Assembly (NCBI GenBank): GCA_019750255.1
Contig: JAIEOU010000002.1
Span: 1-49,659 of the forward strand
Origin: Patescibacteria group bacterium
Lineage (GTDB): Bacteria > Patescibacteriota > Minisyncoccia > Phycocordibacterales > UBA918
Direction of reading: 5' to 3'
Length of the DNA: 49,659 nucleotides
Positions 1 to 49,659 of this stretch are shown here, in pieces. A program made the position numbers and the translations under genes. Under the pieces are notes generated by a model. That model was not told the origin of the DNA, made no database searches, and saw nothing but the letters and a program-made list of their open reading frames with translations. Each line of letters opens with the position of its first letter. Position 1 is the stretch's first letter.

Positions 1-39
1 AATCTGTTCACGTTCGCTAGGCGATAGTTGCTGGTACAT
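1..39 (-). CDS. 5' end of a gene leaving the window; possible IS30-type HTH protein
   Basis: Only the first 13 codons are visible, reading MYQQLSPSEREQI on the minus strand. This resembles the N-terminus of IS30-family transposases and related HTH_38 proteins (pattern LTxxERxxI). A TAAGAT box lies 6 nt before the ATG, consistent with the leaderless promoters seen elsewhere in the window. Too short for a firm family call. Confidence 0.4.
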   Translation of the reverse strand, partial: MYQQLSPSEREQI

Positions 40-154
40 GGTTGTATCTTAACGTGCGGTTGGGGGTTGAGAGTGGCCTATTACCTAGTTGTCTCACGTA
101 TCGTCTTGTTGTAGAGTGAGCGTTGCTTTGACGTGTTTCAGGGAGAATCGCGTG

Positions 155-301
155 ATGATAGTCCAAAGTATTTTGAGTAGTCTAGGTGTGTCGCCGGAGG
201 CATACTCCAAGGATTGGTGGGCGCTTGTGCGCCTAGGAGAGATATTCGCAATAGTGCCCGTATGTTCGCTTCTGCTCCTCCTGCTCGGCTTTATTTCCTA
301 A
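155..301 (+). CDS. Small membrane protein, unknown function
   Basis: A 48-residue protein starting MIVQSILSSLGVSPEAY, with one C-terminal hydrophobic segment (IFAIVPVCSLLLLLLGFIS). I chose the ATG at 155 because a GGGAGA Shine-Dalgarno-like sequence sits about 8 nt upstream. A TTG start at 89 would add 22 unremarkable residues. It is followed directly by a strong hairpin terminator, which supports a real transcription unit. No family recognised. Confidence 0.5.
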   Translation: MIVQSILSSLGVSPEAYSKDWWALVRLGEIFAIVPVCSLLLLLLGFIS

Positions 302-317
302 GCGGAGAAGACATAAT

Positions 318-348
318 GGGGACCGCTGAGCAGTGCTTAGCGGTCCCC
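318..348 (+). terminator. Rho-independent terminator
   Basis: A 10-bp perfect stem, GGGGACCGCT paired with AGCGGTCCCC, with an 11-nt loop and a pyrimidine-rich tail (GTTCCTTT). It ends the small gene at 155-301. Confidence 0.85.
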
Positions 349-420
349 GTTCCTTTATACCTTGTCTCATAAAATGTTTTGTAGTACCCTGCGGTTTGCA
401 TAGTACAAGGAAGCAACATT

Positions 421-666
421 GTGGATGAAGTCACCACAGAGCGCACCCTCATTCTTCCGTCTGCAGTAAAATTTCACGGCTTCGGTTGTGCGGCAGCACA
501 AATCGTAACTGGAATGTTTGCCTGGCATTTTCTGCCATGGTGGGGTGCGGTCCTTGCCGGTTGGATTGGAGGTTCGGTCTTGTACGTCGCGGGACTGTGC
601 TTAATATGTTTGTGTCTGCCAATGGCAGAACGAGGTGTCGACAAAGACACCACCGACGTTAATTAG
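421..666 (+). CDS. Small two-TM membrane protein, unknown function
   Basis: 81 residues with a GTG start; an AAGGAAG ribosome-binding sequence lies 6 nt upstream. Two hydrophobic stretches (about residues 22-42 and 46-66) suggest two membrane helices, with a charged C-terminal tail (RGVDKDTTDVN). The stop codon overlaps the first base of a terminator stem. The family is not recognised. Confidence 0.6.
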   Translation: MDEVTTERTLILPSAVKFHGFGCAAAQIVTGMFAWHFLPWWGAVLAGWIGGSVLYVAGLCLICLCLPMAERGVDKDTTDVN

Positions 667-694
667 GGCCGGACTGCATAAAGCAGCCCGGCCC
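666..694 (+). terminator. Rho-independent terminator
   Basis: GGGCCGG pairs with CCGGCCC, with an inner CTGC/GCAG helix. The stem begins inside the stop codon of the upstream gene. The T-tail is weak (AATGTT). Confidence 0.7.
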
Positions 695-717
695 AATGTT
701 ATGTCCTGCTGTGGTCG

Positions 718-1293
718 TTATGCCTTGCTCACGCGTTCTGTATAGAGCCCAGTGTCGGTATTGATCGCCACCACATCACCTTCATTGATAAACATTGGTA
801 CCATAAGCGTCGCGCCCGTTTCAAGGGTTACCTCCTTCTGTGCCCCTGATGAAGTATTACCCTTTACCGCTTCCATGGCTTCTTTTACTTTGAGCTCCAC
901 CTTGATAGGGAACTTGAGACCGATGATTTCTTCATCGTATACCACCGCGCTGTAGTCATTGCGCTCCTTCATAAATTTCCCCTGATCACCAATCAAATCG
1001 TCGGTCAGGGCAAAACGGTCGCCTGGCTGTCCGGTTGTATGAAACCAGTATTCATTTGATTTTCGATAAATAAACGTTACGGTTTTGGCTTCGAGGTCTG
1101 CTTCCTCAGCTACTTCGTTAACGTGGAAGGTGTTTTCGATAACGCGGCCAGACTTAAGTCCTTTGAGTTTGGTGATATTCACGGGCTTGCGCTGTTGCTT
1201 ACGAAAGACATGGTAGGAGAGCACGAGACATGGCTCATCGTTAAAGATGATGACTTTTTTCGGAGTAATTTCGTTATAGGAAAGGATGGCCAT
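718..1293 (-). CDS. efp: Elongation factor P
   Basis: A 191-residue protein with the usual EF-P order: KOW-like N-terminal domain (residues 1-65), central OB domain and C-terminal OB domain. EF-P binds between the P and E sites and relieves ribosome stalling at proline runs. The start is the ATG at 1293, giving MAILSYNEITPKKV, the normal EF-P N-terminus; the longer frame adds 41 residues lying over the divergent promoter region. The domain I loop is unusual. The position of the modified Lys/Arg 34 (PGKG in E. coli) is Gln here, within RKQQRKPVN, so classic lysylation or rhamnosylation at that site is not possible. It is divergent from the sigma factor gene at 1341. Confidence 0.93.
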   Translation of the reverse strand: MAILSYNEITPKKVIIFNDEPCLVLSYHVFRKQQRKPVNITKLKGLKSGRVIENTFHVNEVAEEADLEAKTVTFIYRKSNEYWFHTTGQPGDRFALTDDLIGDQGKFMKERNDYSAVVYDEEIIGLKFPIKVELKVKEAMEAVKGNTSSGAQKEVTLETGATLMVPMFINEGDVVAINTDTGLYTERVSKA

Positions 1294-1340
1294 AAATTGT
1301 GCTATGATGGGCTGATAACGCGTTCCCGATACTACCATAT

Positions 1341-1928
1341 ATGTTCGGTCTTTCAACTGATAATCCGAATGAACTAGGCGATGAGGTCCTCTTGGCCCGC
1401 TCCCGGGTCGAGCCATGGCTGTTTACATTTATTGTTGAGCGCTACGAAGCGCCGTTTGTACGCAAAGTGCGCGGCATTATCCGCGACGAGCGTGATGTCG
1501 AGGAGGTAGTGCAGGACTGTTTTGTAAAGATTTATGTAAAGGCTGATACCTTTGTTCCGCAAGCGGGTGCGACGTTTTCTTCCTGGGCGTACCGCATTTT
1601 GCTCAATACCGCCTTTACCCGCTACCAAAAACTCCGCAAGGAAGGGGAGCGCTTCCTCGCTACCGACCCCGAGTTCATGGAATTCATTGCGGTCGAGGAG
1701 CAGCTGCAGGTAATCAATATCGACAGGGACGCTATCGAGCGCGTGCTCGCGCGCTTACCGGGCGCACTGGCGCACGTGTTGCGGCTTCATTACCTCGAGC
1801 GCTGGTCGCACCGGGATATTGGTGAGTCGCTGGGGGAAAACGAAGGAACGATTAAAGCCAGAATCCACCGGGCTAAGGCGGCTTTTCGCAAGGCGGTGGG
1901 TAAGAAGGAGGCCGAGTCGCTTTTATAA
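1341..1928 (+). CDS. ECF-type RNA polymerase sigma factor
   Basis: 195 residues with the two-domain plan of extracytoplasmic-function sigma factors. Region 2 is near residues 25-80 (RYEAPFVRKVRGIIRDERDV, then VQDCFVKIY and FSSWAYRI), and region 4 helix-turn-helix is near 130-185 (LPGALAHVLRLHYLE, then IGESLGENEGTIKARIHRAK). It would redirect RNA polymerase to alternative promoters. No anti-sigma gene is recognisable next to it, although the small membrane protein at 1974 follows in the same direction. Confidence 0.88.
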   Translation: MFGLSTDNPNELGDEVLLARSRVEPWLFTFIVERYEAPFVRKVRGIIRDERDVEEVVQDCFVKIYVKADTFVPQAGATFSSWAYRILLNTAFTRYQKLRKEGERFLATDPEFMEFIAVEEQLQVINIDRDAIERVLARLPGALAHVLRLHYLERWSHRDIGESLGENEGTIKARIHRAKAAFRKAVGKKEAESLL

Positions 1929-1973
1929 CCACTCACGTAACTTTAGGAATAGCGTCATCGTTATACTTGGTAT

Positions 1974-2321
1974 ATGGCAACCATCACAACAAAAAGCCTC
2001 AAGCGTCGCATTATGTACCGTGTGTATATGAGTTTTGTGATTTCAATTGCCGAGCATCGTTATTTCTGGCAGGGTTTCTTGTTTGGTGGGTGTCTCGCGC
2101 TCTTTGGACGCCTCGTGCACGTGGCCGCTGTGGCTGACAATGTCCTTTCAACGCCACTGCGCCAGTTACCCAGCTACACCGCCAATGTGTTTGAACATGC
2201 CTTTACGAGCGGGGAGTTTCTCACCATCTTGGCTACCCTGGTTATGCTGACTGTCGGAGTATCGTTTATACGCGCATTTTTGCGCCTTACGGTACTCGAC
2301 CGGACCGGGCGGATGGCGTAG
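1974..2321 (+). CDS. Membrane protein, unknown function
   Basis: 115 residues with two hydrophobic segments (about 33-53 and 82-103). A TATACT -10 box at 1962-1967 ends 6 nt before the ATG, so the mRNA is probably leaderless. Its place 45 bp downstream of the sigma factor raises the possibility of a membrane partner, but there is no anti-sigma signature. Family not recognised. Confidence 0.6.
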   Translation: MATITTKSLKRRIMYRVYMSFVISIAEHRYFWQGFLFGGCLALFGRLVHVAAVADNVLSTPLRQLPSYTANVFEHAFTSGEFLTILATLVMLTVGVSFIRAFLRLTVLDRTGRMA

Positions 2322-2345
2322 ATTGGGGGTGAGCTCAAAGAAAAC

Positions 2346-2374
2346 AGCGGGCGGCCCCATTGGGGCCGCCCGCT
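2346..2374. terminator. Bidirectional terminator between convergent genes
   Basis: A 13-bp perfect stem (AGCGGGCGGCCCC with its complement) and an ATT loop. T-rich tails follow on both strands, so it can end both the membrane protein gene and recA. Confidence 0.9.
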
Positions 2375-2389
2375 ATTTTCTTTGCCTAT

Positions 2390-3532
2390 TTAATCCTCGG
2401 CCGGCGCCTCACCATCATCCTCAGGGGCGCTGCGAGGCTTACTTGCTACAACCGACGCATCACTTTTAAGGGCTTTGCGGATGTGTGCGAGGAGTTCAGT
2501 CGAGAGCTTTGGGTTCTCTCGCAAGAAGGTGCGCGATGCGTCATAACCGCGACCAAGCTTAACCTCGGCACTGTCGTCACCCCCAGGAGGGAGGTAGCTG
2601 TATGACGAGCCTGACTTGCGCACAAACTTATATTTCTCCCCAAGTGCCAATAATTCACCCTCACTTGAAATACCTTCACCGTAAATAAGGTCAAACTCAG
2701 TAGTGCGGAATGGGGAAGCGACCTTATTCTTGACCACTTTCACCCGGTGGCGACCTCCGACTACCTCCTCGCCCTTTTTAATCTGGGCGATGCGGCGAAT
2801 ATCAAGACGGACAGACGTGTAAAACTTAAGCGCCTTTCCGCCCGGGGTAGTCTCTGGGTTACCAAACATTACTCCCACCTGCATACGGATTTGGTTAATA
2901 AAGATAACCACTGTCTTGCTCTTGGCTACTATACCAGTGAGCTTGCGCAGCGCCTGGCTCATAAGACGCGCCTGCTTACCCACGTGGTGAGCACCCATGG
3001 CGCCCTCGATTTCATCCTTTGGGGTAAGGGCGGCGACTGAGTCGATTACAATCACATCAAGCTTGCCCGAGCGGACGAGCGATTCAACAATTTCGAGTGC
3101 CTGTTCGCCATTATCTGGCTGTGAAATAAGCAGCTCTTCAAGCTTTACTCCGAGATTCTCGGCGTATTCGGGGTCCATGGCGTGCTCGGCGTCGATAAAG
3201 GCACAGATACCACCAAGCTTTTGCGCCTCGGCAATTGCATGCAGTGAAAGCGTGGTCTTGCCCGATGATTCAGGGCCAAAGATTTCGAGAATACGACCAC
3301 GAGGGTAGCCGCCGATGCCGAGCGCGTCATCAAGCCCTACCGAACCAGAGGGAATGGCATCGATATCGACCTTCTTGCTCTCGTCGAGCGTCATGATGGA
3401 GTCATCACCAAATTTGGTTTTGATGGAGCGGAGTGTTTCCGCAATTGAGGCGATACCGCCGGCGTGCTTGCTGGCAACATCCTTCGCTGCTCCCGTTGCC
3501 TTCAGTGGTTTGTCAGCTTTTTTCTTTACCAT
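2390..3532 (-). CDS. recA: Recombinase RecA
   Basis: 380 residues, slightly longer than the usual ~350. The protein polymerises on single-stranded DNA and catalyses strand exchange. Visible are the Walker A motif GPESSGKTT (about residue 85), the Walker B region [11 protein letters not shown], the L2 region [19 protein letters not shown] and the C-terminal domain ending in an acidic tail ([12 protein letters not shown]). The N-terminus has a lysine- and alanine-rich extension ([17 protein letters not shown]). It forms a minus-strand cluster with the membrane protein at 3553 and ftsK. Confidence 0.97.
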
Positions 3533-3552
3533 AGGTTAACCGTGAACAAAGA

Positions 3553-3924
3553 TTATTTATATAAAGTGCCCGGCATGAACACGAACTCGCGTTCGAGGCT
3601 GGTCTTCCGACCATAGCGATCCTCGGCGGTGAGGGTAGCTATAGTATAGCCGTTTTCGAGCACGAGCGCCTCTTTGAAATGGCCATCGCGGTCGGTATAG
3701 ATGAGGCGATCATTGAGCCACAGGCGAGTAATATTTTGGGCATTACCGACTAGGGTGACAACTGGTTGGTTGTGTCGGCCCGGATGGGTAGGATCAAGGG
3801 TAATCTGGGGCCCGAGGATGAGAAAACGGGCTTGGAAGACGACATATAAGAACACAAGACAGAGGCCAAAAAGACTCAGAGAGAAGCCAAGGAGCGTGCG
3901 TAGGGTGATGGTGGTGCGGAGCAT
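3553..3924 (-). CDS. Membrane-anchored protein with a beta-sandwich-like domain
   Basis: 123 residues. One N-terminal transmembrane helix (LLGFSLSLFGLCLVFLYVVF) is followed by an extracellular part with ITLDPTHPG, LVGNAQNITRLWLNDR and FKEALVLENGYTIATLTAED. That pattern resembles the glucodextranase-B or Big-like beta-sandwich domains often found in CPR surface proteins. It lies between recA and ftsK on the same strand with short gaps. Function unknown. Confidence 0.7.
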   Translation of the reverse strand: MLRTTITLRTLLGFSLSLFGLCLVFLYVVFQARFLILGPQITLDPTHPGRHNQPVVTLVGNAQNITRLWLNDRLIYTDRDGHFKEALVLENGYTIATLTAEDRYGRKTSLEREFVFMPGTLYK

Positions 3925-3947
3925 GGGGAAACAGAGTAGATGCTTAT

Positions 3948-6149
3948 TTAGAAGCGCTCAAGACCATCAGGAGCATCATCTTGTACACGTTCCGTGCGGC
4001 CACTAATGATTTCGCGACCTTTTGAGCCATTTTCCGGTCCAATCACTCCGTTCTCTTCGAGTAGGTCAACCAGGCGAGCGGCGCGAGAGTAGCCAATGCG
4101 CAACTTGCGCTGCAAGTACGAGGTCGAAGCCTTACCCGCCTCCATCACCGCTGCCTTGGCGTCATCGTAGAGCTCATCGTCCTCGCCGCTATCGTCCCCA
4201 ATGAGTGACTTGATAAAGGCATCGCCTGAGCCGCCATCTTTCTCGTCAAGGTTAATGGTATCGAGACTGTGAACGGCTTGGTCCTTAAGATAGGCCACTA
4301 CAGCCTTGATTTCCTCCTCTGGTACGAAGGCTGACTGGAGACGGAGAGGTTTTGGTGAATCACTCGAGAGGTAGAGCATGTCACCCTTTCCAAGAAGTTT
4401 ATCAGCACCCACCTGGTCGAGAATGGTGCGAGAGTCAATTTGTGAGGCGACGTTAAGCGCAATACGGGTAGGGATGTTGGCCTTAATGGTACCGGTGATG
4501 ACGTTTACCGATGGTCGCTGGGTAGCGAGGATGAGGTGGATGCCCACCGCGCGACTCATCTGGGCCAAGCGCACAATCAGTGCCTCAAGCTCCCGTGGGT
4601 AGGCAAGCATCAGGTCAGCGAGCTCATCCATAATAATGACTATATATGGTAGCGGCTCAGGCAGGCTCGATTGGTCTTCTTCAAGTGACCCGTTCTTCTC
4701 CCAGACCTTCTTGGCTGGTTGGTAGACCTTTTCGTGGTACGAATCGATATTCTGAATCTTTTCCGACTGGAGAATGTCATAGCGTCGTTCCATTTCCTTC
4801 ACCGCCCACTTGAGCATGAGGAGGGTTTTTTTAGCCTCGGTGATGACTGGGGTAAGGAGGTGGGGAATGCCTTCATAGAGGGTGAGTTCCACCCGCTTCG
4901 GGTCAACCATGAGAAAGCGTAGTTGGTCGGGTGAATTGCGGAAGAGGAGAGAAAGGATGAGGTTGTGGATGAGGGCGGACTTTCCCGAACCAGTGGTACC
5001 GGCAATGAGAGCGTGCGGCATCCGGGCAACGTTCGCAAAGTGCACCGCTCCAGCTACATCCTTCCCGAGCGCCACGAGGAGTGGACGGGGTGAGTCGGTG
5101 TATTCCGGGTTCGCCAGCAGGGAAGCGAGACCGATGGTTGAGCGTACGGCATTTGGCACCTCAATACCCACGAGTGCCTTCCCGGGAATTGGGGCCTCGA
5201 CGCGGATGGAGCTCGCGCGCAGGGCGAGCTGGAGCTCTTGCTGCAGTGCCACGATGCGTGAGATGCGGACACCTTGAGCGGGCTTGAGGGCGTAGCGAGT
5301 GATGGTCGGACCACTCTCAACGGCATCCATTTCAATACTGATACCGAAGTCCCGAAGCGTGCGCTTAATAATGAGTGAGTTGCTCTTCACGTCACCGGCT
5401 TGCGGCTTCCCTTTGTCCTTCCCAAGAATGGAAAGGGAGGGTGGTACATAGTGTCCACTAAAGTGTTTTATAACGATGTCGCCTTTGAGCGAACCAAAGC
5501 TGTCAGCCATCTTCTTCAGGGTCCCCGGCTTGTCTTCCTTCTCCTCCTCTTCATCGAATTCTTCTGGCTGCGCACCCGCTTTCGAGTTGGCGATTGGTGG
5601 GAGGTTTAGCTCATCAAGGAAATCATCTCCAAGCTCATCGTCCTCTAGGTCAGCCTTGGCCCCAAAGCGGGGGAAGCTGAGTCCGGTATTGAGTAACAGG
5701 AAGGTGCCGATAAGACTAATGGCTCCGATAACCACACCAGCAACCGCTGTCCCAAACAGCATCACAAACGGCCAGTTGATAGAGAAGGCGACCATCCCGC
5801 CGAGTCCGGCACTATAGAGCTCAAGTCCGCAGAGGATAGAGAAAAAGAGGAGCGCAATTCCTACCATCTTGGCAGCGCTTATCCGCTTGTCCTCCCGTGG
5901 GCGTAGAAGCACCACCACATATAAGAAGGAAGCAACCGGGGCGAGCCACGCCCCCGTTCCAAAGAGATAGCGGAGTGCAAGCGCGCTATAGGTTCCCGCC
6001 ATCCCGGCGTACGAGAGAAGTGACAGGAGAAAGAATATACCAACGACACCAACCAAGACCGCCGCAATGGCCTGCCGTGCGCCCGACGAAAGATCGTCAA
6101 ACATCGGTTGGCGCTCCTTTACCTCAGGAAGTTTTCGTTTTCGAGACAT
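3948..6149 (-). CDS. ftsK: DNA translocase FtsK/SpoIIIE
   Basis: 733 residues. Four to five N-terminal membrane helices (residues 20-175) are followed by an acidic linker, then the motor. Walker A is IAGTTGSGKSALIHN (about residue 385) and Walker B is YIVIIMDELADLM. The C-terminal gamma winged-helix domain, which reads KOPS-like motifs, is present (YLQRKLRIGYSRAARLVD). The motor pumps the chromosome through the closing septum. A TACTAA box about 8 nt before the ATG fits the leaderless pattern of the genome. Confidence 0.95.
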   Translation of the reverse strand: MSRKRKLPEVKERQPMFDDLSSGARQAIAAVLVGVVGIFFLLSLLSYAGMAGTYSALALRYLFGTGAWLAPVASFLYVVVLLRPREDKRISAAKMVGIALLFFSILCGLELYSAGLGGMVAFSINWPFVMLFGTAVAGVVIGAISLIGTFLLLNTGLSFPRFGAKADLEDDELGDDFLDELNLPPIANSKAGAQPEEFDEEEEKEDKPGTLKKMADSFGSLKGDIVIKHFSGHYVPPSLSILGKDKGKPQAGDVKSNSLIIKRTLRDFGISIEMDAVESGPTITRYALKPAQGVRISRIVALQQELQLALRASSIRVEAPIPGKALVGIEVPNAVRSTIGLASLLANPEYTDSPRPLLVALGKDVAGAVHFANVARMPHALIAGTTGSGKSALIHNLILSLLFRNSPDQLRFLMVDPKRVELTLYEGIPHLLTPVITEAKKTLLMLKWAVKEMERRYDILQSEKIQNIDSYHEKVYQPAKKVWEKNGSLEEDQSSLPEPLPYIVIIMDELADLMLAYPRELEALIVRLAQMSRAVGIHLILATQRPSVNVITGTIKANIPTRIALNVASQIDSRTILDQVGADKLLGKGDMLYLSSDSPKPLRLQSAFVPEEEIKAVVAYLKDQAVHSLDTINLDEKDGGSGDAFIKSLIGDDSGEDDELYDDAKAAVMEAGKASTSYLQRKLRIGYSRAARLVDLLEENGVIGPENGSKGREIISGRTERVQDDAPDGLERF

Positions 6150-6266
6150 ACAGAAAATTAGTACCTATGCGCCACCCATGAGCGCACCAGATACCGGACA
6201 TAATACCACGGTACTTTAAGCCTCGTTTATACAGATGCACGGTATCCTTCGTGATAAAGGCAGGGG

Positions 6267-6294
6267 TTGCAAAAGACGAAGATGTCCTTATAGT
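6267..6294 (+). promoter_or_regulatory. Promoter of the HTH regulator gene
   Basis: TTGCAA (6267-6272) and TATAGT (6289-6294) with 16-nt spacing. The -10 box lies inside the left half of the inverted repeat at 6282-6361, so a repressor bound there would block RNA polymerase. Confidence 0.65.
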
Positions 6295-6361
6295 AGAAGG
6301 ACAAACGTAGTGTCCGCGACAAACCTCACTGACTTTTATACATCAAAGACTATAAGGACAT
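6282..6361. promoter_or_regulatory. Inverted-repeat operator with four TGTCC/GGACA half-sites
   Basis: A 13-bp perfect inverted repeat, ATGTCCTTATAGT at 6282-6294 and ACTATAAGGACAT at 6349-6361, brackets an inner pair GGACA (6299-6303) and TGTCC (6311-6315). The right outer half overlaps the start codon of the downstream HTH gene. The layout suggests autoregulation. Confidence 0.6.
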
Positions 6362-7097
6362 GCCACCCCACACAGTAAAGGACAGCTATCTTAATATCAA
6401 AAAACTGTCTCATAGTAATGAGTACTATAACAGCGTCTTTAAAAAGACAGAAAGGCTAATATCAGTCATGTTCTATGTCTTGTCCTATGTTGAGGACACG
6501 CCTCGCTCTAAAGTACACGTCGATAAGCTCACCGAGCGGGGAATGGCGCTCTATGAGACAGCCCTGTCTTCTTTGTCGTGGACCGAGCCCTCAGCCGCCG
6601 AACGCCTGGAGGTCTTGCAACAGTCGGTAGTCGCGCTTGAGGGTGCCTTGCGTATCGCTGCCGGTGCGCGCGTGCTTACGGATGAACTCCTCGCCGTCCT
6701 GCTCGAATCGACCGACACTATCACCCGGTACATCAAACACCACTACTTTGAATCCACCACGACTCGGCAACCGGCTGCTGACATAGGACGGGCCGACCGA
6801 CCGGCAGCCGTCGTACGGCCAATCGCCCGTAGCCCTCGAGTGCAAACGCGCGTCGCAATTCCTGCTGGGGACATTAGCTCTGACGCCCATCTCGTCTATA
6901 GCCAGTTAACCGATCGTGGCGAGCGCATAAAGACAGTCCTTGAGGCAAAACCCGAAGCGACAATCAAAGACATAGCCGAGATTATTACGGACGTTAGTGA
7001 AAAAACTATCCAACGCGAGCTCACGAGTCTTATAGAAAAAGGACAAGTAATAAGACAAGGCGAACGTCGCTGGTCGAAGTACTCAGTTGCTAAGTAA
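6360..7097 (+). CDS. Helical protein with C-terminal winged-helix DNA-binding domain
   Basis: 245 residues. The N-terminal half (1-125) is predicted helical, with SNEYYNSVFKKTERLISVMF, a pattern I associate with a common uncharacterised CPR regulator family. A basic, proline-rich linker follows, then a DeoR-like winged helix (ERIKTVLEAKPEATIKDIAE and EKTIQRELTSLIEKGQVIR). No Shine-Dalgarno sits at a useful distance: AAGGA is only 1 nt from the ATG. Its promoter carries a symmetrical operator, so it probably represses itself. The ligand and target genes are unknown. Confidence 0.75.
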   Translation: MPPHTVKDSYLNIKKLSHSNEYYNSVFKKTERLISVMFYVLSYVEDTPRSKVHVDKLTERGMALYETALSSLSWTEPSAAERLEVLQQSVVALEGALRIAAGARVLTDELLAVLLESTDTITRYIKHHYFESTTTRQPAADIGRADRPAAVVRPIARSPRVQTRVAIPAGDISSDAHLVYSQLTDRGERIKTVLEAKPEATIKDIAEIITDVSEKTIQRELTSLIEKGQVIRQGERRWSKYSVAK

Positions 7098-7942
7098 TTG
7101 AAGGTAAAGGACTATGATGAGGTGTCGCTTAAGAGAATAAAAAAGACCTTTGGTGGTTGAAGGTGGGGAGTGGGTGGAAGTTCCTTCTTGACCTTTATGG
7201 TTCTCTGTCCATGATAAAAACTGGGGTGATTGCGAACAGAAAACGCTTGTTTGCCGTCGGGGCGTTTGTGTTACCTAATACACCATGCCGAGTAAGAAAG
7301 GGTCTAATAGGTCGTCATAACCATCAGATACCGCTTGGGTTTTGTTGACTAGGGGTACGCTCTAGCGTATCGTAGCAACGTTTTCTGCTAGGAAGCCGTG
7401 AGTGTTGTAAGGCAAATTTTCTGCTCTACAATACTCTGGTATCCACATCAGAAAGACCTAACCGCGCACGGAATTGCTATACTGCATTCCATGCGCTCAT
7501 GCGCTGTTTTTAAAAAGATGTGTCCGCGCCGTATCGACTACGGTTCCGCACCATCGTAAGCAAAAACAGCCATGAGGTGTGAATGTTCTTTGTTAGATCT
7601 TCGACTGGAACGTAGTGCCTTCTTATATAGAGAAGTCACCACACCCATAGAAGAGTCGTCGCTACAGGGTAGTTTCGATCTCATATCTTACTCACGTGCA
7701 GTGTCCGCACGGTTGCCTTTTATGTATTCATATATATGAAGCGCAGCACAGTGACACATCCCCGCTTTCCTTTTCCTGTTCGCTAACCGCACGACAGACA
7801 CGCAGTCTTCTCTTAAAGCTAACCTCCACATTCTTTCCTTTACGGGGAAGGGTTGGGAGTTAGTGAATATGCGTCAGTGGCGTGATAACCCACTGGCAAA
7901 TATGAATTAATTCGTATTATCAAATCTTATCAAGGTAAAAGT
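7098..7942. other. Gene-poor stretch with regulatory structure
   Basis: No convincing protein gene. It contains a TATACT promoter box (7478-7483), a nested hairpin (7503-7570), a perfect palindrome TTCATATATATGAA (7727-7740) and two more TGTCCG motifs (7521, 7702) like those at the 6.3 kb operator. It probably includes the upstream control region of the S-layer-like gene. Confidence 0.5.
7490..7575 (+). ncRNA. Candidate structured small RNA
   Basis: Begins about 7 nt after a TATACT box at 7478-7483. GCTGTTTTT (7503-7511) pairs with AAAAACAGC (7562-7570). Inside, GATG/CATC and then CCGTA/TACGG (7529-7543) extend the stem. It resembles no RNA family I can name; it could also be a leader. Confidence 0.35.
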
Positions 7943-7979
7943 CTCTTTAACCAAAGAGCATCGCGTGTTAATCCCACGC
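7943..7979 (+). promoter_or_regulatory. Two hairpins just before the S-layer start codon
   Basis: CTCTTT-AACC-AAAGAG (7943-7958) and GCGTG/CACGC (7963-7979), the second ending 14 nt before the ATG. Stable 5' hairpins of this kind could protect an abundant mRNA. No Shine-Dalgarno is visible between hairpin and start. Confidence 0.5.
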
Positions 7980-7993
7980 ACAAAAATACTTAT

Positions 7994-10027
7994 ATGACTA
8001 TTGCTAAAAGTGTTGTAGACAAGGCCGTTGTTGGCGTTGTTGCAGCTGCGATGGTTTTCAGTATGTTTGCTCCTGCAGCGCAGGCACAATCTACTGCTGA
8101 CCTCCAGAAAATGATCGATGACCTCATGAAGCAGGTTTCTGCTCTCCAGGGTCAGGGCGGAACTAGTAGTTCACCAGCTTCAGGCGTGTGCCCATTTGCA
8201 TGGACACGCGACATGCGCATCGGTGCTACTGGTGCAGATGTGATGAAGCTCCAGCAGTTCCTCAACGCTAATGCAGATACTCGCGTATCAGCATCAGGCG
8301 CAGGTTCTGTAGGCATGGAAACACAGACCTTCGGACCAGCTACTGCAGCAGCAGTATCAAAGTTCCAGGTTATGCACCGTGCTGACATCCTTACTCCAGC
8401 AGGCCTCGTGAATCCAACTGGATTCTTCGGTCCTTCTACTCGTGCTAAGGTCAACTCACTTTGTACTTCAGCTCCAGCACCAGTTCCTGGTGATGAAGAC
8501 GAAGACGAAGACGAGTCTGAAGACGAGGATATGGAACTCTCAGGTGAGGCTTCACTCGATTCATTCGAATCAGACGATGCTGACGAAACTGAGGTACAAG
8601 AAGGAGAGGCTGACGTAGTTATCGGTGAATTCAAAGTTGAATTCACAGATGGTGACGCAGAAATCTCACGTCTTGACGTTGCTCTTACTCACGCTACTGG
8701 TTCACCATGGGATGCTTTCGAAACTATCTCCCTCTGGGTAGATGGCGAGAAGATCGCAGAAATGGAGGCTGGTGATGAAGATGACTACCTAGACGAAGAC
8801 GCTGGTTCACTCCGCTTCTCAGATCTCCAGCTTGTAGCAATGGAAGACGAAGAGCTCACTATCTCGATTGGTGCTGAAGTCCAGAACAACCTTGATGCTG
8901 ACGAACTCGGCGATTGGGATCTTAACGCTCTCGCAATCCGATTCTTCGATGCTGACGGCGTTTCTGACACCGTTACGAGTGGTACTGGTTTCGACCTCGG
9001 CACTGGCGCAAGCAAAGCTGCTGAGTTTACTATCGAAGAGGCTGGTGAAGGAGAAGAACTCAAGTTCTCTCTCGCATCAGATAACCCAGATTCAACTGAC
9101 ATTATTGTTGATGAGGACAGTGTAACTAACGAAGTTACTATCCTTAAGTACAATATCGAGGCTGACGAAGGTGACATCGAACTTGATCGTTTGGTAGTTC
9201 GCGTCGAGACCGCAGGTGCATCTACTTCTAACGTAGTAAATGACATCACGCTCGTTGTAGACGGACAGACTTTCAGCGACGAATCACTTGGTACTCTTGC
9301 TACTGGCAAGTCAGAAGTTGATGGTAATGCCATCTGGTACCTCTTTGACATCGACGGTGATGTAACCATCGATGAAGACGAGGAAGTAGACGTAGAAGTA
9401 GTTGTCGACCTCAAGCGTCGCGCTGCTGGTACCTACGCTAACGGTCAAAGAATTACTGCATCTGTAGGCAATTCAGAGCGTGGTCAGACCAAGGCAGAGG
9501 GTGCTGAAGATTTGGTCTCTACTGACTTTAAGGGCACAGCTGTTGGTGAAAACCACACGCTCGTAGCTACAGGTATCGTAGTACCAGTTGATGGTTTCAC
9601 TGGAACAATCAAGACTCTCGGAACCAACTCAACTGTTGGCGAGTTTACTCTTGAGTTCGAAGTGACTGCTGTTGAAGGCGACTACTACATTGCTCAGGTA
9701 GCTTCAAGTGCTGCCCTCACAAGTGGTATTCGTTACGCGGTTGAGGGTACAGTAGGAACTGGATCAGTTTCTGCAAGTATCGACTCTTCTGCGGATGAAA
9801 CAGCAGACGTCTTCATTGTTCGTGAAGGTGAATCTGAAACCTTTACTCTTAAGGTTTCAATCGATCCTCAGAACACTGGCACCTTCAAAGTTGGTCTTAC
9901 TGGTGTAAACTGGTCAGCTGACACGAATGGTGTAAATGATGGTGCTGTAGGCGAAGATGATCTCTACGTCCCAACACCTGCACAGGACTTTGACACCGAT
10001 TCACAGACTATCCAGGGCGCTGCTTAA
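7994..10027 (+). CDS. S-layer-like secreted protein with peptidoglycan-binding domain
   Basis: 677 residues. A signal peptide ends near PAAQAQ (residue 32). A short coiled segment is followed by a PG_binding_1-type domain (about 70-160: GATGADVMKLQQFLN and GFFGPSTRAKVN), then an extremely acidic linker (DEDEDEDESEDED) and several Ig-like beta-domains to the C-terminus. The gene uses a narrow, T/C-ending codon set and GCT/GCA alanine, unlike its neighbours, which suggests very high expression. It probably forms or anchors the cell-surface layer. A strong terminator follows. Confidence 0.85.
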   Translation: MTIAKSVVDKAVVGVVAAAMVFSMFAPAAQAQSTADLQKMIDDLMKQVSALQGQGGTSSSPASGVCPFAWTRDMRIGATGADVMKLQQFLNANADTRVSASGAGSVGMETQTFGPATAAAVSKFQVMHRADILTPAGLVNPTGFFGPSTRAKVNSLCTSAPAPVPGDEDEDEDESEDEDMELSGEASLDSFESDDADETEVQEGEADVVIGEFKVEFTDGDAEISRLDVALTHATGSPWDAFETISLWVDGEKIAEMEAGDEDDYLDEDAGSLRFSDLQLVAMEDEELTISIGAEVQNNLDADELGDWDLNALAIRFFDADGVSDTVTSGTGFDLGTGASKAAEFTIEEAGEGEELKFSLASDNPDSTDIIVDEDSVTNEVTILKYNIEADEGDIELDRLVVRVETAGASTSNVVNDITLVVDGQTFSDESLGTLATGKSEVDGNAIWYLFDIDGDVTIDEDEEVDVEVVVDLKRRAAGTYANGQRITASVGNSERGQTKAEGAEDLVSTDFKGTAVGENHTLVATGIVVPVDGFTGTIKTLGTNSTVGEFTLEFEVTAVEGDYYIAQVASSAALTSGIRYAVEGTVGTGSVSASIDSSADETADVFIVREGESETFTLKVSIDPQNTGTFKVGLTGVNWSADTNGVNDGAVGEDDLYVPTPAQDFDTDSQTIQGAA

Positions 10028-10083
10028 TCTCACTACGAGATTACATCGTTTGGACAGAACGTAATCGTTCAGTTCTAAACTAA

Positions 10084-10111
10084 ACAAAAGCCCCCGCAAG
10101 GGGGCTTTTGT
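10084..10111 (+). terminator. Rho-independent terminator
   Basis: A 12-bp perfect stem (ACAAAAGCCCCC and its complement) closed by a GCAA tetraloop, with the T-run inside the 3' arm. It ends the S-layer gene. Confidence 0.93.
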
Positions 10112-10147
10112 TGTACCCGCCCCCTTTCACCCCCCGCCTCCCCAACT

Positions 10148-10167
10148 CCGGAGACCGGGACTCCGGG
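10148..10167 (-). repeat. REP-like hairpin, left copy
   Basis: The reverse complement, CCCGGAGTCCCGGTCTCCGG, is identical over 20 nt to the repeat at 11519-11538. It forms a CCGGAG/CTCCGG stem. It lies 33 bp upstream of the transposase gene, inverted relative to the two copies on the other side. Confidence 0.8.
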
Positions 10168-10199
10168 AAACCCATTAATCAGGTGATACACTAGAAGTA

Positions 10200-10877
10200 A
10201 TGCCGATACGAAAAGTATCGTTTAGTGAAGGAGAATACTACCACCTCTATAACCGTGGAAATTCACGGCAAACTATTTTCCGTACCACTGATGACTATAA
10301 TCGCTTTGTAGCATTACTCTATTTAGCTAATGGAACAAACGCCTTTGAGGTTCGTGACATAAAACCCGAAATCTTGTTTGCTCTAGATCGGGGTACACCC
10401 CAGGTGGCTATTGGCGCGTACTGTCTAATGCCGAATCATTTTCATATCCTCGTCACACCGCTTGTTCAGCAAGGGGTGACAACGTTTGCAAGAAAACTGA
10501 CAGTAGGATACTCAATGTACTTCAATAAGAAATATCATCGTACCGGGTCATTGTTCGAAGGTCGGTTCAAGTCAGAGCACGCTGAAGGTGATAGGTACCT
10601 CAAGTATTTATTTTCATATATTCACTTAAACCCAATAAAATTACTACAATCCGGTTGGCGGGAAGTGGGAATAAAAAACAAAGCAGAAGCACTGGCGTAC
10701 TTAAAGCAGTACCAGTACTCGAGTTATGTTGATGGGGAAGGGAGTCGCCCGGAAGCGGCCATATTAAACCTGAGCGTCTTTCCAGACTACTTCTCACACC
10801 AAGGCGGGCAGGATGATGAGTTACTTGAATGGTTATCGTACGGCCCGGCTAGTAATACTTTGCCGACACTGAAATAG
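10200..10877 (+). CDS. REP-associated tyrosine transposase (Y1/HUH, RAYT)
   Basis: 225 residues. An IS200/IS605-like HUH single-strand transposase of the REP-associated group: YHLYNRGNSRQTIF at the N-terminus, the HUH pair in PNHFHILV (about residue 80), and FEGRFKSEHAEGDRYLKYLFSYIHLNPI with the catalytic tyrosine region. It would cut and join REP-like hairpins. Copies of such hairpins flank the locus at 10148, 11479, 11519 and 11557. A TACACT box 7 nt before the ATG suggests a leaderless transcript. Confidence 0.93.
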   Translation: MPIRKVSFSEGEYYHLYNRGNSRQTIFRTTDDYNRFVALLYLANGTNAFEVRDIKPEILFALDRGTPQVAIGAYCLMPNHFHILVTPLVQQGVTTFARKLTVGYSMYFNKKYHRTGSLFEGRFKSEHAEGDRYLKYLFSYIHLNPIKLLQSGWREVGIKNKAEALAYLKQYQYSSYVDGEGSRPEAAILNLSVFPDYFSHQGGQDDELLEWLSYGPASNTLPTLK

Positions 10878-10901
10878 CGGGAAAGTAAGGCCTCTACTCG
10901 G

Positions 10902-10930
10902 TTGACGACTTGATATACATTGTATATCAT
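10902..10930 (+). promoter_or_regulatory. Toxin-antitoxin promoter with palindromic operator
   Basis: TTGACG (10902-10907) and TATCAT (10925-10930), 17-nt spacing. A palindrome GATATACA-T-TGTATATC (10912-10928) fills the spacer and overlaps the -10 box. It is a likely binding site for the antitoxin's ribbon-helix-helix domain. Confidence 0.7.
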
Positions 10931-10936
10931 ACATAG

Positions 10937-11200
10937 GTGAAGTACTTTGACTGGGATGATGAGAAAAATGACTGGCTTATAGCTAACCGTGGTATTTCAT
11001 TTGAAACAATTAAAGAATGTCTTGAGACAGGCGGCTTGCTCGCGATTGAAGAAAATCACCCACCGTACCAGCATCAAAAGATATTGATTGTGCAGATTGA
11101 TGACTACGTCTACGAAGTACCCTATGTACGAGACGAAGAAAAGGTCTTTTTTAAAACCATCTACCCCTCACGCCGAGCAACTAAGAAATATCTACAATAA
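10937..11200 (+). CDS. brnT: BrnT-like toxin
   Basis: 87 residues, GTG start placed where transcription should begin, so probably leaderless. The N-terminus FDWDDEKNDWLIANRGISFE matches the BrnT pattern (FEWDxxKxxxNxxKHGVSF), and the C-terminus FKTIYPSRRATKKYL fits the R..S.R motif. BrnT toxins are RelE-fold ribonucleases that inhibit translation. The antitoxin gene starts 3 bp after its stop. The operator lies directly upstream. Confidence 0.8.
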   Translation: MKYFDWDDEKNDWLIANRGISFETIKECLETGGLLAIEENHPPYQHQKILIVQIDDYVYEVPYVRDEEKVFFKTIYPSRRATKKYLQ

Positions 11201-11202
11201 TT

Positions 11203-11466
11203 ATGAAAAAAATAAAACCAGCATTCAAACTCACAAAAGAAGAAAAAGCGATGGAAGCGGCGGTGAACTGGAGTAGTGTACGCCCTGCAACTGAAAAAGA
11301 AAAAAAAGAATGGGCAGCTATGGCTCGAAATACCACAGCCAAAAACAAGATAATTACCGTTCGTCTACCCGAACGAAACCTCATCAAAATTAAGGCTGCC
11401 GCAGCGCGTGAGGGTCTTCCGTACCAGACCTACATCACCTCACTCCTCCACAAGCACGTTCGCTAA
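11203..11466 (+). CDS. BrnA/CopG-like antitoxin with ribbon-helix-helix domain
   Basis: 87 residues. The basic N-terminal half is followed by ITVRLPERNLIKIKAAAARE and LPYQTYITSLLHKHVR, a ribbon-helix-helix pattern as in BrnA and CopG regulators. It follows the toxin gene with a 2-nt gap, the usual BrnT-BrnA order. It should neutralise the toxin and bind the palindrome at 10912-10928. Confidence 0.8.
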   Translation: MKKIKPAFKLTKEEKAMEAAVNWSSVRPATEKEKKEWAAMARNTTAKNKIITVRLPERNLIKIKAAAAREGLPYQTYITSLLHKHVR

Positions 11467-11478
11467 CCAAGACAATTA

Positions 11479-11499
11479 CCCGGAGTCCCGGCCTCCGGG
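11479..11499 (+). repeat. REP-like hairpin, right copy 1
   Basis: CCCGGAG and CTCCGGG-type arms around TCCCGGC. Together with flanking AAGCTAA it is repeated 40 bp further on. Confidence 0.8.
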
Positions 11500-11518
11500 A
11501 AGCTAACATAGCCAATCA

Positions 11519-11539
11519 CCCGGAGTCCCGGTCTCCGGG
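11519..11539 (+). repeat. REP-like hairpin, right copy 2
   Basis: Perfect 7-bp stem CCCGGAG/CTCCGGG with loop TCCCGGT. A direct repeat of the copy at 11479; 20 nt are identical, in inverse orientation, to the copy at 10148. Confidence 0.85.
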
Positions 11540-11556
11540 AAGCTAAGATTGCGATA

Positions 11557-11578
11557 CCCGGCATCATGTGATTCCGGG
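11557..11578 (+). repeat. Related palindrome
   Basis: CCCGG-ATCA-TG-TGAT-CCGGG with a single mismatch. It shares the CCCGG/CCGGG ends of the two preceding REP-like units but has a different core. Confidence 0.6.
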
Positions 11579-11666
11579 GCCTACCCTCTGTGAAGTGTAT
11601 ACTTGACAGGGGTGTGTATAACCCGTCTAGACATATTAAAAAGCGCTATCATTAGAGTACAACTTT

Positions 11667-14378
11667 ATGAGAGCCTGGCGTTTACTCGCGGTCCTCGTAA
11701 CCCTCCTTATCCCGGGCGCATTTTCATTCGCCCAAACTGAATCGTGTGGCACTATCACTGGCCCGGTTTTCAGTGACAGCTACCGCGATACGATAGTCGT
11801 GGTAGCTTACGAAAACTGTGCGGATCCGTTCCAGGCCACCACTCCTGAAGAATCACCGTTTACATTTTCTATTAAAGGTAATCAAATCGAGCAGGGAGAG
11901 ACAGTTACAGTGGAAAGTGGCGGAACTGATGACTACTCGTTTATGAAAAGATTTTTTGACCCAATAGAGGATGCTGTGCGGTCAGCAGAACCATTCCTAT
12001 ATAAAAAAACTGGTAATTATTATTCATTTATTAATACCCCTTCGGTTCCTGGAGAAAGCGATTACCGCCAATTAGCGGAGGAATTCTTTGGTGATGGTGT
12101 TGACTATGAGCAGTACATAACCGCAATTATGTACCGTGATGGGTTTTATGAGTTTGCTACTGAGGAAGAAGATAACCTTTTTTATGAATACCAGGAATAT
12201 GTGCGCGGGAACTTTGTTCCGGTCTTTCCAAAATTAACGGCGGGGGAGTATACGCTGGTCTGGCCAGAGTTTATTTTTGGTCTGAGCTACCGTCCGTCAT
12301 GGAAGCGTTTGCTGGATGTATTTATTCAGACTGCCTACGCACAGTCAAACCCACCAACAAATATTTTTGTAACACCCTTCACCGTTGAAGAAGAGGTAGT
12401 GACACCAGCCGGGGCTTCTAGTGTGCTCTTCTTGCCTGGGATTCAGGCGAGTCGGTTGTATAAAGATGGGCTTTTGGGAACAGAGGATCAGCTGTGGGAG
12501 CCAAACTTTGATCAGGATGTACGTCAGTTAGCGTTAACTACCTCAGGTTCAAGTATCAACGACATCTATACACGCGATGTTGTAGATGAGGTAGTGCTGC
12601 CAAAGATTGGAGGGAATATATATAAGGGATTCCTGTCGTATTTGGGGGATTTAAAAAGTACCAATTTGATTAAAGACTTCCGACCCTTTGCCTATGACTG
12701 GCGGTTTTCAGTTACTGATATTGTGTTTAGTGGTACTCGCTATAAAAATGAGATCAAGGGCGTGATTGATGAGCTTGAAGACCTAGCTGAAAGTTCCTTT
12801 AGTGGAAAAGTAACTATCGTTGCCCATTCAAATGGGGGGTTGTTGGCTAAGGCTATGATTATTGAACTCGAAAGACTTGGAAAAGAAGATCTCGTTGATA
12901 ATGTGATATTTATTGGTACGCCCCATTTAGGAACTCCGAAGGCACTGGGTACCATACTGCATGGATATGATCAGCAGAAACTTGGAGGAGCGGTGATTGA
13001 TGACAAGACAGCTCGTGAAATAATCAATAATATGCCGGGAGCATATGCTCTATTGCCAAGTGAAAAATATGTTCAAATCTCCACTAAACCAGTAATAACC
13101 ATCACTGACTCGTCTGTAACAGCAGCTATGCGGTCCCGCTATGGAGCTACTATTGACTCACTAACTGAGTACTCTGATTTTCTTAATGGTGCAGAAGGTC
13201 GCACTAGTGTTTACGATAATATCAGTGCTCCTTATGTCACTAATCAGGCGCTTCTAAGTGATGCTTTGGCGAGCCATCGTGAACGACTCGATAACTGGGT
13301 ACCACCAGCAAATATTTCGGTACACAATATCGTCGGAGTCGGCTTAAAAACAGTAAACGCCCTTGAATATCGAGAATTTATAGAGCGCACAGAGTGTAGT
13401 ACAAATTTTTTCGGCCAAACTACCTGTAATGATCCCGAGCGATATATACGTCCCTACGCTCATTTTACACAGTATGGTGATGAGACGGTAACAAGTCTTT
13501 CGGCTGAGGGAGTGGCGGGGACGACGTATTATTTTAATCTAGATAGCTATAATAGGGATTTACTTAATCCATTAGCTTCATATGACCACGCCGACTTTAT
13601 AGAAATTGAGCAAATCCAAGAATTAGTCCGTGATATTGTGGCGAGTACAACTGATCCGATTGACTATATCTCCGCAAAGCGTCCGACCTTCACCCAAGAA
13701 TACACGGTTACTACTATTGATTCACCGGTGCGCCTAGTCGCTACCGATAGTACGGGTAAACGGACTGGAGTGATAATAGTAAATGGTCAGGCTGAAGTTG
13801 TTAAAGAAATACCAGGTAGCGAATACATTGAATTTGCTGGTGCAAAGTACTTGATTACTCCAAGGTCCAGCATCATTACGACTTCTTTGTTCGGCGAAGC
13901 CTATGGAAGTTACACACTTACAACGGCTACTCTGAAGGAAAATGACACCCAGGTGGTTGATACACGCTTGAGTGACGCCACTACCACTCCGCAGATGGAG
14001 GCACAGTTTACGAGCCAAAATGGTAGCAGTAGTAGTTTAAAAACCGATTTAAATGGCGATGGTACCATTGATACTGAGACAACTTTAAGTGGAGTAGTGA
14101 TACAAAAACCAGTAGTAACATTTGCTACCTTACGGCAGGAAATACAATCTTTAAAGTTGGCAAAATTACGCGAGGCCCCTTTACTCCTTTTGGTAAGTGT
14201 GGCGGAGGCGTCAGTGCAGAAGACGACCAATAGAAAATTGTTTGTAGCATTAGCCCGTGAGACATTACTGAGTCTGAGCCGGCTGGTGGCACAATATGAA
14301 AAACAACGATGGATTAGTTCAGCTCAATCACAGGCGCTGCAAAATACTATGACTTTGCTACGTGCTACTATTAAATAA
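11667..14378 (+). CDS. Secreted lipase/acyltransferase-like alpha/beta hydrolase
   Basis: 903 residues. Signal peptide (MRAWRLLAVLVTLLIPGAFS). The hydrolase domain (about 250-550) has the entry motif VLFLPGIQASRLY, the nucleophile elbow VTIVAHSNGGLLAKAM (Ser about residue 391) and FIGTPHLGTPKAL, as in lecithin-cholesterol acyltransferase and PGAP1-type lipases. The C-terminal third has repeat-like beta regions and ends in a helical region. It probably acts on lipids or esters outside the cell, perhaps of a host. It is followed by two co-directional genes of unknown function. Confidence 0.82.
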   Translation: MRAWRLLAVLVTLLIPGAFSFAQTESCGTITGPVFSDSYRDTIVVVAYENCADPFQATTPEESPFTFSIKGNQIEQGETVTVESGGTDDYSFMKRFFDPIEDAVRSAEPFLYKKTGNYYSFINTPSVPGESDYRQLAEEFFGDGVDYEQYITAIMYRDGFYEFATEEEDNLFYEYQEYVRGNFVPVFPKLTAGEYTLVWPEFIFGLSYRPSWKRLLDVFIQTAYAQSNPPTNIFVTPFTVEEEVVTPAGASSVLFLPGIQASRLYKDGLLGTEDQLWEPNFDQDVRQLALTTSGSSINDIYTRDVVDEVVLPKIGGNIYKGFLSYLGDLKSTNLIKDFRPFAYDWRFSVTDIVFSGTRYKNEIKGVIDELEDLAESSFSGKVTIVAHSNGGLLAKAMIIELERLGKEDLVDNVIFIGTPHLGTPKALGTILHGYDQQKLGGAVIDDKTAREIINNMPGAYALLPSEKYVQISTKPVITITDSSVTAAMRSRYGATIDSLTEYSDFLNGAEGRTSVYDNISAPYVTNQALLSDALASHRERLDNWVPPANISVHNIVGVGLKTVNALEYREFIERTECSTNFFGQTTCNDPERYIRPYAHFTQYGDETVTSLSAEGVAGTTYYFNLDSYNRDLLNPLASYDHADFIEIEQIQELVRDIVASTTDPIDYISAKRPTFTQEYTVTTIDSPVRLVATDSTGKRTGVIIVNGQAEVVKEIPGSEYIEFAGAKYLITPRSSIITTSLFGEAYGSYTLTTATLKENDTQVVDTRLSDATTTPQMEAQFTSQNGSSSSLKTDLNGDGTIDTETTLSGVVIQKPVVTFATLRQEIQSLKLAKLREAPLLLLVSVAEASVQKTTNRKLFVALARETLLSLSRLVAQYEKQRWISSAQSQALQNTMTLLRATIK

Positions 14379-14388
14379 CTTATCTTAT

Positions 14389-14796
14389 ATGGAATTTTTC
14401 CGGAAAAAAAAGTATACCTTAGTGTCATTAGTTTTCTCAGCATTACTACTATCCTTATATTTACTTTTGATGACAAGTTTAAATAGTAGATTAACTCTGG
14501 AATTAATTATTGGAGTTGTGAAACCTTTAGGTGTGGCCTCCGTCGGGGGAATAGTTTTTGCCCTGCTTTTTCTTTTCTTCCACGAAAGCATTTTTAAATC
14601 TTGGCTTAAGCACGTTGCGTGGTGGTACGGACTAGGACTTTTCTTTGTTACGATTACAACCCCTGTATACTCATCAAACATCCTATCGCTAGACCGAAGT
14701 CAGGTAGTGTTTGGTGGAGTTGTTCTGCTGGCGCTTATAACAGTACCGTATATTTTGCTTAGGCGGCATAAAATATCAGTGGCTTTCGAAAGTTAG
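14389..14796 (+). CDS. Four-TM membrane protein, unknown function
   Basis: 135 residues from the ATG at 14389 (MEFFRKKKYTLVSLVFSALL). The hydrophobic segments fit about four helices. It starts 10 bp after the lipase gene and is followed 16 bp later by a secreted protein gene, so the three look like one operon. The gene is AT-rich compared with the S-layer gene. No family recognised. Confidence 0.65.
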   Translation: MEFFRKKKYTLVSLVFSALLLSLYLLLMTSLNSRLTLELIIGVVKPLGVASVGGIVFALLFLFFHESIFKSWLKHVAWWYGLGLFFVTITTPVYSSNILSLDRSQVVFGGVVLLALITVPYILLRRHKISVAFES

Positions 14797-14812
14797 GCCT
14801 ACCGGAACTTGT

Positions 14813-15688
14813 ATGCGCAAAAAAATTAAATTGATATTTTTTCTCCAGGCTGTGGTGGTCGCGACAACTTTATTATCAACAAATTTTGTTTATGCGGCTC
14901 CAGTAACAACTAAATCTAATGGTAAAACTGAGCTTAAGTCAGCCTACGCCTCTAGTACAGATAAGTTGCGAATAACTCTAGCAAAACAGCTAATTGAGGG
15001 TAGTCTGACTCTTGATGAGCTAAAGAAAATGAATGTAAAAATTGAAAGCAAAGATTTTGCTACGGCCCTTGGCGTATCACAGAAACCCCTCAAGATGAAA
15101 GCTGGTTTAAAAGCATCAGCATTCAGTAAGAACTTTACAGGGATGGGGATGATCGTTGAGGTAATGAGCGATAATGCGTCAATTTACGCTTTTGATACGC
15201 AGGGTCGATTTGCCGGAGAGGTATTGTTTCGCCAAAAGGACAAGTCAAAATTTGGTATCTTGGTTGAGGATATACCCGATGTCTCGGTCGGAAGCTTAAG
15301 TGGTGATCCGGCGGTAACAGTCTTTGGTCCGCGTACAGATATAGTCACCTTATTTATAAGTACAACTAAACCAGAAATTGTAAACATTAGCTCTTTTGGT
15401 GTTAATCAGAGTAATCAAATGGAACACTTAGCGTTACCAATGTCACCCCGCTCACGTGCTTCAATAACTATTCAACGTTCTGGTGATAGTTTTATCATTT
15501 ATGCAATGAACTTTGACCTTGATAACAATGGAAAAACAGATGTTTCTGTGAGTCTTGATAAAGGTTTTACTTTAAAGGATTATGAAACTATCTTTAAGAC
15601 GATCAAGAGCGATAAGAAACTACCGGCAGCCGACAGAAAATTAATTACTTCTTGGAAAAAGCCTTTTATCGAAGCTGTAAGTAAATAG
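14813..15688 (+). CDS. Secreted protein, unknown function
   Basis: 291 residues. Signal peptide ending near FVYAAPV. The middle (110-260) has alternating hydrophobic stretches typical of beta-structure, and the C-terminus is lysine-rich. Third gene of the apparent lipase operon, 16 bp after the membrane protein. Not recognised. Confidence 0.65.
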   Translation: MRKKIKLIFFLQAVVVATTLLSTNFVYAAPVTTKSNGKTELKSAYASSTDKLRITLAKQLIEGSLTLDELKKMNVKIESKDFATALGVSQKPLKMKAGLKASAFSKNFTGMGMIVEVMSDNASIYAFDTQGRFAGEVLFRQKDKSKFGILVEDIPDVSVGSLSGDPAVTVFGPRTDIVTLFISTTKPEIVNISSFGVNQSNQMEHLALPMSPRSRASITIQRSGDSFIIYAMNFDLDNNGKTDVSVSLDKGFTLKDYETIFKTIKSDKKLPAADRKLITSWKKPFIEAVSK

Positions 15689-15749
15689 CCGTAAATGATT
15701 CTCTATTTACTTCTAGAGTGAAATTACTCTAAGTGGTATACTTTTCCTA

Positions 15750-15854
15750 ATGTTCAACAGCACGTTCTATAAATTCCTTTTTAGCTTTGTGGCGGTGGTG
15801 GCGGGGGCGCTTGCGCTTGTGCTTATTCTTGGAGTGGGAGTTGGTAACGCATAA
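15750..15854 (+). CDS. 34-residue single-TM microprotein
   Basis: Encodes MFNSTFYKFLFSFVAVVAGA followed by LALVLILGVGVGNA: one membrane helix and almost nothing else. A TATACT box at 15737-15742 ends 7 nt before the ATG, the spacing seen for many genes here, which argues that it is expressed. It ends 8 nt before the DUF1360 gene and may be its operon partner. Confidence 0.6.
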   Translation: MFNSTFYKFLFSFVAVVAGALALVLILGVGVGNA

Positions 15855-15862
15855 TGTAGTGT

Positions 15863-16342
15863 ATGTTTCGTATTACCGAACAGTACATTTGGCAGGCCGT
15901 GTTCAGTATTTTTTTTATGCTGCTCGTCTTTATGGGTGTAGTTATCCTTGATACTGAGTCACGCATTGCCTTTACTGACCTAACCCTCATTGACTACGCA
16001 CTTATTACCCTCGCGTCCTGGCGTCTGATCCGACTGTTTGTTTACGACACCATTACGAAGTTTGTCCGGGAACAATTTTTTGATGTAGTGGAAGGGCCTC
16101 GGGGGTATGTACTTGAAAAGCCGCGGTCTGGTCCGCGCCGAACATTGAACGAACTTATGGGCTGCCCGTGGTGTTTTGGCGTGTGGGCGTCTGCTACCGT
16201 TACCTTTTTCTATCTCCTTACACCGCTCGCGTTTTATCCAGTGATGTTCCTTGCGCTATCGGCCGTTGCTTCATTCTTGCAATTGCTCTCAAACCTTGTT
16301 GGCTGGCAAGCGGAAAAGATTAAGAAAGAAGTGGAGGGGTAG
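15863..16342 (+). CDS. DUF1360 family membrane protein
   Basis: 159 residues. Three hydrophobic segments and the family motifs ASWRLIRLFVYDTITKFVRE and LNELMGCPWCFGVWAS (a C-P-W-C pair). DUF1360 proteins are small membrane proteins of unknown role. Terminator immediately downstream. Confidence 0.8.
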   Translation: MFRITEQYIWQAVFSIFFMLLVFMGVVILDTESRIAFTDLTLIDYALITLASWRLIRLFVYDTITKFVREQFFDVVEGPRGYVLEKPRSGPRRTLNELMGCPWCFGVWASATVTFFYLLTPLAFYPVMFLALSAVASFLQLLSNLVGWQAEKIKKEVEG

Positions 16343-16350
16343 GAAAGGAT

Positions 16351-16385
16351 ATGAAAAGCCCGGACAGAGTGTCCGGGCTTTTCAT
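16351..16385. terminator. Strong terminator, usable from both strands
   Basis: A 16-bp perfect stem (ATGAAAAGCCCGGACA with its complement) and a 3-nt loop. T-runs occur in both arms, so it can end the DUF1360 gene and the minus-strand tRNA-Pro transcript. Confidence 0.92.
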
Positions 16386-16404
16386 GTGTCGGTAAAAAAC
16401 TGAG

Positions 16405-16440
16405 TCGGGATAGCCGGAATCGAACCGACACCGCACCCCT
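16405..16440 (-). pseudogene. Orphan tRNA-Pro 3' half
   Basis: Reads as a T arm (GTCGG-TTCGATT-CCGGC) followed by TATCCCG and discriminator A. It pairs over 7 bp with the acceptor arm CGGGGTA of the 5' half at 16570-16603, not with the intact tRNA. Confidence 0.65.
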
Positions 16441-16483
16441 TACGGGCCGCAGATGTCTCCCAGACATCTGGAGAAACTCTTAG

Positions 16484-16554
16484 TCGGGCTGCCGAGAATC
16501 GAACTCGGACCGTACCCACCCCATGGGCACACACTACCACTATGCTACAGCCCG
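16484..16554 (-). tRNA. tRNA-Pro(GGG)
   Basis: 71 nt. Acceptor CGGGCTG/CAGCCCG with C1-G72 and A73 (proline identity), D arm GCAT/GTGT, anticodon stem TGCCC/GGGTA with loop ATGGGGT (anticodon GGG), T arm CCGAG-TTCGATT-CTCGG. CCA is not encoded. The gene sits between 9-bp inverted repeats. Confidence 0.85.
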
Positions 16555-16569
16555 ACCAAAAGTTTCTCC

Positions 16570-16603
16570 CCCATGCGCAACACTACAACTCAGCTATACC
16601 CCG
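16570..16603 (-). pseudogene. Orphan tRNA-Pro 5' half (inner)
   Basis: CGGGGTATAGCTGAGTTGTA, then GTGTTGCGCATGGGG, aligns with the 5' half of the intact tRNA up to the GGG anticodon, then stops. Its acceptor strand matches the 3' half at 16405-16440. Together they look like an older tRNA-Pro split by the insert that carries the intact copy. Confidence 0.65.
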
Positions 16604-16618
16604 ACTCAATTTTTTACC

Positions 16619-16655
16619 CCGCACGGGCACACACTACCACTCTGCTTACAGCCCA
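16619..16655 (-). pseudogene. Orphan tRNA-Pro 5' half (outer)
   Basis: GGGCTGTAAGCAGAGTGGTA, then GTGTGTGCCCG, is nearly the D arm and anticodon stem of the intact tRNA. It stops at the outer inverted repeat. No matching 3' half was found. Confidence 0.6.
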
Positions 16656-16766
16656 TAATCTCTTTCCTTTCCTCGGCAAAAGTATACCCGAACAATGAAG
16701 GTTTTCAATTTCCTAGAGTCTGGTATGGTGGTAGCCAGTTCTTTCAACCCTTAGGGAGTCTTGCTC

Positions 16767-17342
16767 ATGAAGAGACTGTATAGGTCGTGGAGTCTCACGA
16801 TTCCAAATCTGATTACCCTGGGTCGGCCGCTCGCCCTCATACCATTCGCGTACTTCTGGTTTGGCGGAGATCAGGTAATCGCTTTTGTGGTGTTTATCCT
16901 GGCGGCCCTATCGGACGTGCTGGATGGTTGGCTCGCGCGCCTGCTTGGGCACGATAGTGCCTGGGGCAAAGCTATGGATCCTGTCGCAGACAAGTTGTTT
17001 GTGTACGGCACCGTCCTACTGCTGATACCCGAGCTGTGGCTGTTTGCACTGGCGCTCGTGGCCCTGATTTTCGTACGAGACTGGAATGTCGAGACTCTGC
17101 GTCTTGACTACCCGTATCGGGCGCCGTTAGTACCGACGCTCTTTTCAGCCAAGGTAAAAACCGTACTCTTTATGGTGGGGCTCGCGTGTGTCATTGCTGC
17201 TGGAAGCCCGCTCGACCGGCTCTTCGTGTCAGCTATGACTCTGGCCAACCTGGTACTCTTTGCCGCGCTCGTCTCTGCCCTTTATTCCTGGTGGCTCTAT
17301 ATCGAGGAGTTTCGGGTGGACGAGGCCAATAGTCGTTTCTGA
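16767..17342 (+). CDS. pgsA: CDP-alcohol phosphatidyltransferase
   Basis: 191 residues from the ATG at 16767, with a GGGAG ribosome-binding sequence upstream. The family motif D-G-x2-A-R-x8-G-x3-D-x3-D is complete (LDGWLARLLGHDSAWGKAMD, then PVADK). Five to six membrane helices. Such enzymes make phosphatidylglycerophosphate or a related phospholipid from CDP-diacylglycerol. The exact acceptor alcohol cannot be read from the sequence, so the symbol is tentative. Confidence 0.85.
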   Translation: MKRLYRSWSLTIPNLITLGRPLALIPFAYFWFGGDQVIAFVVFILAALSDVLDGWLARLLGHDSAWGKAMDPVADKLFVYGTVLLLIPELWLFALALVALIFVRDWNVETLRLDYPYRAPLVPTLFSAKVKTVLFMVGLACVIAAGSPLDRLFVSAMTLANLVLFAALVSALYSWWLYIEEFRVDEANSRF

Positions 17343-17362
17343 AAAGGCGGGGAGCGTTGCAT

Positions 17363-17394
17363 AAGAGTGCGGTAGGGAAACCTGCTGCGCTCTT
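17363..17394 (+). terminator. Rho-independent terminator
   Basis: AAGAGTGC pairs with GCGCTCTT (one wobble), tail TTCTTTTCT. It separates the phosphatidyltransferase from the ribosomal protein operon. Confidence 0.75.
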
Positions 17395-17414
17395 TTCTTT
17401 TCTCGTCTTTCTGG

Positions 17415-17420
17415 TATAGT
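17415..17420 (+). promoter_or_regulatory. -10 box of the rplJ-rplL operon
   Basis: TATAGT preceded by TGG. It would start transcription near 17427, giving a leader of about 170 nt before rplJ. Confidence 0.55.
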
Positions 17421-17426
17421 GTCCGG

Positions 17427-17599
17427 CATCAGGCTCATGACAGCTGGTGGGGTGGCGAAAAGGTCACCCTCTAATGCACCGATTGGTGCGCCCGCCGAGG
17501 TCCATTCTATTTTTTAGTGTGGGGTCGAAGCCTAGGGTACACAGAGTTCGCTCTTTGTGCCGTGGGCCTGAAACATTAACCCGTAAAGATACATTTACC
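17427..17599 (+). promoter_or_regulatory. Ribosomal protein L10 leader
   Basis: The leader before rplJ contains several hairpin segments, for example GCACCGATTGGTGC and ACACAG..CTTTGTG. In bacteria this position holds the L10(L12)4-binding leader through which the operon limits its own synthesis. Assigned from context; the detailed fold was not computed. Confidence 0.55.
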
Positions 17600-18082
17600 G
17601 TGGCAATTACTAAAGCAAAGAAGGAAACTATTCTGTCGAAGCTCGAAGGCGTTCGTGCCGATTCTGCCTCAATCGTATTTGTGCACTACAAGGGTCTCAC
17701 TCTTGGTCACACAACGGCGATGCGAAAGGCGCTCCGCGAGAAGGGTGTCGGTTACTTTGTAGCCAAGAAGACCCTCATGAAGCGTGCGTTTGGTGATACC
17801 TTCACCGGAACCATGCCAACCCTCGACGGTGAAATCGCTGTGGCGTACAGCCAAGACGCGATTGCTCCCGCTCAGAGCGTGAAGGAATTTTCGGACAAGT
17901 TTAAGGACAACATTGCGATTGTGGGTGGCGTGTTTGAAGGTGTCTACAAGAACCGTGAGGAAATGGTTCTGATTGCCTCAATCCCACCACTCCAGGTCCT
18001 TCGTGGCATGTTTGCGCAGCTCATCAATTCACCGCGCCAGCGCTTTGCTGTCGTACTCTCGAAAGTAGCAGAAACAAAATAG
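17600..18082 (+). CDS. rplJ: 50S ribosomal protein L10
   Basis: 160 residues with a GTG start (AITKAKKETILSKLEGVRAD), which gives the normal L10 N-terminus and leaves the leader untranslated. The N-terminal globular domain binds 23S rRNA; the C-terminal helix (RGMFAQLINSPRQRFAVVLS) carries L12 dimers at the ribosome stalk. Followed by rplL 27 bp downstream. Confidence 0.95.
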   Translation: MAITKAKKETILSKLEGVRADSASIVFVHYKGLTLGHTTAMRKALREKGVGYFVAKKTLMKRAFGDTFTGTMPTLDGEIAVAYSQDAIAPAQSVKEFSDKFKDNIAIVGGVFEGVYKNREEMVLIASIPPLQVLRGMFAQLINSPRQRFAVVLSKVAETK

Positions 18083-18109
18083 GCCTCATTATTTTTCCAA
18101 TCAATTACT

Positions 18110-18466
18110 ATGACAAACGAACAAATTATCGAAGCGGTAGAGAAGATGACTGTGCTCGAGCTCAATACGCTCGTAAAGACGATTGAAGAGAAGTGGGGTG
18201 TTTCTGCAGCTGCTGTTGCAGTTGCTGGTCCTGCTGCCGCTGCGGCTGAAGAGCAGAGCGACTTTAAGGTTGAGCTTACCGAAGCTGGTGCCCAGAAGAT
18301 TGCGGTCATCAAGGTAGTGAAGGAAGTACTTGGTCTTGGTCTCAAGGAGGCGAAGGATCTCGTAGACGCTGCCCCAGCCGTACTTAAGGAAGGCGTAAAG
18401 AAGGAAGACGCTGAAGCCCTCAAGGCAAAGCTCGAGGAGGCTGGTGCTAAAGTCACCCTCAAATAA
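18110..18466 (+). CDS. rplL: 50S ribosomal protein L7/L12
   Basis: 118 residues. N-terminal dimerisation helices, an alanine-rich hinge ([14 protein letters not shown]) and the conserved C-terminal domain ([20 protein letters not shown]) ending GAKVTLK. It recruits GTPase factors to the ribosome. A second, recoded copy of its last seven codons and stop lies at 18669-18692, beyond a terminator and a hairpin array. Confidence 0.96.
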
Positions 18467-18484
18467 TTCCTTCAGAATTATTTG

Positions 18485-18512
18485 GAAAAAACCGGCTAAT
18501 GCCGGTTTTTTC
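18485..18512 (+). terminator. Rho-independent terminator of the rplJ-rplL operon
   Basis: A 12-bp stem, GAAAAAACCGGC and its complement, with a TAAT loop and the T-run in the 3' arm. Confidence 0.92.
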
Positions 18513-18515
18513 TTT

Positions 18516-18668
18516 GGGTGACTTTTGCGCCAGAGGCGGAGCGATGTGAGGAGTGCCTTCAAAGCACGACGAACCAGCGAGCCGTGTCGACAAGTACTTA
18601 GTGCTCGCAATGAGCGAAGCTCATGAGAACACTTAGGTAAAACTGTCTGGGAGACAGTTTTACAGCGA
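18516..18668 (+). repeat. Intergenic hairpin array after rplL
   Basis: Contains GTGC/GCAC, an imperfect long hairpin centred on ATGAGC-GAA-GCTCAT, and a GTAAAACTGTCT stem with a GGG loop. Bases 18516-18533, read on the minus strand, again resemble the rplL 3' end (GGCGCAAAAGTCACC). No protein gene. Confidence 0.65.
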
Positions 18669-18692
18669 GGAGCAAAGGTTACTCTTAAGTAA
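18669..18692 (+). pseudogene. Orphan rplL 3' end
   Basis: GGA GCA AAG GTT ACT CTT AAG TAA encodes G-A-K-V-T-L-K-stop, exactly the last seven residues of L12. All seven sense codons differ from the intact gene, each only at the third base. It is followed by its own terminator. Confidence 0.75.
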
Positions 18693-18711
18693 TTTAAGAA
18701 GTTTAACGCAA

Positions 18712-18743
18712 ACAAAAACCACCCCATAAGGGGTGGTTTTTGT
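18712..18743 (+). terminator. Second terminator downstream of rplL
   Basis: ACAAAAACCACCCC and its complement, ATAA loop, T-run. It follows the orphan rplL end, as if it had been the original operon terminator. Confidence 0.88.
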
Positions 18744-18778
18744 ATATAGAGCAGAAGGCATCGCGATAATATTAATTA

Positions 18779-19603
18779 ATGTTTGAAAGTGGTAATGCAG
18801 AAGGGCCTCCACCTGCTCCGCTCGAGGTACTTCAGACCCGCGTGGCTGAAGTTGATAACTTTCCGGATTTTGTGAAGGTTATTAAACAGTTGGGGCGTAT
18901 TGAAGCAATGGACGGAGAAAATAAAATTATTATTACAGCCAGTGGGCTATTAACTTCGGTCGATCGTTTTTGTAGAGGGGTAAAGTGGGAGGGTAGCTAT
19001 TTAGCTGAGCTAGGATTGTTAGATAAAGTTACACAGCTACTGGCTGCCTATAGAGAAAATGAACGAGCAGTCGCGGCTGCTAAATCGACCAAAGACCCGC
19101 AAAATGAAACTGTAAATAAGGTTAACGAGTCACTCGCGGCGGTATTTGAGGAAACTAAAAGTATGGTTGAGTCATTGTGCCAGAGCGATTTGGGCCGATT
19201 ACGAGCCGTACTAAGCGACCGCGAACAAAATAAATACACACCGATTTTTAACGAAAGTGCTGCCAGTCGGTTACGTGGTGTAATTCCTATGTTACTTGAG
19301 GCCGCCAGCAGGAAAGACCCCGAAAAATTAGCATTAGCACTACGAGTAATTACGAATACATTTAATAACGTATCGATAAGTAATCGGGGGATGTTACGTG
19401 ATGACTCTGATAATTTAGCTAGGTTGAAAAATACATTAAGGATTGTTTCTGAAAAACTTTCCTCTTTAGGCGCTCAGTTTTTAAGTCATCAAGACATACA
19501 GGAGCTTCAGCGGGTGGGATACGAAGCTAAAGCGGCAGCGAGCGCTTGTGAGGAGGCGGCACTTACCGTCGGGAGATTTTCTGGCAGGTTACAGCAACGT
19601 TAG
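18779..19603 (+). CDS. Helical protein, unknown function
   Basis: 274 residues, mostly alpha-helical by composition, without signal peptide or membrane segment. A glycine/proline-rich start (MFESGNAEGPPPAPLEV) is followed by heptad-like stretches. A TAATAT box lies just before the ATG. The family is not recognised; two short genes follow. Confidence 0.65.
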   Translation: MFESGNAEGPPPAPLEVLQTRVAEVDNFPDFVKVIKQLGRIEAMDGENKIIITASGLLTSVDRFCRGVKWEGSYLAELGLLDKVTQLLAAYRENERAVAAAKSTKDPQNETVNKVNESLAAVFEETKSMVESLCQSDLGRLRAVLSDREQNKYTPIFNESAASRLRGVIPMLLEAASRKDPEKLALALRVITNTFNNVSISNRGMLRDDSDNLARLKNTLRIVSEKLSSLGAQFLSHQDIQELQRVGYEAKAAASACEEAALTVGRFSGRLQQR

Positions 19604-19623
19604 TCACTAATTATTTAAATTTT

Positions 19624-19722
19624 GTGAAACTTACACCACAAGAATGGCTGTTACTAGGACGCCAGCTGCGGGCAATAATCCGTGATGAAATAAGCGCGAC
19701 ATCAAAAGAAAATTTTCGGTAA
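19624..19722 (+). CDS. 32-residue protein, unknown
   Basis: GTG start, reading VKLTPQEWLLLGRQLRAIIR then DEISATSKENFR. It is preceded by AAATTTT, the same 7 nt that precede the next GTG at 19738, which suggests a shared start signal. One amphipathic helix. No family. Confidence 0.4.
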   Translation: MKLTPQEWLLLGRQLRAIIRDEISATSKENFR

Positions 19723-19737
19723 GTATATGCAAATTTT

Positions 19738-19953
19738 GTGATTATGTATGAATTCTTTCGGTTAGTAAGAGGGGAGTCGTTTCGGTCGAGTCGACCTGAG
19801 GACTACGATCAGTTTCAGAGTGAGATAAACGTAATGGAGTCCGAAATTTTAAAATTGCTACAACAGGTAGAGTCTCAATTAGATCGCTCTGATCCTTATG
19901 TTGAGCATTATTTAGAAATAATGAGAAAAAGCTTTACTTTGTCACCAATGTAA
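19738..19953 (+). CDS. Small helical protein, unknown
   Basis: 71 residues from the GTG at 19738 (or 69 from the ATG at 19744). Acidic and helical (DQFQSEINVMESEILKLLQQ). It shares the AAATTTTGTGA start context with the 32-residue gene upstream. Followed by a terminator at 19999. Confidence 0.5.
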   Translation: MIMYEFFRLVRGESFRSSRPEDYDQFQSEINVMESEILKLLQQVESQLDRSDPYVEHYLEIMRKSFTLSPM

Positions 19954-19998
19954 CGTGAGTCCCGGTAACAAGAGTGATGGTATACGCGTGCTAAAGCT

Positions 19999-20029
19999 GA
20001 AAAACCCGGACCTGGTGTGCTGGTTTTTC
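19999..20029 (+). terminator. Rho-independent terminator
   Basis: GAAAAACC pairs with GGTTTTTC around a 15-nt loop. Confidence 0.7.
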
Positions 20030-20130
20030 CGTGCGTTTAGTGTGGGTGTGCGATTAGAAACCACCCTGCCCGGGATGTCCAGAGGCAGGGGAGAGGGCTT
20101 GTGCTATCATGCCGGCACCGATAACTCAGT

Positions 20131-20766
20131 ATGGCAGACCCTCTTGCAATTTTGTTCGGAAGTCCGTCGCGCGTAAAGCTGTTACGCTTCTTCCTCTTCA
20201 ACCCCTCCAAAGAATTCACCTTTGATGACATGTGTCGACGGGCTCGGCTCGTGCGCCGCACTGCTCAGGTTGAAATCAGTGCTCTTGAAAAAGCAGGGGT
20301 GATTGTTCGTCGTTCACTCCAGGTCACTATTCCCGGTAAGGCAAAAAAAATGAAAGCGCTTGGCTTTGCTCTTAATAAGAACTTCCAGCAGCTGCAGTCC
20401 TTACAAACGTTTCTTTTTGAAACAGCTCCGATTAATGGTAAAGAACTGATTGACCACTTGCGTAAGGCGGGGACACTCGACTTTGTGGCAATCGCTGGCG
20501 TCTTCGTGAGGGAATTTGAACAGCGACTTGATGTGCTCCTCGCTATGAAGAAACTCTCGCAGGGCAAAGTTGAGGCGGCCATCCGATCACTTGAATCGGA
20601 GATTGGTATTGAGATTCGCTTTGCCGCCATGACGTCCGAAGATCTGCTCTATCGTGTGGGAATGTATGACAAATTGACCCGTGACCTCTTTGACTACAAG
20701 CATCAGATTTTGATTGACCGCATTGGGGTGCGGGATGAACTGCATCGGGGTTCGTATCGAGCTTAA
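20131..20766 (+). CDS. Winged-helix transcriptional regulator
   Basis: 211 residues. An N-terminal winged helix (DPLAILFGSPSRVKLLRFFL, then RTAQVEISALEKAGVIVR) is followed by a domain with LDFVAIAGVFVREFEQRLDV, reminiscent of the nucleotidyltransferase-like fold fused to wHTH in many CPR regulators. Start ATG at 20131. The target is unknown. Confidence 0.75.
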   Translation: MADPLAILFGSPSRVKLLRFFLFNPSKEFTFDDMCRRARLVRRTAQVEISALEKAGVIVRRSLQVTIPGKAKKMKALGFALNKNFQQLQSLQTFLFETAPINGKELIDHLRKAGTLDFVAIAGVFVREFEQRLDVLLAMKKLSQGKVEAAIRSLESEIGIEIRFAAMTSEDLLYRVGMYDKLTRDLFDYKHQILIDRIGVRDELHRGSYRA

Positions 20767-20923
20767 GCGTCTGAGCAGTAGAGCTGGTTGGTAATGTAAG
20801 GCCGTTTCGAGCGGCTTTTGTGTTTACAGGCATTTCGCATAGGTCTAAGGTCGTTACTAAGATAACGGTGCTAGTTTTAATAGGGCACACTACTTACACA
20901 ATCACATATATAGATACTCGTTT

Positions 20924-21607
20924 ATGAATTCAAACACACTCTACTACTCAGTTGAACAGACTTTTGCCTTGCTGTGGGGTCGTATCGTTCTTTCATTACC
21001 TGACATACTAACTGCTTTAGCGGTAATCATAATCGGGTGGATTATTGCAAGCTCACTTAAGGCATTAGTAATAGCGGTATTTGCGCGCTTACGCGTCAAT
21101 GAATTGTTAGATTCAGCTGGAGTAGATGAACTTACCAAGCGTGCCGGTTATAAACTCGACGCGGGTCATTTTGTTGGGACGGTAGTTAAATGGTTTGTGC
21201 TGACGGTCGCCTTTGTGGTAGCGCTTGATGTTCTTAATTTGGAACAAGTCAGTGCCTTTCTGCAAACGGTAGTGCTGCAATATCTGCCAAATGTGATTGT
21301 GGCAATGCTTATCCTATTTGTAGCGATGATAGTAGCTAAGGTCGCCAAGGAGGCCGTGGCGGCTGCTACCCAGGCAAGCGGGATGAACCTGCCACCGTTC
21401 CTGCCCCGACTTACCTACGTAGCAATTATTTTCTTTGCCGTTCTGGCCGCACTTAACCAGCTAAAGATTGCTCCAGAATTAATCCAAATTCTTTTTTCCG
21501 GTATGGTGTTTGCTGCATCGCTTGGACTCGGCTTGGCTTTTGGTCTTGGAGGGAAGGATGCAGCCGGACGGCTCATTGACGATTCGGGCCGGAGCGTTCG
21601 GGGTTAA
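20924..21607 (+). CDS. MscS/CmpX-type small-conductance channel-like protein
   Basis: 227 residues with about five membrane helices and the paired TM-helix repeat of PF05552: DILTALAVIIIGWIIASSLK and YLPNVIVAMLILFVAMIVAK. The conserved glycine-rich end GLGLAFGLGGK is also present. The MscS beta domain is absent. Probably a membrane stress or ion channel component. Confidence 0.8.
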   Translation: MNSNTLYYSVEQTFALLWGRIVLSLPDILTALAVIIIGWIIASSLKALVIAVFARLRVNELLDSAGVDELTKRAGYKLDAGHFVGTVVKWFVLTVAFVVALDVLNLEQVSAFLQTVVLQYLPNVIVAMLILFVAMIVAKVAKEAVAAATQASGMNLPPFLPRLTYVAIIFFAVLAALNQLKIAPELIQILFSGMVFAASLGLGLAFGLGGKDAAGRLIDDSGRSVRG

Positions 21608-21667
21608 TGACTACATTGACAGATTTAAGAAGCAGGGTAGAGTGTCCGTTGATGTAGCATACGGGGA

Positions 21668-22171
21668 ATGGATGAAATGAATAACGAACTTGAAGCATTG
21701 AGGGCGGTTCGTGAGCTCGCGCAGGGCTTGCGAAAGCAGGTGGTCGCGCGACCGCCTCGGGTGGCGGAGAACGTCACGGTGTCAGTGTATGAGCAGTGTC
21801 AGCGAGACGTTGGAGAGAGTGAATTCTTCACGGCGCTGGACAATGCTGTGGCGTTGGTCGTAGCGATGAGATGCACTCTCATTGAGCGTAATTTCAAGCC
21901 AGCCAAGCTGATGGACTATGTTCCAAACACTGAGCAGGCAGAGGCCGGCTCGGCGGCGCTGGGGAGTTTCCGCTTCATGCAAGAGGTGGCTCGGCGGGAT
22001 TATGGATTCTACCAGGTCCATCATGCGCTCCATACGGCCTTCAGCAACCTCGCCTTGGCAGCAAAAGAGCCAGAGCATTACAACGACTTGTCACGAAGAG
22101 CAGAAGCCCTGTGCGAATTCGCCGATGGGGCCTACGTATTCTACGAAAACAACCTTTTAAAGGCCTCCTAG
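21668..22171 (+). CDS. Hypothetical soluble protein
   Basis: 167 residues, helical, no membrane segment; ACGGGGA upstream serves as a weak ribosome-binding site. Distinct blocks include VSVYEQCQRDVGESEFF and RRDYGFYQVHHALHTAF. Followed by a strong terminator. Not recognised. Confidence 0.6.
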   Translation: MDEMNNELEALRAVRELAQGLRKQVVARPPRVAENVTVSVYEQCQRDVGESEFFTALDNAVALVVAMRCTLIERNFKPAKLMDYVPNTEQAEAGSAALGSFRFMQEVARRDYGFYQVHHALHTAFSNLALAAKEPEHYNDLSRRAEALCEFADGAYVFYENNLLKAS

Positions 22172-22196
22172 GGCCTCATAAAAGGAGAAAAAAATT

Positions 22197-22220
22197 GGCC
22201 CCGGACATCTGTTCGGGGCC
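22197..22220 (+). terminator. Rho-independent terminator
   Basis: GGCCCCG pairs with CGGGGCC, tail TTTTCTTTT. Confidence 0.9.
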
Positions 22221-22268
22221 TTTTCTTTTGGAGATCTCGAAACCAGCCATTTTGACCCCAGATACCGC

Positions 22269-22296
22269 TTGACTTTATTTTTGCTTCCTATAAGAT
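22269..22296 (+). promoter_or_regulatory. Promoter of the 23S-5S operon or leader RNA
   Basis: TTGACT (22269-22274) and TAAGAT (22291-22296) with 16-nt spacing. Start expected near 22303. It is the only strong promoter seen upstream of the 23S gene. Confidence 0.7.
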
Positions 22297-22302
22297 AGCG
22301 GG

Positions 22303-22390
22303 CACTACTCATGACTTCTCCCAGAAAAAACGCCCCGCGCTAGAGCATCGCATTTGCGATTTTCTGCCGCGGACACGCGGCTTTTTCTTT
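22303..22390 (+). ncRNA. Candidate short leader RNA ending in a terminator
   Basis: Runs from the promoter to GCCGCG-GACA-CGCGGC followed by TTTTTCTTT (22366-22390). Inner hairpins: ATCGC/GCGAT, and GCGGG (start) with CCCGC. Either a free small RNA or an attenuator controlling read-through into 23S rRNA. Confidence 0.5.
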
Positions 22391-22853
22391 AAGAAATCAA
22401 CGAGGGTAGGTGATCGTTTACAAATCTCATCAGCGAGCGTCGTGCAAACACGATAGTGTTTGCGATGGATTGCGAAGCGTGACCAACACCTAGTGTTGGT
22501 CACGGTGACGCAAGACAACGCAAAAAGCACCGTAGTGCTTTGCATGACCGAGCGCCAATCATTTGTATGGTTTCCATACAAATCCTTTGCGTGGTTTGCT
22601 TGATGGGAGTCGTAGTGGCAGGGCCACACGATCACATATCCTAAGAGGGCGGATTTTGATAAGAGTCCGCCCTTCAAAATTCCTCGCGTGTTCGACGCAC
22701 GCGGGGTACATGCACATAGTTGCGCGAGTGATTATGTGCACGTAGGTAAATGATGCGTTGGGTTAGACAATTGAGTCACATGACTCGGGTCTTTTCGTCC
22801 CCAACACATCAACAACAAAACACACAAAAATGTACAGCGGTGTACAGCGTTCC
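22391..22853 (+). repeat. Hairpin-rich 23S leader
   Basis: No gene. At least seven stem-loops follow one another, for example GCAAACAC-GATA-GTGTTTGC, GTGACCAACAC-CTA with its complement, ATTTGTATGG-TTT with its complement, and TGCACATA/TATGTGCA. The last part (22815-22850) is complementary to 26395-26425 and forms the long 23S processing stem. Confidence 0.7.
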
Positions 22854-23073
22854 TTGCAGGAACGCAAGGGTGTATGGTGGATGCCTAGGCTTCAAGAAGC
22901 GATGAAGGACGTAGTATGGCTGCGATAAGTTTCGGCGAGGTGCCAAACAACCTTTGACCCGGAAATTTCCGAATGGGGAAACCCTCCTATCTACGATAGG
23001 AATCTGTGTATGCAGATGCGCACCCAGGGAAGTAAAACATTCTAGTACCTGGAGGAATAGAAAGCAATAAAGG

Positions 23074-23168
23074 GAACTTTCTTTCTGAACGGACGCTTTA
23101 TGCGTTTCGGTCAGGGAGTAATTCCTGAGCGGGGCGTAAAAAGCCCATTACGTTCAGGAAGAAGGTTC
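23074..23168 (+). other. Extra hairpin in 23S domain I
   Basis: Where E. coli has AGAAATCAACCGAGATTCCC, a ~95-nt arm is inserted. GAACTTTCTTTCTGAACG (23074-23091) pairs with 23151-23168. It probably remains in the mature rRNA as an expansion segment, since it lacks intron motifs. Confidence 0.65.
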
Positions 23169-23440
23169 TTGCGATTCCCTTAGTAGCGGCGAGCGAAACG
23201 GGAATAGCCCAAACCAGTCGTGTTTACATGGCTGGGGTTGTAGGGCAAAGACTGCATTTAGTTGCAGAGAGTCAAAAAATGTACATATAGGAAAATGCGC
23301 TGGAAAGCGCGACCCCAGAAGGTAATAGTCCTGTATTCGAAATATGTATATCTCTCCTGTCTTTGATCCTGAGTAGTTCGGGACACGAATAGCCCGAATG
23401 AATCTACCGGAACTAACCGGTAAGGCTAAATATTCTTGGA

Positions 23441-23486
<46 letters not shown>

Positions 23487-24051
23487 GGAGAGGGGAGTGA
23501 AATAGATCTGAAACCATACACCTACAAGGAGTCGGAGCCTCAATTTATTGGGGTGACGGCGTGCCTATTGAAGAATGAGCCGGCGAGTGTACCTTTGTCC
23601 TTCGTCTAAGTGGTAACCCCACGTAGGCACAGTGAAAGCGAGCGTGAATAGCGCGTTTAGGGCAGGGGTACGACCCGAAGCGGGATGAGCTTGCCATGAG
23701 CAGGGTGAAGCGACTGTAATAGGTCGTGGAGGCCCGAACCGGTTGGCCGTACAAAACCATCGGATGACTTGTGGTAAGGAGTGAAAAGCTTATCGAATTC
23801 CGTAATAGCTGGTTCTCTCCGAAACAGCTTTTGGGTTGGCGTCGCGTGTTCCCTCTGGGGGTAGAGCACTGGAAAGAGTAAACAGGGAGAAATCTCGTTA
23901 CTCTTATCAAACTCCGAATACCAGTAGATTACAGCGCGGCAGTTAGACGGTGGGGGCGAAGCTCCACTCGTCAAAAGGGAAACAGCCCAGATCGCCAAAT
24001 AAGGTCCCTAAATACATGCTCAGTGCAAAATGAGGAGGTGAGGATTCACAA

Positions 24052-24086
<35 letters not shown>

Positions 24087-24926
24087 TAAAGAAAGCGTAA
24101 CAGCTCACTGGTCAAGAGTCCTTGCGCCGAAGATGATCGGGGCTCAAGCATGTTACCGAATTTGCGGATTTGTATCGCAAGATACAAGTGGTAGGAGAGC
24201 GTCCTTCATGCAGTGAATCCAAGGCGAGAGCCGCGGTGGAGCGTGGAGGAGTGAGAATGCCGGCACAAGTAACCGCAAGACGGGTGAGAACCCCGTCCGC
24301 CGAAATACCAAGGTTTCCTTTGCGATGGTGATCAGCGAAGGGTTAGTCGGTCCTAAGGGAATCCCGAACGGGGGACCCGATGGATAGCAGGTTAATATTC
24401 CTGCACATTGTTATGTTCCTATGGAGGGACGGAGTGTTGTACCCACCGCCCCTTATTGGATTGGGGTAGGGGCTATGAGGACGTCTGTTAGGCAAATCCG
24501 GCAGATATAATCCGAGTAGTAGCTAAAAGTGCGGCTTCGGCCAAGCTGATGGTGGAGAGCACACTTCCGAGAAAAACTTCGTTTGGGTTAAACATAATGA
24601 TTCCGTACCGCAAACCGACACAGGTGGTAGAGTCGAGAAGACTAAGGCGAACAAGTGAGAGGTCCTCAAGGAACTCGGCAAAATAGCGGCCGTAACTTAG
24701 GGATAAGGCCTGCCCTCGCCGCAAGGTGTGGGGCCGCAGCGAAAGATTTCCTGCCGACTGTTTAACAAAAACACAGCTCTCTGCGAAGACGTAAGTCAAT
24801 GTATAGAGGGTGACGCCTGACCTATGCTGGAAGGTCAAGTACGGGGGGTGGTATGGTCTTCGGATTGTACTGCTGGACTGTATAAGCCCCAGTAAATGTC
24901 AGCGATAACTATAATCGTTCTAAGGT

Positions 24927-25152
24927 AGAGCGTGTTTCCGCGCAAGCGCGAAGTACGCTCTACGGATTAGAACGGTTATAGGTTAAACAGCCTAGCCACA
25001 GTTACCTTACCTATCGAAAGATAGCGTAATCCAAATCTAGCCAACAAGAGACCAAATGCTAGACACCCAAGTGTTCGCAAGAATAACGGGTGAAGATAGA
25101 GTCCTATTGGTGCACTGACACGTAAGGCGTGTCGTTTAAGAAGGAAAAATAG
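24927..25152 (+). other. Group I-type intron at 23S site 1931, no ORF
   Basis: The exon CTAAGGT is separated from AGCGTATTTCCTTGTCGGG by 226 nt. This is the E. coli position 1931 site, known to host group I introns. The exon ends in T and the insert ends in G, as expected. Candidate P7 is TAGAC (25060-25064) with GTC-c-TA (25101-25106), and P8 is CACCC/GGGTG. The 5' exon also lies in an extended hairpin with TTAGAACG. Confidence 0.75.
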
Positions 25153-25812
25153 AGCGTATTTCCTTGTCGGGTAAGTTCCGACGTGCACGAATGGCGTAAC
25201 GAGTGGGAAACTGTCTCGAGGACCTGCTTGGTGAAAATACAATACCGGTAAAGATGCCGGTTACCTGCAGATAGACGAAAAGACCCCAGGAGCTTTACTG
25301 TAGCTTCGTATTGGGACTATTGAATTAATGTGTAGTATAGGTGTGAGACTATGAAGCGGGCTTTCGGGTACCGTGGAGTCGCCAGTGAAATAGCACCCTT
25401 TAATTTGGTAGTTTCTAACCAGCACGAAAAAATCGTGTTGAGACAGTGCGTGGCAGGCAGTTTTAGTGGGGCGCTACCCTCCCAAAAAATAACGGAGGGG
25501 TCTCAAGGTAGGTTAGGCGCGAATGGAAACCGTGCCGATAGTGTAATGGCATAAACCTGCTTGACTGTAAGAGGTAGATCTCGAACAGACGCGAAAGCGG
25601 AGCATAGTGAACCGATGGTACGCGTTAGATGCGGCCGGAGATTACCCGATAAAAGTTACCCTGGGGATAACAGGCTAGTTGTGCCCAAGCGTCCATAGCG
25701 ACGGCACAGTTCGGCACCTCGATGTCGGCTCATCTTATCCTGGGGCTGGAGCAGGTCCCAAGGGTTTGGCTGTTCGCCAATTAAAAAGATACGCGAGCTG
25801 GGTTTAGACCGT

Positions 25813-26097
25813 TCTGGTACTAATAGTTATATTAGTACCAGAACCAATCTAAACCCGAGGAGAAAGGATTCAACCCCCTTTCAAAAAGACATCATCACGG
25901 CGGCAAAGCATAGCGATATGTTTTGAGAAGCTGACTTATATCGGTAGAACCCGACGTTACGTTTAAGAATGCGTAACAGGGCAATACCGAGGGAAGTGTG
26001 TACTCAGTACATCACACCCGTAGAGACTACACGTCAGACATCTCGTAAGAGATGAAGCTATAGTCCGATCCTCCACGAGAGTGGAGCAAACAAGATG
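25813..26097 (+). other. Group I intron at 23S site 2593, no ORF
   Basis: 285 nt between exon GGGTTTAGACCGT and CGTGAGACAG, the E. coli 2593 site also used by the Chlamydomonas intron that encodes I-CreI. P7 is GACTA (26025-26029) with TAGTC (26061-26065), P8 is CATCTC-GTAA-GAGATG, P9 is CTCCAC-GAGA-GTGGAG, and the last base is G. A long P1-side hairpin covers 25797-25856. It is too small for a homing endonuclease gene. Confidence 0.85.
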
Positions 26098-26239
26098 CGT
26101 GAGACAGGTTGGTCTCCTATCTACTGCAGGCGTCGATTCTTGAGGAGAGTTGTCCCTAGTACGAGAGGACCGGGATGAACGAACCTCTGGTCTGTCGGCT
26201 GTCACGCCCGTGGCACTGCCGAGTAGCTATGTTCGGAAT

Positions 26240-26272
<33 letters not shown>

Positions 26273-26390
26273 AACTCCAAGATTAGGAATCATTAAGTCC
26301 CCTGAGAGATGATCAGGTTGATAGGCACTAGGTGTACATACAGCAATGTATTGAGCCGAGGTGTACTAATTGGACGTAGTTTCCTGCAAG

Positions 26391-26644
26391 GAACGCTGCA
26401 CGTCGCTGTTACATTTTTGTGTTGTTACGATTAATTTACCTACGTCGAATTCTTCTGTAGTGAGGAGGCCCCCCACTGCTCCCCCGCAGTCCTCCATCGG
26501 TGCGGTCGCTTCTCCCCCGGAGTGGCCGCACCGACACTGTTCTTGACTACTGGAAACTCGTTTCCAGTCTTCCTCATTGCAGAAGAAGCAATAATTTTTG
26601 AAGATCTCTTAGGATATGCACAGCGTCATAGTTCGCGAAGTGTG
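26391..26644 (+). other. 23S-tRNA spacer
   Basis: Contains the 3' arm of the 23S processing stem, then TCGGTGCGG/CCGCACCGA (26500-26534) and ACTGGAAA-CTCG-TTTCCAGT. No protein gene seen. Confidence 0.6.
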
Positions 26645-26718
26645 CGGGGTGTAGCTCAGTCTGGTAGAGCATTGCCTCAGGGAGGCGAAGGTCGGAGGTT
26701 CAAATCCTTCCATTCCGA
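26645..26718 (+). tRNA. tRNA-Pro-like, apparent anticodon AGG
   Basis: Acceptor CGGGGTG/CATTCCG with C1-G72 and A73, D arm GCTC/GAGC, anticodon stem TTGCC/GGCGA, T arm GGAGG-TTCAAAT-CCTTC. The 7-nt loop reads TCAGGGA, giving anticodon AGG but C instead of the universal U at position 33. CCA is not encoded. It lies between 23S and 5S. Confidence 0.75.
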
Positions 26719-26777
26719 AACACACTCCCAAGCAGTTGCTTGGGTTCACTTCACGGATTATGACCAGTTGAAAATTT

Positions 26778-26893
26778 AATGTTGGTGATTAAGCAGCGGG
26801 GGTACACCCGTTCTCATTCCGAACACGGAAGTTAAGCCTGCGTGCGCCGATGGTACTCCTTTATTGGGGAAGAGTAGGTAGTCGCCAACATTA
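26778..26893 (+). rRNA. rrf: 5S ribosomal RNA
   Basis: Helix I AATGTTGGTGA/TCGCCAACATT, the loop C region CCGAACACGGAAGTTAAG and the 3' GAAGAGTAGGTAG element. About 116 nt. Confidence 0.92.
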
Positions 26894-26904
26894 AGTTTTT
26901 AACG

Positions 26905-26946
26905 TTAACAAAAACATCTAGACAATTGTCTAGATGTTTTTGTTAA
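26905..26946 (+). terminator. 42-bp perfect palindrome after 5S
   Basis: TTAACAAAAACATCTAGACA and so on, fully symmetrical about 26925/26926, with TTTTTGTTAA at its end. Functions as the rRNA terminator and possibly as an insertion boundary. Confidence 0.85.
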
Positions 26947-26951
26947 TGCAA

Positions 26952-26994
26952 ACTGACGTTTGCGACACCATGAAAGAGTAGGGTAGTCGTCAGT
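26952..26994 (+). pseudogene. Orphan 5S rRNA 3' end
   Basis: CCATGAAAGAGTAGGG and the following TAGTCGTCAGT match the 3' third of 5S rRNA (E. coli CCATGCGAGAGTAGGG). It lies just beyond the palindrome that ends the intact 5S. ACTGACG (26952-26958) pairs with CGTCAGT (26988-26994). Confidence 0.6.
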
Positions 26995-27113
26995 AAGTTG
27001 CTACCACTGGTTTTCTCGCTTTGAGGCTCAAAACCAATGAAGCGATTGAATAAGGAAAACATAGTCGGCACTTTGTACCTCCTTGTTTCTCCTTAACATT
27101 AAGCATTCAACTC

Positions 27114-27143
27114 AAAAAACTTAGCGTAAGCTGAGTTTTTTTT
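27114..27143 (+). terminator. Rho-independent terminator
   Basis: AAAAAACTTAGC pairs with GCTGAGTTTTTT (one wobble), GTAA loop, then more T. It lies after the orphan 5S end, like a second operon terminator. Confidence 0.85.
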
Positions 27144-27230
27144 GTTTTACATAACCGGATCCAGTTCGTTTCGCAGCTCACCACCATTACTTTTTTTACA
27201 AACACTACCAGCATATTCTCCTTACTCACC

Positions 27231-27304
27231 GTCTTTGCGAGCCACAGTGAAGCAATCCAGGGTTATGTATGAGCACTCTGGACTGCTTCGTACCCTCGCA
27301 GAGA
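27231..27304. repeat. REP-like imperfect palindrome
   Basis: GTCTTTGCGAG pairs with CTCGCAGAGAC, and GAAGCAATCCAG with CTGGACTGCTTC. This TTGCGAG..GAAGCAATC pattern is a widespread bacterial intergenic palindrome type. Confidence 0.7.
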
Positions 27305-27404
27305 CGAAGGTTGTCTATGGCACTGAGCATTTCGCACAGCGGGCTATTTCGTAGGGGTTTTTCTTGGGGAAGCCACGGAGACCTTGGTGGTACAATACTG
27401 GCAC

Positions 27405-28847
27405 ATGAAGATAGGGAATTTTAGAATGTGGGCGTTCTGGCGACGATTACAGTATGGTGCTGGGTTTTCCATGATGGTCGCTCTCGTCACTACCGGCATG
27501 TACTTTGGGTATTTCTACCAACCTCCGCAGTGTTTTGATGGTGTAAAAAATGGAAATGAAAACGGCATAGACTGTGGAGGTGCCTGTCTACGTATTTGTG
27601 CATTCGAAGTCATGCAGCCGCAGGTAGTGTGGGCGAAGAGTTTCAAAATCGTTGACGGTCAGTTTAATGCTGTGGCGTACGTAGAAAATCGTAATGTATC
27701 AGCCGCCTCACCGATGGTTGAGTACACCTTTAAGCTAATGGATGGGGCCATACTACTTGCAGAAAAAAGTGGTAGAACCATTCTTCCTCCGGGAAGTACG
27801 TACCCAGTCTTTGAAGGACGAATTTCTGTGCCACCTGGTAAGGTACCCACGCACACTACCTTGGTGATTAAGCCGGTAGAAGTATGGGTCCCGGCTGTAA
27901 CGGGACGTCAGCAATTTAGCACTACTGATATTGCGCTCAGTGGAGCTGATGCTTCTCCTCGACTACGGGCGGTTGTTCAAAATTCTGACATTACGAGCGC
28001 ACGCAATGTTGAGGTGGTTGCTACTATTTTTAATGCGGAGGGTGAACCGGTGACTGCGTCACAAACGGTGGTTGATGAATTGCCGGGGCAAGAGGGAAGA
28101 GAGGTCTATTTCACCTGGCCGCAACCAATCGCCAAGACGGTACGAAGTTGTGAGGTTCCTTCCGATATTATGCTCGTGCTTGATCGGTCTGGATCAATGG
28201 CGGCCGATGGCGGTACTCCACCAGAGCCGCTTGAAAGTGCTAAGCGTGCCGCTCAGTCATTTATAACACTTCTGCAACCGCGAGATATCTTCGGTGTCGT
28301 TTCATACGCCACCACTCCATCATCTCCGATCGAACAGGTATTAACCGCCGACCGTTCGGCTATGAGTGCTGCGATTACGAAGGTAGAAATGGGAAAGGGG
28401 GGAACACAGTACACGAATATGGGGGATGCGTTTACTGTTGCCCTGAAAGAGCTGATCAGTGAACGGCACCGTGAAGATGCGCGCAAAGTTATTGTATTTT
28501 TAACCGATGGTGACGTCACTCGTCCGGTAAACCCGGAGACAGGTAAGGCTGATCGTGAGTATGCTGCTCAGTACGCCAAAGCTGCCGCATCAGAAGCCAT
28601 CGCGAAAGATGTAGTGATTTATTCCATTGGATTTGGTGACTTTCTTAACGCCCCGAGCTCAGAGGTTGCAAGGGATACTGACTTGATTAAAGCGCTTGCT
28701 TCAAGTCCCGAAAACTACTTTGAAGCACCGACCGTAGCTGACCTGGAGGCAGTATACAAAAAAATTGCCTCAGCTATTTGTGAAGTGGGGCCGGCTCGGA
28801 TTGAGGTCATTCCCAAGTCTGACACCGGATTTTTGCCGCTTCAGTAG
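27405..28847 (+). CDS. Membrane-anchored von Willebrand factor A protein
   Basis: 480 residues from the ATG at 27405. The -10 box TACAAT ends 8 nt before it, so an earlier in-frame start would lie inside the promoter. One N-terminal membrane helix, then a cysteine-rich segment (CFDGVKNGNENGIDCGGACL), a beta-rich region and a VWA domain (about 255-460) with the MIDAS motif DRSGS and TDGD. VWA domains mediate metal-dependent adhesion; a surface role is likely. Confidence 0.82.
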   Translation: MKIGNFRMWAFWRRLQYGAGFSMMVALVTTGMYFGYFYQPPQCFDGVKNGNENGIDCGGACLRICAFEVMQPQVVWAKSFKIVDGQFNAVAYVENRNVSAASPMVEYTFKLMDGAILLAEKSGRTILPPGSTYPVFEGRISVPPGKVPTHTTLVIKPVEVWVPAVTGRQQFSTTDIALSGADASPRLRAVVQNSDITSARNVEVVATIFNAEGEPVTASQTVVDELPGQEGREVYFTWPQPIAKTVRSCEVPSDIMLVLDRSGSMAADGGTPPEPLESAKRAAQSFITLLQPRDIFGVVSYATTPSSPIEQVLTADRSAMSAAITKVEMGKGGTQYTNMGDAFTVALKELISERHREDARKVIVFLTDGDVTRPVNPETGKADREYAAQYAKAAASEAIAKDVVIYSIGFGDFLNAPSSEVARDTDLIKALASSPENYFEAPTVADLEAVYKKIASAICEVGPARIEVIPKSDTGFLPLQ

Positions 28848-28913
28848 CTAAAATTGGCCTTGATTAGGGCGTCCTCGCGCGACGTCCGCGGGACTGTTAT
28901 GATGCACCCATCT

Positions 28914-30053
28914 ATGCAGTTAGTGCGGTCACTCTTTAAAGGTTTTGATGGGTTGTTGTGTTTATGTGTGCTCGCACTTTCAATTATGGGGCTTGTGACA
29001 ATGTATTCGCACACAGGGGAGAATAACTTCTTCGATCGACAGATCATCTGGATTGGACTGGCGCTCCTAGGAATGATGATTGCCTTAATACCCGACTACC
29101 GATTTCTGCGCTCGGGAAATATTGCTCTGGTTGGCTATATGGTTATTGTTGCCGCGCTGCTCCTCGTGCTTGTGATTGGTTCCATAACACTCGGTGCGCA
29201 AAGCCGCTTTGACCTAGGGCTATTCTCCATTCAACCTGCGGACCCAGCGAAGCTGATGCTTATTATCGTGCTCGCAAAATATTTTGCAAAACGCCACGAG
29301 TTCATTGGAGATTTCAAACACATTTTGGTGTCGGGTATCTATGCCGGTCTTGTTTGTGGACTGGTCCTGATTCAGCCCGACTTCGGCTCGGCACTGATAA
29401 TTATAAGTATTTGGCTTGGCATGGTGATAGTGGCCGGTATCCGTCTTCGGCACCTCCTCACTGTTTTCGGACTGGGAGCCGCCGCCTTTATTGCACTCTG
29501 GCAGTTTGCGCTCTACGAATACCAAAAGTTGCGTATCCTTACCTTCCTCGATCCACTCTCGGATATTCAGGGGGCGGGATACAACGCCTATCAATCTACG
29601 ATTGCCGTCGGGTCGGGGGAGCTGCTTGGAAAAGGAATTGGTTACGGCACCCAATCAAAGCTATTATTTTTACCTGAGTTTCAAACCGACTTCATCTTTG
29701 CGGCCTTTGCGGAAGAGTGGGGGTTTGTGGGTGTGCTGCTTCTATTTACGTTGTTTGCGGTCGTGATGTGGCGGTTGGTGTTTGTGGCGGCGGATGGCGC
29801 TACTAACTTCGAAAAACTATTTACGGCCGGGGTGGCCCTCATGATCATGAGTCACTTTTTCGTGCACATCGGCATGAACGTTGGTCTGCTTCCGGTAACT
29901 GGCCTCACGATTCCGTTTTTAAGTTATGGTGGCTCACACCTCCTTACCACATATGTGGCGCTCGGTATGGTTATGGCGATGCGGCGTTACGCCCCGCTGC
30001 GCATCACTAGCGATGATATGTACCTAGAAAAAGCTGTTGGTCGGTCAACTTAG
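28914..30053 (+). CDS. rodA: Rod shape-determining protein RodA (SEDS glycosyltransferase)
   Basis: 379 residues from the ATG at 28914 (QLVRSLFKGFDGLLCLCVLA); upstream in-frame starts at 28854, 28899 and 28902 are possible, but a TATGAT box at 28898-28903 argues for 28914. Ten membrane helices and the SEDS motifs IQPADPAKLMLI, ILTFLDPLSDIQGAGYNAYQ and GLTIPFLSYGGSHLL. It polymerises peptidoglycan glycan strands during elongation. No class B PBP gene is adjacent in this window. Confidence 0.9.
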   Translation: MQLVRSLFKGFDGLLCLCVLALSIMGLVTMYSHTGENNFFDRQIIWIGLALLGMMIALIPDYRFLRSGNIALVGYMVIVAALLLVLVIGSITLGAQSRFDLGLFSIQPADPAKLMLIIVLAKYFAKRHEFIGDFKHILVSGIYAGLVCGLVLIQPDFGSALIIISIWLGMVIVAGIRLRHLLTVFGLGAAAFIALWQFALYEYQKLRILTFLDPLSDIQGAGYNAYQSTIAVGSGELLGKGIGYGTQSKLLFLPEFQTDFIFAAFAEEWGFVGVLLLFTLFAVVMWRLVFVAADGATNFEKLFTAGVALMIMSHFFVHIGMNVGLLPVTGLTIPFLSYGGSHLLTTYVALGMVMAMRRYAPLRITSDDMYLEKAVGRST

Positions 30054-30235
30054 AAGAAGTTGAGGTAGATTATTAAGATAATGCAGATGACAGTGAGTAC
30101 TATGAGGTAGAGGTTGGCTTGGGCTTCGGTTTTAGCAATGCCCTTTCTCACGAGGAAGCCTATGATACCACCTGAGCGTCTTTGACCAGGCACGCGCCGG
30201 GCGTCTTCTTCAACAAAATTAAAATCTTTTGACAT
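30050..30235 (-). CDS. Small single-TM protein, pilin-associated paralog 1
   Basis: 61 residues: acidic N-terminus (FNFVEEDARRVPG), then FLVRKGIAKTEAQANLY and one membrane helix at the C-terminus. Clearly paralogous to the protein at 31836-32075 (FLIRKGLVKSERQANIL). It overlaps the end of rodA by 4 bp, convergently. Function unknown; each copy is divergent from a pilin gene. Confidence 0.75.
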   Translation of the reverse strand: MSKDFNFVEEDARRVPGQRRSGGIIGFLVRKGIAKTEAQANLYLIVLTVICIILIIYLNFF

Positions 30236-30364
30236 ATAGTACTAGTAGAATAGGTGAAGGCTACAACTAACACCCATTCTACTATAGTTCGTGGTTTTTT
30301 AGAGCAGAAATATATAGGCATAACTAGTCAGAAGAATGTAGGCTGTGGTGAGTATAATATCTAT

Positions 30365-30853
30365 ATGTTTAATTTCTACACTAATAAAACTCGGGGCTTC
30401 ACCCTGGTCGAGCTGCTGGTGGTAATTGCGATTATCGGGGTGCTGGCTTCGACAGTGCTGGCGGCTTTGAGGGATGCTAGGGTAGCGGCTCAGGATAGTC
30501 GTAGAATCAGTGATGTTAAGCAGCTTAAGACTGCGATGGAGATTTATTATACAAAAAATGGTGGTAGGTATCCTCAGATGATAAGCCCGGGACCTACGCC
30601 GGTCGCGGGTACTGTAATTGGTGACGGATCTGGGCACAGCGTTTCCTGGTTAACAACACCCATGGTGGGAATATTAGATACTATACCCAGTGATCCTACC
30701 AGGGGTTTTGGTGCCGGATCCTATCTGTATGTGCGCGGAACCGCAGGAAAGGGTTATGGTATTCGGGTTACTATGGCAGGTGGCGTTAGCTGTGTTACCG
30801 GGATGAACGTCTCTCCATCGTGGTGGGGTGCTCCGCCTGCTTGTCCGTTTTGA
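30365..30853 (+). CDS. Type IV pilin-like protein
   Basis: 162 residues. Prepilin peptidase site and hydrophobic helix: RGFTLVELLVVIAIIGVLAS. The globular part ends with a cysteine pair (SCVTG and PPACPF). The ATG at 30365 is chosen because TATAAT (30353-30358) ends 6 nt before it. Convergent with the glycosyltransferase remnant at 30856, only 2 bp away. Confidence 0.85.
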   Translation: MFNFYTNKTRGFTLVELLVVIAIIGVLASTVLAALRDARVAAQDSRRISDVKQLKTAMEIYYTKNGGRYPQMISPGPTPVAGTVIGDGSGHSVSWLTTPMVGILDTIPSDPTRGFGAGSYLYVRGTAGKGYGIRVTMAGGVSCVTGMNVSPSWWGAPPACPF

Positions 30854-30855
30854 GA

Positions 30856-31749
30856 TTAGTACAAAAAGCTGGTTTTTGTGACGAGGGATTTTAGATCACG
30901 AGCGGAGAGTTTTTTGTGTAGAGAACCAGCATGGAGGGTGGCGAAGGTCGGGTTATCTAGGTACCTAGAGATAGCGGCTGCTAGAGCTGGCGCGTCCTCG
31001 GGTGGTACTAGTGTGCCAGTTTCGCCGTCTTCAACAATATCAGGCATGCCGCCGACGTTGGTCGCCACTACTGGTATTTCCGCTAGGCCAGCTTCGTGGA
31101 GGACATAGCCATAGGATTCAGATTTTGAGGCAAGAGCTAGCAAGTCAAAGGCTTTGAGGAAACGGGCTGCTTCAGGCACGGTACCGATGAGAAATATCGA
31201 AGCTTCAAGATTGTGGGTGGCGATTATGGCCTGTAGCCGGCTATGCTCGCTGCCGTCGCCAATACAGATGAGACGAGCTTTTGGGTGGGTACGTAGCACC
31301 TCGATAAAGGCGCGAATGAGAACTTCGTGGCGTTTGATTGGGTGAAGCTCCGCGACGCAGACTAGCCAAGGATCGGGCTGGTGGGTGGCGAGGCGCGGGA
31401 AAAAATCGCAGATTTTTTCCCGCGCCTCGTCCTTGCTATACATCACACCAATTGTCCGGCCTGGATTTATTACTTTCATTTTACGCCAGGCACCCGGCCA
31501 GCGCATCTCATTTAAGACGCCGGTTGAAACCGCGATCGTGCGGTGTGATAACAGAACGGTCAGCCAATGCAATAGTTTGATAAGGATTTTTTGCCACCAG
31601 GGACGGTCTTCGTTGAAAGCCCAGCCGTGGCTAGTGAAAATAATATTGGGAACACGTGCGAGTCGACCGGCGAGCGCTGGGGATGGTGATGGCAATGCGC
31701 CGGTATTCGCCGGTGCGTATACCAACCGATGACATTTTCTTACCATCAA
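30856..31749 (-). pseudogene. N-terminally truncated family 4 glycosyltransferase
   Basis: 297 residues that align with the intact paralog at 32728-33870 from GRLARVPNIIFTSHGWAFNE onward, including the C-terminal donor-binding motif SKSESYGYVLHEAG. The first ~115 residues (the N-terminal Rossmann domain) are missing and replaced by unrelated sequence (MMVRKCHRLVYAPANTG). Probably non-functional. Confidence 0.7.
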
Positions 31750-31835
31750 AATCGACTCAATAAATACCCGCCCCGCTTTGCCGCAACCGATAGCGTGGCG
31801 GATTTTTACTAACAGAGTGCGGTCGTGGCTGTTTA

Positions 31836-32075
31836 TTAAAGAATGACAGCCGAATCCTCATCTACCACCGGACTACTAAAAGTATTGATATTAATATAGA
31901 CAATTGCTCCGGCCATTATGAGCGCCAGAATCACCATAAGTATATTAGCCTGGCGTTCGCTCTTGACAAGACCCTTACGGATAAGAAATGCTGCAAATGA
32001 AGATTTTGGACCACTTACTCGGGCTTTGCGGGGAAGTCCGCGGTTGTCGTCTTCGATGAAGCGTAGTTCAGACAT
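31836..32075 (-). CDS. Small single-TM protein, pilin-associated paralog 2
   Basis: 79 residues from the ATG at 32075 (SELRFIEDDNRGLPRKARVS). FLIRKGLVKSERQANIL precedes the membrane helix; an acidic tail follows. A TACAAT box ends 6 nt before the ATG, so it is probably leaderless. Paralog of 30050-30235 in the same position relative to a divergent pilin gene. Confidence 0.75.
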   Translation of the reverse strand: MSELRFIEDDNRGLPRKARVSGPKSSFAAFLIRKGLVKSERQANILMVILALIMAGAIVYININTFSSPVVDEDSAVIL

Positions 32076-32179
32076 ACTCGTATTGTACTGCACTCAGTGC
32101 GGTACGGACACTATTTCCACAGCCGGGGAGAGACGGAAAAAGCTGTAATGTAAACATAATAATTGGTATACTGTAGATA

Positions 32180-32629
32180 ATGAGTAAGTTTAAGCTAATG
32201 AGTTCCAAAGGCTTTACCATCATTGAGCTGCTGATAGTGGTGACCATTATTGGGTTACTCGCCTCGGTCATTATAGCGTCTGTGCAAGATGCTCGCCGGG
32301 CTTCTCGCGATGCGCGTATGATCAGTGATTTAAAGCAAGTGCAGAATGCTCTTGAGTTATTTAGGAATGCCAATAATGGCTTGTATCCTTGTATCCCCCC
32401 GGCAACACCAGGTGGTCCTACAAACCCCCGAATAGTAACCATGACGAGTGGGTGTTCAGACCTTACGCCATACATGGCAACTTTACCAACGAGCTTAAAT
32501 CCAGCACACACTGGTACCACAACGACTATCTGTATAGAACCAGATCTGCCGGTGACAGAAGCACGTACACTATACTCGTACGTCTCTACAGGAACACTAG
32601 CTGGTGCAGCATCAACCACGGCGGTTTAG
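32180..32629 (+). CDS. Type IV pilin-like protein, C-terminus shifted out of frame
   Basis: 149 residues. Prepilin site KGFTIIELLIVVTIIGLLAS. TATACT (32167-32172) ends 7 nt before the ATG. The frame stops at TAG 32627-32629, but the -1 frame continues to 32703 with GHASWNGLNETTGAPDGSNY and ends TPCF, resembling the cysteine-containing end of the other pilin. A one-base loss near GGTTTAGGG would explain this. Confidence 0.8.
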   Translation: MSKFKLMSSKGFTIIELLIVVTIIGLLASVIIASVQDARRASRDARMISDLKQVQNALELFRNANNGLYPCIPPATPGGPTNPRIVTMTSGCSDLTPYMATLPTSLNPAHTGTTTTICIEPDLPVTEARTLYSYVSTGTLAGAASTTAV

Positions 32630-32727
32630 GGCATGCGTCGTGGAATGGATTAAATGAGACTACCGGGGCGCCTGATGGTTCAAACTACACACCTTGCTTC
32701 TAGTTTAAGAAACTGATGATTTAGCCG

Positions 32728-33870
32728 TCAAGATACATAGAGGTATTCTGTAGTTCGAGTCATGTGCTCCACTGAACGATACTGCATTTTTATTTTTAGG
32801 GTATCGGCATATCGTGTGGCTTCGTCAGGGTGACGGAGGAGGTGGATAATGTCTAATGCTAGAGCTGCAACATCGTCTGGAGGCACCAGTAGCCCTGATT
32901 CCTTGTGGTCAACAATATTAGGAATACCCCCAACGTTTGTGGCTACCACCGGAACCCGGGCGAGACCTGCTTCGTGCAGGACATACCCATACGACTCTGA
33001 CTTTGAGGCGAGGGTGAGGAGATCAAAGGCTTTTAAGAAGCGCGCTGCTTCGGTGAGGGAACCCAGTAGAAATACGTGTTCGCTAAGGTTATCTTTTTCA
33101 ATCTGTGCTGCGAGTTTGTCGCGAAGCGAGCCATCACCAATACATATAAGTCGCGCGGTCGGGTGTGTTTTAACAACTTCAGCAAAAGCCGAAAAAAGTA
33201 TGGTGTGGCGTTTGATGGGGTGGAGTTCGGCGAGACAAACAACCCAGGGATCAGAGAGGTGGGGGCGTAGAAAAGCGTAAAAGTCGGCGATTTTTTCGCG
33301 GGCCTCGTCGCGCTCATACATAGCACCAATCGTGCGGCCTGGATTGATTACTTTCATTTTTGCCCAGGCGCCAGGCCAACGCATTTCCTTGAGTAATCCA
33401 TTTGAAACGGCGATAGTGCGATGTGAGAGAAGAACGGTTAGCCAGTGGGCAATTTTGATAATGTATTTCTGTGCGGACGATCGGTCTTCATTAAAGGCCC
33501 AGCCGTGGGCAGTAAAGATAATTTTTGGCACTCGTGCCAGGCGTCCAGCTATGGTCCCAACGAGTCCGGCTAAAGAGCTATTTACATGGAATATATCAGG
33601 CTTCTCGGTCTTGAGTAGTCGGTATAACTCCTTAGTTGCAGCGAGGGTACGGGCGGGATGCATGGAGTTTTGCATGGCATAGAGGGGAATGGTGCGTATT
33701 CCGGCATTGTCGAGCATCGTGACTAGGGTCCCGTTGCCGCCAAGGGCGACGACCGGTTCAAACTGTTCGGTATCAAGCGTGGTTGCAAGGTCGTAGACGT
33801 AGCGCTGGGCGCCACCCCAGTTTGATTTTGTTATAAGGTATAGAACCTTTTTTCTAGTTTTAATTTCCAT
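32728..33870 (-). CDS. Family 4 glycosyltransferase
   Basis: 380 residues, GT-B fold. N-terminal VLYLITKSNWGGAQRYVYDL (acceptor side), the linker GAWAKMKVINPGRTIG and the donor-site E-x7-E motif in SKSESYGYVLHEAG. It would transfer a sugar from a nucleotide donor in surface glycan or pilin decoration. Its 5' end exists twice: an orphan, recoded start lies at 34243-34300, beyond a hairpin array. Confidence 0.9.
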   Translation of the reverse strand: MEIKTRKKVLYLITKSNWGGAQRYVYDLATTLDTEQFEPVVALGGNGTLVTMLDNAGIRTIPLYAMQNSMHPARTLAATKELYRLLKTEKPDIFHVNSSLAGLVGTIAGRLARVPKIIFTAHGWAFNEDRSSAQKYIIKIAHWLTVLLSHRTIAVSNGLLKEMRWPGAWAKMKVINPGRTIGAMYERDEAREKIADFYAFLRPHLSDPWVVCLAELHPIKRHTILFSAFAEVVKTHPTARLICIGDGSLRDKLAAQIEKDNLSEHVFLLGSLTEAARFLKAFDLLTLASKSESYGYVLHEAGLARVPVVATNVGGIPNIVDHKESGLLVPPDDVAALALDIIHLLRHPDEATRYADTLKIKMQYRSVEHMTRTTEYLYVS

Positions 33871-33984
33871 GACGAATACAACCTAAGTGTGGGGTGGCTT
33901 TGCCCCGTCTTACTTTTACAAACGAGATTCGTATTTGGATGCTTGCATAAAAATATCGAACGAGTGCAGTAAAAGAAAACTTGT

Positions 33985-34240
33985 TTACAGACGCTGTCCT
34001 TCTTACAGAAGCAGTACAGGTTGTCGCTATTTTTAGCAAAATAGCTGGCAACCACCTGAAACAGAATATTGAATTCTGTTTCAGCTCGCTCACTATTTTG
34101 CTCCAAGTATTCGCAAAATAGCTGGGCGAGTCTTGCGAAATGGGTTCTTACAGAACCTGTATAGGTTGTCGCTATTTTTATCAAAATAGCTGACAACCTC
34201 TTGCGAAGTGACATTGAGTCACTTCTCACCCACCCATTCT
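33985..34240. repeat. Stem-loop array between glycosyltransferase and sugar transferase genes
   Basis: Six hairpins: 34019-34053 and 34163-34199 (direct copies of GGTTGTCGCTATTTTT...), 34056-34084, 34085-34130, 34142-34157 and 34206-34224. The unit TTCTTACAGAA plus the long hairpin is repeated with a ~145-bp period. The hairpin GGTGAGAA..TTCGCAAGA and the small CTGTAAG hairpin recur at 40314-40413. Confidence 0.8.
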
Positions 34241-34242
34241 CA

Positions 34243-34300
34243 CCCCAATTGACTTTGCGATCAGAAACAAAACTTTCTTTCGTGAAGTAACGGGAGTCAT
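34243..34300 (-). pseudogene. Orphan 5' end of the glycosyltransferase gene
   Basis: From the ATG at 34300 it reads MTPVTSRKKVLFLIAKSIG; the intact gene reads MEIKTRKKVLYLITKSNWGG. A TATACT box lies 10 nt upstream, so this looks like the ancestral promoter and start. It is interrupted at TTGGGGTGAGAA, where the hairpin array begins. Confidence 0.7.
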
Positions 34301-34465
34301 GGGTGTATACAGTATAAACGACAAAGCTGGCAGTAGGGTTTCTAGTCGTCAGGCACTTTGTGTGGTCAATTTAGAGCTTCCTCTCACAGAGCCTATCCAA
34401 GCTTATTTTTCATCGTATTTTCTTGCTATTTTCACAGTCTTTCCGTAGGATTAGCCGTATCAGCT

Positions 34466-35863
34466 ATGGGCGAACGAACCCGCGAACTCTCACTACTTAT
34501 TTTTGGCGACATTTTTTTCTTTGTTGCGGCTTTGTGGTTGACGCTTCTTGTGCGGTATCTCGACATTCCAAGCTATGAGCTCTTTGTAGACCATCTTGGA
34601 CCATTTCTGGTACTTTCAACCGCCTGGCTCTTCATTTTTTACATTGCCGGACTCTACGACAAACACACGATTTTTCTCAAGAGCCTGTTGTTTAGTCGCA
34701 TCATTAATACGTGGGTTGTTAATGTGGTAATCGCGGCCCTACTCTTTTTGATTATTCCTTTTGGCATTGCTCCGAAAACCAATCTAGTTATCTACTTATT
34801 TATTTCGATAGCGCTTTTTGCTTGGTGGCGCATGTCACTATTCAATCGCATCTCACCAAAGACGCAGCATCGCGCGATCCTTCTCGCTGATGGCCCAGAG
34901 GCGATTGAGCTTGTCGATGAGATAAATAATAATGATCGTTACAGTTATTTTTTTGTACGACTCGTCGATGCACAAACTGCAGCTACCACACCAGATTTTG
35001 AACAGAAGCTCCTTACGCTGATTGAGCGTGAGCGTATCGATATTATTGTTGCCAATCCAAACAGTGCGTACTTAGATACAGTACTCCCAAAACTATTTGA
35101 CTTAGCCTTTTTGCGCTTCGAGCTTACCTTCCTCGATTTTTATAAGGTCTACGAAGACACCTTTGATAGGGTGCCGTTGTCGGCTCTACGGTATGAGTGG
35201 TTTATTACGCATGTGTCACACTCAAAGAGTCTGGTGTATGACACAGCAAAGCGAGTGATTGATGTTGTGGGTAGTCTTATTCTCGCCTTGCTATTGTGTC
35301 TATGTATTCCCTTGATTGCTCTTGCGATGTTCATCGAGGAGCGACGACTCCATAACTTCTTTATTTCACAAGAGCGAATTGGTCGTTTTAACCGATTAGT
35401 GACTGTGCATAAAATTCGCACGATGACCGAGAATCGCTCCGCTAGCGCTACGTGGACCACTGAAGATGCGAAAGAGGGAAATCGTATCACCAAGGTAGGC
35501 GCGGTACTGCGCCAGCTTTCGGTTGATGAATTACCGCAGATATGGGCAATTCTTAAGGGTGATATGTCCCTCATAGGGCCTCGTAATGATATTCGAGGCC
35601 TCGGTGAGCGATTGGCGGCAGAAATCCCGTATTACAATATTCGGAACTTTGTGAAGCCGGGGGTGACCGGTTGGGCGCAGACACACCAGCACTACATGGC
35701 GGGAAATATCAGCCCCCAGTCACTTGAAGAGTCAAAAGTGCGTTTGTCGTATGATTTGTACTACGTTAAGAACCGCTCGCTATTGCTCGATGTAGAGATT
35801 GCGCTTCGTACCTTAAAGACACTCTTGTCGCGCTTCGGCATCAGTATACAACTTCCGCGCTAG
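34466..35863 (+). CDS. Polyprenyl-phosphate sugar phosphotransferase (WcaJ/ExoY type)
   Basis: 465 residues from the ATG at 34466 (GERTRELSLLIFGDIFFFVA). Four N-terminal membrane helices, a central nucleotide-binding-like region, a fifth helix near 285-305, then the bacterial sugar transferase domain: FFISQERIGRFNR, KIRTM, LSVDELPQIWAILKGDMSLI, GPR and KPGVTGWAQ. It starts glycan synthesis by moving a sugar phosphate to undecaprenyl phosphate. It lies with glycosyltransferase and epimerase genes. Confidence 0.9.
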   Translation: MGERTRELSLLIFGDIFFFVAALWLTLLVRYLDIPSYELFVDHLGPFLVLSTAWLFIFYIAGLYDKHTIFLKSLLFSRIINTWVVNVVIAALLFLIIPFGIAPKTNLVIYLFISIALFAWWRMSLFNRISPKTQHRAILLADGPEAIELVDEINNNDRYSYFFVRLVDAQTAATTPDFEQKLLTLIERERIDIIVANPNSAYLDTVLPKLFDLAFLRFELTFLDFYKVYEDTFDRVPLSALRYEWFITHVSHSKSLVYDTAKRVIDVVGSLILALLLCLCIPLIALAMFIEERRLHNFFISQERIGRFNRLVTVHKIRTMTENRSASATWTTEDAKEGNRITKVGAVLRQLSVDELPQIWAILKGDMSLIGPRNDIRGLGERLAAEIPYYNIRNFVKPGVTGWAQTHQHYMAGNISPQSLEESKVRLSYDLYYVKNRSLLLDVEIALRTLKTLLSRFGISIQLPR

Positions 35864-35885
35864 CTGTACTGTTATACTAGGCGAC

Positions 35886-36956
35886 ATGGAAAAACAGACG
35901 ATACTAATTACGGGGGCAGCGGGATACGTTGGGGAGATGCTCTGCAGGGAAGCGCTTGCGCATCCCTCAGTAGGTAGTGTAATTGCCATTGATAAAGAGC
36001 CTATCACCGACTTCCTGCGTGTCCTACCGGGGCTGATATACGTACAGCACAATCTGGCTGACGATGGGTGGCAAGAACAAGTTGCAGCCCACGCACCAAC
36101 CGTCGTGGTGCATGCCGCGTGGCAAATACGCTCGCTCTATGGCCGTGAGCGCGAACAGTGGCGTTGGAATATCGAAGGGAGCGATAAGGTTTTCGCGTTT
36201 GCCTGCAAAGCGCCGAGTGTGAAAACGCTGATACATTTTTCTACCGCCGCTTCGTATAGTGCGCGGGCAGATAATACGTTTGAGCATTTCTTTAGTGAGA
36301 CAGACGTCCAGCGACCTGATGAGTATCCCTATGCCTATGAAAAGCGAGTCTCGGAAGAGCACTTGCAGGCTGCGTACGAAAATGTTTCCGGGCGAGAGCT
36401 GGGGGTAGTGGTAGTGCGCCCGGCTGCCATTACTGGCCCGCGCGGTCGCTATATAAAAACTCGTTTTGGTTTACAGTCTGCTGTGGAGGGGAATTTGCGT
36501 GGTGGATTTTTAGCTCGGCTCGTGACTTTCCTTACGGCGTTCATGCCGGCCACTGCAGGTTTCGCTCGCCAGTTTGTTCATGAGGATGATGTGGTAGATA
36601 CTGTTCTCCATTTTGCTACCACCACCCCTGCGGGCTTTGAAGTGTACAACCTCACGCCCACTGGTCCATTTTTGCGAGCACAGGATATGGCAACTGCGGT
36701 GGGGAAGCGTGTACTTAAGCTACCGCCATTTCTCGTACGTGTGGCGTTCGCATTTTTTTGGCACGGCACTCGCGGTCGTATTCCCACAGCCCCTGGAAGC
36801 TGGCGATTTTATGCCTACCCGATCCTCATGAGTGGCGAAAAGCTCGCTAAGGAACGACCGTGCCGTTATGATTCGCGGACTGCCTTTGTTTCAACGGCTG
36901 GCCGCTACGAAAAAGACATAAGCGAAGTGTTTCGTCGACCCATCACCGATATCTAG
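35886..36956 (+). CDS. NAD-dependent epimerase/dehydratase (extended SDR)
   Basis: 356 residues. The nucleotide-binding glycine motif ILITGAAGYVGE at the N-terminus and the catalytic YxxxK in YPYAYEKRVSEEHL. Likely acts on a nucleotide sugar used by the glycosyltransferases nearby. TATACT (35873-35878) ends 7 nt before the ATG. Confidence 0.85.
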   Translation: MEKQTILITGAAGYVGEMLCREALAHPSVGSVIAIDKEPITDFLRVLPGLIYVQHNLADDGWQEQVAAHAPTVVVHAAWQIRSLYGREREQWRWNIEGSDKVFAFACKAPSVKTLIHFSTAASYSARADNTFEHFFSETDVQRPDEYPYAYEKRVSEEHLQAAYENVSGRELGVVVVRPAAITGPRGRYIKTRFGLQSAVEGNLRGGFLARLVTFLTAFMPATAGFARQFVHEDDVVDTVLHFATTTPAGFEVYNLTPTGPFLRAQDMATAVGKRVLKLPPFLVRVAFAFFWHGTRGRIPTAPGSWRFYAYPILMSGEKLAKERPCRYDSRTAFVSTAGRYEKDISEVFRRPITDI

Positions 36957-36980
36957 GTTTTCTGTTATACTGCGACTACT

Positions 36981-37799
36981 ATGGTTGTGGACGGAAAGGC
37001 CCTGGCGGCCGAGATGTTAGTGGAAACCAAGAAGCGAGCTGAGGCTCTGGTTAGTTTTGGTGTCCCAACATTGGCAATAATTACCTGTGAACCTAATTTT
37101 GAGACGAGAAAATATTTAGCTCTTAAAGAGCGAAAAGCGGCGGCGGCGGGAGTGATCGTAGTTGTACACGAAATGTCGTCTGCTGCCACAACGGCAGAAC
37201 TTATTGCAGCCGTTGACGCTGCGGTTTCTACCGCGCATGGAATTGTGGTACAGCTACCACTGCCCGCACATATTGATCGTGAAGCGGTACTGGCCGCTGT
37301 GCCGCCCACTCATGACCCTGACGGGTTTGCCTATGGAAAGAATGATACGGCATGCGAGTCCCCGGTGGTGCTCGCAATAGCGACCATATTTGCGCATCAT
37401 GAGATTGATGTAGTCGGCCGGCGCGTGGTGGTGGTCGGCGAGGGTCGGCTCGTTGGGGCGCCGGCGGCGCACTACTTCAAAGAGGCTGGAGCCGAGGTGG
37501 TGGTGGTAACAAGCACCACTCACGATGTAGCCAGCGTTACTCGTACGGCAGATGTCCTTGTGACCGGGGCGGGGCGACCGGGGCTGATAACGCCCGAGAT
37601 GGTGAAGGTCGGGGTCGTCGTACTTGATGCCGGTACTTCTGAAGACGGTGGGGTGCTCGTTGGTGACGTACATCCGAGTGTGGCTGAAAAAGCCTCGCTT
37701 TTCACCCCGGTTCCTGGGGGTATTGGGCCACTTACGGTTGCGGCCTTGCTGGCAAATACAGTAACCCTGGCTGGGCGTTCGTGGCAAAAACGGGGCTAA
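36981..37799 (+). CDS. folD: Methylenetetrahydrofolate dehydrogenase/cyclohydrolase FolD
   Basis: 272 residues. The catalytic region is ETRKYLALKERKAAAAGV (Tyr and Lys of the YxxxK motif), with the signatures GIVVQLPLP, HDPDGFAYGKND and TPVPGGIGPLTVAALL. It interconverts methylene- and formyl-tetrahydrofolate. TATACT (36966-36971) ends 9 nt before the ATG. The end overlaps the possible early starts of secD. Confidence 0.95.
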   Translation: MVVDGKALAAEMLVETKKRAEALVSFGVPTLAIITCEPNFETRKYLALKERKAAAAGVIVVVHEMSSAATTAELIAAVDAAVSTAHGIVVQLPLPAHIDREAVLAAVPPTHDPDGFAYGKNDTACESPVVLAIATIFAHHEIDVVGRRVVVVGEGRLVGAPAAHYFKEAGAEVVVVTSTTHDVASVTRTADVLVTGAGRPGLITPEMVKVGVVVLDAGTSEDGGVLVGDVHPSVAEKASLFTPVPGGIGPLTVAALLANTVTLAGRSWQKRG

Positions 37800-37834
37800 T
37801 GTGCTTTAATTCCCGTTATTATTTTCGTATTAGT

Positions 37835-39274
37835 ATGGCTGAACCCTCCACAACGTCCCCTGGCACCGAAACGTTCCTCCGTCTTTTTCGGGCATCGATG
37901 ATCATTGGTACCCTTATCTATCTCGTATACTACATCTATACCAGTGCCTTTGCGCCAAATCCTGCAAAACCATTTAAGCTTGGTCTTGATTTGGCTGGTG
38001 GATCTCACTTGGTATACGTGGCTGATGTGTCACAGATACGACCCGAAGAGGTGAAGCCACTGATGGACACGTTGCGTGAAGTGATTGAGCGACGCGTTAA
38101 CGTTTTTGGTGTGTCAGAGCCAGTGGTGTACGTAGAGAGTAGCAGCTTTGTGGCCGATACACCGAGTGAGCGTTTGGTGGTAGAGCTCCCGGGAGTGACG
38201 GACGTGAGTGAAGCTATAAAAGAAATTGGCCGCACACCGGAACTCGAATTCAAGCTGGTTGATTTGGATAAGGCGGCCGCTATTGAAAACGCTGAAAATC
38301 TGGTTGCAAATGCCACCACTGGCGCTGTCGTAAGCAATGTAAAGTTTAATGGTGAGTCGGTAGCGGATATGGATCCTTATACGGAAACCGGGCTTACGGG
38401 ACGCTATCTCAAAAGTGCCATGCTCGAATTTACCGGCGGTCAAAGTGGCCAGCTCGCTAACGAACCAGTCGTTTCAATTACATTTGACGCCGAAGGGGCA
38501 GAGCTCTTTGCCGACATTACCCGCGCCAACGTGGGCGAATCCCTCGCGATTTTCCTTGATGGAGAAATGATTTCCGCACCGACCATTAATGAGGCAATCG
38601 TAGGTGGTACCGCCATCATTTCGGGTGTAGGCACCGCGGTTGAGGCGCGTCAGTTGGCAGAAAACCTTAACCTCGGTGCCCTTCCGATTCCAATCGACCT
38701 CGTGAGTACGCAAACCATTGATGCGACCCTCGGCGTTGGGGTAATGCGTGATAGTGTTTCTGCCGGGGTAGCAGGCCTTGCCTTTGTTGGATTTTTTATG
38801 CTCGCCTGGTACCGGTTGCCAGGATTAGTGGCCGTTATTGCCCTCGTTATGTACGTGCTGATTACCATGCTCGCGTTCTTGCTGATCCCGGTGACGCTTA
38901 CAGCGGCCGGCCTCGCTGGGTTTGTGCTCTCGCTGGGTATGGCGGTGGACGGTAATATTCTCGTGTTTGAACGCATGAAGGAAGAATATCGAGCAGGGAA
39001 GAGTAGTCGTGAGGCGGCCATTGTCGGCTTCAGTCGTGCGTGGTCGGCCATTCGTGACGGTAATGTAACGGCGCTGCTGTCAGCAGTCATTCTCTTTTGG
39101 TTTGGTACGCCACTCATCAAGGGTTTTGCACTCGTGCTTGGAATCGGTACCATTATCTCAATGCTCTCAGCGATTACCCTTACCCGCACGCTGCTCATAG
39201 CTTTGCCCGATGTACGCCGAGATAGTCCTGGTATCCTGTCGTACCTCTTTGGAACTGGCCTTATGAAGAAATAA
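37835..39274 (+). CDS. secD: Protein translocase subunit SecD
   Basis: 479 residues from the ATG at 37835 (AEPSTTSPGTETFLRLFRAS). First membrane helix, then LGLDLAGGSHLVY, the large periplasmic domain (P1), and five C-terminal helices with LSLGMAVDGNILVFERMKEE. It uses the proton gradient with SecF to help pull exported proteins through SecYEG. secF follows 10 bp later. Confidence 0.94.
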   Translation: MAEPSTTSPGTETFLRLFRASMIIGTLIYLVYYIYTSAFAPNPAKPFKLGLDLAGGSHLVYVADVSQIRPEEVKPLMDTLREVIERRVNVFGVSEPVVYVESSSFVADTPSERLVVELPGVTDVSEAIKEIGRTPELEFKLVDLDKAAAIENAENLVANATTGAVVSNVKFNGESVADMDPYTETGLTGRYLKSAMLEFTGGQSGQLANEPVVSITFDAEGAELFADITRANVGESLAIFLDGEMISAPTINEAIVGGTAIISGVGTAVEARQLAENLNLGALPIPIDLVSTQTIDATLGVGVMRDSVSAGVAGLAFVGFFMLAWYRLPGLVAVIALVMYVLITMLAFLLIPVTLTAAGLAGFVLSLGMAVDGNILVFERMKEEYRAGKSSREAAIVGFSRAWSAIRDGNVTALLSAVILFWFGTPLIKGFALVLGIGTIISMLSAITLTRTLLIALPDVRRDSPGILSYLFGTGLMKK

Positions 39275-39284
39275 TTATCTGTCT

Positions 39285-40271
39285 ATGAATATCATTAAGC
39301 ATAAGTATCTTTTCATAATCACCGGCCTTGCAATTGTATTTGTATCGCTCGCCATCACATTGATCTTTGGTCTTCGCCCGGGCATAGATTTTACTGGTGG
39401 CGCACTCACAGAGGTCCGGTTCGAAACGCTTCCGGAAAAGACGGATGTCGAAGGCGCGGTGTCTGCTGTTATTTCCGAACAGTTTTCGGTTCGCCAATCA
39501 ACCAGTGATGAGGGTAATGGGTACCTCATCAGTACGCGAGATTTATCATCAGAAGAATCTCAGGCACTCTCTGAGGCGGTTCTTGGGCTGGGAGAGGGAG
39601 CTGAGATTGTGCGCTATACGTCGGTCGGTCCAGTGATTGGTGCCGAGCTTGCCGACAAGGCGGTGTGGGCAATCGGGGCAGTTCTTATTTTAATTATTGT
39701 GTATGTAGCCTTTGCCTTTGCTGGTATCGGGAAGCCTGTCAGTTCTTGGATCTATGGCTTTATGACCATTGTGGTGCTTGGTCACGACATCCTCGTTCCG
39801 ATTGCAGCGATGTCGCTCCTTGGGTACTTCATTGGAGCGGAAGCGGATATATTGTTCGTGACCGCCCTTCTCACAATCCTTGGTTTCTCAGTCAATGACA
39901 CGATCGTCATCTTTGACCGTGTGCGTGAAAAATTAAAGGAGAATCGCACCGAACAGAAACATACTGTGAAAGTGGTGGGAGGGATGGATCGGGTCGAGAC
40001 GACCTATACCCTAACCCGTCCATTCGGCACATTGGTTGAAGAGGCTATTAATGAAACAATGGCCCGTTCAATCAATACGTCGCTCACGGTGCTCTTTGCC
40101 CTCGGCGCTCTCTACTTATTTGGTGGAGAAGTCACCGAGACGTTCGTGCTCGTGCTTATTGTAGGTGTGGTTGCGGGAGCTTACTCTTCAATCTTTATTG
40201 CATCACCACTCCTCGTGGTTTATCAAGAGTGGCAGGCTAAGCGAGCAACTACTACCGTCGCCAAAAAATAA
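39285..40271 (+). CDS. secF: Protein translocase subunit SecF
   Basis: 328 residues. Six membrane helices, the RPGIDFTGGALTEVRF motif after helix 1 and the conserved GFSVNDTIVIFDRVREKLKE. Works with SecD. The orphan 5' end of the P-loop kinase gene starts 3 nt after its stop codon, suggesting that the kinase was once directly coupled to secF. Confidence 0.95.
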   Translation: MNIIKHKYLFIITGLAIVFVSLAITLIFGLRPGIDFTGGALTEVRFETLPEKTDVEGAVSAVISEQFSVRQSTSDEGNGYLISTRDLSSEESQALSEAVLGLGEGAEIVRYTSVGPVIGAELADKAVWAIGAVLILIIVYVAFAFAGIGKPVSSWIYGFMTIVVLGHDILVPIAAMSLLGYFIGAEADILFVTALLTILGFSVNDTIVIFDRVREKLKENRTEQKHTVKVVGGMDRVETTYTLTRPFGTLVEEAINETMARSINTSLTVLFALGALYLFGGEVTETFVLVLIVGVVAGAYSSIFIASPLLVVYQEWQAKRATTTVAKK

Positions 40272-40274
40272 ACT

Positions 40275-40433
40275 ATGCTAATCGGAATCACCGGTACTGA
40301 TGGAGCCGGCAAAGGTGAGAAATGGGCTGGGACCCATTTCGCAAGACCTTTTGAGAAATTTCTGGAGCTGGCGAACAGAAATGTCCAAAAGGTGTACTGC
40401 GCCTGTAAGGCGCCCGTGCCCCAACTAAGTTAA
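40275..40433 (+). pseudogene. Orphan 5' end of the P-loop kinase gene plus hairpin insert
   Basis: The first 14 codons read MLIGITGTDGAGKG, identical to the intact gene at 40459. Eleven of the 13 codons after ATG differ, all only at the third base. After GGT the sequence becomes GAGAAATGGG, the start of the hairpin array, and the frame runs to a stop at 40431. Confidence 0.8.
40314..40416. repeat. Three-hairpin module inside the kinase insert
   Basis: Hairpin a: GAAATGGG/CCCATTTC. Hairpin b: ACCTTTTG/CCAAAAGGT with inner ATTTCT/AGAAAT. Hairpin c: GCGCCT-GTA-AGGCGC after TGTACT. Flanks GGTGAGAA, TTCGCAAGA and TGTACTGC are shared with the array at 33998-34229, while the stem bases differ. Confidence 0.75.
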
Positions 40434-40458
40434 ATTTAGTCACCTAGCGCTATTTAGT

Positions 40459-41019
40459 ATGCTCATTGGAATCACTGGAACAGACGGCGCGGGGAAGGGC
40501 ACGGTCGTCGAATACCTCGTAAAACAAAAAGGCTATCTTCACTTCGCCAGTCGTGGCTATCTTACCCGCGAGTTAAATCGACGAGGCCTTTACGGCAGTC
40601 GCGCCAATTTACGTGAAGTGGCCAATGAACTCAGGGCGCACAATGGTGATGGGCATCTCGTCACTGTGGCTTTGCGTCAAGTGCACGAAGAAGCCTGGCC
40701 ATATCTCATCATTGAATCTATCCGGGCCGTGGCCGAGGTGGAAGCTCTTCATGCTGCTGGTGGAGTGCTGCTTGCTGTTGATGCGCCGGTAGCGGTACGG
40801 TACGAGCGAATCGTGGGCCGGGGGTCGGCTTCTGATCACGTGAGCTTTGAAGAATTTGTCGCGCAGGAGACTCTAGAAATGAATGATCCTGATCCACACG
40901 GTATGCAAAAGGCCCGGGTGCTCGCTATGGCTGACTACACCATCATCAATGCCGGTTTATATAGTGACTTAGAAGCAGCAACAGAAATCGCTTTGGCTGC
41001 GCTCGAACAGATGAGCTAG
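40459..41019 (+). CDS. P-loop nucleoside/nucleotide kinase-like protein
   Basis: 186 residues. Walker A GTDGAGKGT at the N-terminus, then ASRGYLTRELNRRG, the strand ending LIIESIRAVAEVEAL and a lid-like RYERIVGRGSASD. Resembles the AAA_18/dephospho-CoA kinase and NMP kinase group; substrate not determined. Its start was apparently replaced: an older, recoded start survives at 40275. Confidence 0.75.
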   Translation: MLIGITGTDGAGKGTVVEYLVKQKGYLHFASRGYLTRELNRRGLYGSRANLREVANELRAHNGDGHLVTVALRQVHEEAWPYLIIESIRAVAEVEALHAAGGVLLAVDAPVAVRYERIVGRGSASDHVSFEEFVAQETLEMNDPDPHGMQKARVLAMADYTIINAGLYSDLEAATEIALAALEQMS

Positions 41020-41056
41020 TGGTACACTAATGGTGTAGTTATTTTTAAAGTTATAT

Positions 41057-41527
41057 ATGCACTGGTTTCTCGATCCGATTGTTCACCACTATGCCGACTT
41101 TAAAGGCCGAGCGTCTCGTAAAGGATACTGGATGTTTATTTTGTGGTATTTCTTGGTCTTGTTCGGGTCAGTCTTTGGCGTTGGTCTCCTTCAGATTGTG
41201 TTTATGGGTGCGGATGCTCAAGCTGGTAGTAACATAATAATCCCATTACTGTTCGGTGTGCTTTTCCTTGGTCTGCTCCTTGGTCTTTTGGTGCCTGTAA
41301 TTGCGCTGCACGTGCGTCGTCTCCACGATATTGGGTATTCGGGGTGGTGGTATCTCCTGAGCTTTATTCCTTATCTGGGAGGTCTCATTGTTCTTGTGCT
41401 GATGTGTCTCCCAAGTCAGGAAGGCACAAATAAGTATGGTCCCCATCCTTATGCTGCTTCAGAGCCTTTGCCCCCTGAACCGCTGCCGGTACCACTGCCA
41501 CCTCCACGTGCGTCTACGGTTGCGTAG
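41057..41527 (+). CDS. DUF805 family membrane protein
   Basis: 156 residues. The family motifs FKGRASRKGYWMFILWYFL and VIALHVRRLHDIGYSGWWYL are clear; three to four membrane helices; proline-rich C-terminus. Function unknown. A TACACT promoter box lies 28 nt upstream. Confidence 0.88.
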   Translation: MHWFLDPIVHHYADFKGRASRKGYWMFILWYFLVLFGSVFGVGLLQIVFMGADAQAGSNIIIPLLFGVLFLGLLLGLLVPVIALHVRRLHDIGYSGWWYLLSFIPYLGGLIVLVLMCLPSQEGTNKYGPHPYAASEPLPPEPLPVPLPPPRASTVA

Positions 41528-41543
41528 AGTAGGTAAGTCATAT

Positions 41544-41578
41544 AAAAAGCCGCACGAGCAAAGCTCGTGCGGCTTTTT
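41544..41578. terminator. Bidirectional terminator
   Basis: A 16-bp perfect stem (AAAAAGCCGCACGAGC and its complement) with an AAA loop, between convergent DUF805 and pyrH genes. Confidence 0.93.
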
Positions 41579-41587
41579 AGCACCTGC

Positions 41588-42277
41588 CTACGGATGAATT
41601 CTCGTCCCTATAAACGGCTGTCCCTCAAGATAGGCGGTGAGGGCTTGCAGTTGAGTGCCATTAATATGAGCGACCTCAACACCAAGCTTTTCGGCTTCTT
41701 TGGCCGCGATTGGATCAAAAGGGGAGGAGAGCCCTGGGTCCCAATTTTCGGGGATGAGCTTTCTAAACTCTGTCCATGTGATCGTTTCAATTTTTTCTGC
41801 GGCTGGATTGGTGTTGGGATTGTCCGTGTAGACGTAGTCGGTATTGGAAAGGTTGACCACATGCTTGGCTCCAATCCGCTGTGCTATTTGTATGGCGCGT
41901 AGGTCGGTAGAGCACCCGGGGCGGTAACCGGCGGCCACGATGACTTTTTCGTGGTGGGGAACATCAATGACTTCGTCGGGGTTCGTAATCATCACGCGGT
42001 AAGCGCTGTCTCGGAAAATAGTACGAAGCAGGTGGCCATTAAGCCGGGTGGCATGAATGCCCATCCAATCGAGGTCGTCGCTTGTGAGGGAGGCTACTTC
42101 TTTGGCCGCGTCTTGGTAACGCCTGGCCGTCTTGCCTCCACCGGCAATAATAATAAAACGACGCCCTTTAGCCGTGTGGGTGTCGATGAGGATTTTAAGG
42201 TTATTAAGAAAATTAGTATCAATGGCGTCGGGAACGATGAGTGATCCGCCGACGGAAATGACTGTGATATCTGACAT
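41588..42277 (-). CDS. pyrH: Uridylate kinase (amino acid kinase family)
   Basis: 229 residues from the ATG at 42277: SDITVISVGGSLIVPD. Motifs IIAGGGKTARRYQD, HATRLNGHLL, VIVAAGYRPGCSTDLRAIQI and VVNLSNTDYVY fit the archaeal-like UMP kinase subgroup. It makes UDP from UMP. TACACT ends 8 nt before the ATG, again leaderless spacing. Confidence 0.85.
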   Translation of the reverse strand: MSDITVISVGGSLIVPDAIDTNFLNNLKILIDTHTAKGRRFIIIAGGGKTARRYQDAAKEVASLTSDDLDWMGIHATRLNGHLLRTIFRDSAYRVMITNPDEVIDVPHHEKVIVAAGYRPGCSTDLRAIQIAQRIGAKHVVNLSNTDYVYTDNPNTNPAAEKIETITWTEFRKLIPENWDPGLSSPFDPIAAKEAEKLGVEVAHINGTQLQALTAYLEGQPFIGTRIHP

Positions 42278-42508
42278 TGCAGAAGAGTGTAGCACGGGCA
42301 CTATTGCCGCTCCACTCGTTTCTGGTAGGCTTACGACTTGGAGGGGTCGATGCTGTACGTTGAAAAGGATGGCACGGTGTGAACCTGTAGACGAAACAGC
42401 CATGACCACATAGCATAACCGGTGACACGGTGCTCCGGCGCATATCGCCGTTGCGGTTGGAGATGTCTGCTTAGGCCTCCTGACCGAAGGTCATTCCCTC
42501 GCTCGTCC

Positions 42509-42540
42509 GGGCGGCGCGCTCTGCTTTGGGTGCGCCGCCC
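42509..42540 (+). terminator. Terminator without an evident upstream gene
   Basis: GGGCGGCGC pairs with GCGCCGCCC, tail AATATTTTTAT. Confidence 0.8.
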
Positions 42541-42603
42541 AATATTTTTATATAAACTGAATGCGGACCCATACTTGTGAACAATGTGGCCACTGTGTCG
42601 CAG

Positions 42604-42630
42604 TTGACACCTGTGCCACTCGGGTATACT
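42604..42630 (+). promoter_or_regulatory. Strong promoter
   Basis: TTGACA and TATACT with 15-nt spacing and an extended GGG before the -10. The ATG of the 21-codon ORF lies 8 nt after the -10 box. Confidence 0.8.
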
Positions 42631-42638
42631 TTTTATCT

Positions 42639-42704
42639 ATGAGTCAGCGAGCAGTAATTGTCAGTAAGTACATCCTCCGCAAGTGGGGCCTCTGCCGTCG
42701 GTGA
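42639..42704 (+). CDS. 21-residue leader peptide candidate
   Basis: Reads MSQRAVIVSKYILRKWGLCR plus a final R. It lies exactly where the promoter predicts a leaderless start. A GGCCCC/GGGGCC hairpin (42728-42748) follows, so translation of the peptide could influence read-through into the gene at 42868. No known leader family. Confidence 0.45.
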   Translation: MSQRAVIVSKYILRKWGLCRR

Positions 42705-42727
42705 TATATATCCCACCAACGTCACAT

Positions 42728-42748
42728 GGCCCCGCTCCCGCAGGGGCC
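42728..42748 (+). terminator. Hairpin, possible attenuator
   Basis: GGCCCC pairs with GGGGCC around a 9-nt loop, followed by GTATTTGTTT. It lies between the leader peptide and the first small gene. Confidence 0.5.
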
Positions 42749-42867
42749 GTATTTGTTTCGGGTGTTGTCTGGATGAAATCATAAATGGTCTCATCCACCC
42801 CAGCACCTGAAGGTTCAGTCGAACAGAAGGGAGATGGTGGGGTTTGTTCATAAAAGAAAGACGTCCA

Positions 42868-43065
42868 ATGGATGAAAAGGAAACAGGTCCGCAACAATCG
42901 GATCAACGGATACCACAGAATGCCGCCAATCAGGGTCCGGTGACGGAACCGAGGACGGAGGTTCTCGAAGCTCCTCCCGACAAGGCTGCGCATCTGGTGG
43001 CGCAAGCGCATGAGAAAGGGGACGATCATCCCCGGTATCTTCTCATCCAGGATCGTATGGGCTAA
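42868..43065 (+). CDS. Small hydrophilic protein, unknown
   Basis: 65 residues from the ATG at 42868 (DEKETGPQQSDQRIPQNAAN). Polar, probably disordered, no signal peptide. First of five similar small genes, separated by terminators. AAAGAAAG lies upstream as a weak ribosome-binding site. Not recognised. Confidence 0.5.
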   Translation: MDEKETGPQQSDQRIPQNAANQGPVTEPRTEVLEAPPDKAAHLVAQAHEKGDDHPRYLLIQDRMG

Positions 43066-43080
43066 GAGTTCAGCGGATTA

Positions 43081-43122
43081 CCCCGGACCGCAGTGTGCCC
43101 CCTTGGCATGCTGCGGCCCGGG
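43081..43122 (+). terminator. Rho-independent terminator
   Basis: CCCGG-CCGCAG pairs with CTGCGG-CCGGG (one A-C mismatch), tail ATTCGTATTTT. Confidence 0.75.
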
Positions 43123-43257
43123 ATTCGTATTTTAAGTATTCATTTAAGGGAGCTAGGAATGAGGAGTCGGTGTGAGGGCAACTTGTGTGCCTTTACACCG
43201 GCGCCTGAATCCATACGGATAAGGTCGGGTCGGAAATGGTTCCAAAGGAGATTGATT

Positions 43258-43494
43258 ATGAATGATGAGCGGAAAAAAGAGCAACTGGGTGATCTTATAA
43301 TTTTTGGGCAGCGTGCCGACGTGTCCGGTCCTGTTGGCGAGTCGGCGGCCACAGAGTCTGTGACGCTGGCTGAAGCTGGGGTGGAGTCGCAGGAGCCTCA
43401 CCTCTATATGCTCCCTGGTCCGGCGGTCCCCGATGGCCTCGATTCCGGCTTCTTGTCGGACCGTGAAGGCATTTGCGGTGGTCCCGACGACTGA
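43258..43494 (+). CDS. Small acidic protein, unknown
   Basis: 78 residues from the ATG at 43258, with a strong AAAGGAG site 7 nt upstream. Acidic and glycine/proline-rich, ending CGGPDD. Own terminator downstream. Not recognised. Confidence 0.6.
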   Translation: MNDERKKEQLGDLIIFGQRADVSGPVGESAATESVTLAEAGVESQEPHLYMLPGPAVPDGLDSGFLSDREGICGGPDD

Positions 43495-43509
43495 ATCGTT
43501 CAAAAAGAA

Positions 43510-43539
43510 GGCGCGCTCTGGCTATCAGTCAGGCGCGCC
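43510..43539 (+). terminator. Rho-independent terminator
   Basis: GGCGCGC pairs with GCGCGCC, tail CTTTACGATTT. Confidence 0.75.
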
Positions 43540-43599
43540 CTTTACGATTTGGTATGGCATAGTTCATTCCATTGCGCTATCAGTTTTCACGCACCACGG

Positions 43600-43628
43600 T
43601 TGACACGGTTTTCGTAATCGCCTACGAT
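43600..43628 (+). promoter_or_regulatory. Promoter
   Basis: TTGACA and TACGAT with 17-nt spacing. It drives a leader that meets a terminator-like hairpin (43736-43760) before the gene at 43786. Confidence 0.7.
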
Positions 43629-43735
43629 GGGGGAATGGAACGAACGACTTCATACGGTTTCTATAGTATCGCTTGGTTTAGTAAGCGAGCGGGGGCCTTG
43701 TTGGTGTTGTAAGTTTCATTACACGCGCCGGAACC

Positions 43736-43760
43736 AAGAGCCCCAGACCGGGGTCTTTTT
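43736..43760 (+). terminator. Terminator in a leader, possible attenuator
   Basis: AAGA-(G)-CCCC pairs with GGGG-TCTT, then TTTTT. It lies between promoter 43600 and gene 43786. Confidence 0.6.
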
Positions 43761-43785
43761 AGTTTCGGCGAAGGTGTGGTTCATC

Positions 43786-43989
43786 ATGATCCTAGAGGAG
43801 CAGCGACCAGTGGAAGACAGTAACGCCGGTAAGGGTGGGGAAGAGACGAAATCAGTGCCGACAGAGGCACAGAGCGGCCGGTCGGATGTGGGACATGTAG
43901 CACCCCCTCCCGCAGTTCTGTGCGATGCGGACATCCCCGCACCACCTCCAAGCGAAAGGAGGGTTCAGAGTTTCCCAATTGGAATCTAG
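43786..43989 (+). CDS. Small hydrophilic protein, unknown
   Basis: 67 residues, start ATG at 43786 with GAAGGTG upstream. Proline- and glutamate-rich (PPPAVLCDADIPAPPPSERR), likely disordered. Not recognised. Confidence 0.5.
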   Translation: MILEEQRPVEDSNAGKGGEETKSVPTEAQSGRSDVGHVAPPPAVLCDADIPAPPPSERRVQSFPIGI

Positions 43990-44020
43990 AAAGTCCGACC
44001 ATTATGACAGGGAGAGTACC

Positions 44021-44218
44021 ATGACGGTTTGTTTTGCTGGAAAGCGAGCGCTTGCACCGCCTGCCACTCTGGTGCCGCCAAAGCCCGTACCAAAAGACGA
44101 TGCTGAGGCTGCGATATTTCCTCGTCCGCAGGTCGAGGGAGGGGTTCGAGACACCGGACCTACTCCAACAAGAAAAGAGTGGAGGGATAATCCAGCGGCC
44201 CGATGGGAGTATATCTGA
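44021..44218 (+). CDS. Small proline-rich protein, unknown
   Basis: 65 residues, ATG at 44021 after GGGAGAG. Contains PPATLVPPKPVPKDD and ends KEWRDNPAARWEYI. Its TGA overlaps the ATG of the next gene (TGATG), so the two are translationally coupled. Confidence 0.55.
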   Translation: MTVCFAGKRALAPPATLVPPKPVPKDDAEAAIFPRPQVEGGVRDTGPTPTRKEWRDNPAARWEYI

Positions 44219-44433
44219 TGGGCTGGAACCGGAACCCTAGTCGCGGTGAACCAGGTCATCCGGTAGGCTGGGGTGCGCCCGCGACCACTCGACCAGCAGA
44301 TGGCGTGTTTCCCAAGTCTCCGCCGCAGGCTCCAGATCCGAAAAGCGACAGCAATGTTACTCCGGAGACGACCGAAGACTCGAGTACGTCACCTGCTCGT
44401 GGTGGATGGTGGGACGAAGCGGTCAACGGATAG
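44218..44433 (+). CDS. Small glycine/proline-rich protein, unknown
   Basis: 71 residues, starting MGWNRNPSRGEPGHPVGWGA and ending GGWWDEAVNG; tryptophan at both ends. Coupled to the upstream gene through TGATG. Terminator at 44461. Confidence 0.55.
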   Translation: MGWNRNPSRGEPGHPVGWGAPATTRPADGVFPKSPPQAPDPKSDSNVTPETTEDSSTSPARGGWWDEAVNG

Positions 44434-44460
44434 TTCTTGACTGAGGAAGGCAGCAGAAAA

Positions 44461-44487
44461 AAGGCGGAGCCTCATACGCTCCGCCTT
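44461..44487. terminator. Bidirectional terminator
   Basis: AAGGCGGAGC pairs with GCTCCGCCTT; A- and T-runs on both sides. Between the small-gene cluster and the septation gene. Confidence 0.9.
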
Positions 44488-44492
44488 TATTT

Positions 44493-45074
44493 TTATTCGT
44501 CTTTGGTGCGTAAGCCCCAGTGGTTTGATAAGTGGGCAATACGATAGGTGCTCGCCGTTTTAATCTGCAGTAGACCAAAGCCCGTAATCGCGAGTACTTT
44601 GATAAAGCGGAAATCAAACCAGGCTTCGGGAGTAAGCATAATGCGGACAAGCTCGTTTGCGGCCCCGGCTAAGATGAAAATGGTAACCCAGCGCCAGGCG
44701 AGCACGTCCCAGCCCTCATCGGTCATGGCAAAGGTGTGATCAAAGAAGTACTTGAGTACGTTAAAGCGGAGCGATAGACCGCCGGCTACCACTCCCGCGA
44801 GAAGGAAATAGTAAAGGGAGTCAGCGATTATAAGTGCCTCTGGACTATGTTCGCGAAGGGTAATCCCGCCGGAGATGAGCACGAAGATGGTAGAGACGAC
44901 TGGCAGTACAGGCATCCGTCCGGCACACCAGAGTCCAATAATGAGCGCGGCGACGGTCGTGGTAATAAGAACGATGGTGGCCGCATCGAGCGATAAAAAA
45001 TTACCCGCTAAAAAGAAAGCGACCACGGGCACGAATTCGGTCGTAAGGTGGAGAATGGCACGCCGCGCAGGCAT
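44493..45074 (-). CDS. yciB: Intracellular septation protein A-like membrane protein
   Basis: 193 residues from the ATG at 45074 (PARRAILHLTTEFVPVVAFF). Five membrane helices; ILISGGITLREHSPEALIIADSL-like blocks and WRWVTIFILAGAANELVRIM follow the YciB/IspZ pattern (family motif W..N.RW..FF...A..NE). Involved in cell envelope and septation in other bacteria. The TACAAT box lies 19 nt upstream. Confidence 0.8.
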   Translation of the reverse strand: MPARRAILHLTTEFVPVVAFFLAGNFLSLDAATIVLITTTVAALIIGLWCAGRMPVLPVVSTIFVLISGGITLREHSPEALIIADSLYYFLLAGVVAGGLSLRFNVLKYFFDHTFAMTDEGWDVLAWRWVTIFILAGAANELVRIMLTPEAWFDFRFIKVLAITGFGLLQIKTASTYRIAHLSNHWGLRTKDE

Positions 45075-45376
45075 AGAGAGAAAGTCGCGTTGATTGTAAC
45101 ACGTTATGGAGTTACAGGCTCCAGCCATGCTCTTTTGTTCATAAAGCTTGTCAGTAATCGTTTTTAGTGCTGAGCACAGCGCTGAGCGTGGGTAAAATAC
45201 CTTTGTAGAAAGGAGAGGAGGGGGTATTGACAATTTTTTTAAACCATGTATACTCCTGATTAGTTCCGTTTGGAGTGGCTTGCTACATGCCTGTCACAGG
45301 AAGCCGCATCAAGCGGAGCCCTGTTGGCTGCACAGTTTGCAACCATTCCACCTCCCACACATTCGGAGTCAGTTCC
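45075..45376 (+). other. Long leader and promoter region of the exported-protein gene
   Basis: No gene. Promoter at 45227-45254, then a ~115-nt 5' UTR before the ATG at 45377. The UTR contains paired segments such as AAGCCGC/GCGG. Confidence 0.5.
45227..45254 (+). promoter_or_regulatory. Strong promoter
   Basis: TTGACA and TATACT with 16-nt spacing; same architecture as the promoter at 49138. Confidence 0.85.
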
Positions 45377-45844
45377 ATGATCAAGATCCTTCGCTCGCTC
45401 TCCTTCCTGGCCCTGCTCGCCTTCGGCTTCGGCCTTGGCAATCCGGCCTCGGCCAATTGCAATCCGTGCTTCGATGGCGGCACAACGACCGGCACCACGA
45501 CCACCCCCAGCTGGAACACCACTTCCTTCGGCATCACGGGTCTCTCCTTCGGGCAGAGCGCGGGTGTCGGTCTGGGAGAGATCCGTTCCGGTACCGGCAC
45601 CACCTATAGTGGGACCGAAGGTCTCTCCTTCGGGACTGTCACGGGCGGGGTCGCCGGTACGACCAACTTCTGCCCCAGCGGAAGCTGTGCCGGCCTCACT
45701 GGTGATGTGACGGCACGCTTCGGCGCGCAGCAAAATTCGAATGCTGGCGCCTTTGCTACCAGCCCGACACTCAGCCACGCACAGGGCGGCACCAACACGA
45801 TGGCCCTCGGCGGCGCCACCATGAGCATTCTGCGCGGACAGTAA
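45377..45844 (+). CDS. Exported glycine/threonine-rich protein with cysteine pairs
   Basis: 155 residues. Signal peptide ending GLGNPASA before NCNPCFDGG. Low-complexity G/T/S body with repeats (FGITGLSFGQS and EGLSFGTV) and a CPSGSC pair. Paralogous to the partial gene at 49267 (GLANPASA, CPGNVC). Codons are strongly C/G-ending. Likely a secreted or surface protein; function unknown. Confidence 0.7.
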   Translation: MIKILRSLSFLALLAFGFGLGNPASANCNPCFDGGTTTGTTTTPSWNTTSFGITGLSFGQSAGVGLGEIRSGTGTTYSGTEGLSFGTVTGGVAGTTNFCPSGSCAGLTGDVTARFGAQQNSNAGAFATSPTLSHAQGGTNTMALGGATMSILRGQ

Positions 45845-45853
45845 TTCCGCAAC

Positions 45854-45935
45854 GGCAGAGCGGGGTCATCCTTGACCCAGCTCTGCCACCACCCCTCTAT
45901 CTGTGTGCTTCGGCACGCTAATAGAGGGGTTTTTC
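45854..45935 (+). terminator. Double hairpin terminator
   Basis: GGCAGAGC-GGGTC pairs with GACCC-GCTCTGCC (45854-45887), then ACCCCTCTAT/ATAGAGGGGT with an inner TTCG-capped stem and TTTTTCG. Confidence 0.9.
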
Positions 45936-46051
45936 GTAGCTCATGTATCTTTCTCTGCATCCTTAGCATGAATGAGCAGAGGGCTTGCTTTTTCTATAAA
46001 AGTGTGATATTGTTATGGAAGGAGAATCTTGACATAAAGGAATAAAAACCA

Positions 46052-46423
46052 ATGAAGTGCACCAATTGCGGCCCGGGCCAATGGCTTCGAGTGCTGCTTG
46101 GCACGACGGCGCTTGTCGCTGTTGTGCTTATGACCACAACCCCGGCTTCGGCTGGTGGTAACCGCGGTCCTCGCAACGAGGTCCGCACTACGCTCGCTCC
46201 GGCACCTTCACCGGCGCCGCCGGCGGGAGGTTGGGAGGTCGTGCAGGGTCCGGTCCAAATGATACCGGGCATGTCGTTTGGGGTTGGCGCTCTGGCCTTC
46301 ACCAACTGCTGCTGCGGCACCACCATCCTTGGCGGTGCTGGCTTCACCCTGCAACCGCAGGTGACCCAATCGGTCATTATGCGGTTCAATCCCCATCAAT
46401 CCACCATCGGCTTTGGCCGGTAA
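46052..46423 (+). CDS. Exported small protein, unknown
   Basis: 123 residues. Signal peptide (WLRVLLGTTALVAVVLMTTT, PASA). A proline-rich segment is followed by FTNCCCGTTILGGAGF, with three adjacent cysteines. AAAGGAA precedes the ATG. First of three adjacent exported-protein genes. Not recognised. Confidence 0.65.
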   Translation: MKCTNCGPGQWLRVLLGTTALVAVVLMTTTPASAGGNRGPRNEVRTTLAPAPSPAPPAGGWEVVQGPVQMIPGMSFGVGALAFTNCCCGTTILGGAGFTLQPQVTQSVIMRFNPHQSTIGFGR

Positions 46424-46439
46424 GCCCAAGGAGGGCACC

Positions 46440-46898
46440 ATGATCTCTCACTTCCTCCGCCGGTTCATGCCGGTTCTTGCCTTGTGCGCTCTGTCGCTTT
46501 TCGCGACGGCGTGCACCAGTCGCACCGACACTCGTTCCTCGGACGGTTCCGTCCGGGTGCAAATGGTTTCGGGTGATACCGCGCTCGGTGCGGCGGCGAC
46601 CGTCATGGTCGTCGATGCCCGAGCCATCAATCCGCAAACCGGTGAACCCGAAGGGCCTTACGCCCGTAACGTGCAGGTGCTTCAGGCACCGTCCCTTGCC
46701 ACGGTTGCGACGGGAGCCATCCTTGGCTCCATCGTTCCGGCAGCGACGCAGGGTGTGTTCGGTCTCGCTATTGCCCGCAACAATCCCTGTGCTCGTGGAA
46801 ACTGCGGCGGCGGTGGCAGTACCGCCATCGCCATCTCGGGCTCGTCTTCGCAAGCCGGCGGCTATGCCGGCATCACCTTCGGCGGCCAAGGCCACTGA
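46440..46898 (+). CDS. Lipoprotein, unknown function
   Basis: 152 residues, ATG at 46440 after AAGGAGG (good site). Lipobox LFATAC. The C-terminus is glycine/serine-rich with a CARGNCGGGG cysteine pair, similar in style to the exported proteins at 45377 and 49267. Confidence 0.65.
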   Translation: MISHFLRRFMPVLALCALSLFATACTSRTDTRSSDGSVRVQMVSGDTALGAAATVMVVDARAINPQTGEPEGPYARNVQVLQAPSLATVATGAILGSIVPAATQGVFGLAIARNNPCARGNCGGGGSTAIAISGSSSQAGGYAGITFGGQGH

Positions 46899-46909
46899 TA
46901 AGAAAGGAT

Positions 46910-47947
46910 ATGACCATGCGTCTTTCCATCATCGGTGGCTTGTGCATCCTCGGGCTCGCGTTTGCAAGCACGGGGTACGCCCAGACCACCCCGAGGCAGT
47001 CGGCCGCCGCGTCAGCTGCACCGGCTCAAACGTTCGACGGCTGGCATCTGGTCTCGGGATTCACCGAGACGGGTCCTGACCTGCAGGTTCAGTCGCTGGT
47101 GGCTGGTTTGTATCAAAGTGTCCAGAGTCGTCCGGCAGTCATGTCGGCGCTCCGCGGCACTCTGAACGACGCGGCCCTCAACAACTACGCGACGCCGGCA
47201 CTCTTCGAACAGCTCTTCCGGACTGCCTACGGGCTTGATGGTCGAAACACCATCACCCGTCGGGAATTCAAGAGCTTTCTCGTCCCTCGCGGTAACCAGG
47301 AGGGGATCATTCTCCCCGGCTTCGCGAATGGACGAGACCAAGCCCGACTCGCCAGCCTTCGTCAGCGACAGCAGACGGTGGCTGCACGGGTAACTCGGGA
47401 ACAGGACCGCGTGGCCATTGCGGCACCGCCGGGGACATCTCCGGTGGTGCAGCGTGAAGCCGCGGCTCTCGCCTCGCTCGCCACGCAGCTCGCCACCTTT
47501 GGTGGCAGGCTCACGGCGGCTGAACGCGAGCTCCGCAGTGGTCGTTTCGACGCTGTCGCCTTCAATCATTTCCTTGATGGTGTGCACAGTGGCCTTGGTT
47601 ATGTCGACCAGCGAGTGAGTGAGATTGACCAGCGTCTTTCTGCTCTCACGACGCGAGTCGGCGCTGTCGAAAGTAAGGTGGACGGTTTCCAAGGTCAGAT
47701 CAATTGGCTCTGGGGAACGTTCGCTGTCGGGGTGCTCATCCTGGGCATCGTCTTCTGTATCTTCGGTTGGCGCCAGCAAAAGACGTCCCGCACTGTCGCC
47801 GGTCACGCTGAACAGCTCGGTGCCGTCGACACACGGCTCGCCGAAGCAACGGAAGCGGTCGCCGCCCTCGCTCCGCGAGTGGCTGCGGTCGAAAAAGCCG
47901 ATTCTGAAGTTCGACAGGGGACACCGTCCTTATCGGTCGTAGCCTGA
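46910..47947 (+). CDS. Exported coiled-coil protein with C-terminal membrane helix
   Basis: 345 residues. Signal peptide ending STGYAQ; helical region; coiled coils (about 135-180 and 200-260, VDQRVSEIDQRLSALTTRVG); membrane helix INWLWGTFAVGVLILGIVFC at about 260-285; a cytoplasmic-like coiled tail. Topology suggests an envelope-spanning tether. AAGAAAGG lies upstream. Not recognised. Confidence 0.65.
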   Translation: MTMRLSIIGGLCILGLAFASTGYAQTTPRQSAAASAAPAQTFDGWHLVSGFTETGPDLQVQSLVAGLYQSVQSRPAVMSALRGTLNDAALNNYATPALFEQLFRTAYGLDGRNTITRREFKSFLVPRGNQEGIILPGFANGRDQARLASLRQRQQTVAARVTREQDRVAIAAPPGTSPVVQREAAALASLATQLATFGGRLTAAERELRSGRFDAVAFNHFLDGVHSGLGYVDQRVSEIDQRLSALTTRVGAVESKVDGFQGQINWLWGTFAVGVLILGIVFCIFGWRQQKTSRTVAGHAEQLGAVDTRLAEATEAVAALAPRVAAVEKADSEVRQGTPSLSVVA

Positions 47948-47953
47948 CGGAAC

Positions 47954-47986
47954 TGGCACCCCGGTGCACCATGCACTGGGGTGCCA
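47954..47986 (+). terminator. Hairpin terminator
   Basis: TGGCACCCC pairs with GGGGTGCCA; inner GTGCA/TGCAC; pyrimidine-rich tail. Confidence 0.65.
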
Positions 47987-48059
47987 CTCCACCTTTCCTC
48001 TCTGTTAAGTTTGTACCTTACGTTCTTCAAGTACACCCTGTACCTAAACTCTGACCACC

Positions 48060-48096
48060 AAGGCCCTTGCATTCAAGCAGGGCCTTTTGACTTTTT
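48060..48096 (+). terminator. Rho-independent terminator
   Basis: AAGGCCCTTGC pairs with GCAGGGCCTT (one bulge), then TTGACTTTTTT. Confidence 0.8.
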
Positions 48097-48151
48097 TAAG
48101 AATTAGTGACATAATATAAAGCGAATCAGTTCATCACAAGGATCCTCCAGC

Positions 48152-48940
48152 ATGATGCGTTATCTTGGGTTACTCGCTCTGGCTGTACTTGCCGCGTGCG
48201 GGGAAGTCACGACTGATCGTTTTGCCGGCGCTCCAGTTACGGGTGCAGCAAGGGTGTCTGCGAACACTATGCAGATTACTTTCGGTGGCCCCGCCGCGCA
48301 GTTGGCAAGGCAAGCCCAGTCGGGAAGCTACCGCTACGGTCGCTTCACCGTCCGTCGCGAGGCCGATGGGGGGCAGGTGATTGAAGGCGGCGTATTTACG
48401 CCACCCGAAGCACCGCCACTGTGGGCTGTCGAGCAGCTTCGTAATCGCCCCGTCCGCAATCTCATCTTGGTGGATTTTATCAAGAAGGAGCTTCACTTGT
48501 ATCAACGCGCGGGTGCAGACTGGGTCGCAACAATTGGCTATGCGGTCGTCGCGCCACAGGCGAATAGCTTACCGCGCGACGTTGTGGAGGGGAACTTGTC
48601 GCGCATCGACCTCGCGCCGGTGTGGGGTGTGCCCGCCAGTATTCGCCGGGACTACGCGGCGGCGGGTCAACCTCTTCCAGCCCAGGTGCCGTTTGGTGAT
48701 CCTCGCAATATGCTCGGTGCCGCTCGGCTTGAGGTTGCTTGGAACACCCCGAACTGGAACCTGGTACGCCTCCATGGCGCTCGCGGATATCCCGCAGAAC
48801 CGCTCGGTGAGGTCGATACCTACGGCTGCGTTTCGCTTCTCGATGAGTCACTACTCGGTCTTATCAATCAGATTGGTGGACCGGCTGGAGCAGTGAGAGA
48901 CGGTACCGTAATTATGTTCCATCGTCGTGGTGTGCGCTAA
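48152..48940 (+). CDS. L,D-transpeptidase (YkuD) lipoprotein
   Basis: 262 residues. Lipobox LAVLAAC. YkuD domain (about 100-255) with LILVDFIKKELHLYQ, NLVRLHGARGYPAE and the catalytic cysteine in DTYGCVSL (His and Cys of the HxxG..S/TxGC motif). It would form 3-3 cross-links or attach proteins to peptidoglycan. It lies among exported proteins, suggesting a shared envelope role. Confidence 0.85.
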   Translation: MMRYLGLLALAVLAACGEVTTDRFAGAPVTGAARVSANTMQITFGGPAAQLARQAQSGSYRYGRFTVRREADGGQVIEGGVFTPPEAPPLWAVEQLRNRPVRNLILVDFIKKELHLYQRAGADWVATIGYAVVAPQANSLPRDVVEGNLSRIDLAPVWGVPASIRRDYAAAGQPLPAQVPFGDPRNMLGAARLEVAWNTPNWNLVRLHGARGYPAEPLGEVDTYGCVSLLDESLLGLINQIGGPAGAVRDGTVIMFHRRGVR

Positions 48941-49266
48941 GTGCACCACGACTAACTGCTCCTGCTTTTCAGGCATGAGCGGTTTTCTTTTTAATGTGCT
49001 GAAAGGATCGTAGACTGTATTCACGTAAGGTGTGCTCTTTATAGCCTGTTTGCCAGTAGTGATTTCAGTACTATGTTTAGCCGGGGTGACTGCCACGCCA
49101 CTGACTTTGAGTAAAAAGGCGAGTCCACAAATAACGCTTGACAGATTTTTTATTACGTGTATATTAGTCCGGTACACAGAAGTTTGGACACACATTCGTG
49201 CATTGTTCAAGTGACTGTTGCGACCTGCCGGGGGTTTATCCGGTATTCATCGAAAGGACTTCCTTC
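48941..49266 (+). other. Intergenic region with terminator and promoter
   Basis: Terminator AACTGCTC/GAGCGGTT with tail TTCTTTTT at 48954-48990, promoter at 49138-49165 and a ~95-nt leader with AAAGGA before the ATG at 49267. No convincing gene. Confidence 0.65.
49138..49165 (+). promoter_or_regulatory. Strong promoter
   Basis: TTGACA and TATATT with 16-nt spacing, upstream of the last gene. Confidence 0.8.
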
Positions 49267-49659
49267 ATGATTCGCTCTTTCCAGACCAAGGGTCTCCTGG
49301 CCCTCTCCGCCCTCGCCCTCACCGCCGCCGTCGGCCTCGCCAATCCGGCCTCCGCCACCTGCGTCGGCGGGAGCATGTGCGGGAACAACGGCCAGATGAC
49401 CCGGACGATCGAGGTCGAGACCGGTGGCTGGGCCAATCGCGACGGCGGCAACTTCCAGGGCGCCGCCGCCGCCGGCAATCACACGCGCACGCGTTCGTGG
49501 GGTTCGCAGGAAGGCGTGACCGGCTCGCTCTCCGGCGCCGCCCTCGGTACGGCCACCAACGGCTGCCCCGGCAACGTCTGCGGCTCGACCGTCGGCCTCA
49601 TGGGCTCGGCGGCCGGTGCGATGCAGACCGAGATGGGTGGCTCCTCGGCGATGGCTCGC
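49267..49659 (+). CDS. Exported glycine-rich protein with cysteine pairs (partial)
   Basis: At least 131 residues; the frame is open at the window end. Signal peptide IRSFQTKGLLALSALALTAA, then GLANPASA before TCVGG. Paralog of the protein at 45377: same NPASA cleavage region and a matching CPGNVC cysteine pair. Very GC-rich, with almost exclusively C/G-ending codons, unlike most of the window. Confidence 0.75.
   Translation, partial: MIRSFQTKGLLALSALALTAAVGLANPASATCVGGSMCGNNGQMTRTIEVETGGWANRDGGNFQGAAAAGNHTRTRSWGSQEGVTGSLSGAALGTATNGCPGNVCGSTVGLMGSAAGAMQTEMGGSSAMAR

Follow-up and report, generated by a model that had tools for sequence, protein, structure and literature searches.

The window, i.e., the whole 49,659-nucleotide stretch of DNA that was analysed, carries on its forward strand a secF gene (39285-40271; Pfam SecD_SecF_C, 1.6e-47), followed by an intact gene for a P-loop kinase of 186 residues (40459-41019; Pfam AAA_18, 3.4e-9), relatives of which are present in 32 of the 38 genomes of the genus. 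Between them lie an orphan start of the kinase gene (40275-40315, forward strand; 41 nt, MLIGITGTDGAGK plus GG), a structured element that we call E (40316-40413, same strand) and a spacer with a small ACTAA/TTAGT hairpin (40414-40458), which leads up to the kinase 5' end in its second, recoded version (40459-40499). Three nucleotides separate the secF stop from the orphan, and MLIGITGTDGAGKG is the translation of both 40275-40316 and 40459-40500. As the first-pass annotation of this DNA had it, the same kinase start is therefore encoded twice, with 11 of the 13 codons after ATG differing, at the third base only. That annotation also had the orphan cut after GGT, immediately before a stem-loop array. 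The array does start where the orphan ends, but nearly every copy of E begins with TGAG or TGAA after a G, so that T40316 is the first base of E and the orphan ends at GG|TGAG; without this base, 10 of the 12 complete codons after ATG are silently different. Within E we distinguish HP1 (40316-40343), HP2 (40343-40397) and HP3 (40399-40413, with a TGTAA loop). The hairpins are real, with folding z-scores relative to shuffled sequences of -3.3 and -3.4 for the two strands, and the element is recovered by a covariance model (R1; 84.5 bits) and by nhmmer (8.5e-19).

When the window's own genome (0.95 Mb) was searched, related pieces of the insert were found on other contigs. The pattern AAGACCTTN{15,45}AAGGTGTAC has 7 copies in this genome, compared to 0 for the reversed control, and occurs in 25 of the 38 genomes of the genus. 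Alignment of 34 copies defines an element of approximately 100 nt with three irregular hairpins, running from G|TGAG to the arm-TGTAA-arm hairpin: HP1 (TGAGAAA..TTTCGCA), HP2 (AGACCTTGCC..GACAAGGTGTA) and HP3 (arm-TGTAA-arm). In this alignment 97.8% of the cells pair, and 18 of the 23 pairs have changes on both sides (double compensation). Compensatory covariation is seen in all three helices, and its overall value (0.443, versus 0.153 for shuffled alignments) is far above all shuffles and slid controls. Within the family that comprises Kaiserbacteria and relatives, model R1, which was constructed without the HP1 pairs, detects E in 46 of 49 genomes, at 0 to 70 copies per genome, the highest number being that of G004 (our handles are G for genomes, with G000 the window's own, and L for loci). 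Across the order the element numbers hundreds of copies; 83 of the 197 genomes sampled there contain it, representing 65 of 140 genera, and the named records among them are mostly Candidatus Kaiserbacteria and Zambryskibacteria. Rfam covariance models gave only snoRNA noise, far below cut-off, for 40000-40800 and left E unmatched at ten other loci, and we therefore reject E as a known Rfam structured RNA. A viral origin was likewise rejected, given that IMG/VR viral contigs contain zero exact matches to the pattern. A literature search returned no description of similar elements, and E apparently makes up a family of small, structured mobile elements that is new to the literature.

That E moves is indicated by clean insertions that lack any duplication. 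Such insertions are found in a pseudogene that is the second kinase copy in G033 (L071; GGTAAAGG|E|..CAGTTGTC), in a dispersed repeat of G004, and in the HP1 loop of another E copy within the window (34228-34142). G004 in addition has identical copies at different loci. Nearly all copies have a G immediately before TGAG, and usually another G before that. Being short, structured, multi-copy and non-coding, with evidence for insertion, E has the properties of a small palindromic mobile element or MITE, and we have little doubt that it is a mobile structured element. Antisense copies are found at tRNA 3' ends. Downstream of several tRNA genes (L013, L024, L025, L037, L040 and L085), HP2-HP3 lies between the arms of long inverted repeats made up of the 3' end of the tRNA, and HP1 interrupts one arm in some of them; this is a second arrangement of E. 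At L010 and L031, in two species, HP1 holds the stop codon at the 3' end of an apparent lepA.

The kinase gene is not the only one in the window with a split start. On the reverse strand, 6 kb away, a glycosyltransferase gene (32728-33870; Pfam Glyco_trans_1_4, 1.7e-29) has an intact reading frame with its own recoded start (MEIKTRKKVLYLITKSNWGGAQ) at 33870, and its orphan 5' end (MTPVTSRKKVLFLIAKS..) lies at 34300-34243, one base short before the junction. The interruption (33995-34242) comprises E, the nested second copy mentioned above, and a third, partial copy that follows (34053-33995).

The same layout, in which a truncated gene copy is followed by E and then by the intact gene, recurs across genomes. 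For at least one fifth of the tested elements, the 5' flank (..G|TGAG) repeats the adjacent intact gene in truncated form: 34 of the 97 elements with a left end in a first sample reached p <= 0.01 relative to random pairings, 32 of 161 in a larger sample exceeded a stricter 99% null threshold, and 8 of 35 in other families of the order exceeded a looser cut-off, part of these matches being repeats of dispersed sequences rather than genes. Among the split genes, identified via Pfam and Rfam, msrA is affected in G000, G028, G029 and G038, GH1 in six species, and the glycosyltransferase in G000 and G034; other protein-gene cases are the kinase, acylphosphatase, RNase HII and the nusA leader. The initiator tRNA has a duplicated start at E in three species, and other tRNAs and 5S rRNA are hit as well. 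At several loci, E is immediately followed by a further approximately 10 to 13 nt of target, and only then by a spacer (RNase HII, 11 nt, GAGGCCCCCTC; tRNA, 12 nt, GCGCATTTACAC; 5S, 12 nt, CACCCGTTCTCA); in one antisense 5S case this stretch exceeds 20 nt, and at the kinase locus none is recognisable after E. In having a gene that is split, with its complete copy restored and a fragment displaced, these loci are like those of gene-end-restoring integrative elements. Orphan/intact pairs recur far above the shuffled-pair null and homologues of the insert are present elsewhere in the genome, and the arrangement at the kinase locus is thus not due to chance. The earlier reading that an insert entered the kinase gene near its start, with a complete recoded start behind it, holds, but the event is not a one-off, since the insert belongs to a widespread mobile family.

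Which of the two starts is the resident one follows from their positions. In most relatives lacking E there is one kinase start, 2 to 6 nt after secF, so that the empty sites anticipated in the first-pass annotation do exist. The kinase orphans in the window, in G030 and in G023 have a similarly short spacing to secF, and the msrA orphans of G029 and G038 lie directly behind the upstream gene, like the single start in many relatives without E. Since the orphans keep the native spacing and position, the kinase orphan is the resident start and the second start was added.

To what extent the two copies diverged under selection is informative about where the second start came from. Over 17 protein-coding pairs, which were picked from the hits, include repeated genes that are partly non-independent and contain one pair with another hairpin type, we count 53 codon differences that are silent and 17 that replace an amino acid. 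When the orphan is taken as neutral, matched simulations, run on short sequences under a simple mutation model with rates matched on silent changes, predict 68.5 +/- 5.5 replacements instead of the observed 17. Both starts were therefore under selection during most of their divergence, and the 17 pairs taken together reject in-place divergence of an orphan that had already lost its function. Most likely, the second start stems from a functional allele that had already diverged, or the orphan lost its function only recently. Decay of orphans is visible as an ATA start codon in the kinase orphan of G030 and as the one lost base in the glycosyltransferase orphan of the window, which argues against continued use. 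Other pairs are fresh and identical (RNase HII, 41/41; GH1, 32/32 and 23/23; tRNA, 26/26 and 34/34; msrA, 66/66), showing that copying from the same gene or within-species transfer also occurs. In most identical pairs the similarity ends within 0 to 3 nt of the gene start, with different bases upstream, a boundary that allele transfer accounts for only if the spacer is older. At msrA in G000 (L003/L222), the orphan equals the functional copy over 66 to 70 nt including the HP3 end (GTAAGGAA), which suggests later homogenisation or a fresh local duplication.

Two explanations for the recoding had been put forward, i.e., a diverged donor and selection against identity between the copies. The former is favoured by our data, and the latter fits less well with the identical fresh pairs and with the codon table, in which the relatives' codons are matched by the orphan in 100 of 284 cases and by the new start in 101 of 284. 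Special recoding of the second copy is rejected on the basis of this codon table. The suggested comparison of the replacement codons with other lineages did not yield a donor: silent sites are saturated between species, the affinity of the two kinase starts to G036 versus G028 is suggestive and not significant (p = 0.13), and G281, the best match from outside, is dismissed as a donor because the whole protein is only 43% identical and the match looks like chance.

Taken together, we propose that E is a small non-autonomous mobile element that would insert after G, preferably GG, with approximately two target bases lost or exchanged where it joins the gene. Codon 14 of the kinase gene is split by E, the 41 nt on its left would be a fossil of the resident start that could no longer give the full protein, and the second start behind E keeps the gene intact. 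Because insertion of E would otherwise destroy such genes, only loci with a rebuilt start would be expected to persist. The rebuilt kinase start would most likely be that of a diverged allele, acquired via recombination of an E-bearing allele from another lineage, in which case the recoding would simply be ordinary synonymous divergence between lineages, comparable to that of phages and islands which bring a gene end of their own. Survival filtering and delivery by allele transfer are the steps that we deduce from the pairs rather than observe, and we consider the chances that this account is correct in full to be roughly even.

A possible though doubtful alternative is that the second start was made in place, with integration of E copying the outer part of the gene, either as a long and variable target duplication or via template switching at the hairpins, after which the copies diverged. 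The identical fresh pairs, and the 10 to 13 nt of target after E in several of them, would fit such a process. However, a dead orphan should not give 10 silent and 0 replacement codon changes, the abrupt change of upstream bases at the gene start is present even in identical pairs, and the clean insertions came without duplication. It is also conceivable, albeit improbable, that the orphan is still in use, with E and the second start being removed from the RNA in an intron-like manner or bypassed, and both starts being selected. The low replacement rate on the orphan and the covariation of all three helices are consistent with this, as are species-specific features common to both starts (FKWG versus FYWG in GH1, KKAYIA in msrA, the first base of the initiator tRNA). 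Against it stand the lost start codon and missing base described above, the antisense position of E at tRNA 3' ends, and the absence of an Rfam intron match at E. Frame-preserving excision of E alone is rejected, as a tally across events gives mixed frames. In a quite improbable form of this idea, E would be a new type of minimal intron-like mobile RNA that is removed or jumped over together with the second start, generating one product from two starts; if so, its insertion would be tolerated owing to the second copy of the exon that it interrupts.

RNA guidance or reverse transcription would place E and the approximately 12 nt that follow it as scaffold and guide, or would make the whole layout the cDNA of a transcript. 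The short target matches directly after E and the fact that the copies begin at gene starts are in line with this very unlikely scenario, but TnpB/Cas12f-like domains are found in 0 of 49 genomes of the family, and reverse transcriptase (RVT_1) is found in 12 of 49 and is missing from G004 with its 70 copies. A guide RNA system of the TnpB type (as in IS200/IS605-type single-stranded DNA elements) and retro-copying of E were rejected on these grounds. The same is true for mobilisation by Y1/RAYT transposases: Y1_Tnp is present in 15 of 25 pattern-positive and 8 of 13 pattern-negative genomes of the genus, and at the loci that were read, E does not lie beside Y1 genes except at L129. Thus none of TnpB, reverse transcriptase or Y1 tracks E. 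The window itself has a RAYT-type Y1 transposase gene (10200-10877, forward strand), and no copy of E adjoins it. Finally, E could be a cis-regulatory leader RNA and not a mobile element at all, given its conserved structure, the repeated association with the same genes, and a similar spacer after E at msrA in G000, G028, G029 and G038. We regard this as highly implausible in view of the very different targets, the positions at gene 3' ends, the antisense and nested copies, the identical copies at unrelated loci, and copy numbers ranging from 0 to 70 per genome.

Integrative elements that supply a variant gene end of their own, e.g., e14 in icd and SXT in prfC, resemble the proposed arrangement in that the gene is split, the replacement end differs mostly silently, and the displaced end remains. 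In contrast to these, E measures only approximately 100 nt, has neither a gene nor a recognised att core, and occurs in unrelated genes of many kinds as well as in tRNAs and 5S rRNA. Rickettsia palindromic elements and MITEs, roughly 100 to 150 bp in length, are hairpin-forming, non-autonomous and located within genes, and the likeness of E to the Rickettsia elements in all these respects is one of general description. The Rickettsia elements are read through in frame, whereas at E the gene start is present twice. These elements, other small palindromic bacterial repeats and MITEs are covered by two reviews (PMC2229807, PMC10969869). With REP elements (RAYT/Y1), E has in common irregular hairpins, a conserved G-rich 5' end and a RAYT-type gene in the window; it differs in the independence from Y1 reported above and in not flanking Y1 genes. 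CPR bacteria are reported to have frequent insertions in their rRNA genes, which can encode homing endonucleases (PMC11270868). E likewise hits rRNA genes of this radiation, but it is non-coding and lies in truncated copies beside intact rRNA genes.

E thus apparently represents an undescribed and very widespread family of structured mobile elements of approximately 100 nt in one CPR order, for which insertion into an important gene is tolerated time and again, with the gene start present once more behind the insert. The pairs of old and new starts offer a way of testing how alleles are transferred and how insertion takes place in bacteria that are barely culturable. For annotation, E loci are a source of false short ORFs and misplaced starts. 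Other hairpin types occur in the same layout, at a tRNA (L171) and at the kinase gene of G030. A hairpin type of the form AATTnGC..TTCCTAG..GCnAATTGCTG lies between secF and the kinase gene at L044 (G030), L048 (G029) and L070 (G024), and in G030 it comes after an orphan kinase start. At L129 (G030), two partial copies of a tRNA 5' part lie ahead of a tRNA that apparently has a group I-like intron, and E cuts one of these copies.
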